NCBI GenBank assembly: GCA_021851875.1
Contig: JAJZQI010000008.1
Location: 1-48,358, forward strand
Direction: 5' to 3'
Length of the DNA: 48,358 nucleotides
Source: Pseudomonadota bacterium
Lineage (GTDB): Bacteria > Pseudomonadota > Gammaproteobacteria > Burkholderiales > JAJZQI01
Shown here: positions 1-48,358 of the stretch, one piece after another
Layout: each line of letters begins with the position of its first letter
How positions within the stretch are numbered: the first letter of the stretch is position 1
Notes under the pieces: generated by a model
What the model saw: only the letters and a program-made list of their open reading frames with translations
What the model was told of the DNA's origin: nothing
Databases searched by the model: none
Position numbers and translations under genes: made by a program

Positions 1-37
1 CTTCCCCCTTTGCAAAAGGGGGATTAAGGGGGATTTA
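1..37. repeat. Short G/C-run palindromic repeat
   Basis: A run of five Cs and three Ts is followed by its inverted copy (AAAAGGGGG), and the unit AGGGGGATT then appears twice in tandem. Repeats of this build are scattered between genes in many proteobacterial genomes. Only one copy is visible here and the left side may be cut by the window edge, so the dispersed nature is inferred. Confidence 0.4.
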
Positions 38-65
38 ATAAAAAAGCCCGGCTTTAGCCGGGCTT
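36..65 (-). terminator. Intrinsic terminator of the Lys/Glu-rich protein gene
   Basis: A nine-base-pair stem AAGCCCGGC/GCCGGGCTT (44-52 and 57-65) with a four-base loop is followed, on the minus strand, by a run of six Ts. It lies about 20 bp past the stop codon of the minus-strand gene at 87-338. Confidence 0.85.
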
Positions 66-86
66 GGATATGTGTTTGGGTACGCT

Positions 87-338
87 TTATTTGGCAGCGG
101 GGGCTTCGGTTTTTTCAGCTTTTTTCTCGTGCTTTTCAGCTTTGTGCTCGACTTTCTTGCTTGCCTTCACTTCTTTTTTCTCGGTTTTGACGACTTTCTT
201 TTCTGCCTTCACTTCATGTTTTTCAGCTTTGACCGGAGCTTTTTCGGCAGCCGGTTTGGCTTCGTCGGCCGAGGCTACGCCGGCAGCGATGAGGGAAGCG
301 GAAGCAAACAGTGCAGCGATCAGAGTGGATTTACGCAT
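87..338 (-). CDS. Small secreted Lys/Glu/Ala-rich protein
   Basis: An 83-residue protein starting MRKSTLIAALFASASL, a clear Sec signal peptide ending in ASA-DEA near residue 24. The mature part is almost only Lys, Glu, Ala and Val in loose repeats of the type KAEKKEVK, so it is very highly charged and probably helical or unfolded. I do not recognise a named family; similar low-complexity periplasmic proteins are common in betaproteobacteria. It stands alone with its own terminator, and upstream it has an exact PmrA/QseB-type box (400-416) and a palindrome (360-375) in the likely 5' leader. Control by an OmpR-family envelope-stress regulator would fit a charged periplasmic protein, but its function is unknown. 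Confidence 0.75.
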   Translation of the reverse strand: MRKSTLIAALFASASLIAAGVASADEAKPAAEKAPVKAEKHEVKAEKKVVKTEKKEVKASKKVEHKAEKHEKKAEKTEAPAAK

Positions 339-359
339 TTCAAGTCTCCTGAGTGAATT

Positions 360-375
360 CCAGCAACGTTGCTGG
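360..375. promoter_or_regulatory. 16-bp perfect palindrome in the 5' leader
   Basis: CCAGCAACGTTGCTGG is a perfect 16-bp palindrome lying 22 bp upstream of the start codon at 338 (minus strand). With a -10-like GAGAAT at 383-388 it would sit at the very 5' end of the transcript, where it could fold as a stabilising stem-loop; it could equally be a protein-binding site. Confidence 0.45.
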
Positions 376-399
376 TAGGAGCCATTCTCCGCAACGCAA

Positions 400-416
400 C
401 TTAAGGTGTCCTTAAG
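400..416. promoter_or_regulatory. PmrA/QseB-type box
   Basis: CTTAAG-GTGTC-CTTAAG matches the known PmrA (BasR) consensus of two CTTAAG half sites separated by five bases. It is placed 62-78 bp upstream of the minus-strand gene at 87-338, with a -10-like hexamer (GAGAAT) 11 bp beyond the proximal half site on the minus strand, which is the expected geometry for an activator box replacing the -35. That the regulator is PmrA itself or a QseB-like paralogue is inference. Confidence 0.6.
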
Positions 417-505
417 AATCCGTTTCAGTGTGTTTCAGGACGTTACGCAATTGTGAGGGGGAGCGTGAGCCGCAAGTTTCCCTGTTGCGGGATGGGCATG
501 GGGAC

Positions 506-1372
506 TCAGTTGGACAGGGCTGCTTCCAGATGGTCAACGAATCGGCTGACCTTGGGTGGTACAAACCGGTTGCGTGGATACACCGCCCAAATGCCATCCT
601 GCATGTGAAAAGCATTCAGTACGCTGACCAGTTTCCCGTTACTCAGATACGGTTCCAGATAATAGTCCGGCAACTGGATCAGGCCCAGGCCTGCTAGGGC
701 AGCATCCACCAACGCCGTTCCACTGTTGCAGCGCAATCGGCCGTTCACATTGATTTCGCGGATTGTGCCATTCTCGTCAAAGCGCCAGCTGTCGAGCGTG
801 CCGACAATGCATTGATGATGTTTCAGTTCTGCCAGTGTGTGTGGTTCGCCATAGCGGCCCAGGTATTCGGGTGATGCGCATACATAGTGATTGCGTACAG
901 CGAGTTTGCGCGTTGCCAGGGAGGACATGTCCATTGGCCCCAGCCGGATGCCCAGATCAAAACCCTCTGCGACCAGATCGATTTTCTCGTTGTTAAGCTG
1001 CAGCTCGGCGGAAACAGCGGGGAAATCCAGCAAATAATGGTTTAAAGCAGGGGCGACCACGGTTTCACCATAATAGACCGGGGCCGTGATACGAATATGT
1101 CCGACCGGCTTGTCCTGCGTTTGCGACAGTGCCCGTTCCGCTTCTTGTAATCCGTTCACCAATGGCCGGCAATGCTGGTAAAACAGCTGTCCCGGTTCGG
1201 TCATTCTGACTTGGCGGGTAGTGCGATACAGCAGTTTAACCGCCAGTCGCTGCTCCAGTGCGGAGACTTCCCGGCTGACTTGCGATACCGACAGGCTCAG
1301 CCGCTTTGCTGCGGCAGTGAAACTCTGCGTTTCAGCCACAGCCAGAAACTCAATAATTCCTTGCCAAAGCAT
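506..1372 (-). CDS. LysR-family transcriptional regulator
   Basis: A 288-residue protein of normal LysR length. Residues 1-60 form the winged helix-turn-helix (FTAAAKRLSLSVSQVSREVSALEQRL), followed by a LysR substrate-binding domain. The sub-type with GHIRITAP after the linker resembles CrgA/AaeR-like regulators. It is divergent from adhC with 111 bp between the two start codons, so it probably controls the formaldehyde-detoxification genes or itself; this is inference from position. The start ATG at 1372 leads straight into the HTH, which supports it. Confidence 0.88.
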   Translation of the reverse strand: MLWQGIIEFLAVAETQSFTAAAKRLSLSVSQVSREVSALEQRLAVKLLYRTTRQVRMTEPGQLFYQHCRPLVNGLQEAERALSQTQDKPVGHIRITAPVYYGETVVAPALNHYLLDFPAVSAELQLNNEKIDLVAEGFDLGIRLGPMDMSSLATRKLAVRNHYVCASPEYLGRYGEPHTLAELKHHQCIVGTLDSWRFDENGTIREINVNGRLRCNSGTALVDAALAGLGLIQLPDYYLEPYLSNGKLVSVLNAFHMQDGIWAVYPRNRFVPPKVSRFVDHLEAALSN

Positions 1373-1415
1373 TGTTGCTATCTTGAAATAATAAGTTGAT
1401 GGATGGCTATATTAT

Positions 1416-2608
<1,193 letters not shown>

Positions 2609-2652
2609 GACAGTGCGGGCGGCATCCAAGCCGCCCCCTCAGGAGACATCCC

Positions 2653-3492
2653 ATGGCAGAACAACTTGAAATGGTCGCCTGCTACCGTTCATTTGGCGGC
2701 TGGCACAAACGTTACCGTCATCGCGCCCAGTCTACCGGCACCTCGATGACCTTCGCCATCTATTTGCCACCGCAGACGGCTCATGGCATACGGGTACCCG
2801 TTGTGTACTGGTTGTCAGGGCTGACCTGCACGGACGACAATTTTTCTACCAAGGCAGGGGCACAAAGAGTGGCCGCAGAGCTGGGTATCGCGCTGGTCAT
2901 GCCGGATACAAGCCCGCGCGGTGAAGGTGTGGCCGATGCTGACGGTTATGATCTGGGGCAGGGTGCAGGCTTTTACGTCAACGCAACTCAGGCGCCCTGG
3001 CTGCCTCACTTCCGCATGTATGATTATGTGGCAAGCGAATTACCCGCTCTGATTGAAACAAACTTTCCCGTGACCGGGCAGAGGGCAATCAGTGGTCATT
3101 CCATGGGGGGGCATGGTGCCCTTATGGTTGCCTTGCGCGAAGCCGGGCGCTACAGCTCCGCCACGGCATTTTCGCCTATCGTTAATCCCAGCCAGGTTCC
3201 ATGGGGGCGTAACGCCTTCAGTCATTATCTGGGTGACGATCCAGCCCAATGGGCCGAATATGATACCTCGCTGCTCATGCAGCAGGCCGGCACGACTATC
3301 CCAATGTTAATCGACCAGGGTGACAAGGATGAGTTTCTGGCTGTGCAGCTACAACCGGAAGTGCTGCAGGAGATTGCCCGACAGCGCGACTGGCCGCTGA
3401 CTCTGCGTATTCAGCCAGGGTACGACCACAGCTACTATTTTGTGGCCAGTTTTATCGAAGACCATCTTCGTTTTCACGCCGCAAGCTGGTAA
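2653..3492 (+). CDS. fghA: S-formylglutathione hydrolase
   Basis: This 279-residue esterase-D family serine hydrolase splits S-formylglutathione into formate and glutathione, the second step after adhC. The nucleophile elbow [10 protein letters not shown] places the catalytic serine at 150; an Asp in [10 protein letters not shown] and the His in GYDHSYYF complete the triad. The conserved [10 protein letters not shown] segment of the family is at 55-64. A strong Shine-Dalgarno (AGGAGA) precedes the ATG. It is co-directional with adhC and probably in one transcript. Confidence 0.96.
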
Positions 3493-3539
3493 CGTTCGGA
3501 CAGCGCTGTGCCGCTGTTGCAGCAGAACGACTGACGGTA

Positions 3540-4016
3540 TTACGAACGAATTCTGATTTCGCGGAAGCCGCCGTGATGCAGTAATTCGCGCACGATCAGC
3601 AAGCTGGCGGCAAAGTTGCGGTCCAGTGGCAACCCAGCTTGTGCCGGCGGGGTGCCGTAGGCCATGTCGGCCAGCCGGTTGAATAGTCGCTCGACGGTGT
3701 CTGTATCCAGGTGAATTTCGGGCGTGCCATGCAAGCCGGCCATGGTCGCAATTTTACGCACTGCCGGAGCGTGGGTGACCAGACTGGCATGGGCCGGCAG
3801 AAGCTTCAATGCCGGCATCAATACATCTTCGATTTCAGCTATCGCGTTCTCTATTTCAACGGCGTTGGCCGGTTCGTGCTGCAGAAGCTGGAGGATGGGG
3901 GGCAGGGAAGCAATGACCCAAGTCTGCTCATTCATTGCTTCCGGCTGTTGGAGTGTGAAATGCTCGCTTGATACATGCAGGCAGATGAGTGGCGACTTGG
4001 CGGCGGAGACTGTCAT
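3540..4016 (-). CDS. Conserved hypothetical protein
   Basis: A 158-residue protein that I do not recognise. It has no signal peptide or membrane segment and reads as mixed alpha/beta, with a central stretch on pairing of acidic helices (EIENAIAEIEDVLMPAL). It lies 28 bp downstream of the ABC permease gene and could be the last gene of that operon, and it converges on fghA. Codon use matches its neighbours, which supports it being a real gene. Function unknown. Confidence 0.65.
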   Translation of the reverse strand: MTVSAAKSPLICLHVSSEHFTLQQPEAMNEQTWVIASLPPILQLLQHEPANAVEIENAIAEIEDVLMPALKLLPAHASLVTHAPAVRKIATMAGLHGTPEIHLDTDTVERLFNRLADMAYGTPPAQAGLPLDRNFAASLLIVRELLHHGGFREIRIRS

Positions 4017-4044
4017 GGCAAATGAGTCTGTGTATGGGTGTGGC

Positions 4045-5187
4045 TCAATCCAGCGTCTGGCGGAAGCGCTTCAGGCCGATGGACATGACGACAAGGATGA
4101 ACAGCAGCAGAGGCCAGATGTGCGGCCACAAATCCGGCAGGTGATTGCCCTTGAGCATGACGCCGCGGATCAGATGCAGGAAATGCGTCAGCGGCAGCAC
4201 ATTGCCGATCACCTGAGCCCATTCCGGCATGCCGCGGAAGGGGAACATGAAGCCGGACAGCAGCATGGAGGGCAGGAAGAAAAAGAAGGTCATCTGCATG
4301 GCCTGCGTCTGGTTGCGCGCCACGCTGGAAATGGTGATGCCCACGGTGAGGTTGGCGGCAATGAAAAGCAGTACACAAGCCAGCAGCAGGGGCAGGCTGC
4401 CGACAAACGGCACGGTGAACAAATAGCGCGCAGCGATGAGGATGACGGACACTTGCACATAGCCGATGAGAATGTAGGGCGCGATTTTGCCGACCATGAC
4501 TTCCAGCGGGCGAACGGGAGTGGCCAGCAGGTTTTCCAGCGTACCGCGCTCGATTTCGCGGGTCACGCCCAGCGCCGTCATCATGATCATGGTCATGGTG
4601 AGAATCACGCCGGTGAGGCCGGGCACGATGTTGTACTGGGTGATGCCTTCGGGGTTGTACAGCCGCTGGATGCGCAGGTCGAACGGCGGCGGGGTAGGCT
4701 GATGTTGCGATAAGGGGCCGGTCAGGTCGTGCCGCAGGGCGCTGCCTGCCAGCTGCTGCAGGGCGGCAATGGCGTTGCCGGTGGCGGACGGATCGGTGGC
4801 ATCCGCTTCGACCAGCAGCGCTGGCTGTTCGCCGCGGATGACGCCGCGTTCGAAGCCGGCCGGGATGGTAACGGCAAACTGCGCCTCGCCGCGCGCCAGC
4901 ATGCGGTCGGCCTCATCGTCGCCGCAGTCGTTGCAGACGATGCGGAAGTAGCCGGTGTTGGCGAGCGCAGCCACCAGCGAGCGGGTGAAGGGGCCTTGTT
5001 CATGAGCAATGACGACGGTGGGCAGGGCCTTGGGGTCGCCGTTGATGGCAAAGCCGAACAGCGTGAGCTGGATGATGGGGATGCCGATCATCATGGCGAA
5101 GGTCAATCTATCCCGCCGCAGCTGCAGAAACTCCTTGAGCATGACGGCCAGCAGGCGGCCCCAGCTGAACAGCTCAGCTCTGCGCAT
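4045..5187 (-). CDS. ABC-2 type exporter permease (YbhS/YbhR/YhhJ-like)
   Basis: A 380-residue inner-membrane protein with one N-terminal transmembrane helix (FAMMIGIPIIQLTLFGFAI), a large extracytoplasmic domain (about residues 50-170) and five or so helices after residue 180, ending in the family box ERGTLENLLATPVRPLEVMVGK that is typical of ABC-2 permeases. Enterobacterial YbhGFSR has two permeases; here there is a single one, so it presumably works as a homodimer. The start overlaps the ATPase gene by 14 bp, indicating translational coupling. Likely substrates are drugs, dyes or other amphiphiles, by analogy only. Confidence 0.9.
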   Translation of the reverse strand: MRRAELFSWGRLLAVMLKEFLQLRRDRLTFAMMIGIPIIQLTLFGFAINGDPKALPTVVIAHEQGPFTRSLVAALANTGYFRIVCNDCGDDEADRMLARGEAQFAVTIPAGFERGVIRGEQPALLVEADATDPSATGNAIAALQQLAGSALRHDLTGPLSQHQPTPPPFDLRIQRLYNPEGITQYNIVPGLTGVILTMTMIMMTALGVTREIERGTLENLLATPVRPLEVMVGKIAPYILIGYVQVSVILIAARYLFTVPFVGSLPLLLACVLLFIAANLTVGITISSVARNQTQAMQMTFFFFLPSMLLSGFMFPFRGMPEWAQVIGNVLPLTHFLHLIRGVMLKGNHLPDLWPHIWPLLLFILVVMSIGLKRFRQTLD

Positions 5188-6103
5188 AGCTGTCTGCCGA
5201 TTGCTGCATCAGGTGGATGAACACGTCTTCCAGTACCGGCTTGCCGCGGCTGAACCGCAGCCCTGGCTGATCGTACCAGGGGGCCAGGGTGGCCGCCAGT
5301 CTGTCGGCATCGGTGCCGCTCACGTGCAGCGAGTTGCCGAAGCGGGTCACCATGTCCACGCCGGGCAGGTATTCCAGCTTGTCGCCCAGCTGGCTGGCCT
5401 GTTCGCCCTCGATGGTCCAGGTGGTGAGGGCGGATTGTTCGATGAGACTGTCAGGTGTGCCGGTTGCCAGCAGTTTGCCGTAGGCAATGTAGCCCAGTCG
5501 ATGGCACCGTTCCGCCTCGTCCATGTAGTGGGTGGAGACGAGTACGGTCACGCCCTCGCTGGAGAGCTTGTGAATTTCGTCCCAGAAGTCGCGCCGGGCT
5601 TTCGGGTCGACACCGGCGGTGGGTTCGTCCAGCAACAGCAGACGGGGCGTGTGCAGCATGCAGGCAGCCAGCGCCAGGCGCTGCTTCCAGCCGCCCGACA
5701 GGCTGCCGGCCAATTGTTTTTGCCGCTCGGCCAGGCCCAGCCGGTCTAGCGCATCGGTCACGCGCCGGCGGCGGTTGTCGATGCCGTACATGCGGCCGAT
5801 AAAATCGAGGTTTTCGCGGATGCTCAGGTCTTCGTACAGGCCGAAGCGCTGCGTCATGTAACCGACTTCGCGCTTGATGGCGGCCGATTCGCGCACCACG
5901 TCGTAACCCAGCGTGTGGCCTTCGCCGGCATCCGGCGTGAGCAGGCCGCACATCATGCGGATGGAGGTGGTTTTGCCGGAGCCGTTGGGGCCGAGAAAAC
6001 CGTAAATCTCACCGCGTTTGACCTGCATGTCGAGCCGGTCCACGGCGGTTTTGTCGCCGTAGCGTTTGGTCAGGCCGCTGACATCGATGACCAGGTCGCT
6101 CAA
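5174..6103 (-). CDS. ABC exporter ATP-binding protein (YbhF-like, single domain)
   Basis: A 309-residue nucleotide-binding subunit. Walker A is GPNGSGKTT (residues 38-46), the signature is LSGGWKQRLALA, and Walker B is LLLLDEPTAGVDPKARRDFW; the H-loop is STHYMDEAERC. The C-terminal 80 residues form the regulatory extension seen in DrrA/CcmA-type exporters. It pairs with the permease at 4045-5187 (14-bp overlap) and with the membrane-fusion protein upstream (ATGA-type 4-bp overlap). E. coli YbhF carries two fused NBDs; this version carries one. Confidence 0.93.
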   Translation of the reverse strand: MSDLVIDVSGLTKRYGDKTAVDRLDMQVKRGEIYGFLGPNGSGKTTSIRMMCGLLTPDAGEGHTLGYDVVRESAAIKREVGYMTQRFGLYEDLSIRENLDFIGRMYGIDNRRRRVTDALDRLGLAERQKQLAGSLSGGWKQRLALAACMLHTPRLLLLDEPTAGVDPKARRDFWDEIHKLSSEGVTVLVSTHYMDEAERCHRLGYIAYGKLLATGTPDSLIEQSALTTWTIEGEQASQLGDKLEYLPGVDMVTRFGNSLHVSGTDADRLAATLAPWYDQPGLRFSRGKPVLEDVFIHLMQQSADSYAQS

Positions 6104-7047
6104 GGCAGGCTCACGTCCACCGGCTGACCCGGCCGCAGTTTGGCCTTGTCCTGCGCGCTGGGCTCGGCCTCGGCCATGAACACCAGCTTGGCGCGGTTTT
6201 CCTTGCTGTAGATCACCGGCGGGGTGAATTCCGCCGTGCGGTCGATAAAGCGCACCACCGCCGGAATGTCATGCTCGCAGCCGTCGCAGTGAACGGTCAC
6301 CTTGCTGCCGGGCGGCAGCTTGGACAGCGCGCCTTCCGGCACCCAGAAACGCACTTTAACGCCCTGGGGGGCCAGCAGGCTGAGCACCGGACTGCCGGGC
6401 GGAACCCACTCGCCGACGCGGTAATAAGTGTCTTCCACCTGCGCACTGACCGGGGCGCTGACGGCTTTCTGCTCCAGCGACCACTGCCGCTGGGTCACCT
6501 GAGCGGCGGCGGCTTGAGTACCGGCCCGTGCGGCGCGCAGTTGGGCCTCCAGTTCCTGCACGCGGGCCGTGTCGGCCTCGTGGCGGGTGCGGAAGGATTG
6601 CAAGGCGGCGGGCGAGACAAAGCCGGAACGGGCCAGGCCGTTTTGCCGCTGCAGATCGGCCGCCGACAGGCTGGCAGCGGCGCGGGCGGCCACCAGTTGC
6701 TCCTCGATCACGCTGGCCGAGCGCGCGGTGGCCGGCGCGGTAGACGGTGTGGCGCTGGCTGTCGCTTCGGCCTGTGCCAGCCGCGCCTGGGCTTCCGTCA
6801 CAGCCGCCTGCTCGCTGGTCTGTTCCAGTACGAACAAGGGTTGTCCCTGTTTTACCTGGCTGCCGCGTTCGACACTCAGTTGCAGCAGTTTGCCGCCGAT
6901 GGGCGAGGCAACGCGGACCGGTTCGGATTCGATGTAGCCGTGCAGCATGGGGTCGGAGTGATGACAGCCTGTCAGCAGCAGAACAACAACAGCGAATCCG
7001 GCTGGCTTAGATTTAGCGCCAGATTTAGCGCCGGGCGCGAATTTCAT
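6100..7047 (-). CDS. HlyD-family membrane fusion lipoprotein (YbhG-like)
   Basis: A 315-residue periplasmic adaptor for the ABC exporter. The signal ends in a lipobox (LLTGC, Cys28), so it should be lipid-anchored to the inner membrane. Then come the biotinyl-lipoyl half motif (VASPIGGKLLQLSVERGSQVKQGQPLF), a long alpha-helical hairpin rich in Ala/Gln/Arg (about 80-190), and the second lipoyl half plus beta barrel. It overlaps the following ATPase gene by 4 bp and the preceding DUF1003 gene by 23 bp, so the four genes form one tight operon. Confidence 0.92.
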   Translation of the reverse strand: MKFAPGAKSGAKSKPAGFAVVVLLLTGCHHSDPMLHGYIESEPVRVASPIGGKLLQLSVERGSQVKQGQPLFVLEQTSEQAAVTEAQARLAQAEATASATPSTAPATARSASVIEEQLVAARAAASLSAADLQRQNGLARSGFVSPAALQSFRTRHEADTARVQELEAQLRAARAGTQAAAAQVTQRQWSLEQKAVSAPVSAQVEDTYYRVGEWVPPGSPVLSLLAPQGVKVRFWVPEGALSKLPPGSKVTVHCDGCEHDIPAVVRFIDRTAEFTPPVIYSKENRAKLVFMAEAEPSAQDKAKLRPGQPVDVSLP

Positions 7048-7753
7048 TGATCAGCTCCATCTGGATTTCCTGAATTTCCACCAGCCGTTCCCATTGGTGA
7101 GACAGCAGGTGATCGAGTTTCTGGTGCAGGTGGCGGATTTCCAGTTCGGCCTTCAGGTTGACCTGGTAATCGCGGATGGCCCGCAGGCGGTCGCGGTCTT
7201 CCTGCCGGTTCTGACTCATCATGATGATGGGCGCCTGTATGGCGGCCAGGCAGGACAGTACCAGATTGAGCAGGATATACGGGTAGGGGTCGAACGGACG
7301 GGTAGCCAGAATAAAGCTGTTGAGCGTCATCCAGGCCATGATCACCAGGCCGAACAGGATCAGGAAAGTCCAGCTGCCGCCGAAATCGGCAATGTGGTCG
7401 GCCAGCCGCTGGCCGAGCGTGAGCCGGGCGTCGAATTCCACGTCCGGGTTGGCGGACAGGGTTTCGTGCTGCTGCAGGCTGTCCAGCACTTCCTGCTCCA
7501 ACTGGGTCAGCTCGCCTTTTTCCGCTTTCAGCACGTTCTCCACGTGCTGATGCTGGAAGCGATGCAGATCGTCCAGGCAGATCCAGCCGTTTTCGTCCCA
7601 CTTGCCGGTTTCCTGCTGAATGAGTTCGGCGACGGCATGCCGCACCATTCCCGCCGGGCGCAGTATATTGGCCCGCGTAGTGCCGCAGACCTGGCAGGCC
7701 CTGCCGTTTCTGGCGTGTCTGATCAAGCTGTTTTTGTCTGCGCTGGGGTGCAT
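7025..7753 (-). CDS. DUF1003 family membrane protein
   Basis: A 242-residue protein with an N-terminal cytoplasmic part containing CQVCG, a central pair of membrane helices (SWTFLILFGLVIMAWM and ILLNLVLSCLAAIQAPIIM) and a charged C-terminal coiled coil (HLHQKLDHLLSHQWERLVEIQEIQMEL). The block DFGGSWTF to SQNRQEDRDR is diagnostic of DUF1003, a family of unknown function. It is the first gene of the exporter operon and its end overlaps the HlyD gene by 23 bp. The CxxC is N-terminal and single, so a metal or redox role is only possible. Confidence 0.85.
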   Translation of the reverse strand: MHPSADKNSLIRHARNGRACQVCGTTRANILRPAGMVRHAVAELIQQETGKWDENGWICLDDLHRFQHQHVENVLKAEKGELTQLEQEVLDSLQQHETLSANPDVEFDARLTLGQRLADHIADFGGSWTFLILFGLVIMAWMTLNSFILATRPFDPYPYILLNLVLSCLAAIQAPIIMMSQNRQEDRDRLRAIRDYQVNLKAELEIRHLHQKLDHLLSHQWERLVEIQEIQMELINEIRARR

Positions 7754-7841
7754 GGTTTCCGCCTTGAAGTGCCTGACTAGAGTGTGTAGGCACGCTCTGC
7801 CTAATGGTGCCCGCCGTGGGCGAGGGTGTCAATGCGGCCGG

Positions 7842-8909
7842 CTATTTGACAATGAAGGAACCCTGCTGGTTTTTGGCCTGGTACATTTTGGCATCGGCAG
7901 ACTGGCGCAGTTGCATCGTATCCATGAATTCGGCCGGCCCGGTTTCGGTAATGCCGATGCTGACGGAGTATTCCGGGAACAGCAGGGAAAACTCTTTCAG
8001 CAAGCGCTGGCAGAATTCTTCTGCGCCATGGCTGTCGCCCAATACCAGCACACAGAATTCATCGCCGCCGCAGCGAAAGGCGTAATCGCTGGCGCGTGTG
8101 CAGCGCGCCAGTATCTGGCCAATACCGATGAGCACCATGTCGCCCCGTTCATGGCCGAAACTGTCGTTGATCTGCTTGAAATTGTCCACGTCAAAATAGA
8201 CCAGGGTGAGCTTTTCTCCGTGGCGCTGCGCCCGTGACAGTTCGCGAGTCAGAATTTCGTTCATGGCGCGCACATTGAACAGATCGGTGAGGGGGTCTTT
8301 TTTCGCCAGCATGTCGAGTTCGCGCGTGCGTTCCTCGACTTTTTCTTCCAGTCCGCGGGCGTATATTTCGGTGCGGTGTTTTTCGATCTCGATCTCTGAC
8401 ACTAGGCTGCGAATGTAGGTGTCGAACACCAGCGAGGTATCGAAATAAAGAATCCGGTCGATGGCCTCGATGATGTTGAATACCCGGTCAATATCCGTTT
8501 CATGCCGCCGCAGAATATGGATCAGCGTGTCTTTCAGCGTTTTTACGGCAGAAAGATACAGCTTGGGGGTTACGCCAATGCGCTTGTGCACCAGCCCAAT
8601 GCGCAGGCGGTTGTTGACGTAGTTGGAATCGTACTGGCCGGAAAACAGCTCCAGGATGTAGCGCTGCTGCGCCGTACGCAGGCGGGCCAGCGTGTCCGCA
8701 TCGCCGATCAGCACGGTGTTGTCGTCAATGGATGTCAGCACATCGTAGAATTCGTCCACCACCTGGTCGATATACTGGGTGAACAGCGTTTTGCAATACT
8801 GCAGCGAAGCAATGGTGCTGGCATCGATACCGAAAAGTTTTTTCCGGTCCGTGATTTCCACATCGCCGATGTGCAGTTGCTCAAGCAGTGTCTGATCGGT
8901 TTGCTTCAT
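7842..8909 (-). CDS. Globin-coupled sensor diguanylate cyclase
   Basis: A 355-residue soluble protein joining an N-terminal protoglobin sensor (about 10-165) to a GGDEF domain (about 200-355). In the globin part the proximal haem ligand should be His108 (GLVHKRIGVTP), and Tyr55 (DEFYDVL) is the usual distal residue. The cyclase site is intact (RCGGDEF, 281-285) and the product-inhibition I-site RASD (272-275) is five residues upstream of it, so it should make cyclic di-GMP from two GTP and be feedback inhibited. Known relatives (DosC, BpeGReg) respond to O2. It reads as a separate transcription unit, 88 bp upstream of the DUF1003 operon. Confidence 0.92.
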   Translation of the reverse strand: MKQTDQTLLEQLHIGDVEITDRKKLFGIDASTIASLQYCKTLFTQYIDQVVDEFYDVLTSIDDNTVLIGDADTLARLRTAQQRYILELFSGQYDSNYVNNRLRIGLVHKRIGVTPKLYLSAVKTLKDTLIHILRRHETDIDRVFNIIEAIDRILYFDTSLVFDTYIRSLVSEIEIEKHRTEIYARGLEEKVEERTRELDMLAKKDPLTDLFNVRAMNEILTRELSRAQRHGEKLTLVYFDVDNFKQINDSFGHERGDMVLIGIGQILARCTRASDYAFRCGGDEFCVLVLGDSHGAEEFCQRLLKEFSLLFPEYSVSIGITETGPAEFMDTMQLRQSADAKMYQAKNQQGSFIVK

Positions 8910-9008
8910 GACTGGCCTGGATTGTTATCCGTTATAAGGGTCCATCCCTGACTTTATTCTAGTGACGGAATCGATTCCTGCAAGCATGGTTTTGAACTCT
9001 GGAGGCGG

Positions 9009-9215
9009 GTGAATAAGGCAGAAGTACGACGCATTATTGAAACGCCGCTTGCGAGAGGAAATAAGACATCCGGCCTGTTTGATTTTCTCGGGATGCTGGC
9101 ATTAAAGGGCACATTGGAGTTGTGCTCATCAGTCGGGATTCTTGAAGAAAACCGTGGTCCTCTATTCCAAGTATTGGGTCTGAGCGACGCTGCATTAAAA
9201 CGGGGGAGAGGTTGA
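9009..9215 (+). CDS. Small unknown reading frame beside the transposon scar
   Basis: A possible 68-residue protein from a GTG start, preceded by GGAGG at only 3 bp. I recognise no family. It lies between the globin-cyclase gene and the first end-like repeat at 9225, in AT-richer DNA than its surroundings, and may be a remnant of an inserted element rather than a functional gene. Confidence 0.3.
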   Translation: MNKAEVRRIIETPLARGNKTSGLFDFLGMLALKGTLELCSSVGILEENRGPLFQVLGLSDAALKRGRG

Positions 9216-9224
9216 AGCGGTTGG

Positions 9225-9269
9225 TGTGATGTGAAGTGTAACTTGTCCAGAATAAAGTATAACGTGACC
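9225..9269 (+). repeat. Left cluster of the 18-bp motif, candidate transposon end
   Basis: Two direct copies of a motif close to ATAAAGYATAANNTGTCC lie at 9231-9248 and 9252-9269. The block 9225-9248 starts with TGTG and matches the inverted block 10639-10662 at 17 of 24 positions, as terminal inverted repeats would. It lies just outside the IS3 left end. Confidence 0.45.
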
Positions 9270-9277
9270 GAGTAGAC

Positions 9278-10035
9278 TGAATCGCCCCCAGTTTACTAGA
9301 CACTTCTGAGGCTATAAATTTGGCTATTAAACGGAGGTGTTACGATGAGTCAGCAATACACGGAAGAATTCAGGATTGAGGCAGCGAAGCAGGTAACGGA
9401 ACGGGGACATTCCGTGGCGGATGTGGCGGCTCGGCTTGGGGTATCAACGCACAGCCTGTATCAGTGGATGCGCTATAATCAGCCTGAAGGGCAGCGGCAG
9501 GCCGCTCAAGACCAGCAATCGGAAATTCGTCGCTTGAAGGCTGAACTCAAACGGGTGACCGAGGAGCGCGATATTCTAAAAAAGGCCGCCGCGTACTTTG
9601 CCAAGACATCCGGGTGAGGTACGCATTTATCCGGAGCGAACAGGCGAATTACCCGATTCGTCGGCTGTGCAAGATGATGACGGTACATCCGAGCGGTTAT
9701 TACGCCTGGTGCACCCAACCTGAATCGGCGAGGAAGATTGAGGATCGTCGCCTGCTGGGGTCAATCCGGCAATCCTGGCTCGAAAGTGGAACGGTTTATG
9801 GTTACCGCAAGGTGTGGGATGACCTGCGCCATCTGGGCGAACGTTGCGGCAAGAACCGAGTGTACCGACTGATGCAGCAGGCAGGGATTCGCGCCCAAGT
9901 GGGCTATGGCCGGCGGCCCGGGCCGCGTGCAGGTGCGGCGGCCATCGTCGCGCCCAATCACTTGCAACAGCAGTTGTGAGCACACCGAATCGGGTATGGG
10001 TCACCGACATCACCTATATCCGCCCAAGCCAGAGC
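9278..10035 (+). mobile_element. IS3-family insertion sequence, truncated and inactive
   Basis: The left end is probably at 9278, with TGAATCGCCCCCAG resembling IS3-family termini. orfA is intact, orfB is frameshifted and cut after the first part of the integrase core, and no right terminus is seen. The right boundary is only approximate: IS-like coding ends within about 10020-10050, where it meets the TniQ-like remnant. Confidence 0.75.
9345..9617 (+). CDS. IS3-family transposase OrfA
   Basis: A 90-residue DNA-binding protein with a helix-turn-helix (VADVAARLGVSTHSLYQWM) and a C-terminal leucine-zipper-like coiled coil ending in ERDILKKAAAYFAK, the typical OrfA tail. An A6G slippery run at 9578-9584 is where IS3 elements make the OrfAB fusion by -1 frameshifting. 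A good ribosome site (GGAGG) precedes the ATG. Intact in itself, but the partner orfB is broken. Confidence 0.9.
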   Translation: MSQQYTEEFRIEAAKQVTERGHSVADVAARLGVSTHSLYQWMRYNQPEGQRQAAQDQQSEIRRLKAELKRVTEERDILKKAAAYFAKTSG

Positions 10036-10049
10036 GACAATTGGTTTTG
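9614..10049 (+). pseudogene. IS3-family transposase OrfB, frameshifted and truncated
   Basis: The frame carries the HTH_21 region (YPIRRLCKMMTVHPSGYYAW, then RVYRLMQQAGIRA) and runs to a stop at 9979. The following residues of the family, PNRVWVTDITYI with the first catalytic Asp, are found in another frame from about 9980, so a one-base indel lies near 9975. The core then stops at a TGA at 10048-10050 after non-IS sequence. The second Asp and the Glu of the DDE triad are missing, so it cannot be active. Confidence 0.85.
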
Positions 10050-10475
10050 ATGCTCCCCAAACCGGAACCTAAGCAAAGAAGTGCTGCCAGGGAACTGGAT
10101 TGGGAAGCAATTGAGCATCAGCTGCAGGCGTTTCTGAAACTGCCAACGCCTATCAGCGTTTTGGAGGCAGCACGTCAGCTTGATGTTGAGGCTCGCCAAT
10201 TGTATTTGCGGTCAAATCGCACGACTCGGCAGTTGGGCGAGCGCTGGAAAGCTTATCTCAAACGCCGTCAGGAAGCCGCTGTGGCCAAAGCCTGGCCCTA
10301 TTTGGAACAGGCGGCAATGGAAATCTGGGCGGAAGGTAAAGCGGTGACGCGCCGTGAAATTGCTGCCAGGGTCCCAGCAGAAATTCTTTCTCCCGTTGAG
10401 CATCTATTGGATGTGCTCAAACAAGTGCAGTTGAGTCTAACGCAGCGGGGAATGACAAAGAGCAAGCCAAACTAG
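10050..10475 (+). pseudogene. 3' remnant of a TniQ/TnsD-like transposition gene
   Basis: This frame encodes 141 residues from the first in-frame ATG, but the sense sequence runs in from the IS3 junction, so the N-terminal part is missing. The remaining part has the repeated helix-turn-helix pattern of TnsD/TniQ C-termini: IEHQLQAFLKLPTPISVLEAARQL, then LYLRSNRTTRQLGERWKAYLKRR, then a second HTH-like region near residue 95. The CxxC zinc fingers of full TniQ are absent, as expected for a 5' truncation. The family assignment is from pattern recognition and moderate. A terminator follows at 10500. Confidence 0.5.
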
Positions 10476-10498
10476 CACACGCAGAAGTTAAAAATTCC

Positions 10499-10526
10499 GA
10501 ACCGGTCCAAGTGGCCGGTTTTTTTA
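10499..10526 (+). terminator. Intrinsic terminator after the TniQ-like remnant
   Basis: AACCGG/CCGGTT pairs across a nine-base segment and is followed by seven Ts. It lies 25 bp past the stop at 10475. Confidence 0.8.
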
Positions 10527-10589
10527 CGTCTGCAATTCTGCAATTTTGAAGCGAAAACTAAAGGGCGCACTGCTTATCACAATAATGCG

Positions 10590-10662
10590 ATAAAGCAAAA
10601 TGTGGCCTATCGGGAAATAAAGCATAAGCTGTCCAAACGGACACTTTATGCTTAACGGCACA
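10590..10662. repeat. Right cluster of the 18-bp motif, candidate transposon end
   Basis: Copies of the motif seen at 9231-9269 occur at 10590-10607 and 10617-10634 (plus) and at 10639-10656 (minus). The last two face each other across AAAC and form a 15-bp inverted repeat with two mismatches. The outermost block, read inward from 10662, begins TGTG like the left block. No five-base target duplication is seen (GTTGG on the left, AAAAT on the right). Confidence 0.45.
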
Positions 10663-10691
10663 AAAATTTAGGAGGAGCAAGGAAATCGCGT

Positions 10692-10779
10692 TGGCGGAGG
10701 CGGTGAGATTCGAACTCACGAACGGTTGCCCGTTGCCGGTTTTCAAGACCGGTGCAATCGACCACTCTGCCACACCTCC
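10692..10779 (-). tRNA. tRNA-Ser(TGA)
   Basis: An 88-nt class II tRNA on the minus strand with encoded CCA (10692-10694). The acceptor stem GGAGGTG pairs with CGCCTCC with one G-T, the anticodon stem CCGGT/ACCGG closes loop CTTGAAA, and the anticodon TGA is at 10743-10745, reading UCA serine codons. A long variable arm and the T-loop TTCGAAT (read from the minus strand) are present. The 3' end lies 30 bp from the transposon-like repeat ending at 10662. Confidence 0.97.
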
Positions 10780-10822
10780 GGTACGCTTGCGGAGCACATC
10801 TCTGTGTGCTTCACAGTGCGGC

Positions 10823-10851
10823 ATTATACTTGAACCGGTATGGTGTGCGAA
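10823..10851 (-). promoter_or_regulatory. Sigma-70 promoter of tRNA-Ser
   Basis: A perfect -10 TATAAT (minus strand, 10823-10828) has a TTCGCA -35-like hexamer 17 bp upstream (10846-10851) and lies 43 bp before the tRNA 5' end. Confidence 0.65.
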
Positions 10852-10932
10852 GCGGCAATTGCCGGGGGGCCAGTCGCCGGACAGAAAGTCGGCTGAATAG
10901 GCGTTGTGTCGCGCTACCGGTACAATGACGCA

Positions 10933-11925
10933 ATGGAAAACATTCCCTCACACCCTTATGCCGAACTGACGCCGGACTGCGTGCTGGATGCGCTGCAGTC
11001 GGTCGGCCTGTACGGCGACGGGCGCCTGCTGGCGCTCAACAGTTATGAAAATCGCGTTTACCAGGCCGGTGTGGAAGAGGCTGCCCCGGTGGTGGTGAAA
11101 TTCTACCGCCCGCAGCGTTGGCTGGACGAACAGATTCTCGAAGAGCACCGTTTTACCCAGGAGCTGGCGCAGCAGGAAATCCCCGTGGTGGCGCCGCTGG
11201 TGTTGCATGGCGCTACGTTGCACCACCATGCCGGCTTTCGTTTCGCCGTTTATCCGCGCCGTGGCGGTCGGGTGCCGGAGCTCGACCGGTCCGATGTGCT
11301 GGAATGGATGGGCCGCTTCATCGGTCGCCTCCATGCCGTGGGCGGGCAGCATGCGTTCGTCTCAAGACCGGCGCTCGACATCGAAACGTTCGGCTATGAG
11401 CCGCGCGACTTTCTGCTGCAGGGGGACTGGATTCCTGCCGATTTGCTGCCCGCCTGGCAAAGCATCGTCGAACAGGCGCTGGACGGCGTGGAACGGGCGT
11501 TTGCCCGGGCGGGCCGGGTGGCGCGGATCCGCCTGCACGGCGACTGCCATCCGGGCAATGTGTTGTGGACGGACGACGGGCCGCATTTTGTCGATTTTGA
11601 CGACTGCCGTCAGGGACCTGCGGTGCAGGACTTGTGGATGCTGCTGTCGGGCAACCGCGAAGACATGGCGGTGCAACTGACGAATGTGCTGGCGGGGTAT
11701 GAGGATTTTTGCGAGTTCGATCCGCGCGAGCTGCAGCTGGTGGAGGCGCTGCGCACCCTGCGGCTGTTGCATTACTCCGCCTGGCTGGCGCGGCGCTGGG
11801 ATGATCCGGCTTTCCCGGCGGCCTTCCCCTGGTTCAATACGCAAAAATACTGGCAGGATCGCGTTCTGGAAATGCGCGAGCAGGTGGCCGCCATGCAGGA
11901 GCCGCCGCTGTGGGCGCTGCCGTGA
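10933..11925 (+). CDS. srkA: Stress response kinase A (YihE/RdoA), Ser/Thr kinase
   Basis: A 330-residue choline-kinase-fold protein kinase, matching E. coli SrkA (328 aa). The catalytic loop is HGDCHPGNVLW and the metal-binding loop DFDDCRQGP; the N-terminal motif NSYENRVYQ and the ATP-binding Lys in VVVKFYRPQRW are as in SrkA. The family protects cells from Cpx-linked and oxidative death. The ATG at 10933 gives the family length; a GTG 27 bp upstream is possible. The stop overlaps the next gene's GTG start (GTGA), indicating coupling. Confidence 0.94.
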   Translation: MENIPSHPYAELTPDCVLDALQSVGLYGDGRLLALNSYENRVYQAGVEEAAPVVVKFYRPQRWLDEQILEEHRFTQELAQQEIPVVAPLVLHGATLHHHAGFRFAVYPRRGGRVPELDRSDVLEWMGRFIGRLHAVGGQHAFVSRPALDIETFGYEPRDFLLQGDWIPADLLPAWQSIVEQALDGVERAFARAGRVARIRLHGDCHPGNVLWTDDGPHFVDFDDCRQGPAVQDLWMLLSGNREDMAVQLTNVLAGYEDFCEFDPRELQLVEALRTLRLLHYSAWLARRWDDPAFPAAFPWFNTQKYWQDRVLEMREQVAAMQEPPLWALP

Positions 11926-13148
11926 CGGCATTCGACGTCATCATCATCGGCGCCGGCGCGGCCGGTATGATGTGCGCCTCCCAGGCCGGCCGGCGCGGCC
12001 GCAGCGTGCTCTTGCTGGATCATGTCGCCAAGGTGGGCGAGCGCATCCGCATTTCCGGCGGCGGCCGCTGCAACTTCACCAATCGCACGATTGGCGCCGA
12101 AAATTACCTGTCGCAGAACCGGCATTTTGTCCGTTCGGCCCTCAGTCAATACAGCCAGCATGATTTCATCGCCCTGGTGGAATATCACGGCATTCCCTAT
12201 CACGAACACGAACACGGTCAGCTGTTTTGCAACGACACAGCGCAGGATATCGTCGAGATGCTTCAGGCCGAGTGCGACAGGGGCCGGGTGGAATGGTGCA
12301 CGCCCTGCAGTGTGACGGCGGTTGAATCGCTGCCGGATGATGGACAATGGCGCTTTGCCGTAGAGACCAGCCGGGGACGTTTCAAGGCGGCATCGCTGGT
12401 GGTGGCGACCGGCGGGCTGGCGGCGCCGAAAATCGGCGCCACTCCACTTGGTTATAAGCTGGCGGAACAGTTCGGTATATCTGTGGTGCCGCCCAAGCCC
12501 GCGCTGGTGCCGCTGGCGCTGGACCCGGAGGTGCTGCAGGGTTTGCAGCCGCTGGCCGGCAATACGCTGGCCGCCGTCACGCATTGCGGCAAACAGGCGC
12601 CGGCCTTCCGCGAGAATGTGCTGCTGACGCACCGCGGCCTGTCGGGGCCCGCCATTCTGCAAATTTCCAGCTACTGGCAGATGCAGGATTATCCCGACAA
12701 GAAGGGGCAGGTGCCGAAACGCCAGCCGGTGGAAATCGAATTACTGCCGGATCGGGCGGTTGCCGACTGGCTGGAGTCGCAACGGCGCAGCAAGACGCTG
12801 CTGCCCAATCTGCTGGCGGAGCATTTGCCGCGCCGCTTTGCGCATGAGTGGTGCAATTTGCACGGCTGGAACAGGCCGCTTGCCGAATTGTCCAACCAGG
12901 ACATCGCCCGTGCGGCGGCATTGCTGCAGCGCTGGCCCATCATGCCGTCCGGTACGCTGGGATACAACAAGGCCGAGGTGACGCTGGGCGGGGTGGACAC
13001 CCGCGCGCTTTCGTCGCAGACCATGGAGGCCAAGGATGTGCCGGGGCTCTATTTCATTGGCGAGGTCATGGATGTGACCGGCTGGCTGGGCGGCTACAAC
13101 TTCCAGTGGGCCTGGTCGTCCGGCTGGAGCGCCGGGCAATTTGCCTGA
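11922..13148 (+). CDS. HI0933/YhiN-family FAD-dependent oxidoreductase
   Basis: A 408-residue flavoprotein with an N-terminal Rossmann motif (VIIIGAGAAGMMCASQAG) and the family hallmark RIRISGGGRCNFTNR near residue 45; the C-terminal FAD contact is GEVMDVTGWLGGYNFQWAWSSG. The family (also called BaiN/RdsA-like in some gut species) has no firmly known substrate in proteobacteria. The GTG at 11922 overlaps the srkA stop; a GTG four codons earlier is the alternative. Confidence 0.92.
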   Translation: MTAFDVIIIGAGAAGMMCASQAGRRGRSVLLLDHVAKVGERIRISGGGRCNFTNRTIGAENYLSQNRHFVRSALSQYSQHDFIALVEYHGIPYHEHEHGQLFCNDTAQDIVEMLQAECDRGRVEWCTPCSVTAVESLPDDGQWRFAVETSRGRFKAASLVVATGGLAAPKIGATPLGYKLAEQFGISVVPPKPALVPLALDPEVLQGLQPLAGNTLAAVTHCGKQAPAFRENVLLTHRGLSGPAILQISSYWQMQDYPDKKGQVPKRQPVEIELLPDRAVADWLESQRRSKTLLPNLLAEHLPRRFAHEWCNLHGWNRPLAELSNQDIARAAALLQRWPIMPSGTLGYNKAEVTLGGVDTRALSSQTMEAKDVPGLYFIGEVMDVTGWLGGYNFQWAWSSGWSAGQFA

Positions 13149-13161
13149 TTGCAGTATGACA

Positions 13162-13192
13162 CTTGAACTGCCGTCCGGCATTCAAGCATAAT
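13162..13192 (+). promoter_or_regulatory. Candidate promoter with a dyad operator in its spacer
   Basis: TTGAAC (13163-13168) and CATAAT (13187-13192) are separated by 18 bp. A near-perfect dyad, CTTGAA/TTCAAG with inner TGCC/GGCA (13162-13186), covers the -35 and fills the spacer, as a repressor operator would. It precedes the GGDEF/EAL gene by about 110 bp. Confidence 0.4.
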
Positions 13193-13301
13193 AGTCGAAA
13201 ATGATAACGTAGTTCCATGTCGTGATCGGGGAGAATAAGGGGAGCCGCAAGACGGTTGCCGAGCACGCACGAGGACACCGCATGGATGCCATGTGAATTC
13301 A

Positions 13302-15575
13302 ATGACGCCGCCAGACGATACTATCGCTTTGCGTTCCAACGAGGCACGCTATCGCGCCCTTTTTGAAGGGGCGGGCGACTGCATGATCCTGATGCGGGAC
13401 GATATCTTCATCGACTGCAATCCGGCCGCCCTGCAGATGTTCGGTTGCACCCCCGGGCAGTTCATCGGCCAGCCGCCTTACCGTTTTTCACCCGAATTCC
13501 AGCCGGATGGCTTATTGTCGCGCGACAAGGCGCTGGCAAAAATCAACGCCGCCTTTGGCGGCGAGGTGCAATTGTTCGAGTGGCAGCATATCCGCCATGA
13601 CGGCAGCCCGTTCGATGCGGAGGTCCGCCTGGCCGTGGTGACGCTGGACGGGCAGCCGTGCCTGCATGCCACCGTGCGCGATATCAGCGAACGCAAACGG
13701 GCCGAAGCGGCGTTGCTCGAATCGCAGCAGAATCTGCTGGAGCGCAATCGCAATCTGCGCCTGATCAATGACCTGTCGAGCCGCTTGCATGAGATTCATA
13801 CGCCGGAGGAAGTCGGTCGCGAGGCCATGGCCAGCCTGCGCAGCATGAGCGATTTGTCTTTGCTGGCGTTGTATTTGCTGGATAACCGCAGCCAGGTGTT
13901 CAAACTGGTGGACAGCTGGGGATTCGGCAACGAAATTGTGACGGCCGGCCAGGAGCTGCCGTTTGAAGGCAGCTTGGCGGGGGTGGCGGTACGGCAGAAA
14001 AAGACGCTGGTACTGAATAACTTCTCGACCGAAAGCCGCAGCCACCTGACGGCGCTGATGAATCTGCTGCGCGACCGCGGCCTCAAAAGCGGAGTGGTGA
14101 TCCCGCTGCTGTATGCCGACCGGTCTCTGGGTGTGGTGACCGTGCTGAGCGAGAGCGAGGCAGGATTGAGCGTCAGCTGGCTGGAAACGCTGGAAACGTT
14201 TGGCAAGACCCTGTCGCTGGCGCTGGCCAATGCGGAGAATACCGTAGAGCTGGCATATCGCGCGGATCACGACAGCCTGACGCAATTGCCCAATCGCCGT
14301 TTGCTGTACCGCCGCTTCGACGAATGGATCAATGCCAGACCGGCGCAACAGGATATCGCGCTCATGCTGATGGATCTGGACCGCTTCAAGGAAATCAACG
14401 ACACCCTTGGTCACCACATCGGCGACATGCTGTTGCAACAGATCGGTCCGCGTCTGCAGGAAAAATTGCAGGGCCGGCGGCACGAGGTGTGCCGCCTTGG
14501 CGGGGATGAGTTTGCCGTGCTGATCGCCGGTGTGGCGGGCGGCGATGCGGCCGCAAAACTGGCGCAGGAGCTGCGGACGGCGCTGCAGCAGCCATTCACC
14601 ATCGACACCATGAAGGTCGAAATCGACGCCAGCATCGGTGTGGCCTGTTATCCGCGCGACGGACGCGACAGCCATGAAATGCTGCGGTCGGCGGATGTGG
14701 CCATGTACGAGGCCAAACATAAAGGCATTGGCGTGACCGAATACAACCGGTCCGCCGATCAGCATACGCCGGCCCGGCTTGAACTGATGAGCCAGCTGGG
14801 CAACGCCATTCGCAGCGGTCAGCTGTGTCTGCATTATCAACCCAAGCTGGATCTGGCAACGCGCAGGATCGCCGGCGTCGAAGCGCTGGTCCGCTGGAAT
14901 CACCCCGAGCGGGGGCTGCTTTACCCCGAACATTTTCTGCCGCTGGCGGAGATGGGGGAGAGTATCCATCTGCTCACGAGCGAGGTCATTCAGCAGGCCC
15001 TGCAGCAACAGCAGAAATGGCGTCAGCATGGGCTGGATATCAGCGTGTCGATCAACCTGTCGGCCCGCAATCTGCTTGACGACCGGTGCGTGAAACATTT
15101 TCGCGCCTTGCTGCAGCTGACCGGCGTGCCGCCGGAGCGGGTCGAGGTCGAAATTACCGAAACCGCCCTGATGATCGATCCCGTGGCGTCGGCACGACAC
15201 TTGAATCAGCTGTCGGATATGGGCATTCGCATCGTGATCGACGACTACGGCACGGGCTATTCTTCCCTCGGATACCTGCAGCGGCTGTCGCCGGACGTGC
15301 TGAAGATAGACAGACAGTTCGTGCGGACCATGCTGGGCGAGCCGCACAACGCCATCATCGTCCGTTCCACCATTGCCATGGCGCACAGCCTCGGTCTGAA
15401 GGTCGTGGCCGAGGGAGTGGAAGATGGCGACACTGAAGCGGTATTGGCCCACATGCATTGCGATCAGATTCAGGGCTATTACCTGGCCGTTCCGATGCCG
15501 GCAGAAAAGGTGGCCAGCTGGATCTTCGATTGGGCCAACAGGCAGGCCGATTTGATCAATGGTCATTTGGCGTGA
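13302..15575 (+). CDS. PAS-GAF-GGDEF-EAL cyclic di-GMP protein
   Basis: A soluble protein of about 757 residues (760 if the in-frame GTG at 13293 is used; numbering here follows the GTG). PAS spans about 12-135, GAF about 155-310, GGDEF about 325-480 and EAL about 495-755. The cyclase site is intact (RLGGDEF, 403-407) but the I-site RxxD is absent. The EAL site looks complete: EAL (530-532), NLS near 588, the DD of IDDYGTGYSS (650-651), KID (671-673) and the Glu of VAEGVE (707). It could therefore make or break cyclic di-GMP; often GGDEF then acts as a GTP-sensing domain. A four-codon mini-frame with its own GAGGA site (13282-13296) overlaps the GTG, making the start uncertain. Confidence 0.93.
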   Translation: MTPPDDTIALRSNEARYRALFEGAGDCMILMRDDIFIDCNPAALQMFGCTPGQFIGQPPYRFSPEFQPDGLLSRDKALAKINAAFGGEVQLFEWQHIRHDGSPFDAEVRLAVVTLDGQPCLHATVRDISERKRAEAALLESQQNLLERNRNLRLINDLSSRLHEIHTPEEVGREAMASLRSMSDLSLLALYLLDNRSQVFKLVDSWGFGNEIVTAGQELPFEGSLAGVAVRQKKTLVLNNFSTESRSHLTALMNLLRDRGLKSGVVIPLLYADRSLGVVTVLSESEAGLSVSWLETLETFGKTLSLALANAENTVELAYRADHDSLTQLPNRRLLYRRFDEWINARPAQQDIALMLMDLDRFKEINDTLGHHIGDMLLQQIGPRLQEKLQGRRHEVCRLGGDEFAVLIAGVAGGDAAAKLAQELRTALQQPFTIDTMKVEIDASIGVACYPRDGRDSHEMLRSADVAMYEAKHKGIGVTEYNRSADQHTPARLELMSQLGNAIRSGQLCLHYQPKLDLATRRIAGVEALVRWNHPERGLLYPEHFLPLAEMGESIHLLTSEVIQQALQQQQKWRQHGLDISVSINLSARNLLDDRCVKHFRALLQLTGVPPERVEVEITETALMIDPVASARHLNQLSDMGIRIVIDDYGTGYSSLGYLQRLSPDVLKIDRQFVRTMLGEPHNAIIVRSTIAMAHSLGLKVVAEGVEDGDTEAVLAHMHCDQIQGYYLAVPMPAEKVASWIFDWANRQADLINGHLA

Positions 15576-15718
15576 CGCATGTGCGGGTATTTCTTTATCA
15601 TTCTGTCAAATGGCCGTCATCAAGCGGGTCAATAATCTGCTAAAGTATCGCTGTTTTGAGCCGCGCCGGACCCTGGCCGGCGTGATGTCGATGTCAGTCA
15701 GACCTTAATCGGGAATGC

Positions 15719-16681
15719 ATGTCCACTACAGCAAATACGAATTCCAATTTAAAAGAAAGCATCGCGCAACAGCGCAAGATGCTCATCGGCCTGTTGCAGC
15801 AGCCGCTGCGGCAGGTTGCGCAAAACTGCAGCCGCGTGTGGAACGACCGCCGGGCCATGGACGTTGTCCTGCAGCAGGCGTTTGGCACCATTCCCTACTG
15901 CAAATACCTGTATGCCCTTGATATCAATGCACACCAGATCAGCGACAACATCAGTGTCGATGGCTTGATAGACAGCGAGTTCGGGCGCGACCGTTCAGAG
16001 CGCCCCTATATGCGTGAAGCCGTGCCGAGCAACGGCTTCCTGCTGTCGGAGTCCTATATCAGCATGCGCGCCAAGCGCCCTTCGCTGACCGCCATCCAGT
16101 TGGTGCGCAACGATGCCGGCGAAGCCCTGGGGTTTGTCGGGGCGGATTTTGCCCTGCGCGATCTGCCGCTGACCGCGTCGCTGTACGAAGAACCCCGCCA
16201 ATGGCGTCAGATCAAGGGCGATCCCTCCATTCGCGGCACCGTATTCCATCAGACGCGTACGGAAAGCGTCATGGATCAGAATATCGATACGGTGTTGGGG
16301 GTGATCGAGGAGCTGATGCTGGATCACGGCGTTTTCCACGTGATGCTGCACTTCTCCAGCAGCCGGGCGGTTGTCTGGGCGATGGATGATCCTTATCGCT
16401 ACCGTTTGCTGGATATCGATTCGCTGATGCACCCGGATATGTGCATGGCGTATCCGAAACGCCAGTATCCCGAAGATGCCGTGGTGCCGGCCAATGCCAT
16501 CCGGCAGGTGCTGGAAAGCCTGCGTGCGCTGCGCATGATGGATGATACCTTCTACCTGCGTTCGGGCACGCTGAACATCTTCAACGGCATTGTCGGCCTG
16601 ACCTTTTCCTGTGACGGTTCCCACTACATTCCGTGGGACGAATTCCTGCAGAAGGACGAAGCGTTCTGGGTGAGAGGGTAA
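15719..16681 (+). CDS. Stand-alone PDC/Cache sensor-domain protein
   Basis: A 320-residue protein without signal peptide, membrane helix or output domain. The N-terminal half resembles PDC/dCache ligand-binding domains (ISDNISVDG, RDRSERPYM, SESYISMRAKRPSLTAIQLVRND, LGFVGADFALRDL), normally found in the periplasmic part of chemoreceptors and kinases. The C-terminal half (about 190-320) is less familiar. Similar free-standing proteins are annotated as PDC sensor domain proteins. Here it follows a GGDEF/EAL gene by 143 bp with its own terminator, so a sensory partnership is conceivable but unproven. Confidence 0.75.
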   Translation: MSTTANTNSNLKESIAQQRKMLIGLLQQPLRQVAQNCSRVWNDRRAMDVVLQQAFGTIPYCKYLYALDINAHQISDNISVDGLIDSEFGRDRSERPYMREAVPSNGFLLSESYISMRAKRPSLTAIQLVRNDAGEALGFVGADFALRDLPLTASLYEEPRQWRQIKGDPSIRGTVFHQTRTESVMDQNIDTVLGVIEELMLDHGVFHVMLHFSSSRAVVWAMDDPYRYRLLDIDSLMHPDMCMAYPKRQYPEDAVVPANAIRQVLESLRALRMMDDTFYLRSGTLNIFNGIVGLTFSCDGSHYIPWDEFLQKDEAFWVRG

Positions 16682-16714
16682 TTCTTGTTGGGATGAAGCT
16701 GGCTTCGCTGAAAT

Positions 16715-16748
16715 AAAAAAGGGATGCTCCGTGGGGCATCCCTTTTTA
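16715..16748. terminator. Bidirectional intrinsic terminator
   Basis: The stem GGGATGC/GCATCCC (16721-16727 and 16736-16742) is flanked by As on the left and five Ts on the right, so it can act on both strands. It lies 35 bp past the PDC-protein stop. Confidence 0.85.
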
Positions 16749-16885
16749 ACAAATGCATGTCTCACTTTCGGGGGAAGTCTTTTGCAAGTGTGGATTGAGA
16801 CCTGATTCCTAGGCTTGGCAACGAGTTGCTGGACGGCTTTCCATACTTGACAATTTGTCAGCAAGATGTAACTGAATTTGCCTAA

Positions 16886-17179
16886 TTATACCGCTTCCAA
16901 CTCAATCTTGACCCGGTAGCCGACGGCCTGGGCCGCCTTGCTGAGTGATTCGAGGGTCAGGCTGGTATCCGTTTCGTCCAGAATGCGATTCAACTGGCTA
17001 CGGCTTGTATGCATACGCTCGGCCATCACCTTCTTGGCAAGACCTCTAGCTTTTCGGGCCTCCTCAAGCTGCCAAGCAATAACACGCTTGAGCGCAACTG
17101 CCGTGACGTCATCTAACAGGCCTTCATCGGCCAAGAAATCGTCGAAGTCTGATCCAACATGCTGATTATGCTTTGCCAT
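16886..17179 (-). CDS. XRE-family antitoxin (HigA-like)
   Basis: A 97-residue DNA-binding protein with a helix-turn-helix (LAKKVMAERMHTSRSQLNRILDE, about 47-70) and a C-terminal segment SLSKAAQAVGYRVKIELE typical of antitoxins of this type. The start overlaps the toxin gene by 14 bp, so the pair is translationally coupled in toxin-antitoxin order (as in higBA). It should neutralise the toxin and repress the promoter at 17520-17547. The gene is in a lower-GC island with IS debris, which suggests acquisition. Confidence 0.88.
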   Translation of the reverse strand: MAKHNQHVGSDFDDFLADEGLLDDVTAVALKRVIAWQLEEARKARGLAKKVMAERMHTSRSQLNRILDETDTSLTLESLSKAAQAVGYRVKIELEAV

Positions 17180-17513
17180 TTAGCACCTCTTTTTTGCGAT
17201 CCTTCGCAAGTTTTAAGTCATCTTTTGGTGTTTTCTGCGACTTTTTTATGAAACCATGCAGTAGCACCATCACTCCACCATCAACAGTGAATAACACGCG
17301 GGCGATACCTTCCGGAACATCGCTACGCACTTCCCACAGCCCAGAGTCCAACTTCCTTACCAGAGGCATACCAAGAGGCCACCCAAATTGAACAGTTTTA
17401 ATGTCCAGGCCAATGGTGGTCTTATTGGGTTTCCCCATTTTCGCGAGCCATTCACGAACTGGTTCAGAACCAGATGCTGAACAGTAAAAGCGAACAAAGA
17501 GTATCGGAACCAT
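17166..17513 (-). CDS. RelE/HigB-like toxin (phage Gp49-like family)
   Basis: A 115-residue protein of the Gp49-like/HigB group: VREWLAKMGKPNKTTIGLDIKTVQ, a core LVRKLDSGLWEVRSDVPEGIARVLFTVDGGVMVLLHGFIKKSQKTP and a basic tail. Known members cleave mRNA at the ribosome. The ATG at 17513 is preferred over a TTG nine codons upstream because the TTG lies within the predicted promoter. The predicted start of transcription is almost at this ATG, so the message may be leaderless. Confidence 0.87.
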   Translation of the reverse strand: MVPILFVRFYCSASGSEPVREWLAKMGKPNKTTIGLDIKTVQFGWPLGMPLVRKLDSGLWEVRSDVPEGIARVLFTVDGGVMVLLHGFIKKSQKTPKDDLKLAKDRKKEVLNGKA

Positions 17514-17519
17514 ATTTTT

Positions 17520-17547
17520 AATGTACCATTTTTGGTTCAAATGTCAA
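17520..17547 (-). promoter_or_regulatory. Promoter of the toxin-antitoxin operon
   Basis: A perfect -35 TTGACA (minus strand, 17542-17547) and a TACATT -10 (17520-17525) are 16 bp apart. A short inverted repeat ACCA-N4-TGGT lies in the spacer and may be part of the antitoxin operator. Confidence 0.6.
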
Positions 17548-17645
17548 CTCGGATTCAGGGTTAGGTCTTGTAGTTCGCGACTATTACCCAATACATTGAT
17601 TATTTGTATTATTATTCCATTGGGTGTGTAAATTGCGAAGTTCGT

Positions 17646-17758
17646 GACCCCGAAGTTCGCGAAGTTCGAAGTTCCGCGTGACCCCGAAGTTCCGCGTTAG
17701 ATGCGAATTTCAGCAACAAGGGGCTTGCTTTGCAAGACGGTATCTGACCCCGAAGTTC
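17646..17758 (+). repeat. Three copies of GACCCCGAAGTTC
   Basis: The 13-bp unit GACCCCGAAGTTC occurs at 17646, 17680 and 17746, with more partial GAAGTTCG units between. The copies lie upstream of and inside the IS110 debris. I do not know this repeat; it may be leftover insertion-sequence end DNA. Confidence 0.6.
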
Positions 17759-17760
17759 GA

Positions 17761-17900
17761 CCCTTTAAACGGCAAGACCCAATCCAAGGTGGTTGAGAAT
17801 TCAAAGGCAGGGTATGACCGGCTGCAAGGATGGCTGAAGGATCGCGGTGCGACCGCAGCCGATACACATGTCTGTATGGAAGCCACCGGGCCGTATAGTG
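17761..17900 (+). pseudogene. IS110-family transposase fragment
   Basis: In the forward frame about 45 residues can be read that match the N-terminal part of IS110-type DEDD transposases: KTQSKVVENSKAGYDRLQ, then THVCMEATGPYSG with the conserved Glu. The family usually has about 320-400 residues. The upstream catalytic Asp region is missing, and the frame is cut after GPYSG by the palindromic element at 17901. Confidence 0.7.
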
Positions 17901-17974
17901 GTAGGGTGCAATAACTGAAAGGCATTGCACCGTCTTTGAATCGGACATGCGGCGCAATAACGATTGCGCCCTAC
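17901..17974. mobile_element. Small palindromic (MITE-like) element
   Basis: A 74-bp block is bounded by GTAGGGTGCAAT and its inverted partner ATTGCGCCCTAC, and holds two internal hairpins, TGCAAT/ATTGCA (17907-17928) and GCGCAAT/ATTGCGC (17952-17969). It sits exactly where the IS110 frame is lost. Non-coding repeats of this architecture recur in proteobacterial genomes; mobility is inferred, and no target duplication is obvious. Confidence 0.55.
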
Positions 17975-18132
17975 GCGGGCTGCTGCTCGACTTGGCAAAG
18001 GGGTTTATTAGGAAGCAGGTTGAGGAATACACCGGGGTAAAAATTTAACTAAAGGCAATGCGCTATTAAGTCGAGCTACTCGCGTATGGCTAGTAGTATT
18101 CAGCTTGCTCATTAGAGCAGGTAGGCTTTCTC
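17975..18132. other. Residual intergenic DNA after the IS110 relic
   Basis: A short open stretch (GLLLDLAKGFIRKQVEEYTG) ends at a TAA near 18048 and could be the tail of a lost gene, but I cannot name it. The rest, up to the yheS stop, shows no gene or clear terminator. Confidence 0.35.
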
Positions 18133-19989
18133 TTACTTCCCCTCCTCCAACGCCATCTCCAGTTCCAACCAGTCCTCCTCCAGCTTCGCCACTTTCTGTT
18201 CCAGTTCTTCCCGCCGTTTATTCATTTGCGCAATAGCCGGGTCAGTGGGGTTGGCATACGTGGCCGGATCAGCCAGTTTGGCCTGCAGAGCAGCCAGCTC
18301 CTCCTGGGCTGAATTGAGTTCTGTCTCAAGCCGGACCAGTTTTGACTGCAACGCTTTTTTCTTCGGCAGGTTTTCGCGTTTGGGTTTTTCTGCCGCAGCC
18401 GGTTTAGGCGGGGCGCTGGCGATGCGGCGGGTATCCACCCATTTGTGGTAGTCCTCCAGATCGCCGTCGAAGGGTTTGGCGGCACCATCGGCCACCAGCC
18501 ACAGTTCGTCGGCGACGGCGCGGATGAGGCTTCGGTCGTGGGACACCAGGATCATGGCGCCTTCGTAGCCGTCCAGTGCCACGGTGAGGGCATCACGCAT
18601 GTCCAGGTCGAGGTGGTTGGTGGGTTCGTCCAGCAGCAGGAAGTGCGGTTTCTGCCACGCAAGTAATGCCAGGGCGAGGCGGCTTTTTTCGCCACCGGAG
18701 AAACCGCCCACGGCACGGTCTTCGCCTTCGCCGGCCAAGCCGAAGCGGCCGAGGAAGTTGCGCAGGTCTTGCGTGGTGGCTTCGGGGGCCAGTTTTTCCA
18801 TGTGCTGCAACGGGGTGGCGTGGCTGTCCAGGTGTTCCAGCTGGTGCTGGGCGAAGTAGCCGATGCGTACATCGGGAGTAAGCGTGACGCTGCCGCTGGT
18901 GGGTTGCAGTTCGCCGGCCAGCAGTTTGATGAGGGTGGATTTGCCCGCGCCGTTGGGGCCCAAGAGGGCGATGCGAGCGCCCTGGCGCAGAATGAGGTTG
19001 ACGTTGGTGAGCTGGGGTTTGTCTGCGCTGTAGCCGAAGCCCATTTTCTCTACCCGCAGCAGGGTATCCGGGCTGCGTTCCGGTGCTTCGATTTCCAGCT
19101 CGAAATGGCCGTGTTCGATGTGGGCCGGGGCGATGCGTTCCAGCCGTTCCAGCGCTTTCAGGCGGCTCTGCGCCTGCTTGGCTTTGCTGGCCTTGGCGCG
19201 GAAGCGGCGGACAAAGTCTTCCAGGTGGGCGATTTTGGCTTCCTGCTGGCGCAGGGCTTCGTTTTGCTGGGCGGCGCGTTCGGCACGGGCGCGTTCAAAG
19301 TCGTCGTAGGTGCCGGTGTAGGCGTCGATGTGCTGGCCGGTGATGTGGGCGATGCGGTTGACGCAGGCGTTGAGAAATTCGCGGTCGTGTGACACGATCA
19401 GCAGGCTGCCGGGGTAGCGGGACAGATACTGCTCCAGCCAGAGGATGGCTTCCAGATCAAGATGGTTGGTCGGCTCGTCCAGCAGCAGCAAGTCGGCGCG
19501 TTTCATCAGCGCGCGAGCCAGGTTGAGGCGCATGCGCCAGCCGCCGGAAAAACTGTTGACCGGCCGGGTGATGGCCTGTGCGTCAAAACCCAGACCGTTA
19601 AGCAGCTGCGCGGCGCGGGCGGGGGCGGAGTAGCCGTCGATGGTTTCGAAGCGGTGTTGCGCGTCGTGCCAGGCCGTGTCGTGACTGGCCTGTTGCAGGG
19701 TTTTTTCCAGTTGACGCAGTTCGGTGTCGCCATCGAGCACGAATTCCACTGCCGGCTGGTCGGAATTGGCGATTTCCTGTTCCACAAAAGCGAGGGTTTT
19801 GCCGGATTGCAGGCCGATTTCGCCGCCGTCCGGTTTGAGCAGGCCGCGAATCAGCTGGAACAGGGTGGATTTGCCGCAGCCGTTTACCCCCACCAGACCG
19901 ATGCGCTGGTTGGCGAAGACTTGCAGATTGGCGTCCTGAAAGAGCGGCTTGCCGCCGGACAGGTAAGTCAGGGAAGTGATATTCAGCAT
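18133..19989 (-). CDS. yheS: ABC-F family ATPase YheS
   Basis: A 618-residue soluble protein with two ABC domains and no membrane part. Domain 1 has GVNGCGKST, SGGWRMRLNLARAL and LLLLDEPTNHLDLE; domain 2 has GPNGAGKST, SGGEKSRLALALL and LLLDEPTNHLDLD. The linker RRFRAKASKAKQAQSRLKALE is the P-site tRNA interaction motif region, and the C-terminus has a coiled coil (KLVRLETELNSAQEELAALQ). The N-terminal pattern (VGVNGCGKST, FVEQEI, VEFVLDGDTELRQLE) fits YheS rather than Uup or EttA. ABC-F proteins act on ribosomes during translation. Confidence 0.93.
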   Translation of the reverse strand: MLNITSLTYLSGGKPLFQDANLQVFANQRIGLVGVNGCGKSTLFQLIRGLLKPDGGEIGLQSGKTLAFVEQEIANSDQPAVEFVLDGDTELRQLEKTLQQASHDTAWHDAQHRFETIDGYSAPARAAQLLNGLGFDAQAITRPVNSFSGGWRMRLNLARALMKRADLLLLDEPTNHLDLEAILWLEQYLSRYPGSLLIVSHDREFLNACVNRIAHITGQHIDAYTGTYDDFERARAERAAQQNEALRQQEAKIAHLEDFVRRFRAKASKAKQAQSRLKALERLERIAPAHIEHGHFELEIEAPERSPDTLLRVEKMGFGYSADKPQLTNVNLILRQGARIALLGPNGAGKSTLIKLLAGELQPTSGSVTLTPDVRIGYFAQHQLEHLDSHATPLQHMEKLAPEATTQDLRNFLGRFGLAGEGEDRAVGGFSGGEKSRLALALLAWQKPHFLLLDEPTNHLDLDMRDALTVALDGYEGAMILVSHDRSLIRAVADELWLVADGAAKPFDGDLEDYHKWVDTRRIASAPPKPAAAEKPKRENLPKKKALQSKLVRLETELNSAQEELAALQAKLADPATYANPTDPAIAQMNKRREELEQKVAKLEEDWLELEMALEEGK

Positions 19990-20082
19990 AGCCGCAATGA
20001 TACAGGGGTCTTGTTTAGATAGACATCAGGCGGTCATTTTAATTACCATTTCCTGATATTCAAAAGGCAAGGTAACACGAGC

Positions 20083-20802
20083 ATGAGCAATGAAGTTGAT
20101 CTGTCGCAGGACAATGCGGCGCACCTGCAAAACACCCTGTTCCAAACGGTGAAAGACCTGCATCGCGGCGAATCGGTGGTGATCCGCACCAGCTGCGACC
20201 CGGAACAGGCGGTGAAAACAGCCAACCTGCATCTGCGCGATAACCTGACCTGGTCAACCCAGACGCTGGGCGAGGGTAGCTGGCGCATTACCGTGAAGCA
20301 CCGCTTTGACGTCGAGCCGAAGGATATTGTGGACGTGCTGACGCGCGATCACAAGCGGCTGGACGACTTGTTCGCCCGTGCGCTGCATAACGTGAATCAG
20401 GGTGATGTGGCCGCGGCAAAACCGCTGCTGCTGGAATTTGCCGAAGGCCTGCGCCGCCATATCGACGTGGAAGATCATCTGCTGACCGGTTCGTTCAATG
20501 CGCCGCGCGACCCGTTCGGCGGCGATCCCACTTCCACCATGCTGCGCGAGCACCAGGAGATTCTGGGCAATACCGCGCTGATCGAGACGTATTTCGAGGA
20601 CGATGAATTGCCGGCGGTGTCCGATGTGTCGCCGTTCTTTGCCATCATGTCCGGCACCCTGGCGAAGCACGAGTTCCGCGAGGAAACCAATCTGTTTCCC
20701 AACTGGTACAGCGCGCTGCAAAAGGCTCCGCCGGAAGCGGCTGCCGCCTTGCTGCAAAAGGTGCAGGCCATTCTGGCGGGCGAAACGACGGCAGCCGGCT
20801 AA
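20083..20802 (+). CDS. DUF2249-like plus hemerythrin HHE protein
   Basis: A 239-residue soluble protein. Residues 1-80 look like a DUF2249/TusA-like domain (LHRGESVVIRTSCDPEQAV); residues 82-235 form a hemerythrin four-helix bundle. Likely di-iron ligands are His90, His126, Glu130, His157, His196 and Glu200, matching the H...HxxxE...H...HxxxE pattern. Such proteins bind O2 or NO or repair Fe-S centres under nitrosative stress. It stands alone and converges on the PAS-GGDEF-EAL gene. The exact ligand role is inferred. Confidence 0.88.
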   Translation: MSNEVDLSQDNAAHLQNTLFQTVKDLHRGESVVIRTSCDPEQAVKTANLHLRDNLTWSTQTLGEGSWRITVKHRFDVEPKDIVDVLTRDHKRLDDLFARALHNVNQGDVAAAKPLLLEFAEGLRRHIDVEDHLLTGSFNAPRDPFGGDPTSTMLREHQEILGNTALIETYFEDDELPAVSDVSPFFAIMSGTLAKHEFREETNLFPNWYSALQKAPPEAAAALLQKVQAILAGETTAAG

Positions 20803-20818
20803 CCTGCCTGAACGTCGC

Positions 20819-23008
20819 TCAGGCGACTTTTTGCTTGTGCGACAGGGGCGCCCGCTGCAGATCCAGCCACTTTTGCATGGTGGCGGTTTCCAGCGGTTTG
20901 CTGTAATGGTAGCCCTGAATGATATCGACGCCCATTTCGGTCAGCAGATTCAGCTGCAGTTGGGTTTCCACGCCTTCGGCAATTACGGACATGCCCAGCT
21001 GGTGCGCCATGGTGATGATGGCGCTGGTGATGGCCAGGTCATCCGGATTCACTACGATATCCTGGATAAAGCTGCGGTCGATTTTCAGCGTTTCAACCGG
21101 AACGCGCTTCAATTGGCTCAGCGACGAATAACCCGTGCCGAAATCGTCAATTGCCAGTCTCACGCCCATGCTGGCCAGTTGTTGCAGCGTCGTCGTGGCC
21201 GTGGCGCTGTCGTCCATGGCGATCGTTTCGGTGATTTCCATTTCAATCAGGTGCAATGCCAGGCAGGGGTCGGCCATGCTGGCGATCATACCGGGGATGT
21301 CCTGCAGGACAAACTGCCTGGGCGACAGGTTGATCGACACGATGAAGTCATTCCAGCCCTGATTTTGCCAGAGTGAGGCCTGGGCGCAGACCTGCTGCAC
21401 GACCCAGTTGCTGATCGGGGCAATCAAGCCGGTGTCTTCCGCGATGGGGATGAACTCGGCCGGCGAAATGGGGCCGAGCTGGGGATGGTGCCAGCGCAGC
21501 AAAACTTCGGCGCCGCGAATGTGGCCGGTCTTCAAGTTCAATTGCGGCTGGTAGGCTAGGCTGAACTGGTTTTGCTGCAGCGCTTCGTACAGGCCGTTTT
21601 CGATTTCCATGCGCCGGCTCGATAGGTGCGACAGATCCGGCGTGTAGGTGGCGAGTCCGGAGCGGCCATTGCCCTTGACCTGGTACATGGCGGTGTCGGC
21701 ATGTTTCATCAAGGTGTCCGCATCTTCGCCGTCATCGGGATAAAAGCTGATGCCGATGCTGGCGGAAACGAAATAATCGCGCTCGGCCAGCCGCACCGGC
21801 TCTTGCAGCCGATCCAGTACTTTCTGGGCAATGTGCAGGGCCACATTTTCGTTGTCCACATCCGGCAGCAGAATGGTGAATTCGTCGCCGCCCAGGCGCG
21901 CCACGGTGTCGGATTCCCTGACCGTCTGCTGCAAACGCAGGGCAATCTGGCGCAACAGCACGTCGCCCGCATCGTGCCCGAGCGTGTCGTTGATCAGCTT
22001 GAACCGGTCCAGGTCGATGAACAGCAAGGCGACCTTCTTCTGCTCCAGCCGCCTGGCAAAGGCCAGCGCCTGCTCCAGCCGGTCGCGAAAAAGCGTGCGG
22101 TTGGGCAGGTTGGTGAGCGCGTCGTGATTGGCGTGGAAATAAATGCTTTCTTCGGTTTTCTTGCGTTCGCTGATATCGCTGAAGACCGCCACGAAGTATT
22201 CATTGTCCTCGCCGGACTGAGGCAATCGGCTGACTGCCAGCCACTCCGGATAGATTTCGCCGTTCTTGCGGCGATTCCAGATTTCACCCTGCCACTGTCC
22301 CTCGGTGTGCAGGTGCTGCCATAGCTGCGTATAGAAGGCTTTGTTCTGGCGGCCGGAGGAGAGGATACGGGGGGTGGAGCCGAGGACCTCGTCGGCGCTA
22401 TAACCGGTGATTTTGGTGAAGGCATCGTTGACGTGCAGGATACGGGCATGCTCATCGGTGACCAGAATACCCTCGGTGGCGGATTCGAATACCTTGGTCG
22501 CCAGACGCATGAAATGGTGATGCTGGCGCTGTTCGGTAATGTCGCGGATGACCAGGTGAATGACCGATTCGTCATTCAGCTGCATGGCGCTCATGGTCAC
22601 TTCGGCGGGGAAGACCTCGCCGTCCCAACGGCGGAACAGCCATTCAAAGCGCTGGACCGCATCGGTTTGCGCCAGGGAAAAGCGCGTCGCAATGCCTTCC
22701 CATGCCGGCATGCCGTCGCGCTGCAGCGTGGCGCTGATCGACAGGCCGTCGAGTTGCAGCAGTTGTTCGCGCGAGGGGATGTGAAAAAGCGCCAGCAGCG
22801 CGTTGTTGCAATCGTGGAAGCGTCCGCCGGAGATGACCAGAATGGCGTCGTGCGCGTTCTCGAACAGTTGGCGGTATTTTTCTCGATCGGTGCGCAACGC
22901 ATTGAAATGCTGGGTTCGCAGGGCGTGTGATTTCCAGCTCAACAACAGCAGCACAAAGCTGAGCACGGTGGCAAGCGGCATGAGAAATTGCGAAACGTGC
23001 AGTGCCAA
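20819..23008 (-). CDS. Membrane-anchored PAS-PAS-GGDEF-EAL cyclic di-GMP protein
   Basis: About 729 residues: a short N-terminal membrane helix (LMPLATVLSFVLLLLSW), two PAS domains, GGDEF and EAL. The GGDEF site is intact (RLGGDEF) with an I-site RESD five residues upstream. EAL is written as EVL (GAEVLLRWHHP), an accepted variant because the Glu is kept; INLSPRQF, EITETIAMDD, IDDFGTGYSS, KIDRSFI and AEGVET are all present, so phosphodiesterase activity is likely too. No ATG precedes the membrane helix at a good distance; the TTG at 23008, after AAGGAAAG, is chosen, and a TTG at 23050 is the alternative. Confidence 0.9.
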   Translation of the reverse strand: MALHVSQFLMPLATVLSFVLLLLSWKSHALRTQHFNALRTDREKYRQLFENAHDAILVISGGRFHDCNNALLALFHIPSREQLLQLDGLSISATLQRDGMPAWEGIATRFSLAQTDAVQRFEWLFRRWDGEVFPAEVTMSAMQLNDESVIHLVIRDITEQRQHHHFMRLATKVFESATEGILVTDEHARILHVNDAFTKITGYSADEVLGSTPRILSSGRQNKAFYTQLWQHLHTEGQWQGEIWNRRKNGEIYPEWLAVSRLPQSGEDNEYFVAVFSDISERKKTEESIYFHANHDALTNLPNRTLFRDRLEQALAFARRLEQKKVALLFIDLDRFKLINDTLGHDAGDVLLRQIALRLQQTVRESDTVARLGGDEFTILLPDVDNENVALHIAQKVLDRLQEPVRLAERDYFVSASIGISFYPDDGEDADTLMKHADTAMYQVKGNGRSGLATYTPDLSHLSSRRMEIENGLYEALQQNQFSLAYQPQLNLKTGHIRGAEVLLRWHHPQLGPISPAEFIPIAEDTGLIAPISNWVVQQVCAQASLWQNQGWNDFIVSINLSPRQFVLQDIPGMIASMADPCLALHLIEMEITETIAMDDSATATTTLQQLASMGVRLAIDDFGTGYSSLSQLKRVPVETLKIDRSFIQDIVVNPDDLAITSAIITMAHQLGMSVIAEGVETQLQLNLLTEMGVDIIQGYHYSKPLETATMQKWLDLQRAPLSHKQKVA

Positions 23009-23126
23009 GGCGGTCTTTCCTTTTAACTGTACTTCGCCACGATAACACAATAACGGTATAAAAGGATAGATATATCTTCATATTGGCCGTGCGCATGCAG
23101 CGATTAAGGGAGTTAGGCCGATAAGG

Positions 23127-23864
23127 CTATGGCTCGGTGCGGTAATTCAACAGCTGCCAGCGGCCAGCTGCAAAGGCCAGTCCGCCGCCGGTGGTATACC
23201 AGTCGGGAAGCACCCAGCGCTGCACCACGGCGCCGTCGATGGTCAGTTCGTGTTGGGCCGGGCGGTGCGTGTGTCCATGGATCAGCAGTGTGCAACCGTG
23301 CTGGCGGAAAAACGCCTCCACCGCCGCCGCATTGACATCCATGATCTCTGGCGATTTCCCTTGCTGGGCCTGCTCGCTTCGCCTGCGCATGCCTTCAATC
23401 ATGGCGATGCGTTCCGCCAGGGGTTTTTGCAGAAACATGGCCTGAAATGCGGGGGAGTGAACCTGCCGGCGAAACGCCTGGTATTCGACATCATCCGTAC
23501 AGAGGACGTCGCCATGCGACAGGCAGATCGATTTGCCGCCCAGCTCGACGCGGCATGGGTCATCCAGCAGCGTGGCCGCGGCAGCCGTACAAAAGCGTTC
23601 GCCCAGCAGCAGGTCGCGGTTGCCGTGCATGACGAAAATGCGCGTGCCGGCCTGGGCAAGCTGTTTCAGCGTGGTGCAGATGTGCTGGCTGAACGGGTCG
23701 CTGTCGAGGATGTCGTCGCCCGGCCAGAACTCGAACAAGTCGCCCAGAATGTACAGTGCATGGGCTTGACTGGCATGCTGTCGCAGAAAATCCGCAAACC
23801 GCTGCGTAATGTCGGGGCGCGAGGCGCTCAGGTGCAGATCGGAGATGAACAGGCTGGCGGGCAT
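23127..23864 (-). CDS. lpxH: UDP-2,3-diacylglucosamine diphosphatase
   Basis: A 245-residue metallophosphoesterase that splits UDP-2,3-diacylglucosamine into lipid X and UMP in lipid A synthesis. Metal and substrate motifs are all there: SDLHL (9-13), GDLFEFW, GNRDLLLG, HGDVLCTDD, IMDVN and HGHTHRP. Length and motif order match E. coli LpxH. It ends the ppiA-ppiB-lpxH series; a strong GC hairpin with a short T run lies directly before its ATG and leaves no room for a normal ribosome site. Confidence 0.96.
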   Translation of the reverse strand: MPASLFISDLHLSASRPDITQRFADFLRQHASQAHALYILGDLFEFWPGDDILDSDPFSQHICTTLKQLAQAGTRIFVMHGNRDLLLGERFCTAAAATLLDDPCRVELGGKSICLSHGDVLCTDDVEYQAFRRQVHSPAFQAMFLQKPLAERIAMIEGMRRRSEQAQQGKSPEIMDVNAAAVEAFFRQHGCTLLIHGHTHRPAQHELTIDGAVVQRWVLPDWYTTGGGLAFAAGRWQLLNYRTEP

Positions 23865-23867
23865 GGG

Positions 23868-23890
23868 AAAAGGGCCGGCGAAGCCGGCCC
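23868..23890 (-). terminator. Hairpin with T-run between ppiB and lpxH
   Basis: A perfect eight-base-pair stem GGGCCGGC/GCCGGCCC (23872-23879 and 23883-23890) is followed, on the minus strand, by TTTT only a few bases before the lpxH ATG at 23864. It can act as a terminator or attenuator after ppiB. Confidence 0.6.
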
Positions 23891-23897
23891 GAAGGGA

Positions 23898-24389
23898 TTA
23901 GACGACTTCGGCTTTTTCAATGACGACGTCTTCCTGCGGCACGTCGCGGTGAAAGCCGCTCACGCCGGTCTTGACGCGTTTGATCTGGTCTACGACGTCG
24001 GTGCCTTCCACCACTTTACCGAAAACACAGTAACCCCAGCCTTGCGAATTGGCGGCGGTGAAGTTGAGGAAGTCGTTGTTGGCCACATTGATGAAGAACT
24101 GGGCGGTCGCGGAATGCGGGTCCGGCGTGCGCGCCATGGCGATGGTGTATTTGTCGTTCTTCAGGCCGTTGCCGGCTTCGTTCTGAATGGTGTCGCGCGT
24201 GGGTTTCTGTTGCATGCCCGGAGTAAAACCGCCGCCCTGGATCATGAAGTTGTCGATCACGCGGTGGAAAACGGTGCCGTTGTAAAAACCGTCGTTGACA
24301 TATTGCAGGAAGTTGGCAACGGTTGCCGGGGCTTTTTCGGCGTCCAGTTCAAGGGTGATGACGCCGAAGCTGGTATGCAGTTTAACCAT
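23898..24389 (-). CDS. ppiB: Cytoplasmic peptidyl-prolyl cis-trans isomerase B (cyclophilin)
   Basis: A 163-residue cyclophilin without signal peptide. The catalytic Arg is in [15 protein letters not shown]; other family blocks are [26 protein letters not shown] and [16 protein letters not shown]. It isomerises Xaa-Pro bonds in the cytoplasm. It is separated by 8 bp from the exported paralogue upstream, showing a local duplication with different targeting. Confidence 0.95.
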
Positions 24390-24397
24390 TTGAGACC

Positions 24398-25081
24398 TCA
24401 GGAATTGTTTGTGGATTTGACGGGAGTGCTCGCCGCTTTACGGGGCTTGCTGTGTGAACGTTTTTTCTTGCTGCTGGCCGGTTTTTTGCTGCTCGCGGCG
24501 GCAGCGGCCGCCGGTGTCAGCAGCGCCACTTTCTGGATAACCACCGGCTGCAGCGGCACATCGTCGTACTGGCCCACCTGTTTGGCCGGCAGGCTGCCGA
24601 TTTTCTTGGCGATATCGAGGCCTTTCACCACTTTGCCGAAGACACAGTAACCATAGTGACGGTCATCGTTGCCGTAGTGGTTCAGGTGCAGGTTGTCATC
24701 CAGGTTGATGAAGAACTGCGAAGTGGCGGAGTCGGGCTGGGGGCCGCGCGCCATGGCAATCGTTCCTGGGGAATTGAGCAGGCCGTTGGCCGCTTCGTTG
24801 GCAATCGGCGGATTATCGGGCTGCTTGGGTTCGAGCGCGGGCGAATAGCCGCCGCCCTGAATGACGAAATCACTGATTACGCGGTGAAAGGTCGTGCCGT
24901 TATAAAACCCTTCCGACACGTAGTGCAGGAAGTTGTCCACGGTTTTGGGCGCTTTGTCCGGGTACAGTTCGACGGTGATCGAGCCCAGGTTGGTGTCGAT
25001 CTGGACCTGCGGATTGGCGGCGGCGAAAGCGGTAGCGCTGGCCAGCAAGAAGGCCGCAGCAAGAGTCAGTTGTTTCAGCAT
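24398..25081 (-). CDS. ppiA: Periplasmic peptidyl-prolyl cis-trans isomerase A (cyclophilin)
   Basis: A 227-residue cyclophilin with a Sec signal peptide ([20 protein letters not shown], cleavage after AFA). Catalytic block [36 protein letters not shown] and [11 protein letters not shown]. Unusual is a 40-residue C-terminal tail of Ala, Ser, Pro and Lys/Arg ([13 protein letters not shown]), absent from E. coli PpiA, which could bind anionic envelope polymers or nucleic acid. It sits 22 bp after the L,D-transpeptidase gene. Confidence 0.93.
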
Positions 25082-25103
25082 GTGTGTCTCCTACATCAAT
25101 GTG

Positions 25104-26354
25104 TCAGGCAGAGCCTTCGTAAATGATTTTCCAGACGCCGTTCTCGCGCTTCCAGTACTGGCGTTTCAGCATGCGGTTGGCGAGATTGTTGCTCTTGTAA
25201 TCCTGTTCGAATGTCACCTCGGCCATATCCGGCTGTCCCGGATAAGCGAACATGGCGACATTGTTCAATTGAATGGCAATGTAACTCTTACCCTGGTTCA
25301 CGCTCTGCTTCTGGGCCGCCCAGGCCTTGAGGTCGGTATCGCCGGTCCTGAAGGCGGCCGAGTAATGCGACAGGTAACGGCCGGTGTCGCGGCTTTCCCA
25401 GTCTTTTTCCCAGCCGTTTACGGCGGCTTGCAGGTCGCCGCTGAGTTTCTCGCGTTGTGCCGGGGTCACCCAGTCAATCTGACTGGTAATGATGACCGGC
25501 GTCACGCCGAATTGCAGGCGCGGCTCAAGCTGCAGCAGGTCGGGGTTGGTCAGCACCACGCAGCCGTTGCTGGCGCGGGGCGGGCGGCTGTAGGTGTCCG
25601 CCGGCACGCCGTGCAGCCAGATGCCGTGGCCGGTTTTGCCCTGCAGCTTGTCCCAGTCATTGGGGTAGCTGAGCGGGAAAGCCCCGGTGCCGTAGAAACT
25701 GCCCACCTTGTTCAGATCCAGGCTGCCGGTGACCTCGTATACCCCCAGCGGGGTGCGCTGATCGCCTTCGCGCTGTTTGCCGACGCCCAGCTTGCCGATG
25801 GTGATGTAGTAATCGGTGACATATTCCGGTGTGCCGCCGTGGTTCTCGAAAACATACAGGCGGGAGCGGCCGGTATCGACCACCAGGGCGTATTTCTGCT
25901 GCGGCGACATTTGCAGCAGGCTGGCCGGTACCCTGCCCGCCGGCGGGGCGTCCAGATGGCGTTCAAGCCGCACGCGGGCCTCTGCCTCAAAGTTCTGAAT
26001 GGCCTCGCTGCTGGCTTCCCGGTAGGCGCCCATGTGGGGCAGGGCCTCGGTGTGAGCCATCAGCAGGTCCCCCTTGATCAGGTTGGCGAGCTTGAAATTG
26101 GGATAGAGTCTGAGGGTCTCGTCGATAATGGCTTCGGCCTGGTCAAGGCGTCCCTGTTTGATCAGCAGCAGGGCTTTGACCACTCTTTCCTCGGGCGTGT
26201 TGCTCAGTCGCACGGGCATGTCCGCCGTATTGTTCAGGCCCACCTGGGGGGCTGAACTCGGGGCGACCATCGGAATGGCTGCAGGGGCGGTCAGGGTCAG
26301 GGCGCCAATCGCACCCAGTCCAAGCAGCCGGATTGCAATCCTGAACATACTCAT
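25104..26354 (-). CDS. L,D-transpeptidase (YkuD) with Cds6-type C-terminal domain
   Basis: A 416-residue exported protein: N-terminal signal/anchor (to about residue 35), a short TPR-like helical stretch (55-100), a YkuD catalytic domain (about 153-295) and a C-terminal NTF2/SnoaL-like domain (about 305-416). Active-site residues are His248 (WLHGVP) and Cys265 in RASNGCVVL, the SNGC variant of the family box. It should cross-link or modify peptidoglycan, or attach proteins to it. Start and stop of the two genes overlap as ATGA with the TPR gene upstream, whose C-terminus carries a similar domain. Confidence 0.9.
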   Translation of the reverse strand: MSMFRIAIRLLGLGAIGALTLTAPAAIPMVAPSSAPQVGLNNTADMPVRLSNTPEERVVKALLLIKQGRLDQAEAIIDETLRLYPNFKLANLIKGDLLMAHTEALPHMGAYREASSEAIQNFEAEARVRLERHLDAPPAGRVPASLLQMSPQQKYALVVDTGRSRLYVFENHGGTPEYVTDYYITIGKLGVGKQREGDQRTPLGVYEVTGSLDLNKVGSFYGTGAFPLSYPNDWDKLQGKTGHGIWLHGVPADTYSRPPRASNGCVVLTNPDLLQLEPRLQFGVTPVIITSQIDWVTPAQREKLSGDLQAAVNGWEKDWESRDTGRYLSHYSAAFRTGDTDLKAWAAQKQSVNQGKSYIAIQLNNVAMFAYPGQPDMAEVTFEQDYKSNNLANRMLKRQYWKRENGVWKIIYEGSA

Positions 26355-27520
26355 CAGTGATTCGACTCTTCCACGATTAGCCAGCGTTCGCCTGATTTAA
26401 CCATAGTCAGCGTCTTTCGTGTTGTACTCTTCAACGCGTCTGACGCGTAATTCTGCCGGAAGGTGATACTGGCATGGCGGCTGTCCTTGAACGTTACGGC
26501 TGGAGACAGCAGCTGCACTTTGATCGAATGCGGACGCGTGATGCGTTCCTTGCGGGTCTTTTCCCAGTTTGAGCGGGTTTCTCCGTCCGGCTTGTAGCCC
26601 TTGTCATAGGCGGCAATGTAGCCGCTCACGTTCTGGTTCGACCAGGCGCGGGCCCAGGTATTGGCCGCCTTGATAACGTCCTGGGCGTTGGGTTTGTCCG
26701 TGTCCTTGCGCTCTTTGTCGGTTGCTTTCGTGCCGGCTTTGTCCGCCGTGGTGTCGGCCGCTTTTGCCGCTGGCGGCTCGGCCGGCTTGGCGGCCATCGC
26801 AGGCTTGTCTGCCGGTTTGGCCGCTACGGGGGCTGGAGCGGGCGTGGCAGGCGCGGGCTTGGCCGCTGCCGGCGCCGGGGTGACGGGCGCGGCCGCGGCA
26901 ACCGGGGCGGGCGCAGCCGGAAGGCTGACAGCGGGCGGGGGCGGCAGTTTGACTGCCGGCGCGGCGGCAACCGCCACCGGGGCCGGTTTGCTGCCGATGC
27001 TGGCGGGCGGGTTGAACAGCTCGGTAATCAGCGCCAGTTTGTTTTGCGCATTGGCATTGGCGTGATCGAGCTGCAGCGCCTTGTTGTAGGCCTGGCTGGC
27101 CAGTTTGGCGTACACGTCGCCCAGGTTCTCATGCGCGGTGGCATAGGCGGGATGGGTGCGAATGGCCGTTTCCAGTGCGTTGCGCGCTTTGTCGTACTGG
27201 CCTTGGCCGTAATACAGCACAGCCAGGTTGTTATACGGTTCGGGCAGCTCGGGATAATCCGCCGTCAGATCCTGAAAGGTCTTGATCGCTTCCTGGCTGC
27301 GGCCGGTCTGGGTGTAGATCATGCCCTTCATGAAGCGCGCCTGGGGGTCCTTCGGCCGCTTGGCCAGGTAACTGTTGAGCTTGTCGAGCGCCTGGGCGGT
27401 CTTGCCGTCTTTGGCCAGCTGCTGCGCGTCCTGCAGATCGTCGGCCTGCGCGGCAAAGGTGGGGATGCAAAGGGCAAGGCAAAGAAAGAGAGGCGATACG
27501 AAGCGTTTCAAAAGTTTCAT
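26354..27520 (-). CDS. Exported TPR protein with Cds6-type C-terminal domain
   Basis: A 388-residue protein with a signal peptide (MKLLKRFVSPLFLCLALCIPTFAAQA), four or so TPR units (about 28-160: AQQLAKDGKTAQALDKLNSYL, PYNNLAVLYYGQGQYDKARNAL), a 120-residue Ala/Pro/Lys-rich linker, and a C-terminal NTF2-like domain (ANTWARAWSNQNVSGYIAAYDKGYKP) like that in the downstream L,D-transpeptidase. The linker could span peptidoglycan. The ATG at 27520 is chosen because the signal peptide starts there. It heads the run TPR-ldt-ppiA-ppiB-lpxH. Confidence 0.88.
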   Translation of the reverse strand: MKLLKRFVSPLFLCLALCIPTFAAQADDLQDAQQLAKDGKTAQALDKLNSYLAKRPKDPQARFMKGMIYTQTGRSQEAIKTFQDLTADYPELPEPYNNLAVLYYGQGQYDKARNALETAIRTHPAYATAHENLGDVYAKLASQAYNKALQLDHANANAQNKLALITELFNPPASIGSKPAPVAVAAAPAVKLPPPPAVSLPAAPAPVAAAAPVTPAPAAAKPAPATPAPAPVAAKPADKPAMAAKPAEPPAAKAADTTADKAGTKATDKERKDTDKPNAQDVIKAANTWARAWSNQNVSGYIAAYDKGYKPDGETRSNWEKTRKERITRPHSIKVQLLSPAVTFKDSRHASITFRQNYASDALKSTTRKTLTMVKSGERWLIVEESNH

Positions 27521-27867
27521 GCGGTTCGCTGGGCGGTGTAATTTTGTGCAGGATTTTAGCAAGAATTGGACGGCCGTGCACTGACTAATGCCTGATTTTG
27601 CGCGATTCTTGCCGCCGGGAACCAAGGCGGCATGGGTGCTGTCCTACCCAGTCTCGCTGCACCTGGGCCGCTGCCGGCGGCTGTTGTCGGTTCGGGGGCT
27701 GAAAATTGCACAAGCTGTTTCAGTTCGTGCCGGTAATCTGAGAAAATGCCCGCCTGGCTTGTCCGTTGCAGTTGCCGTTTGGCCGAGACGGGCGCGAATT
27801 TTAGGTCGGCGGGTTGCCTGCTGCCCCGCTTTAATACTGTACATTTAGCTCAAGGAATCATTGCGTT
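27521..27867. other. Divergent intergenic region
   Basis: This 347-bp gap separates the divergent TPR and cytochrome c' genes. It holds an inverted repeat GCCGCC/GGCGGC near 27610-27627 and an AGGAA ribosome site just before the cytochrome gene. Forward reading frames in it have no family signature, so I see no gene. Confidence 0.4.
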
Positions 27868-28353
27868 ATGTCTAGCTCTCGTTCTGCCTGGCTGCGATTC
27901 TCCCTGGTTGTGCTTGCCGCTCTGGTATTGTCCGCCTGTCACTCGGAACCGCCCGATAACCATCCGGGGCAGCCGGTGACCAAGCGCAAGCTGGCCTTCA
28001 AGGCGATTGTGCGCACGTTCGAACCGATGGGGCTGGTGGTGCGCGGCACCAACGACTACAACAAGGCTGATTTCCTTGCCAGCGCCGTTGAACTGCAGAA
28101 GCTGAGCCGGGAGCCCTGGGCCTATTTCGGGCCGGACACCAACTATCCGCCCACCCATGCCCGCAGCGCCGTGTGGGACAAGCCGCTGGAATTCGAGAGC
28201 GCCAAACAGAAGTTCATGGCGGCAACCGACAAGCTGCTTGAAGCCTCGCGCGCGGGCGATTTCGAGGCGATCCGCTCCGCCTATGACGAGGTGCATCAGA
28301 ATTGCAAGTCCTGCCACCAGGCTTTCCGCGGCACCCACAGCGGTGAAGAGTAA
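27868..28353 (+). CDS. Cytochrome c'-like lipoprotein
   Basis: A 161-residue protein with a lipobox signal (LVLSAC, Cys24), a helical body and a single haem motif CKSCH close to the C-terminus (near residue 145), the arrangement of class II cytochromes c'. MGLVVRGTNDY near residue 50 is typical of the subgroup. Such proteins bind NO or transfer electrons in the periplasm. It lies 36 bp upstream of a cytochrome b561 gene, so the two probably form a membrane-to-periplasm redox pair. Confidence 0.88.
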   Translation: MSSSRSAWLRFSLVVLAALVLSACHSEPPDNHPGQPVTKRKLAFKAIVRTFEPMGLVVRGTNDYNKADFLASAVELQKLSREPWAYFGPDTNYPPTHARSAVWDKPLEFESAKQKFMAATDKLLEASRAGDFEAIRSAYDEVHQNCKSCHQAFRGTHSGEE

Positions 28354-28389
28354 TTGGCGGTGAAGAGTAAAGAGTAAAAAGAGTAAGTA

Positions 28390-29061
28390 GTGGCGGAGAA
28401 TCATCAAGCAAACGGGCGGGTTTATGTCTGGGACCTGCCGCTCAGGCTGTTCCATTGGGCCTTGCCGTTGCTGCTGGGCGTGTCGTGGATCAGCGTGGAA
28501 CTGCAGGCCATGACCTTGCACGAGTTGTCCGGCTACGCCATGCTGACATTGCTGCTGTTCCGGCTGGCATGGGGCGTGATCGGCAGCCGCACGGCCCGTT
28601 TTGCCTATTTTGTGCGCGGCGTCCCGCATACGCTGGAGTACGCTCGCGCATTGCGCAGCAAGGCGGCCGTGAAGCACATCGGCCATAATCCCCTGGGGGG
28701 CTGGATGGTGCTGCTGCTGTTGACCGTTTTGCTGCTGCAGGCGCTGACCGGTCTGTTTGCCCATGATGTGTCCGGCACAGCCGGGCCATTGGCCGGTTGG
28801 GTCAGTTACGATGCCGGCGAGTGGCTGACCGGTTTTCATGCCTGGAATTTCGATGTGCTGCTGGGCCTGGTGGGGATTCACCTGGCGGCGATCGTTTATT
28901 ACGCCCGCTTTCGCGCGGACAATCTGGTCAAGCCCATGTTGACGGGCTATAAGGACGTGCCGCATGCGCATGAACCGCTGCATGTTGCGCCCTTGTGGCA
29001 GGCCGTGCTGCTGCTGGCCGTTGTGGCGGCAACGGTGTATGCCCTGGTGCGTTTTGCCTGA
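28390..29061 (+). CDS. Cytochrome b561-type membrane protein
   Basis: A 223-residue protein with four membrane helices plus a C-terminal fifth (AVLLLAVVAATVYALV). Haem-ligand His candidates are in LRLFHWALP, LHELSGY, and VGIHLAAIVYY, as in the Ni/Fe-hydrogenase-type b561 family. The GTG at 28390 is the likely start, after tandem GAAGAGTAA-like repeats (28344-28386) that fill the gap to the cytochrome c' gene. It should pass electrons to or from the neighbouring cytochrome. Confidence 0.88.
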   Translation: MAENHQANGRVYVWDLPLRLFHWALPLLLGVSWISVELQAMTLHELSGYAMLTLLLFRLAWGVIGSRTARFAYFVRGVPHTLEYARALRSKAAVKHIGHNPLGGWMVLLLLTVLLLQALTGLFAHDVSGTAGPLAGWVSYDAGEWLTGFHAWNFDVLLGLVGIHLAAIVYYARFRADNLVKPMLTGYKDVPHAHEPLHVAPLWQAVLLLAVVAATVYALVRFA

Positions 29062-29140
29062 ACCGCACGGGCGGGCAACATAAAGCGGGGCGATTTCGGG
29101 TAGAATGCGCTTTTGTGTGAATTCCTGAACAGCTTTGGCC

Positions 29141-30820
29141 ATGAGCGACCGCGAGCCCGTAGCGCATTTTATCCGCAGCATTATCGAAAACGACCTTGCC
29201 GCCGGCAAGCACAGCAGCATCGTCACCCGTTTCCCGCCCGAACCGAACGGCTATCTGCACGTCGGTCACGCCAAGTCCATCTGCCTTAACTTCGGTTTGG
29301 CGGAAGATTTCAACGGCGCCTGCAATCTGCGCTTTGACGATACCAACCCGGAAAAAGAGAGCGAAGAGTACGCCCAGTCCATCCAGGACGACGTGCGCTG
29401 GCTCGGCTTTCACTGGAATGGTGAAGTACGCTGGGCATCGGACTACTTCGAAACGCTGTACCAGTGCGGCGAGACGCTGATCAAGCTGGGCAAGGCCTAT
29501 GTCGACGATCTGACGCAGGAGCAGATGCGCGAATACCGCGGCACGCTGACCGAGCCGGGCAAGAACAGCCCTTTCCGCGACCGCTCGATAGAGGAAAACC
29601 TCGATCTGTTCCGCCGCATGCGGGCGGGCGAATTTGCCGACGGCGCGCGCGTGCTGCGGGCCAGGATCGACATGCAAAGCCCCAACATCAACATGCGCGA
29701 TCCGGTCATTTACCGCATCCGCCGCGCTCACCATATCCGCACCGGCGATCAGTGGTGCATCTACCCGATGTACGATTACACCCACTGCATTTCCGATGCG
29801 CTGGAAGGCATCACTCATTCGCTCTGCACGCTGGAATTTGAAGACCATCGCCCGCTGTACGACTGGGTGCTGGATCAGCTGGAGCCGGAAAAAATGGTGC
29901 CGTGCCACCCGCGCCAGTATGAGTTCTCCCGTCTGGAACTGCATTACACCATTACCAGCAAGCGCAAGCTGAATCAGCTGGTGACCCAGCAGTTCGTGTC
30001 CGGCTGGGACGATCCGCGCATGCCCACCATCGCCGGCATGCGCCGTCGCGGGTACACGCCGTCGGGCATTCGCGAGTTTGCCCGCGTCATCGGTATTTCC
30101 AAGAGCCTCAACGTGGTCGATATGAGCGTGCTGGAAGGCTGCATTCGCGACGACCTGGAGGCGAGCGCGCCGCGCGTGATGGCCGTGATCAATCCGCTCA
30201 AGGTGACGCTGACCAACTATGAGGCCGGTGTGACCGGCACCCGCACGGGCGAGTTCCATCCCAAGCGGCCCGAGCTGGGCAGCCGCGAAGTGCCGATTGC
30301 TTCCACCTTGTGGATCGAGGCCGACGATTTCCTGGAAAACCCGCCGGAAGACTGGCACCGCTTCAAGCCGGGCGGCGAAGTGCGTTTGCGCTACTCCTAC
30401 GTGATCCGCTGCGACGAAGTGGTGAAAGACGCCGCCGGCAAGGTGGTCGAACTCAAATGCAGCATCGATCATGAAACGCTGGGCAAGAATCCGGTCGGCC
30501 GCAAGGTCAAAGGGGTGATTCACTGGGTATCGGCCGAACATGCGCTGCCGATTGAGGTGCGCCTGTACGACCGGTTGTTTACCGAAGCCCGCCCCGATGC
30601 GGACAAGGAGCGCGATTTCACCGAGTTCCTCAATTCCGAATCCCTGCGCCTTGTGCAGGGCTGGGCTGAGCCGTGCATCCGGCAGGCGGCGCCGGAAACG
30701 CACTACCAGTTTGAACGGCTGGGTTATTTCGTCACCGATCGCAAGGATCATGACGCGAACGGCAAGCATGTGTTCAACCGTGTGGTCAGCCTGAAAGACT
30801 CCTGGGCCAAACCGGCCTGA
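29141..30820 (+). CDS. glnS: Glutaminyl-tRNA synthetase
   Basis: A 559-residue class I synthetase that charges tRNA-Gln. [16 protein letters not shown] carries the HIGH-type motif, [10 protein letters not shown] binds tRNA, and VIGISKSLN is the KMSKS-type loop. Its presence means the organism uses direct glutaminylation. The ATG at 29141 gives the canonical N-terminus; an in-frame TTG two codons earlier is unlikely. Confidence 0.97.
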
Positions 30821-30931
30821 TCATTATCGCCGGGCCGTTCGGCCCGGCTGCGCCTGCCGCTGCGTCCTCCACAACCACTTTCCTGGTGGTTTGTGTTATC
30901 AATATGATTTATATATGTTTTATCTGTCTTT

Positions 30932-30948
30932 TGTGCCAAAGTGGTGCA
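30932..30948. promoter_or_regulatory. NtrC-like site 1 (weak)
   Basis: TGTGCC-N5-GGTGCA matches the NtrC dyad TGCACC-N5-GGTGCA with two changes in the left half. Centre about 215 bp upstream of the predicted transcription start. Confidence 0.45.
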
Positions 30949-31057
30949 TAAGGTGTGTCATTGATATATCAATCTGGTTTCCTGCAGTAAAAATATCCTA
31001 AAAGACAACTGAATTCCCGCTGTTCCTCGCCATTTTTTAAGGCGGTTTTTTCTTATT

Positions 31058-31074
31058 TGCACCAATATGGTGCC
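31058..31074. promoter_or_regulatory. NtrC-like site 2 (strong)
   Basis: TGCACC-AATAT-GGTGCC differs from the NtrC consensus dyad by one base. It is centred about 90 bp upstream of the predicted sigma-54 transcription start, the usual enhancer distance. Confidence 0.7.
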
Positions 31075-31128
31075 CATTCTATTGGCATGGTTTTTTTGTA
31101 ACCACATGTATTTAATGCATATATGTGT

Positions 31129-31144
31129 TGGCATGGCAGTTGCT
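31129..31144 (+). promoter_or_regulatory. Sigma-54 promoter of the cobA-nirB operon
   Basis: TGGCATGGCAGTTGCT matches the -24/-12 consensus TGGCACG-N4-TTGCW closely, with GG and GC exactly 10 bp apart (31130-31131, 31142-31143). The cobA start codon is about 27 bp past the expected transcription start. Confidence 0.8.
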
Positions 31145-31181
31145 TTGTATGTCGCCGTATTATTTGGCAAAGGTGGCGACA

Positions 31182-31937
31182 ATGAAAACTGGTCAAGTGT
31201 TTTTGATTGGAGCCGGCCCGGGTGATCCCGAGTTAATCACCCTGAAGGCTGTACGCTGCCTGCAACAGGCCGATTTTGTATTGCTTGATGATTTGGTGAA
31301 CCGTGCCGTTCTGGAGCATGTTCGCCCCGGTGCCCGGGTAGTGGAAGTGGGCAAGCGGGGCGGCTGCAAATCGACGCCCCAGCGATTCATCACCCGCCAG
31401 CTGATTCGTCTTGCCCGCCAGGGTTGGACGGTGGTGCGGCTGAAAGGTGGCGACCCGTTCATGTTTGGACGGGGGGGCGAAGAGATGATGGCGTTGCGGC
31501 AAGCCGGCATTACTTGCGAAATCGTAAATGGCGTCACGTCCGGCTTCGCGGCTGCCTCGGGTATCGGGGTGCCGTTGACTCACCGTGATTTTTCCCAGGG
31601 CGTCGCTTTCGTGACCGGGCATACACAGTCCGGCGGAGCGGTCGAATGGGCAGGGTTGGTGCAAAGTGGCCTGACTCTGGTTGTGTATATGGGTATGAAA
31701 AATCTGGCTGCCATCGTCGGCAGCCTGCGGCAGGCCGGTATGCCTGCTGATATGCCAGTTGCCGTCATTCAGCACGGCAGTTTGCCTTATCAGCGCCATC
31801 TGGTTGCCACTCTCGATAATGTGGTCGAGCAAGTAGCAATGGAAGAACTGGGGAGTCCGTCGATCGTCGTGATCGGCAAAGTGGTTGGACTTGCCGGAAC
31901 TGAAGAATTGACCGCACTGGTTGCCAAGGCAGCCTAA
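31182..31937 (+). CDS. cobA: Uroporphyrinogen-III C-methyltransferase
   Basis: A 251-residue SUMT that methylates uroporphyrinogen III twice with SAM to precorrin-2, the first step to the sirohaem needed by NirB. Motifs: VFLIGAGPGDPELITLKA, VVRLKGGDPFMFGRGGEE, VNGVTSGFAAASGIGVPLTHRDFS and VTGH. It lacks the dehydrogenase/ferrochelatase half of CysG, which must be encoded elsewhere. The ATG at 31182 follows AAAGGTGG; upstream in-frame codons overlap the promoter. First gene of the nitrite-reductase operon. Confidence 0.95.
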   Translation: MKTGQVFLIGAGPGDPELITLKAVRCLQQADFVLLDDLVNRAVLEHVRPGARVVEVGKRGGCKSTPQRFITRQLIRLARQGWTVVRLKGGDPFMFGRGGEEMMALRQAGITCEIVNGVTSGFAAASGIGVPLTHRDFSQGVAFVTGHTQSGGAVEWAGLVQSGLTLVVYMGMKNLAAIVGSLRQAGMPADMPVAVIQHGSLPYQRHLVATLDNVVEQVAMEELGSPSIVVIGKVVGLAGTEELTALVAKAA

Positions 31938-31949
31938 TGGAGAATGGCA

Positions 31950-34379
31950 ATGAAAAAAATGAAGCTGGTAATGATTGGCAATGGCATGGCCGGCGTGCGC
32001 ACGCTGGAAGAATTGCTCAAGCTCTCTCCCGATCTTTATGAAATAACCGTATTTGGCGCCGAGCCGCATGCCAACTACAACCGCATTCTGCTGTCGCCGG
32101 TGCTGGCGGGTGAGCAGACCATCAAAGACATCATGCTCAACGATGTCGACTGGTACGAAGAAAATGGCATCACTCTGCATCTGAACAAATTCGTCAACAA
32201 GATCGATCGTGTCAAGCGCGTGGTCTACGCCGAAGACGGCACCACGGCCGAGTATGACCGGCTGATTCTGGCGACCGGCTCCAACCCCTTTATTCTGCCC
32301 GTCCCCGGCAAGGATCTGCCCGGTGTGATCGGTTTCCGTGACATCAAGGACGTCGACAGCATGATCGACGCGGCCAAGAGCTACAAGCACGCCGTGGTGA
32401 TCGGTGGCGGTCTGCTGGGACTGGAAGCGGCCAACGGGCTGAAGATTCAGGGCATGGACGTGTCCGTTGTGCACATCGGTGAATGGTTGCTGGATCGTCA
32501 GCTGGACAAGCCGGCGGCCAAATTGCTGCAAAAGAGCCTGGAAGACAAGGGGCTCAATTTTCTGTTGCAGAAAAACACCGCCGAGCTGGTGCAGGGCGAA
32601 TCCGGCCGCGTGTGTGCGGTGAAATTCAGCGACGGCACAACGGTGCCGGCCGATCTGGTGGTGATGGCTGTGGGTATCCGTCCCAACACCTGGCTGGCGG
32701 AGCAGTCCGGTATCCATTGCAACCGCGGTATCGTGGTGAACGACACCATGCAGACCTACGATCCGCGCATCTACGCCGTGGGCGAGTGCGTCAACCATCG
32801 CGGCATTGCCTACGGGCTGGTGGCGCCGCTGTTCGAAATGGCCAAGGTGTGCGCCAATCATCTGGCGGAAATGGGCATCGGCCGCTACACCGGCTCGCTC
32901 ACCTCGACCAAGCTGAAAGTGACCGGCATCGACCTGTTCTCCGCCGGCAATTTCATGGGCGACGATAAGACCGAGGAGATTTTGCTGTCCGACCCGGTTG
33001 GCGGGGTGTACAAGAAGCTGGTGATCCAGGACGATAAACTGGTCGGCGCGGTGTTGTACGGCGATACGGTGGATGGCGCATATTACTTCCAGTTGCTGCG
33101 TGAAGGCCGCCATATCGGCGACATTCGCGACCATTTGATGTTCGGTCAGAGCCATATCGGCGATCTGGGGCACCAGGGTCAGAACAAGGCGGCCGCCATG
33201 TCCGACGAAGCCGAGGTATGCGGCTGCAACGGCGTGTGCAAGGGCTCCATCGTCAAGGCCATCAAGGAAAAGGGCCTGTTCACCCTGGACGAGGTGCGCA
33301 AGCACACCAAGGCGTCGGCTTCCTGCGGCTCCTGTACCGGTCTGGTGGAGCAGATTCTGGCCACCACGCTGGGCGGCGATTATTCCACCACGCCCAAATC
33401 CAAGCCCATGTGCGGCTGCACCGACCACACCCACGACGAGGTGCGCGCGGCCATCCGCGACAACAAACTGCTGTCCATTCCGGCGGTGCAGCAATTCCTC
33501 GAGTGGCGCACGCCCAACGGCTGCGCATCCTGCCGTCCGGCACTGAACTATTACCTGATTTCCTCCTGGCCGGGCGAGGCAGAAGACGATCCGCAGTCGC
33601 GTTTCATCAACGAACGCGCGCATGCCAATATTCAGAAGGACGGCACGTATTCTGTCATTCCGCGCATGTGGGGCGGCCTGACCACGCCGTCCGAGCTGAA
33701 GCGTATTGCCATTGTGGCCGAGAAGTACAACATCCCGACCGTGAAGGTGACCGGCGGGCAGCGTATCGACCTGCTGGGCGTGAAAAAGGAAGATCTGCCG
33801 GGCGTATGGGCCGATCTCGACATGCCCTGCGGCCATGCCTACGGCAAGGCGCTGCGCACCGTGAAAACCTGTGTCGGTTCGGAATGGTGCCGTTTCGGCA
33901 CGCAGGATTCGACCGGCCTGGGCGTGATGATCGAAAAGGCGTTCTGGAAAATGTGGGCGCCGCACAAGGTGAAATTCGCCGTGTCCGGCTGCCCGCGCAA
34001 TTGCGCCGAAGTGGCGATCAAGGACGTGGGCGTGCTGGGGGTGGATTCCGGCTGGGAAATCTACATCGCCGGCAACGGCGGCATCAAGACCGAAGTCGCC
34101 CAGTTTTTCATCAAGGTGAAAACACCCGAAGAAGTGCTGGAATATTCCGGCGCCTTCATCCAGCTGTACCGTGAAGAGGGGCATTACCTCGACCGCACCG
34201 TGCATTACCTCGAAAAGGTGGGCATGGACTACGTGAAAAAGCGCGTGCTGGAAGACGGGGCGGGGCGCAAGGCCTTGTACGAGCGCCTGCTGTTTGCCCT
34301 GGCACAGGAGAACGATCCGTGGGAAGAGCGTGCCACTGGCGGCGTAGCCAAGCATGAGTTTGAAACCCTGACCGTGTGA
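31950..34379 (+). CDS. nirB: Assimilatory nitrite reductase [NAD(P)H], large subunit
   Basis: An 809-residue enzyme that reduces nitrite to ammonium with six electrons. Order: FAD/NAD(P)H oxidoreductase (about 1-400; VMIGNGMAGVRTLEEL, VVIGGGLLGLEAANGL), a BFD-like [2Fe-2S] module (Cys424, 426, 459, 462), a second similar module (CGCTDH to NGCASC, about 488-528), and the sirohaem/4Fe-4S reductase part with Cys641, Cys647, Cys681 and Cys685 (TCVGSEWC; SGCPRNC). All cofactor cysteines are present. The ATG at 31950 has better spacing to GGAGA than the one at 31944. NirD is encoded two genes on. Confidence 0.97.
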   Translation: MKKMKLVMIGNGMAGVRTLEELLKLSPDLYEITVFGAEPHANYNRILLSPVLAGEQTIKDIMLNDVDWYEENGITLHLNKFVNKIDRVKRVVYAEDGTTAEYDRLILATGSNPFILPVPGKDLPGVIGFRDIKDVDSMIDAAKSYKHAVVIGGGLLGLEAANGLKIQGMDVSVVHIGEWLLDRQLDKPAAKLLQKSLEDKGLNFLLQKNTAELVQGESGRVCAVKFSDGTTVPADLVVMAVGIRPNTWLAEQSGIHCNRGIVVNDTMQTYDPRIYAVGECVNHRGIAYGLVAPLFEMAKVCANHLAEMGIGRYTGSLTSTKLKVTGIDLFSAGNFMGDDKTEEILLSDPVGGVYKKLVIQDDKLVGAVLYGDTVDGAYYFQLLREGRHIGDIRDHLMFGQSHIGDLGHQGQNKAAAMSDEAEVCGCNGVCKGSIVKAIKEKGLFTLDEVRKHTKASASCGSCTGLVEQILATTLGGDYSTTPKSKPMCGCTDHTHDEVRAAIRDNKLLSIPAVQQFLEWRTPNGCASCRPALNYYLISSWPGEAEDDPQSRFINERAHANIQKDGTYSVIPRMWGGLTTPSELKRIAIVAEKYNIPTVKVTGGQRIDLLGVKKEDLPGVWADLDMPCGHAYGKALRTVKTCVGSEWCRFGTQDSTGLGVMIEKAFWKMWAPHKVKFAVSGCPRNCAEVAIKDVGVLGVDSGWEIYIAGNGGIKTEVAQFFIKVKTPEEVLEYSGAFIQLYREEGHYLDRTVHYLEKVGMDYVKKRVLEDGAGRKALYERLLFALAQENDPWEERATGGVAKHEFETLTV

Positions 34380-34387
34380 GGCGCGCC

Positions 34388-35197
34388 ATGAGCACGAATC
34401 GAAGGAAATTTCTCTGGCAGATGGCGGCGCTGAGCGGTGTAACCTTGTTCGGTCAGCGGGCGATGGCCGCGCAAAAGGCAATGGCGCTGACCGCCGCCAT
34501 CAACAAGGCCGGCCGCCAGCGCATGCTGTCGCAGCGGATCACCAAAGCCTACTGTCAGCTGGGGCTCGGCGTGGTGCCCGACCAGTCGTTCAACATTCTG
34601 CACGAGTCGATCGGTCTGTTCGACAGCCAGCTGGCCGAGCTGGCGGATTATGCGCCGACCGAGCAGATCCGCGCCACGTATGCTCAGCTTTCCAGCGAGT
34701 GGGACGGTTTTCGCCGTATCGCGATCGAAAAGCCGACGCATGCCGGGGCCGTCAAACTGGCCGAGCTGAACGAGCGGGTGTTGCGCGTGGCGCACGCCGG
34801 CACGATTCAGCTGGAAGGCCTGTCGCACAGCCATGTGGGGCAACTGGTGAACGTGGCCGGCCGGCAGCGCATGCTGTCCCAGCGGGTCGCCAAGTTCTAC
34901 ATGTTGCGTGCCTGGGATGTGCCGGTGGTCAATCTGGCCGGGCAGTTGTCGCAGTCGCGCCGCGAATTCGTTTCGGCCATGAGCGATCTGCGGGTGGCCA
35001 AGGAAAACACCACGCTCATCAATCAGGATCTGGAGCTGGCGCGCAGTCAGTGGGCTTTCTATGAAGTGGCGCTGGACTATCAGGCGGGCGGCACGCACGA
35101 CAGCAAGCTGGAAGCCGCGGTGGCCACCAGCAGCGAACGCGTGCTGGAAGTGATGAATGATGTGACAGGGCTGTACGAGCACCTGTCGGAAAACTGA
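34388..35197 (+). CDS. Tat-exported protein with two PilJ/NarX-type P-box domains
   Basis: A 269-residue protein with a twin-arginine leader (STNRRKFLWQ, cleavage after AMA near residue 28). The mature part has two similar helical domains, each opening with a near-identical box: INKAGRQRMLSQR (38-50) and VNVAGRQRMLSQR (154-166). This is the PilJ N-terminal family motif, related to the P-box by which NarX/NarQ bind nitrate. There is no membrane anchor or output domain. The gene lies 8 bp after nirB and 17 bp before nirD, so it is made with nitrite reductase. A periplasmic nitrate/nitrite-binding role is inferred. Confidence 0.8.
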   Translation: MSTNRRKFLWQMAALSGVTLFGQRAMAAQKAMALTAAINKAGRQRMLSQRITKAYCQLGLGVVPDQSFNILHESIGLFDSQLAELADYAPTEQIRATYAQLSSEWDGFRRIAIEKPTHAGAVKLAELNERVLRVAHAGTIQLEGLSHSHVGQLVNVAGRQRMLSQRVAKFYMLRAWDVPVVNLAGQLSQSRREFVSAMSDLRVAKENTTLINQDLELARSQWAFYEVALDYQAGGTHDSKLEAAVATSSERVLEVMNDVTGLYEHLSEN

Positions 35198-35214
35198 TCA
35201 AGTTAGGAATAAGC

Positions 35215-35535
35215 ATGACCACATGGCTGAAAGTGTGTCCGATGGACAGTGTGCCGCGCCTGGGGGCGCGCGTGGTGAAAAGCAGTCAGGGGGATATCGC
35301 CGTTTTTCGCAACGCCGAAGACGAAGTGTTTGCCCTGTTCGACAAATGCCCGCACAAGGGCGGCCCGTTATCGCAAGGGATTGTGCACGGCAAGACCGTG
35401 ACCTGCCCCTTGCACGGCTGGAAAATCGGGCTGGCCGACGGTGCGGCGGAAGCGCCGGATGAAGGGTGTACGCGCCATTTCCCGGTGAAAGTCGAACACG
35501 GTGTGATCTATCTGAGTCTGGAGTGCAAGGCATGA
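35215..35535 (+). CDS. nirD: Nitrite reductase small subunit (Rieske-type)
   Basis: A 106-residue NirD with the Rieske-like fold: CPHKGGPLSQG and CPLHGWKI supply the CxH...CxxH ligands, so a [2Fe-2S] cluster is probable (many NirD proteins lack these residues). It completes NirBD. The stop codon overlaps the nasA start (ATGA), indicating coupling. Confidence 0.94.
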   Translation: MTTWLKVCPMDSVPRLGARVVKSSQGDIAVFRNAEDEVFALFDKCPHKGGPLSQGIVHGKTVTCPLHGWKIGLADGAAEAPDEGCTRHFPVKVEHGVIYLSLECKA

Positions 35536-36743
35536 CCAAGGATTTCTGGAAGGCGGGCCATCCGCCGACGCTGTTCGCCGCGTTTTTCTATTTTGATATC
35601 GCCTTCATGGTGTGGGTGATGCTGGGGCCTTTGGGTGTGCAGATTGCCTCGGAACTTGTCCTGACACCGGCGCAAAAAGGTTTGATGGTGGCTACCCCGG
35701 TTTTGTCCGGTGCCTTGTTGCGTATCGTGATGGGCTTGCTGGTTGATCATCTGAAACCGAAAAATGCCGGTCTGATCGGGCAGGTGATCGTGATTGCCGC
35801 GCTGACTGCCGCCTGGCTGTTCGGCATTCACAGCTACCAGCAGATTCTGCTGCTGGGTGCGGCCCTGGGTTTCGCCGGCGCGGCATTTGCGGTGGCCTTG
35901 CCGCTGGCATCGCGCTGGTACCCGCCGCAGTATCAGGGCACGGCCCTGGGAATTGCCGGCGCCGGCAATTCCGGCACCGTGCTGGCCGCGCTGTTTGCGC
36001 CGACGCTGGCGGTGATGTTCGGCTGGAACAATGTCTTCGGTCTGGCGCTCATTCCGCTTGGACTGGCGTTCATCGTCTATGTCGCCCTGGCCAAGGATGC
36101 GCCGGAATGCCCGCCGGCCAAATCGCTGGGCGAGTACATGGCGGTGCTGAAAGACAGGGACGCCTGGTGGTTCATGTTTTTCTACAGCGTGACGTTCGGC
36201 GGGTTTGTCGGCCTGGCCTCCAGTCTGACCATTTATTTCAATGATCAGTACGGTCTGGACCCGGTGACGGCCGGTTACTTCACCGCGGCCTGTGTGTTTG
36301 CCGGTTCGCTGGTCCGCCCGATTGGCGGCACCATTGCGGACCGAATCGGCGGTATTCGCACGCTGATGAGCATGTATTCCGCTGCGGCAGTGTGCCTGTT
36401 CCTGGTCAGCCTCGGCCTGTCGACCCGCTACACGGCGCTGGCCGTATTCGTCGGCGCCATGCTGAGTCTCGGCATGGGTAACGGGGCCGTGTTCCAACTG
36501 GTGCCGCAGCGTTTCCGCAAGGAAATCGGCGTCATGACCGGCCTGGTGGGCATGGCCGGCGGCGTGGGCGGTTTTTATCTGGCTTCCAGTCTGGGTTATT
36601 CCAAACAGGTCACCGGCAGCTATCAAATGGGCTTCACGATTTTTGCCGCATTGGCTGTGCTGGCACTGGTGGGTTTGACCAGCGTCAAGACCCGCTGGCG
36701 CACCACCTGGGGTGCGGCCAATGTCGCCGGGGCGCGTATCTGA
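35532..36743 (+). CDS. nasA: Nitrate/nitrite transporter, MFS (NarK/NasA type)
   Basis: A 403-residue, 12-helix major-facilitator protein that imports nitrate or exchanges nitrate and nitrite. The first helix contains FYFDIAFMVWVMLGPLGVQI; the nitrate signatures read GAGNSGTVLAALFAP (helix 5) and GMAGGVGGF (helix 11). The ATG at 35532 overlaps the nirD stop. Together with NirBD it places nitrate/nitrite uptake in the same transcript; a nitrate reductase gene (nasC-type) is not present in this window. Confidence 0.95.
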   Translation: MTKDFWKAGHPPTLFAAFFYFDIAFMVWVMLGPLGVQIASELVLTPAQKGLMVATPVLSGALLRIVMGLLVDHLKPKNAGLIGQVIVIAALTAAWLFGIHSYQQILLLGAALGFAGAAFAVALPLASRWYPPQYQGTALGIAGAGNSGTVLAALFAPTLAVMFGWNNVFGLALIPLGLAFIVYVALAKDAPECPPAKSLGEYMAVLKDRDAWWFMFFYSVTFGGFVGLASSLTIYFNDQYGLDPVTAGYFTAACVFAGSLVRPIGGTIADRIGGIRTLMSMYSAAAVCLFLVSLGLSTRYTALAVFVGAMLSLGMGNGAVFQLVPQRFRKEIGVMTGLVGMAGGVGGFYLASSLGYSKQVTGSYQMGFTIFAALAVLALVGLTSVKTRWRTTWGAANVAGARI

Positions 36744-36765
36744 GGCGTGTCCGGTGTAACGCCAG

Positions 36766-36797
36766 AAAACCCCGGTTACCCTTTGCCGGGGTTTTTT
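36766..36797 (+). terminator. Intrinsic terminator after nasA
   Basis: AAACCCCGG pairs with CCGGGGTTT (36767-36775 and 36786-36794) around a ten-base loop, and the T run continues to 36797. It ends the cobA-nasA transcript 24 bp after the stop. Confidence 0.9.
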
Positions 36798-36834
36798 GTT
36801 ATGTTGCACTGATAAAACCGCAAAGCATTTTCCC

Positions 36835-38523
36835 ATGAGCTTACAGGCACAATTCGGTCTGGCCACTCTGCAAGGGCCGCGCGAACGCAACGAGGATTTC
36901 GCCCGCATCGTCACGCCCGAGGGCGAGGCGGGCGTGACGCACGGCTGGCTGCTGGCGCTGGCCGACGGCGTGTCGGGCGGCAGTCACGGCAAGGAAGCGG
37001 CCGAGGCGGTGGTGCGCAATCTGTCGTCCGATTACTATGCCACGCCGGAAACCTGGGAGGTGCCCTATGCCCTGGACAAGGTGCTCGGCGCGATCAACAG
37101 TTGGCTGCACGGCCAGATTGCCAGCCGGCGCGAGCCGGGCGGCATGGCCACGACACTGACAGCTCTGGTGTTGCGACGCCGTCGCTACTGGCTGGCGCAT
37201 GTGGGCGACAGCCGCGCGTATTTGTGGCGCAACGGCCAACTGCAGCAGCTGAGCACCGATCACGTGTGGGACAACCCGGATATGAGCCACGTGCTCAAGC
37301 GCGCCATGGGCCTGGATCAGCATATCAATGTGGATTACAGCGACGGCGAGCTGCTGCCGGGCGACCTGTTCGTGCTGCTCTGCGACGGCGTGTGGGAGCC
37401 CTTGGGCGAGCCGCGCCTGCTGCAGTTGCTGCAGGCGGGACTGGAACCGCAGGCGTTGGCCAATGCACTGGTCGAGCAGGCGATAGCGGGCGGCGGGCGC
37501 GATAACGCCACGGTCGTGGCGGCGCGCATCGACAGCGTGCCGCAGGAGGATGGGCTGACGCGCGTGGAAGAGCTGGCCGTGCTGCCGGTGCCGAAGAAAT
37601 TGCCGTCCGGTGCCTGGCTGGATAATTATGAGATTGTCGAACTGGTGCACGAATCCCGCGCCACGCTCATTTACCGTGCACGCGACCGGCACAGCGGGCA
37701 GCAGGTCGCCATCAAAACGCTCAACGGCCTGCTGGCCCACGACAAGGCGGCGGCCGCCGCCCTGCTGCAGGAAGAGTGGCTGACGCGGCGGGTGCAATCG
37801 CATTATTTCCCGCAGGGGGTGCAGGAATATGCCGGCGGGCGCAGCTATCTGTATTACGCCATGAACTGGTACGACGGCGCGACGCTGCAGCAGCAGCTCG
37901 ACAACGGCGCGCACTTTACGCCGGCCGATGTCGCCTGGATGGGGATCCGGCTGTGCAAGGGGCTGGCCGCGCTGCACCGGCTGCAGGTACTGCATCGCGA
38001 TATCAAGCCCGCCAATGTGCATCAGGGGCGGGACGGCAAGCTGCACATCCTGGATTTGGGCGTGGCGGTTGCGGCAGCCGAAGAGGCCGGCGCGCACATG
38101 CCCGGCACGCCCAGTTTCATGGCGCCGGAACTGCTCGCCGGAGAGCGCGCCAGTGAGGCGAGCGAGGTCTACGCGCTGGGGGTGACGCTCTATCACTTGC
38201 TGACGCGCAAATACCCCTATGGGGAAATTGAACCGTTTCAGCGCCCCCGCTTTGGCGAGCCTGCGGCGCCCTCGCGCTATCGGCCCGATCTGCCCGCCTG
38301 GCTGGAGAATCTGCTGCTGCGCGCCGTTTGCGCAGATCGGGAGCAGCGTTTTTCCACCATGGACGAAATGCGGCTGGCACTCGAGCGGGGCGAGGCGCGG
38401 CCAGTCAGCCCGCCGCGGCCTGCGCCATTGGCGGAGCGTAACCCGCTGGTGCTGTGGCAGGCGATTGCCCTGCTGTCGATGCTGCTCAATATGCTGCTGC
38501 TTTATCTGTTTGCCATTTCATAA
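36835..38523 (+). CDS. PP2C phosphatase-Ser/Thr kinase fusion
   Basis: A 562-residue protein: PP2C-type phosphatase (about 5-235; RNEDF, ALADGVSGG with Asp44, AHVGDSRAYL, LLCDGVWE, GGRDNATV), kinase (about 262-530), and a C-terminal membrane helix (LWQAIALLSMLLNMLLLYLFAIS). The kinase has Lys294 (VAIK), HRDIKPANV (387-395) and DLG (407-409) in place of DFG, but its glycine loop is degenerate (VHESRATLIY). P. aeruginosa has a Ser/Thr kinase gene (PA1782) between nirB and nasA, so the association with nitrate assimilation is known; targets are not. It follows the nasA terminator by about 40 bp. Confidence 0.92.
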   Translation: MSLQAQFGLATLQGPRERNEDFARIVTPEGEAGVTHGWLLALADGVSGGSHGKEAAEAVVRNLSSDYYATPETWEVPYALDKVLGAINSWLHGQIASRREPGGMATTLTALVLRRRRYWLAHVGDSRAYLWRNGQLQQLSTDHVWDNPDMSHVLKRAMGLDQHINVDYSDGELLPGDLFVLLCDGVWEPLGEPRLLQLLQAGLEPQALANALVEQAIAGGGRDNATVVAARIDSVPQEDGLTRVEELAVLPVPKKLPSGAWLDNYEIVELVHESRATLIYRARDRHSGQQVAIKTLNGLLAHDKAAAAALLQEEWLTRRVQSHYFPQGVQEYAGGRSYLYYAMNWYDGATLQQQLDNGAHFTPADVAWMGIRLCKGLAALHRLQVLHRDIKPANVHQGRDGKLHILDLGVAVAAAEEAGAHMPGTPSFMAPELLAGERASEASEVYALGVTLYHLLTRKYPYGEIEPFQRPRFGEPAAPSRYRPDLPAWLENLLLRAVCADREQRFSTMDEMRLALERGEARPVSPPRPAPLAERNPLVLWQAIALLSMLLNMLLLYLFAIS

Positions 38524-38554
38524 TCGCTGGAGCAGGAACAACCGTCCTACCGGC

Positions 38555-38570
38555 TGGCACGGTTTCTGCA
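38555..38570 (+). promoter_or_regulatory. Sigma-54 promoter of nasT
   Basis: TGGCACGGTTTCTGCA differs from TGGCACG-N4-TTGCW by one base, with GG and GC 10 bp apart. It lies 28 bp upstream of the nasT start codon. I did not find an NtrC site directly upstream; it could be in the kinase gene. Confidence 0.7.
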
Positions 38571-38597
38571 CATTCCCAACGCTATCCTGATTTTTGA

Positions 38598-39230
38598 ATG
38601 AGTACTATGTCAAAAACTACCGAATCCTCATCGATTTACCCGGAGCTTCCCTTTTACCAGGTGTATTTGTTCGATACTTCAGTCGAGCGCGCCGCTTTGC
38701 TGGAGGGCGTAATGGGTGAAATGGGCATGAACGTGGCAGTCAAAATTACCGGCATGCCTGATTTTGGTGCGGGTTTGGGGGAGGAGCATTCCCCGGCGCT
38801 GTTCATGGTGGGCTCGGATAGTCTTTCTGAACCCCTGCTGCGAGTGCTGGAAGAGCAATTGCGAACCAATTTGGTGCCGGTGGTGCTGGTTACCGGTGCG
38901 GCAGACTCGCAATCGATCCAGCAGGCTATCCGCATCGGCGTGTCGGCCTGCATTGTGGGCGGCGGGCTGGAGTTCCGCTTGCCGTCCGTGCTGACCATCG
39001 CCAAGGCGCGCTTCGACGAGGTGCAGGCCTTGCGCAGCGAGCTGGCGGAGGCGAATGCCCGCCTGAAGGAGCGTAAGGTGGTTGAAAAGGCGAAGGGCAT
39101 CCTGATGGAAAAGAAATCCATGAGTGAGGAGGCGGCCTATACCACGCTGCGCAAAATGGCCATGGAAAAGAACGTGCGCATGGGTGTGGTGGCCGAACAG
39201 GTGATCGCGCTGGCCGATTTGCTGGCGTAA
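38598..39230 (+). CDS. nasT: NasT-type ANTAR antitermination regulator
   Basis: A 210-residue RNA-binding regulator. Residues 15-140 have the receiver-like fold (YQVYLFDTSVERAALL, VVLVTGAADSQSIQQAIRIGVSACIVGG), but I cannot place a convincing phospho-acceptor Asp with its acidic pocket. Residues 145-210 are a coiled coil plus ANTAR domain (LKERKVVEKAKGILMEKKSMSEEAAYTTLRKMAMEKNVRM). It should bind the two-hairpin leader at 39293-39350 and prevent termination before the transporter genes. In other species NasS holds NasT inactive without nitrate; no NasS gene is next to it here. The start could also be the ATG at 38607. Confidence 0.92.
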   Translation: MSTMSKTTESSSIYPELPFYQVYLFDTSVERAALLEGVMGEMGMNVAVKITGMPDFGAGLGEEHSPALFMVGSDSLSEPLLRVLEEQLRTNLVPVVLVTGAADSQSIQQAIRIGVSACIVGGGLEFRLPSVLTIAKARFDEVQALRSELAEANARLKERKVVEKAKGILMEKKSMSEEAAYTTLRKMAMEKNVRMGVVAEQVIALADLLA

Positions 39231-39261
39231 GGGACCGCAGTCGTTCGTCTGTATATGATGT

Positions 39262-39277
39262 TGGCACGGCTATTGCT
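39262..39277 (+). promoter_or_regulatory. Sigma-54 promoter of the nitrate ABC transporter operon
   Basis: TGGCACGGCTATTGCT is a full match to TGGCACG-N4-TTGCW, with GG at 39263-39264 and GC at 39275-39276. Transcription would start near 39288, just before the ANTAR leader hairpins. Confidence 0.82.
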
Positions 39278-39287
39278 TTTGTGAAAG

Positions 39288-39404
39288 CGAGACCGTTTGT
39301 CCAAAGGCGGACAAACGGGAAAGCTTGATTAAGGCGCCATGGACGGTGCCAAGCAGGGTGATGACGCCCATGAAGCGAAATGATTCGTTTCATGGGCGTT
39401 TTTT
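39288..39404 (+). ncRNA. ANTAR-target leader RNA (two hexaloop hairpins plus terminator)
   Basis: Hairpin 1 is a perfect ten-base-pair stem (CCGTTTGTCC 39293-39302, GGACAAACGG 39309-39318) with loop AAAGGC. Hairpin 2 is GGCGCC (39333-39338) and GGTGCC (39345-39350) with loop ATGGAC. Both loops have six bases with A at position 1 and G at position 4, the known ANTAR recognition pattern. A terminator follows at once. The nasT gene lies immediately upstream and the transporter genes downstream, as in the nasR/nasF system of Klebsiella. Confidence 0.88.
39364..39404 (+). terminator. Leader terminator controlled by NasT
   Basis: ACGCCCATGAA (39364-39374) pairs with TTCATGGGCGT (39389-39399), the inner CGAA/TTCG extends the stem, and six Ts end it at 39404. 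It lies 32 bp before the nrtA start codon and should stop transcription unless NasT binds the leader. Confidence 0.9.
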
Positions 39405-39435
39405 ATTTTATGGCTTGAATTAAGGAGTGGTAGGC

Positions 39436-40713
39436 ATGAAGGACGAAAAGAAAGTACAGAACAGCACCCCGAAGAATGAAAGCCGTCGCGATTTTCTCAA
39501 AACCGGCTCCATGGCATTGAGCGGCGCGGCGCTGATGGGCTTGCTGCCGGCCGGCGTGCGCAGCAACGCCTATGCAGCCGGCTCGGATGCGCCGGAAAAG
39601 ACCGAAGTGAAAATCGGCTTTATTCCGCTGACCGATTGCGCTTCCGTGGTGATCGCCTCGGTCATGGGCTTCGACAAGAAATACGGCATCAAGATTACCC
39701 CCAGCAAGGAAGCGTCCTGGGCGGCGGTGCGCGATAAGCTGGTGAATGGCGAACTGGATGCTTCCCACGTGCTGTACGGGCTGATTTACGGTCTGAACGT
39801 GGGCATCGGCGGCCCGAAAAAAGACATGGCCGTACTGATGAACATCAACAACAACGGCCAGGCGATTACGCTGTCCAACCAGCTGAAGGAAAAGAAAGCG
39901 GTGGATGGCGCAAGCCTGGCGCGCCTGGTCAAGACCGAGCCGCGCGAATACACCTTTGCCCAGACCTTTCCCACCGGCACCCATGCCATGTGGCTGTATT
40001 ACTGGCTGGCCACCTACGGCATCAACCCGCTGAGCGAAGTCAAAACCATTACCGTGCCGCCGCCGCAAATGGTTGCCAACATGCGTGTGGGCAAGATGGA
40101 CGGCTATTGTGTGGGCGAGCCGTGGGGCGCGCGCGCCATCCACGACAACATCGGTTTTACCGCCGTCACCAGCCAGGAAATCTGGAAGGATCACCCGGAA
40201 AAAGTGCTCGGCACCACGCTGGAATTTGTGCAGAAATACCCCAATACCGCCCGGGCGATGATCATGGCCCTGCTGGATGCGTCCAAGTACATCGACACCA
40301 TGGCGAACCGTTCGCAGGTGGCCAAGATCATTTCCGACAAGGCCTACGTCAACACCGACTTCGACTCCATTGAAGACCGCATGCTGGGGCAGTACAACAA
40401 TGGCAACGGCAAGGTGTGGCAGGACCCCAATTACATGAAGTTCTACAACGACGGCGCGGTCAACTTCCCCTATCTGTCGGACGGCATGTGGTTCCTCACC
40501 CAGCACAAGCGCTGGGGCCTGCTGAAGGACGACGTGGACTATCTGGCTGTGGCCAAGAAGATCAACCAGATCGAGCTGTACAAACAGGCTGCGGCGCAAA
40601 CCAAAACGCCGGTACCCAAAGACCTCATGCGTACCAGCAAGCTGATCGACGGCGCGGTATGGGACGGCAAGAATCCGAAGGCCTATGCTGCGAGCTTCAA
40701 GGTTCGCGCCTGA
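39436..40713 (+). CDS. nrtA: Nitrate/nitrite/cyanate ABC transporter, periplasmic binding protein
   Basis: A 425-residue NrtA/NasF-type binding protein with a twin-arginine leader (ESRRDFLKTGSMALSGAALMGLLPAG, residues 16-41). Family blocks: KIGFIPLTDCASVVIA, WAAVRDKLVNGELDASHVLYGL, GTHAMWLYYWLATYGINP, MRVGKMDGYCVGEPWGARAI. The leader peptide shows it is exported, so it is not the cytoplasmic sensor NasS. It is the first gene after the ANTAR leader. Substrate is uncertain: nitrate or nitrite by regulation, cyanate by the cynS neighbour. The ATG at 39436 follows AAGGAG. Confidence 0.92.
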   Translation: MKDEKKVQNSTPKNESRRDFLKTGSMALSGAALMGLLPAGVRSNAYAAGSDAPEKTEVKIGFIPLTDCASVVIASVMGFDKKYGIKITPSKEASWAAVRDKLVNGELDASHVLYGLIYGLNVGIGGPKKDMAVLMNINNNGQAITLSNQLKEKKAVDGASLARLVKTEPREYTFAQTFPTGTHAMWLYYWLATYGINPLSEVKTITVPPPQMVANMRVGKMDGYCVGEPWGARAIHDNIGFTAVTSQEIWKDHPEKVLGTTLEFVQKYPNTARAMIMALLDASKYIDTMANRSQVAKIISDKAYVNTDFDSIEDRMLGQYNNGNGKVWQDPNYMKFYNDGAVNFPYLSDGMWFLTQHKRWGLLKDDVDYLAVAKKINQIELYKQAAAQTKTPVPKDLMRTSKLIDGAVWDGKNPKAYAASFKVRA

Positions 40714-40724
40714 ACCACCTGATG

Positions 40725-40747
40725 CGGCGGGGGAGTGCCCCCCGCCG
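40725..40747 (+). promoter_or_regulatory. GC hairpin between nrtA and nrtB
   Basis: CGGCGGGGG and CCCCCGCCG form a nine-base-pair stem with a five-base loop, without a T run. Such hairpins after binding-protein genes often protect the upstream message and give more binding protein than permease; that role is inferred. Confidence 0.5.
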
Positions 40748-40761
40748 TAAGGAGCATCACC

Positions 40762-41658
40762 ATGAATACACTGAAATTGCACTCAAAGGACTGGCCTGCC
40801 ATGGAAAAGAATTCGAGCCCGGCCAAGGCGCCCAATCCGCTCAATCTGGTCATGCAGGTAAAAACCGGCAGCCGGCTGGCTGTCTGGCTGAAGGACAATA
40901 TTGCCGTCTGGCTCGCCCCCATCCTGGGTCTGATCCTGTTCATCGGGCTGTGGGACGTGATCTCCGGTACCAATCACGACCTGCCCGGCCCAGCCAAAAC
41001 CTGGGAATCCGCCAAGACGCTGTTTGCCCATCCGTTCTATGACAATGGCCCCAACGACGTCGGCATCGGCTGGAATGTGTTGTATTCCCTCAAACGGGTC
41101 GGCACGGGCTTTGGCATGGCCGCCCTGATCGGCATTCCCTTGGGTTTTATGGTTGGCCGCTTCAAGTTTCTGTTCGGCATGACTTCGCCCATCATCAGCC
41201 TGCTGCGTCCCGTTTCGCCGCTGGCCTGGCTACCTATCGGCCTGCTGGTGTTCAAAAATACCGAGCCGGCTGCGATCTGGGTGATTTTCATCTCCAGCAT
41301 CTGGCCCATGATCATCAACACCGCCGTGGGTGTGTCGAAAGTGCCCGAAGACTACATGAACGTGGCTCGGGTGCTGAATCTGTCTGAATGGAAAATTTTC
41401 ACCAAGATTCTCTTTCCGGCCGTGCTGCCCTACATGCTGACCGGCGTGCGTCTGGCAATCGGCGTGGCCTGGCTGGTGATCGTGGCGGCCGAAATGCTGA
41501 CCGGCGGCACGGGCATCGGCTTCTGGGTGTGGGACGAGTGGAACAATCTGAACGTCGAACACATCATCATCGCTATCTTCATTGTGGGCATCGTCGGTTT
41601 GATTCTCGAGCAGGCGCTCATTTTCATCGCCAAGCGCTTCTCCTACGGCGAACTGTAA
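40762..41658 (+). CDS. nrtB: Nitrate/nitrite/cyanate ABC transporter, permease
   Basis: A 298-residue inner-membrane permease of the NrtB/NasE/SsuC group with six membrane helices. The signature for contact with the ATPase is EDYMNVARVLNLSEWKIFTKILFPAVLPYMLTGVR. The ATG at 40762 follows AAGGAG, 48 bp after nrtA and just behind a GC hairpin. The ATPase gene follows 10 bp later. Confidence 0.93.
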   Translation: MNTLKLHSKDWPAMEKNSSPAKAPNPLNLVMQVKTGSRLAVWLKDNIAVWLAPILGLILFIGLWDVISGTNHDLPGPAKTWESAKTLFAHPFYDNGPNDVGIGWNVLYSLKRVGTGFGMAALIGIPLGFMVGRFKFLFGMTSPIISLLRPVSPLAWLPIGLLVFKNTEPAAIWVIFISSIWPMIINTAVGVSKVPEDYMNVARVLNLSEWKIFTKILFPAVLPYMLTGVRLAIGVAWLVIVAAEMLTGGTGIGFWVWDEWNNLNVEHIIIAIFIVGIVGLILEQALIFIAKRFSYGEL

Positions 41659-41668
41659 GGAACTCATC

Positions 41669-42469
41669 ATGGAAAAGACCGATAAATTTGTGCAGATCGA
41701 AGACGCCAACATGGTGTTTCATACCAGAAAGGGCGCTTTTCACGCCTTGCGCGACATCAACCTCAACATCGCCCAGGGTGAATTCGTTTCGCTCATCGGC
41801 CACTCAGGCTGCGGCAAGTCGACGCTGCTGAATCTGGTAGCCGGGCTGCTCAAACCCAGCAACGGCGTCATGTTATGCGCCGGGCGCGAAATCAAGGGAC
41901 CGGGTCCGGAGCGCGCCGTGGTGTTCCAGAACCACAGCCTGCTGCCGTGGCTGACCTGTTACGACAACGTGTATCTGGCGGTTGAGCGCGTTTTTGCCAA
42001 GCAGGAGAAAAAATCCAAGCTGCAGGAGCGCAGCAAGGCGGCGCTGGCCATGGTGGGGTTGGCGCATGCCGAGCACAAGTATCCGGGGGAGATCTCCGGC
42101 GGCATGAAGCAGCGTGTGGGGATTGCCCGCGCGCTGGCCATGGAACCGCAAGTGCTGTTGATGGACGAGCCGTTCGGCGCGCTGGATGCGCTCACCCGCG
42201 CCAATTTGCAGGACGAGCTGATCCGCATTGCCGGGGACATCAAGAGCACCGTCATCATGGTGACGCACGATGTGGACGAGGCCGTGCTGCTGTCCGACCG
42301 CATTGTCATGATGACCAACGGTCCGGCTGCCACCATCGGCGAGATTCTGCATGTCGACCTGCCGCGTCCGCGCAACCGGCTGGAGCTGGCAAATGATCCG
42401 CGTTATCACCATTTCCGTTCCGAAGTCATGACCTTCCTGTACCAGAAACAGCTGCGTCCGGCAGCTTAG
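41669..42469 (+). CDS. nrtD: Nitrate/nitrite/cyanate ABC transporter, ATP-binding protein
   Basis: A 266-residue ATPase of the NrtD/NasD type. Walker A GHSGCGKST, Q-loop VVFQNHSLLPW, signature ISGGMKQRVGIARALA, Walker B VLLMDEPFGALDALTR and H-loop VTHDVDEAVLLSDRIVMM. It lacks the extra NrtA-like C-terminal domain of cyanobacterial NrtC, so the transporter is of the simple NasFED/CynABD form. The cynS start follows 87 bp later. Confidence 0.95.
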   Translation: MEKTDKFVQIEDANMVFHTRKGAFHALRDINLNIAQGEFVSLIGHSGCGKSTLLNLVAGLLKPSNGVMLCAGREIKGPGPERAVVFQNHSLLPWLTCYDNVYLAVERVFAKQEKKSKLQERSKAALAMVGLAHAEHKYPGEISGGMKQRVGIARALAMEPQVLLMDEPFGALDALTRANLQDELIRIAGDIKSTVIMVTHDVDEAVLLSDRIVMMTNGPAATIGEILHVDLPRPRNRLELANDPRYHHFRSEVMTFLYQKQLRPAA

Positions 42470-42556
42470 GCCTGCTGTCGCATACCGGTACGGCAGCCTT
42501 TGTCCGTGCCGGTGCGGACGGCGTCGTATTCGCAAATCCCGACCGGAGAGAAAATC

Positions 42557-43000
42557 TTGACCAAGTTTGAAATGACCGAGGCCATCCTCGCTGCCAAGAA
42601 GGCAAAACAGTTGACCTGGACCACCCTCGCCCAGGTGATCGGCCTGTCCGAAGTGTTCACCACCTCAGCCTGTCTGGGCGAAAATGCGCTGTCGCTCGAC
42701 GAGGCCAACAAGCTGGCCACTTTGCTGGAACTGGATGATGCTGTGGCCGTTGCGCTGACCGAATATGCCGACAAGGGCGAGGCCGCCCCTGCCATTCCGA
42801 AAGAGCCGCTGCAATACCGTTTCCAGGAAATTCTCTACGTCTACGGCCCCACCATGAAGGCGCTGATCGAAGAAAAATTCGGTCCCGGCATCATGAGCGC
42901 GATTGATTTCACCATGGATATCGAAAAGGTGCCTGACCCCAAGGGCGATCGGGTGAAAGTCACCATGAACGGCAAGTTTCTGGGGTACAAGAAGTGGTAG
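42557..43000 (+). CDS. cynS: Cyanate hydratase (cyanase)
   Basis: A 147-residue cyanase that turns cyanate and bicarbonate into ammonia and CO2 (via carbamate). It has an N-terminal helical domain and a C-terminal catalytic part in which the conserved Arg and Glu are in YRFQEILYVYG and the Ser in GIMSAIDF, the three known catalytic residues. The TTG at 42557 is preferred because GGAGAG lies eight bases upstream and the length fits the family. Co-transcription with the ABC transporter ties it to the nitrogen-limitation regulon. Confidence 0.94.
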   Translation: MTKFEMTEAILAAKKAKQLTWTTLAQVIGLSEVFTTSACLGENALSLDEANKLATLLELDDAVAVALTEYADKGEAAPAIPKEPLQYRFQEILYVYGPTMKALIEEKFGPGIMSAIDFTMDIEKVPDPKGDRVKVTMNGKFLGYKKW

Positions 43001-43038
43001 TTCTGCGGGACTGATCCGCGCTGCCTCCAAGTCATCTT

Positions 43039-43073
43039 GCCCGCTTCGGGAGCGGGCTCTGGGTTTACTTTTT
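43039..43073 (+). terminator. Probable terminator after cynS
   Basis: GCCCGCT pairs perfectly with AGCGGGC (43039-43045, 43051-43057) around TCGGG; an interrupted T run follows (GGGTTTACTTTTT). Confidence 0.6.
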
Positions 43074-44433
43074 ACTCACCGGACGAGTGTCGGGGCGCCA
43101 GCGCGTCGCGTAATACCTGCGCCAGATGCCGGCTTTGCCGTTGCGCACCGTCCAGTATCTGCTGGCGGCAGCTGGTGCCGTTGGCCACCACTATTGCGTC
43201 AGGGCCGGCTGTGCGGATTTGCGGCAGTAGCGACAGTTCGGCCATTTTCATCGAGGCGTCGTAGTGCTCGGCTTCCATGCCAAACGAACCGGCCATGCCG
43301 CAGCAACTGGACTCAATGAACGTCACCTGTGCTGCGGGAATCTGCCCCAGCGCCTTGCGCATGGCTTTCATCGCGCCGAAGGCTTTCTGGTGGCAATGGC
43401 CGTGCACCATGATCTGCCCGGACGGCAGGGCTTGCAACGGCAGTGCGAGCTGCTTGCCGTCCGCCTCGCGGGCGAGGAACTCTTCCAGCAGGACGGCGGC
43501 TTTGGCAATGCCGGCGACCTTGTCTCCCAGCCCGAGCGCGTAGTACTCGTCGCGCAACATCAGCAGGCAGGACGGCTCCAGGCCGATGACCGGCAGGCCG
43601 CGTTCCACAAAGGGCCACAAGGCCTCCACCATGCGTTGAGCCTCTTCTCGCGCTTCGTTGACCATGCCGTTGGACAGGTAGGTGCGGCCGCAGCACAGCG
43701 GTCTTTCGCCGGCGGGTGCTTGCGCCAGATGTATGCGGTAGCCGCCTGCCTGCAGGACGGTAAGCGCGGCCTGGGCGATGTCGGGGTCAAAGTGGTTGGA
43801 AAAGGTGTCCACCAGCAGCACGACTTCCTTTCCTTCTGCCGCATTCTGTGGCGTTGCGGGGGCATTGGACAAAAAGCTTGTGGGTGCGGGCTGGGGCAGC
43901 CGTCGCCGGGCGGCAATGCCCATCAGCTGTTCGCCCAGGCGGGCGAGCAAAGGCACACGTTCGCGCCATTTGAGGGCCCAGCGCCAGGTGCGCAGCTGCT
44001 CGATGCGGCGCGGCAGATGGGCGAACAGGCGCGTGCGCAGCGGCACGCTGCCCAGCGTTTTCCATTGCTGCGCCAGGGCCTCCGTGCGCATGAGCGCCAT
44101 ATCCACCCCGTTGGGACATTCGCGCTTGCAGCCCTTGCAGCCGACGCACAAATCCATGGCTTCGGCCATGGCCCGGCTGACAAACGGCTGCTCGCCGTGT
44201 TCGCCGTTCAGGGCGGCACGCAGTGTGGCGGCGCGGTGGCGGGTCGAGTGACGGTCTTCCTGGGTGATGCGAAAACTGGGGCACATGACGCCGTTTTCGC
44301 TGCGCTGACATTGCCGGTTGCCGATGCAGACGGCCGCGGCCTTGCCGAAGTCGCCTCCATCGGCGGGAATGTCGGCGTAGGCGTCGCCCATGCCGTAGCT
44401 GCTGTAGGCAGACCAGTCGAGTATCGGTTCCAC
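43072..44433 (-). CDS. Dicluster 4Fe-4S/CCG-domain oxidoreductase subunit
   Basis: A 453-residue iron-sulfur protein equal to the C-terminal half of FAD/Fe-S fusion dehydrogenases (YdiJ/Dld-like, glycolate-oxidase GlcF-like). Cluster motifs: CIGNRQCQRSENGVMCPS (first) and CVGCKGCKRECP (second, about 95-106). The two CCG domains are marked by PLCCGRTYLSNGMV and SSCCGMAGSFG. The family hallmark HSTRHRAATLRAAL is present. The matching FAD domain is not adjacent: the neighbours are a small unknown protein, an amine oxidase and a Rieske protein. Substrate unknown; it may take electrons from the amine oxidase or a separate flavoprotein. Confidence 0.85.
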   Translation of the reverse strand: MEPILDWSAYSSYGMGDAYADIPADGGDFGKAAAVCIGNRQCQRSENGVMCPSFRITQEDRHSTRHRAATLRAALNGEHGEQPFVSRAMAEAMDLCVGCKGCKRECPNGVDMALMRTEALAQQWKTLGSVPLRTRLFAHLPRRIEQLRTWRWALKWRERVPLLARLGEQLMGIAARRRLPQPAPTSFLSNAPATPQNAAEGKEVVLLVDTFSNHFDPDIAQAALTVLQAGGYRIHLAQAPAGERPLCCGRTYLSNGMVNEAREEAQRMVEALWPFVERGLPVIGLEPSCLLMLRDEYYALGLGDKVAGIAKAAVLLEEFLAREADGKQLALPLQALPSGQIMVHGHCHQKAFGAMKAMRKALGQIPAAQVTFIESSCCGMAGSFGMEAEHYDASMKMAELSLLPQIRTAGPDAIVVANGTSCRQQILDGAQRQSRHLAQVLRDALAPRHSSGE

Positions 44434-44460
44434 CGCTGTGCTCCGTTTGTTTGAGGCGTA

Positions 44461-44781
44461 TTAGCTTGGGTCAGTCTGTGCGGCCAGATTGCCCTGCTCG
44501 TCGAATGCCATCACCCGCGCTTCATCGTCCACCTCGATGATCTCCGCCCGTTTGAGGCCGCCGTTGGCGTAATATTCATAACGGTGTTCCAGTTCCACTT
44601 CGCCGTACACCACTTTCTGGCAGCTCACCAGCCGATCGGCCTGGTCGTAATAGGCGCGGAAATAGGTGTTGCGGTTGGCAATTTCAGAATCAGCCAGCGG
44701 GTTGAGCAGATTGAGCGGCAGACGCACACCGCTGTAGGTCAGAAAATGCCGGCAGAGCGCGTGGGTTTCTTCCTGGGTCAT
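44461..44781 (-). CDS. Small conserved protein of the Rieske/amine-oxidase cluster
   Basis: A 106-residue soluble protein. It begins with a helical stretch followed by YSGVRLPLNLLNPL and NRNTYFRAYYDQADRL, then beta-hairpins of the MORN/YD-like kind (VVYGEVELEHRYEYYANGGLKRAEI). I believe this is a recurrent conserved family (possibly DUF6156) but cannot name a function. It lies 27 bp upstream of the Fe-S gene and 29 bp downstream of the amine oxidase gene, in the same operon. Confidence 0.75.
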   Translation of the reverse strand: MTQEETHALCRHFLTYSGVRLPLNLLNPLADSEIANRNTYFRAYYDQADRLVSCQKVVYGEVELEHRYEYYANGGLKRAEIIEVDDEARVMAFDEQGNLAAQTDPS

Positions 44782-44810
44782 GAAAATCCGTTTCGTATGA
44801 CATTTATTAA

Positions 44811-46406
44811 CTATGAAAGCGTGGCCATGTGCTTGTCCTTGTTCAGCAACAGCGTGTTGGCCTGCAGGGCGAAATCGCGCCAGGCGGCCGCCAGGTCGCG
44901 CACGATGGTGTCCACGTATTCGCGCGAGGGTTTGTGCTCGGCGGGGAAGTTGGACAGCGCGCAGGAACCGCGGTTGAACACCACCGCTTCATCCAGCAGA
45001 GCCATGATGAAACCGTCAAACGGTTCCAGCACGCCCGGCATCAGGTTGGAGCGCCCCTTGTCCGCGCCCGCCCGGCCGCTGTCGAACGGCAGCGCCTCGA
45101 GCTGCTGCAGCGCTTCGGCATAAATCTGCTCCAGCGCGCCGAGGAGGGCGCGTTGCGTCAGCATGGATTTGTCCTGGGTGGAAAGCAGGCCGTGTATGTG
45201 CTGGCGGTAGCGCTCCAGCGTGCTGCTGCGCAGGCGGGCGACGCTGGCGGAAAAGCAGGCCAGACAGGCATCGTTGTCGCCCGCCGCCGGCGGAGCGGCC
45301 TCCGTCGGCCTCAACGAGGAACGGCCCAGTGCCAGCGCCTGCTCGGTGCGTGCCACGGCATCCAGCGCGCCTTCCATATAGCCGCCGCTGAAGCTGCCCG
45401 TTTCCGCAGCGGTGAGGAACAGCTTGCCTTGCCAGAAAGGCAAGCGCAGTTCCGGCGCATCGTATTGCGGGTGGGTGGTCAGCGGCTCCAGATCGGCCGT
45501 GGCGCAGGTGAATGGCTCGCCGGCCCAGTCCTGCCACAGCGGCTCGCCCAGTTCCGCATCGGGGCCGAATACCTGGGCCATCTGGCTGGGCAATAGCAGC
45601 GGCAGGATAGCCGGGTCAATCGACGAGCGGAATTGCGGCGGCAGGGCAAAAAAGCCGCCCAGGGCACTGTTTCCGCCCGATGCATCGCAGCTGTCGTAAA
45701 TTTCCCCCAGCACGGCTTGCGGGTGTTCCACAAAGGCGTTACCCGATTCGCCCGACTCGCGCCAGAAGGGGCGCGGGTAGCGCACGATGGCCTTGGCCTG
45801 GGCGGCCATCCAGGTGGGGGTATCGCGCAGGATGCGGCGGGTGGCGTTGTCCAGTTCGGGCTCAAACTGCACATGTTCGTCCAGCAGGCGCGGAGGAATG
45901 GCCAGCACCACCTGGCGGGCCAGCACCAATGTGGTCAGTTCGCCGCGGTGAAAAACCAGCTCGACATGGTCGCCCCGGTCGCGCACGGCCACCAGCTGCT
46001 GGTTCAGATGGAGCGTTTCAGGCGGCAGGCGGCTGGCCAGCGCATCGACCACCGCGCCCATGCCGCCCGCTACCCGGCGGGCGCCGCCGTGCAGGTTTTT
46101 CCACTCAAAAGCTTCGGCCTTCTTGTCGGCGTCCACCTGGCGCAGTACCGTGCCGGTGTCGTGCTGCGGGAAATGCCGCAGGCCCAGCGCTTCGACCAGC
46201 TGCACCATGCGCGGCTGCGAGTCGGGCCAGAACCAGGTCGGCCCCAGATCCTGCGAAGCTTCCGGCGTATCGCCGGGCGCCGTAAGAATGCGTCCGCCCA
46301 GTCTTTCGCGCGCCTCATAAAGGGCAAAGTCGACGCCCTGGGCGTGCAGGTTGTTGGCCAGCACCAGGCCCGACAGGCCGCCGCCGATAATCACATTACT
46401 CAACAT
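44811..46406 (-). CDS. FAD-dependent amine oxidase family protein
   Basis: A 531-residue flavoprotein. The N-terminus has the dinucleotide motif VIIGGGLSGLVLANNL followed by YEARERLGGRI, as in flavin monoamine oxidases, and the C-terminal FAD contact LTAAETGSFSGGYMEGALDA (about 330-350). The last 170 residues (after about 360) are an extra helical region not usual in the family, with CLACFSASVARLRSS. It overlaps the Rieske gene by 11 bp. Substrate and electron acceptor are unknown; the linked Rieske protein suggests electron transfer rather than simple O2 use. Confidence 0.85.
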   Translation of the reverse strand: MLSNVIIGGGLSGLVLANNLHAQGVDFALYEARERLGGRILTAPGDTPEASQDLGPTWFWPDSQPRMVQLVEALGLRHFPQHDTGTVLRQVDADKKAEAFEWKNLHGGARRVAGGMGAVVDALASRLPPETLHLNQQLVAVRDRGDHVELVFHRGELTTLVLARQVVLAIPPRLLDEHVQFEPELDNATRRILRDTPTWMAAQAKAIVRYPRPFWRESGESGNAFVEHPQAVLGEIYDSCDASGGNSALGGFFALPPQFRSSIDPAILPLLLPSQMAQVFGPDAELGEPLWQDWAGEPFTCATADLEPLTTHPQYDAPELRLPFWQGKLFLTAAETGSFSGGYMEGALDAVARTEQALALGRSSLRPTEAAPPAAGDNDACLACFSASVARLRSSTLERYRQHIHGLLSTQDKSMLTQRALLGALEQIYAEALQQLEALPFDSGRAGADKGRSNLMPGVLEPFDGFIMALLDEAVVFNRGSCALSNFPAEHKPSREYVDTIVRDLAAAWRDFALQANTLLLNKDKHMATLS

Positions 46407-46737
46407 GGCAGGCTCCCGCTTTCTGGCCGGCGTCCAGGTCTACCTGGACCATACCGTCAACAATGCGCATGGGGTATTCCTTCATTTCCCAGCCCTTGGG
46501 CTGCAGGCATTTGCCGGATCGGCCGTCGAAGACCCAGCCGTGGGCAATGCAGTACAAAATACGGCCGTTGAAATCGCCGCGCGCCAGCGAAACGTTTTCA
46601 TGCGGGCAGCGTGCGTCGTAGGCTTTGGGTTCGCCCCCGTCGGGCCACATGATCACAATTTCCTTGCCGTCCACCATGCAGGGGACCAGCTCGCCTTCAT
46701 AAAGCAGCTTCTGCTTGCATACATCGGTATAGGCCAT
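46396..46737 (-). CDS. Rieske [2Fe-2S] ferredoxin
   Basis: A 113-residue soluble Rieske protein. Ligands: CPHENVSLARG and CIAHGWVFDGRSGKC, a full CxH...CxxH set. It resembles the ferredoxin components of multicomponent monooxygenases (T4MoC-like) more than NirD. It is the first gene of the minus-strand operon Rieske-amine oxidase-small protein-Fe-S, and its end overlaps the oxidase gene by 11 bp. Confidence 0.9.
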   Translation of the reverse strand: MAYTDVCKQKLLYEGELVPCMVDGKEIVIMWPDGGEPKAYDARCPHENVSLARGDFNGRILYCIAHGWVFDGRSGKCLQPKGWEMKEYPMRIVDGMVQVDLDAGQKAGACHVE

Positions 46738-46763
46738 GTGAACTCCGTTGTAATGTCGGGCAG

Positions 46764-46779
46764 TGCAAAAGCCGGCCCG
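46764..46779 (-). promoter_or_regulatory. Possible sigma-54 promoter of the Rieske operon
   Basis: On the minus strand CGGGCCGGCTTTTGCA keeps GG and GC 10 bp apart and a full TTGCA, but has three mismatches in the -24 half. It lies about 27 bp before the Rieske start codon. Confidence 0.3.
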
Positions 46780-46793
46780 CTTGTGTCGGAATT

Positions 46794-46811
46794 TTGTCGC
46801 TTATGCGACAA
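46794..46811. promoter_or_regulatory. CRP/FNR-superfamily-like dyad
   Basis: TTGTCGC-TTAT-GCGACAA is a perfect 18-bp dyad. Its core TGTCG-N6-CGACA has the layout of CooA-type sites (TGTCA-N6-CGACA). It lies about 57 bp upstream of the Rieske gene start and has no T run, so a terminator is unlikely. Confidence 0.45.
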
Positions 46812-46846
46812 GAAAGTGCGTCTGTCAGGGTAAGTAGCAAGAAGAA

Positions 46847-46878
46847 TGCCGCAGCCGGTCAGGGCGGCTGCGGCGGCG
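46847..46878 (-). terminator. Probable terminator of the GNAT gene
   Basis: GCCGCAGCC and GGCTGCGGC form a nine-base-pair stem; on the minus strand it is followed by a T-rich but interrupted tract (ATTCTTCTT). It lies about 50 bp past the stop at 46928. Confidence 0.45.
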
Positions 46879-46927
46879 GGAAAGCGAGCCGTTATGGTGT
46901 AAGAGCCGGGGCGGCTGGCCTGTGGGA

Positions 46928-47407
46928 TTACAGCGCTCGTTTCAACTTCCGCCCGCCGGCGATGGTGAAGCCCTCGCGCTGGTAAAACGCCAGGGTCTTG
47001 TCGAATTGCGGCAGGGGCGGCGTAGTGACTTCCAGCCGTTTCCAGCCGCGTGCCCGCGCCAGCTCGTCGGCTGCGGCCAGCAAGCGGGAGCCGGTTCCCT
47101 GTGAACGGAACGACGGCTTCACATACAGCTCGGTCAGTGTGCCGAATGCGCCCTCGGCGTAGAGCGCGTGGCTTTCGGCGAGCGCGGCAAAGCCAATGTT
47201 GCTTCCCCGGGCGTCACGGGCGGCCAGGACAAAATATTTTCCCTCTTCAAGCCAGTCCTTGAGTCGAGCTGTCGTGCCGGCAAGGTCGAAATTGAAGGCG
47301 GCGAGGCCCGTTGCCTGCATGATTTCGCCCAGCAGTTCGCCGACCAGTACGGCCAGCTCATGCGCGTCTTCCGGCTTGGCCGGTTCAATCAGTATGAGCG
47401 CAGTCAT
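46928..47407 (-). CDS. GNAT-family N-acetyltransferase
   Basis: A 159-residue acetyl-CoA-dependent transferase. Motif A (LTELYVKPSFRSQGTGSRLLAAADELARARGW) holds the acetyl-CoA loop RSQGTG near residue 103, and the C-terminal FYQREGF block is typical. The substrate cannot be told. It is 36 bp downstream of the methyltransferase-like gene on the same strand. Confidence 0.92.
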   Translation of the reverse strand: MTALILIEPAKPEDAHELAVLVGELLGEIMQATGLAAFNFDLAGTTARLKDWLEEGKYFVLAARDARGSNIGFAALAESHALYAEGAFGTLTELYVKPSFRSQGTGSRLLAAADELARARGWKRLEVTTPPLPQFDKTLAFYQREGFTIAGGRKLKRAL

Positions 47408-47443
47408 CCCTTCTCCTTATTTGGCCCGGCGTATGGGCGGACT

Positions 47444-47905
47444 TCATATCCAGCGGCGTGTGCGGTTTTTATACGCCAGAAAATCCGGTCCGAACTTCAA
47501 TGCCAGAATGCGTTCTTCCGGAATGATCTGGAAGCGGGTGACATACGCCGCAAAAACGGCGGGACCGAGCCATTCGGCCCACGAGCCCAGCCGTATCGCG
47601 TAGGCGGCCAGCAGCAGCAACAGGCTCAGATACATCGGGTTGCGCGTGATGCGGAAAATGCCGCCGGTGACAAGCGCCGAGGCGCGTGACGGATCGAGCG
47701 GATTGATCGTGGTGCGGGCCAGCTTGAAGCTGGCAAAAGCCAGCAGCGCAACGAATGCGCTGAACTGCGCGAGATAAATGCCGATTTCGGCAAGGGCCGG
47801 GGACCGGTCAATTGCAAGCTCGGCCGATAAAGCGTACAGCTTCATGCAGCTGCCGACGGCCATGGCAATCACAGGCGCCGGGATCATTGTTTCCAGACGT
47901 TTCAT
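47444..47905 (-). CDS. Isoprenylcysteine methyltransferase-like membrane protein
   Basis: A 153-residue membrane protein with about four helices and the ICMT/PEMT signature GGIFRITRNPMYLSLLLLLAAYAI, then IIPEERILALKFGPDFLAYKNRTRRWI, where the Glu pair and the C-terminal basic end contact SAM. Bacterial members methylate unknown lipids or small molecules. It is the upstream partner of the GNAT gene. Confidence 0.9.
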   Translation of the reverse strand: MKRLETMIPAPVIAMAVGSCMKLYALSAELAIDRSPALAEIGIYLAQFSAFVALLAFASFKLARTTINPLDPSRASALVTGGIFRITRNPMYLSLLLLLAAYAIRLGSWAEWLGPAVFAAYVTRFQIIPEERILALKFGPDFLAYKNRTRRWI

Positions 47906-48162
47906 TTCGCGTATTCAAAGTACAAGCATATGACCTCAGGGGCATGCATGAGCGCTTCGCGCATGGCCGCCCGCTATTATTTGTCATTTTTATGCCGCCT
48001 GTCACCGGGAATCATCCGGCCAAAGCGGAAAAATTCGCACAGGGCGCGCCATGTGCGCCTTGTTGCTGGCGGGGCGGCATTCGTCCGAATACGGCCCGGT
48101 GAATTCGGCCAGCCGCTGCCGTGCTACACTCGTTCAGTCATTCGCTATGGGGCAGGATCAAC
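47906..48162. other. Divergent intergenic region
   Basis: This 257-bp gap lies between the methyltransferase-like gene (minus) and the phosphatase-like gene (plus). I see no gene, terminator or repeat in it; it must hold both promoters, neither of which is clear by eye. Confidence 0.3.
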
Positions 48163-48358
48163 ATGACTGTTGTGCGTACAAGCCAGACACACCCGCTGCA
48201 AATCGCAGAAGTGCGTGCAAGCCCGTCGCACGGACGGATCGGTATCACCTTCTGCCCCGGCAAGCACGACGCGTTTGCCCACACGGGCGTCTGGGCGCGC
48301 GACCTCGGCATCGATCTGGATGTCATTGCTGCCTGGGGCGCGAAGCTTGTTCTGACGC
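48163..48358 (+). CDS. Dual-specificity-phosphatase-like protein, 5' part only
   Basis: The first 65 residues of a frame still open at the window end. The block GRIGITFCPGKHDAF followed by WARDLGIDLDVIAAWGAKLVLT is typical of the N-terminus of CDKN3-like dual-specificity phosphatases found in betaproteobacteria, sometimes fused to ADP-ribosylglycohydrolases. The catalytic CxxxxxR loop would lie beyond the window. AGGATCAAC before the ATG is a reasonable ribosome site. Confidence 0.7.
   Translation, partial: MTVVRTSQTHPLQIAEVRASPSHGRIGITFCPGKHDAFAHTGVWARDLGIDLDVIAAWGAKLVLT

Follow-up and report, generated by a model that had tools for sequence, protein, structure and literature searches.

The gene at positions 34388–35197 (+) of the window, the 48,358-nucleotide stretch of DNA analysed here, encodes a 269-aa protein (ATG at 34388, TGA ending at 35197) that we read as an exported, stand-alone nitrate-binding protein of nitrate assimilation, acting as a detached sensor domain or co-receptor; we place this reading a little above even odds, at roughly 0.55. 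Its building blocks, the PilJ domain and the N-box, are known, and what appears to be new, judged from sequence, is a stand-alone exported pair of PilJ domains of the nitrate-binding type. The known nitrate sensors of this fold are either membrane receptors (NarX, NarQ and McpN) or the cytoplasmic regulator NasR, and a nitrate-binding sensor domain exported on its own would, if the reading is true, be a new layout, carried in widespread assimilation operons, often with the genes for the two subunits of a single enzyme on either side. The open-access literature searched, which includes little from subscription journals, describes no PilJ pair that is exported and stands alone.

The PilJ profile (PF13675) matched the protein in two stretches with a score of 83.2 bits, well above the gathering threshold of 26.6, and no other domain was found in its 269 residues by Pfam. 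The NIT profile (PF08376) gave no Pfam match at E ≤ 1, the NMT1_2 domain of NrtA/NasS-type proteins (PF13379), which Pfam detects in the NrtA of the window, was absent, and no NCBIfam family covers the protein. Residues 34–266 are all bundle in the AlphaFold2 model, leaving neither the transmembrane segments nor the signalling domain of a transmembrane PilJ-type receptor, in agreement with the first-pass annotation, which had described the protein as having no membrane or signalling part. When the two halves of the protein were aligned to each other the score was 80, compared with a mean of 27 (sd 4.7) and a maximum of 53 in 1000 shuffles.

The paper on McpN (PMC6381276) defines the N-box, [IVL][ND]xAGxQRML[ST]Q, as diagnostic of PilJ domains that bind nitrate. 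Exact matches, GxxR included, are found twice in the protein, in INKAGRQRMLSQ (residues 38–49; 34499–34534, +) and VNVAGRQRMLSQ (residues 154–165; 34847–34882, +). What had earlier been noticed as two P-box-like stretches fit the N-box, and the six frames of the window contain no further match to the published motif. A chance motif was rejected on the half-to-half alignment score together with the expectation from composition, which is about 6e-9 matches per protein. Gly 42, Arg 45, Gly 158 and Arg 161 are invariant in 78 relatives, in which mean column identity is 45%. Both boxes are kept in 72 of 80 relatives among the matches listed if the Ala may be Ser, and the distance between them is 115–117 residues in every relative where both were found. 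In McpN, Arg 61 of each chain hydrogen-bonds one nitrate at the dimer axis (PMC6381276); the equivalent residues here are Arg 45 and Arg 161.

On these grounds we infer that nitrate is probably the ligand. It is improbable, in our judgement, that the N-boxes are a relic of the shared fold and that the ligand is something else, such as another anion, nitrite or a protein. PilJ and NIT domains that do not bind nitrate exist, NarX and NarQ bind nitrite and sulfite as well (PMC6381276), and many relatives of the gene lie outside visible nitrogen loci; against this stand the exact N-box present twice with an invariant GxxR and the enrichment of the gene beside nitrogen oxyanion genes. Nitrate binding is absent in the ligand domains of Pseudomonas aeruginosa PilJ and PA4520, and the former has no N-box (PMC6381276). 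Five loci (L016, L019, L020, L021 and L022) encode related PilJ-like pairs, also exported, whose N-boxes are decayed and lack GxxR; these are probably paralogues with another ligand.

The AlphaFold2 model, built with 78 sequences, has a pLDDT of 92.8 and a pTM of 0.86. The eight helices that follow the signal form two four-helix bundles, in agreement with the two Pfam stretches, spanning residues 34–146 (34487–34825, +) and 149–266 (34832–35185, +) and joined by a two-residue turn, which from the topology would set the second box-bearing helix parallel to the first. The best match among solved structures (VIA) is the nitrate receptor of the antiterminator NasR (4akk_B), with a Z-score of 19.4 and an rmsd of 3.4 over 235 residues between positions 31 and 269, whereas the second-best row has a Z-score of 12.3, near the level common for helical bundles with this tool. 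McpN (6gcv) superposes on one bundle at about 2.1–2.5 Å, and NarQ and the periplasmic region of P. aeruginosa PilJ each match one bundle. A side-by-side pair of bundles as in NasR is therefore present in the predicted model, and because the NasR match spans both bundles the fold resembles a pseudo-dimer contained in a single chain, its one nitrate site formed by Arg 45 and Arg 161; this would account for the presence of two boxes in one protein. By prediction, then, the protein is a NIT-like receptor built of two PilJ domains, the assignment to PilJ rather than to Pfam NIT being that of the profiles.

Each of the known systems shares part of this arrangement. The ligand-binding domain of McpN (PA2788, PDB 6GCV) has the same PilJ domain (PF13675) and N-box, but McpN is a membrane chemoreceptor in which two chains dimerise, whereas here both halves belong to a single exported, soluble chain that lacks a signalling domain. 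The sensor domains of NarX and NarQ carry the GxxR nitrate motif (P-box) in the first helix of a four-helix bundle, although these are membrane histidine kinases that form two-chain dimers with one box per chain. NasR (PDB 4AKK, PF08376) also holds two four-helix bundles in one chain, and its asymmetric site with two arginines resembles the predicted Arg 45/Arg 161 site; however, NasR is cytoplasmic and coupled to an ANTAR domain, while the twin-PilJ protein has no Pfam NIT match and possesses two full N-boxes. Tandem PilJ domains are also a feature of type IV pilus PilJ (7ZJR, 8WDF), a membrane receptor with no N-box and no nitrate binding, whose match to the model is limited to one bundle. 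A role as type IV pilus PilJ, hinted at by the Pfam name, was rejected: the boxes and the fold suit nitrate receptors, and the PilJ-like protein of this genome, a type IV pilus chemoreceptor without N-boxes, is a separate protein and the only other one in the genome with a PilJ domain.

The earlier observation that the gene is wedged between nirB and nirD is confirmed by profiles: upstream lies nirB (31944–34379, +; TIGR02374, 948.8 bits), the large subunit of nitrite reductase, and downstream nirD (35215–35535, +; TIGR02378, 95.5 bits), the small subunit. By Pfam and NCBIfam profiles nirB is preceded by a uroporphyrinogen-III C-methyltransferase gene of the cobA/cysG-C type (31185–31937, +; siroheme for NirB), and nirD is followed by a nitrate/nitrite MFS transporter gene of the NarK/NasA family (35532–36743, +; TIGR00886, E 1.5e-85), whose score of 287.5 bits is below the curated 311.7. 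The gaps on either side of the gene are 8 bp (to nirB) and 17 bp (to nirD), nirD and nasA share ATGA in an overlap, and behind nasA stands a strong hairpin of terminator type (36763–36798, +). These features make cobA, nirB, the twin-PilJ gene, nirD and nasA resemble one transcription unit; they fit co-transcription without proving it. Beyond the hairpin, still on the + strand, are a PP2C phosphatase-Ser/Thr kinase fusion (36838–38523; Pfam), of a kind frequent in nas clusters among the loci of relatives, a NasT-like ANTAR antiterminator (38598–39230), by Pfam and profile search the genome's sole ANTAR protein, and nrtABC (39427–42469; Pfam and NCBIfam profiles), a nitrate ABC transporter whose NrtA has a Tat-like signal.

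Gene contexts were surveyed in the best 80 named loci of the best-hit list, a sample skewed to close relatives. Among these listed matches 35 of the 80 loci are nir/nas-linked: 26 have the gene exactly between nirB and nirD, four have nirB directly upstream, three have it between nasA and the kinase gene, and two have nir genes nearby. The other 45 are in different contexts, most of them without visible nitrogen genes, so that the function may be broader. Many copies from Rhodocyclales and Oxalobacteraceae are surrounded by housekeeping genes. Across the order, in 399 genomes, NirD was found in 38 of 49 carriers of the gene versus 135 of 350 non-carriers (Fisher 2e-7, ignoring kinship); the co-occurrence with nir/nas genes whose absence was to count against the earlier receptor idea is thus present both here and in the 35 linked loci among the matches listed. 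Further kinds of nitrogen locus were also seen. In a Hydrogenophilales locus (L030:6197-10765, +) containing two narK genes, a 1238-aa gene, a Pfam-confirmed narH and two small nar-like genes, the twin-PilJ gene lies after a PPIC-type isomerase gene, downstream of narH, in a respiratory nitrate reductase (narGHJI-type) context. In two Sulfuricellaceae loci (L027:6265-10741 and L036:5583-9084, +) it comes shortly after genes for a cytochrome-d1-domain (NirF-like) protein and a siroheme decarboxylase (NirDL), and the surroundings are a heme d1 nitrite reductase cluster. As for plasmid copies, two Cupriavidus replicons were found, and the one examined had no gene annotation.

A frozen ancestral operon was rejected as the full cause of the linkage, because the slots between nirB and nirD, between nasA and the kinase gene and between nrtC and nasA occur in separate lineages. 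In the protein tree the copy of the window falls outside the Comamonadaceae clade with the gene between nirB and nirD, and its well-supported branches require three or more changes of context. In the NirB tree the window groups with family f35, which has the gene in the same nirB/nirD slot and a NirB of up to 83% identity, and both adjoin lineages with the copy elsewhere in the operon, the Comamonadaceae being set apart; this tree, drawn without a known root from the NirBs of gene-holding loci only, does not fix the number of insertions. From these sequence comparisons the gene appears to have been recruited into nir/nas clusters several separate times.

The N-terminus, MSTNRRKFLWQMAALSGVTLFGQRAMA, is Tat-like, with a predicted signal peptide at residues 1–27 (NRRKFLW ... 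AMA, with AQ following; 34388–34468, +), all Tat calls having been read from the sequence motif rather than made with a dedicated Tat predictor. TatC is encoded in the genome, so that both the signal and TatC are in place for a Tat substrate, and the Tat export signal claimed in the first-pass annotation is upheld; export of the protein is very likely. A twin-arginine signal is present in all 35 nir/nas-linked standalone copies versus 17 of the 45 others among the matches listed (Fisher 4e-10, with start codons picked by rule and kinship not removed). A Sec-type signal is found in L115, a nas-linked copy from a later sample; a Tat signal is therefore frequent without being obligatory. Since some relatives, this nas-linked one included, carry Sec-type signals, Tat gives no evidence of a cofactor, and the cofactor formerly deduced from it is dropped; the idea of a nitrate/nitrite receptor is otherwise partly supported, by the N-boxes, the predicted NasR-like fold and the nir/nas co-occurrence. 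An enzyme or cofactor protein was rejected on the same signals and on the lack of any enzyme or cofactor domain by Pfam and NCBIfam.

The mechanism that we propose would begin with synthesis of the protein together with NirB, NirD and NasA and its passage to the periplasm by Tat. The two PilJ-type bundles of the one chain would lie next to each other, in the manner of the NasR NIT receptor, giving a built-in dimer, and one nitrate would be held between the two N-boxes, gripped by Arg 45 and Arg 161, much as a nitrate occupies the dimer axis of McpN, NarX and NarQ. Periplasmic nitrate would then be reported through a ligand-dependent change read by a partner, although we give sensory output by way of a partner slightly less than an even chance. 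A role as periplasmic nitrate sensor or co-receptor is most likely, rather than one as a periplasmic nitrate/nitrite reservoir or feeder, which would bind the ion once past the outer membrane and hand it to NasA or NrtABC. The export signal, the co-encoding with nasA close to nrtABC and, in other lineages, the placement of the gene next to nasA, with nrtC (L115) or the kinase gene (L054, L058, L073 and L112) on its other side, speak for a feeder. We nevertheless consider it unlikely, since MFS nitrate transporters are not known to need binding proteins, NrtA already serves the ABC transporter of the cluster, and some loci hold a copy but no visible nitrate transporter. The affinity of a PilJ dimer-axis site for nitrate is also modest, 47 uM in McpN (PMC6381276). 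NrtA and NasS (PF13379) have the soluble nitrate-binding role proposed for the protein and occur in the same clusters, and the NrtA of the window is likewise Tat-like, but in fold and sequence they are unrelated to it.

Statements on the whole genome, which is 98.75% complete, rest on profile searches. No NarX/NarQ-type PilJ kinase was seen in these searches, no second NrtA/NasS-like protein was found, and no obvious partner for the twin-PilJ protein emerged from them. NasT is present at 38598–39230, and a NasS-like protein is absent from its surroundings (39427–40713 included) and from the genome. The best nitrate reductase candidate is a molybdopterin protein on contig C26, to which the PhsA, Fdh and NasC models match partly. 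One separate NIT-domain protein, of about 298 aa, is encoded in the genome of the window (G000), directly after an MCP-type signalling gene on contig C50 (L130:1366-2259, +). Between nasT and nrtA, at 39263–39400 (+), a match to the Rfam narK RNA scores 27 bits, short of the 43.2-bit cut-off, and just behind it comes a terminator-like hairpin of 17 pairs ending in a T tail; this element is possibly a NasT-controlled leader of nrtABC.

The twin-PilJ module is also found fused behind the receiver-ANTAR part of NasT in at least eight loci, mostly nas clusters of Comamonadaceae (L042:2939-4198, −; also L060, L061, L069, L076, L084, L090 and L123). The fused module lacks a signal peptide and keeps GxxR in both boxes, and in the model of the fusion it again matches NasR best (Z 19.0), while the N-terminal part matches the antiterminator EutV. 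On its predicted structure the fusion would be a nitrate antiterminator of a single component, NasR-like in build but with the domain order reversed and cytoplasmic PilJ domains as the receptor; this suggests a mode of cytoplasmic nitrate sensing where NasS is missing. No description of it was found in the open-access literature. The receptor module would thus serve in the cytoplasm as well as in the periplasm, and four clusters (L042, L061, L069 and L090) hold an exported copy together with a fusion.

These fusions, together with a genome that has NasT and no second NrtA/NasS-like protein, lend some weight to a cytoplasmic or not-yet-exported nitrate receptor that controls NasT in place of NasS, the signal peptide simply ending its action; since a Tat substrate is already folded when it leaves the cytoplasm, it could have bound nitrate there. 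This we hold to be quite improbable, as the twin-arginine signal of every nir/nas-linked standalone copy among the matches listed makes export look selected, and in the four clusters with both forms the exported copy is not a missing sensor. Taking the detached exported sensor or co-receptor further, we propose, tentatively and with odds well below even, a new class of single-chain NIT-like pseudo-dimers that sense periplasmic nitrate and inform a transporter or a partner in the membrane, tuning nitrate assimilation; they would have been recruited repeatedly into nir/nas operons, with a NasT-fused sister doing the same inside the cell. In Ralstonia/Cupriavidus loci (L024:9160-9945, L031:5922-6707 and L099:9130-9915, +) the gene immediately before the exported twin-PilJ gene encodes a 262-aa protein with one N-box PilJ domain, a short MCP-like stretch and no evident signal peptide; in Comamonadaceae, relatives of this protein are found within a few kb of nirBD.
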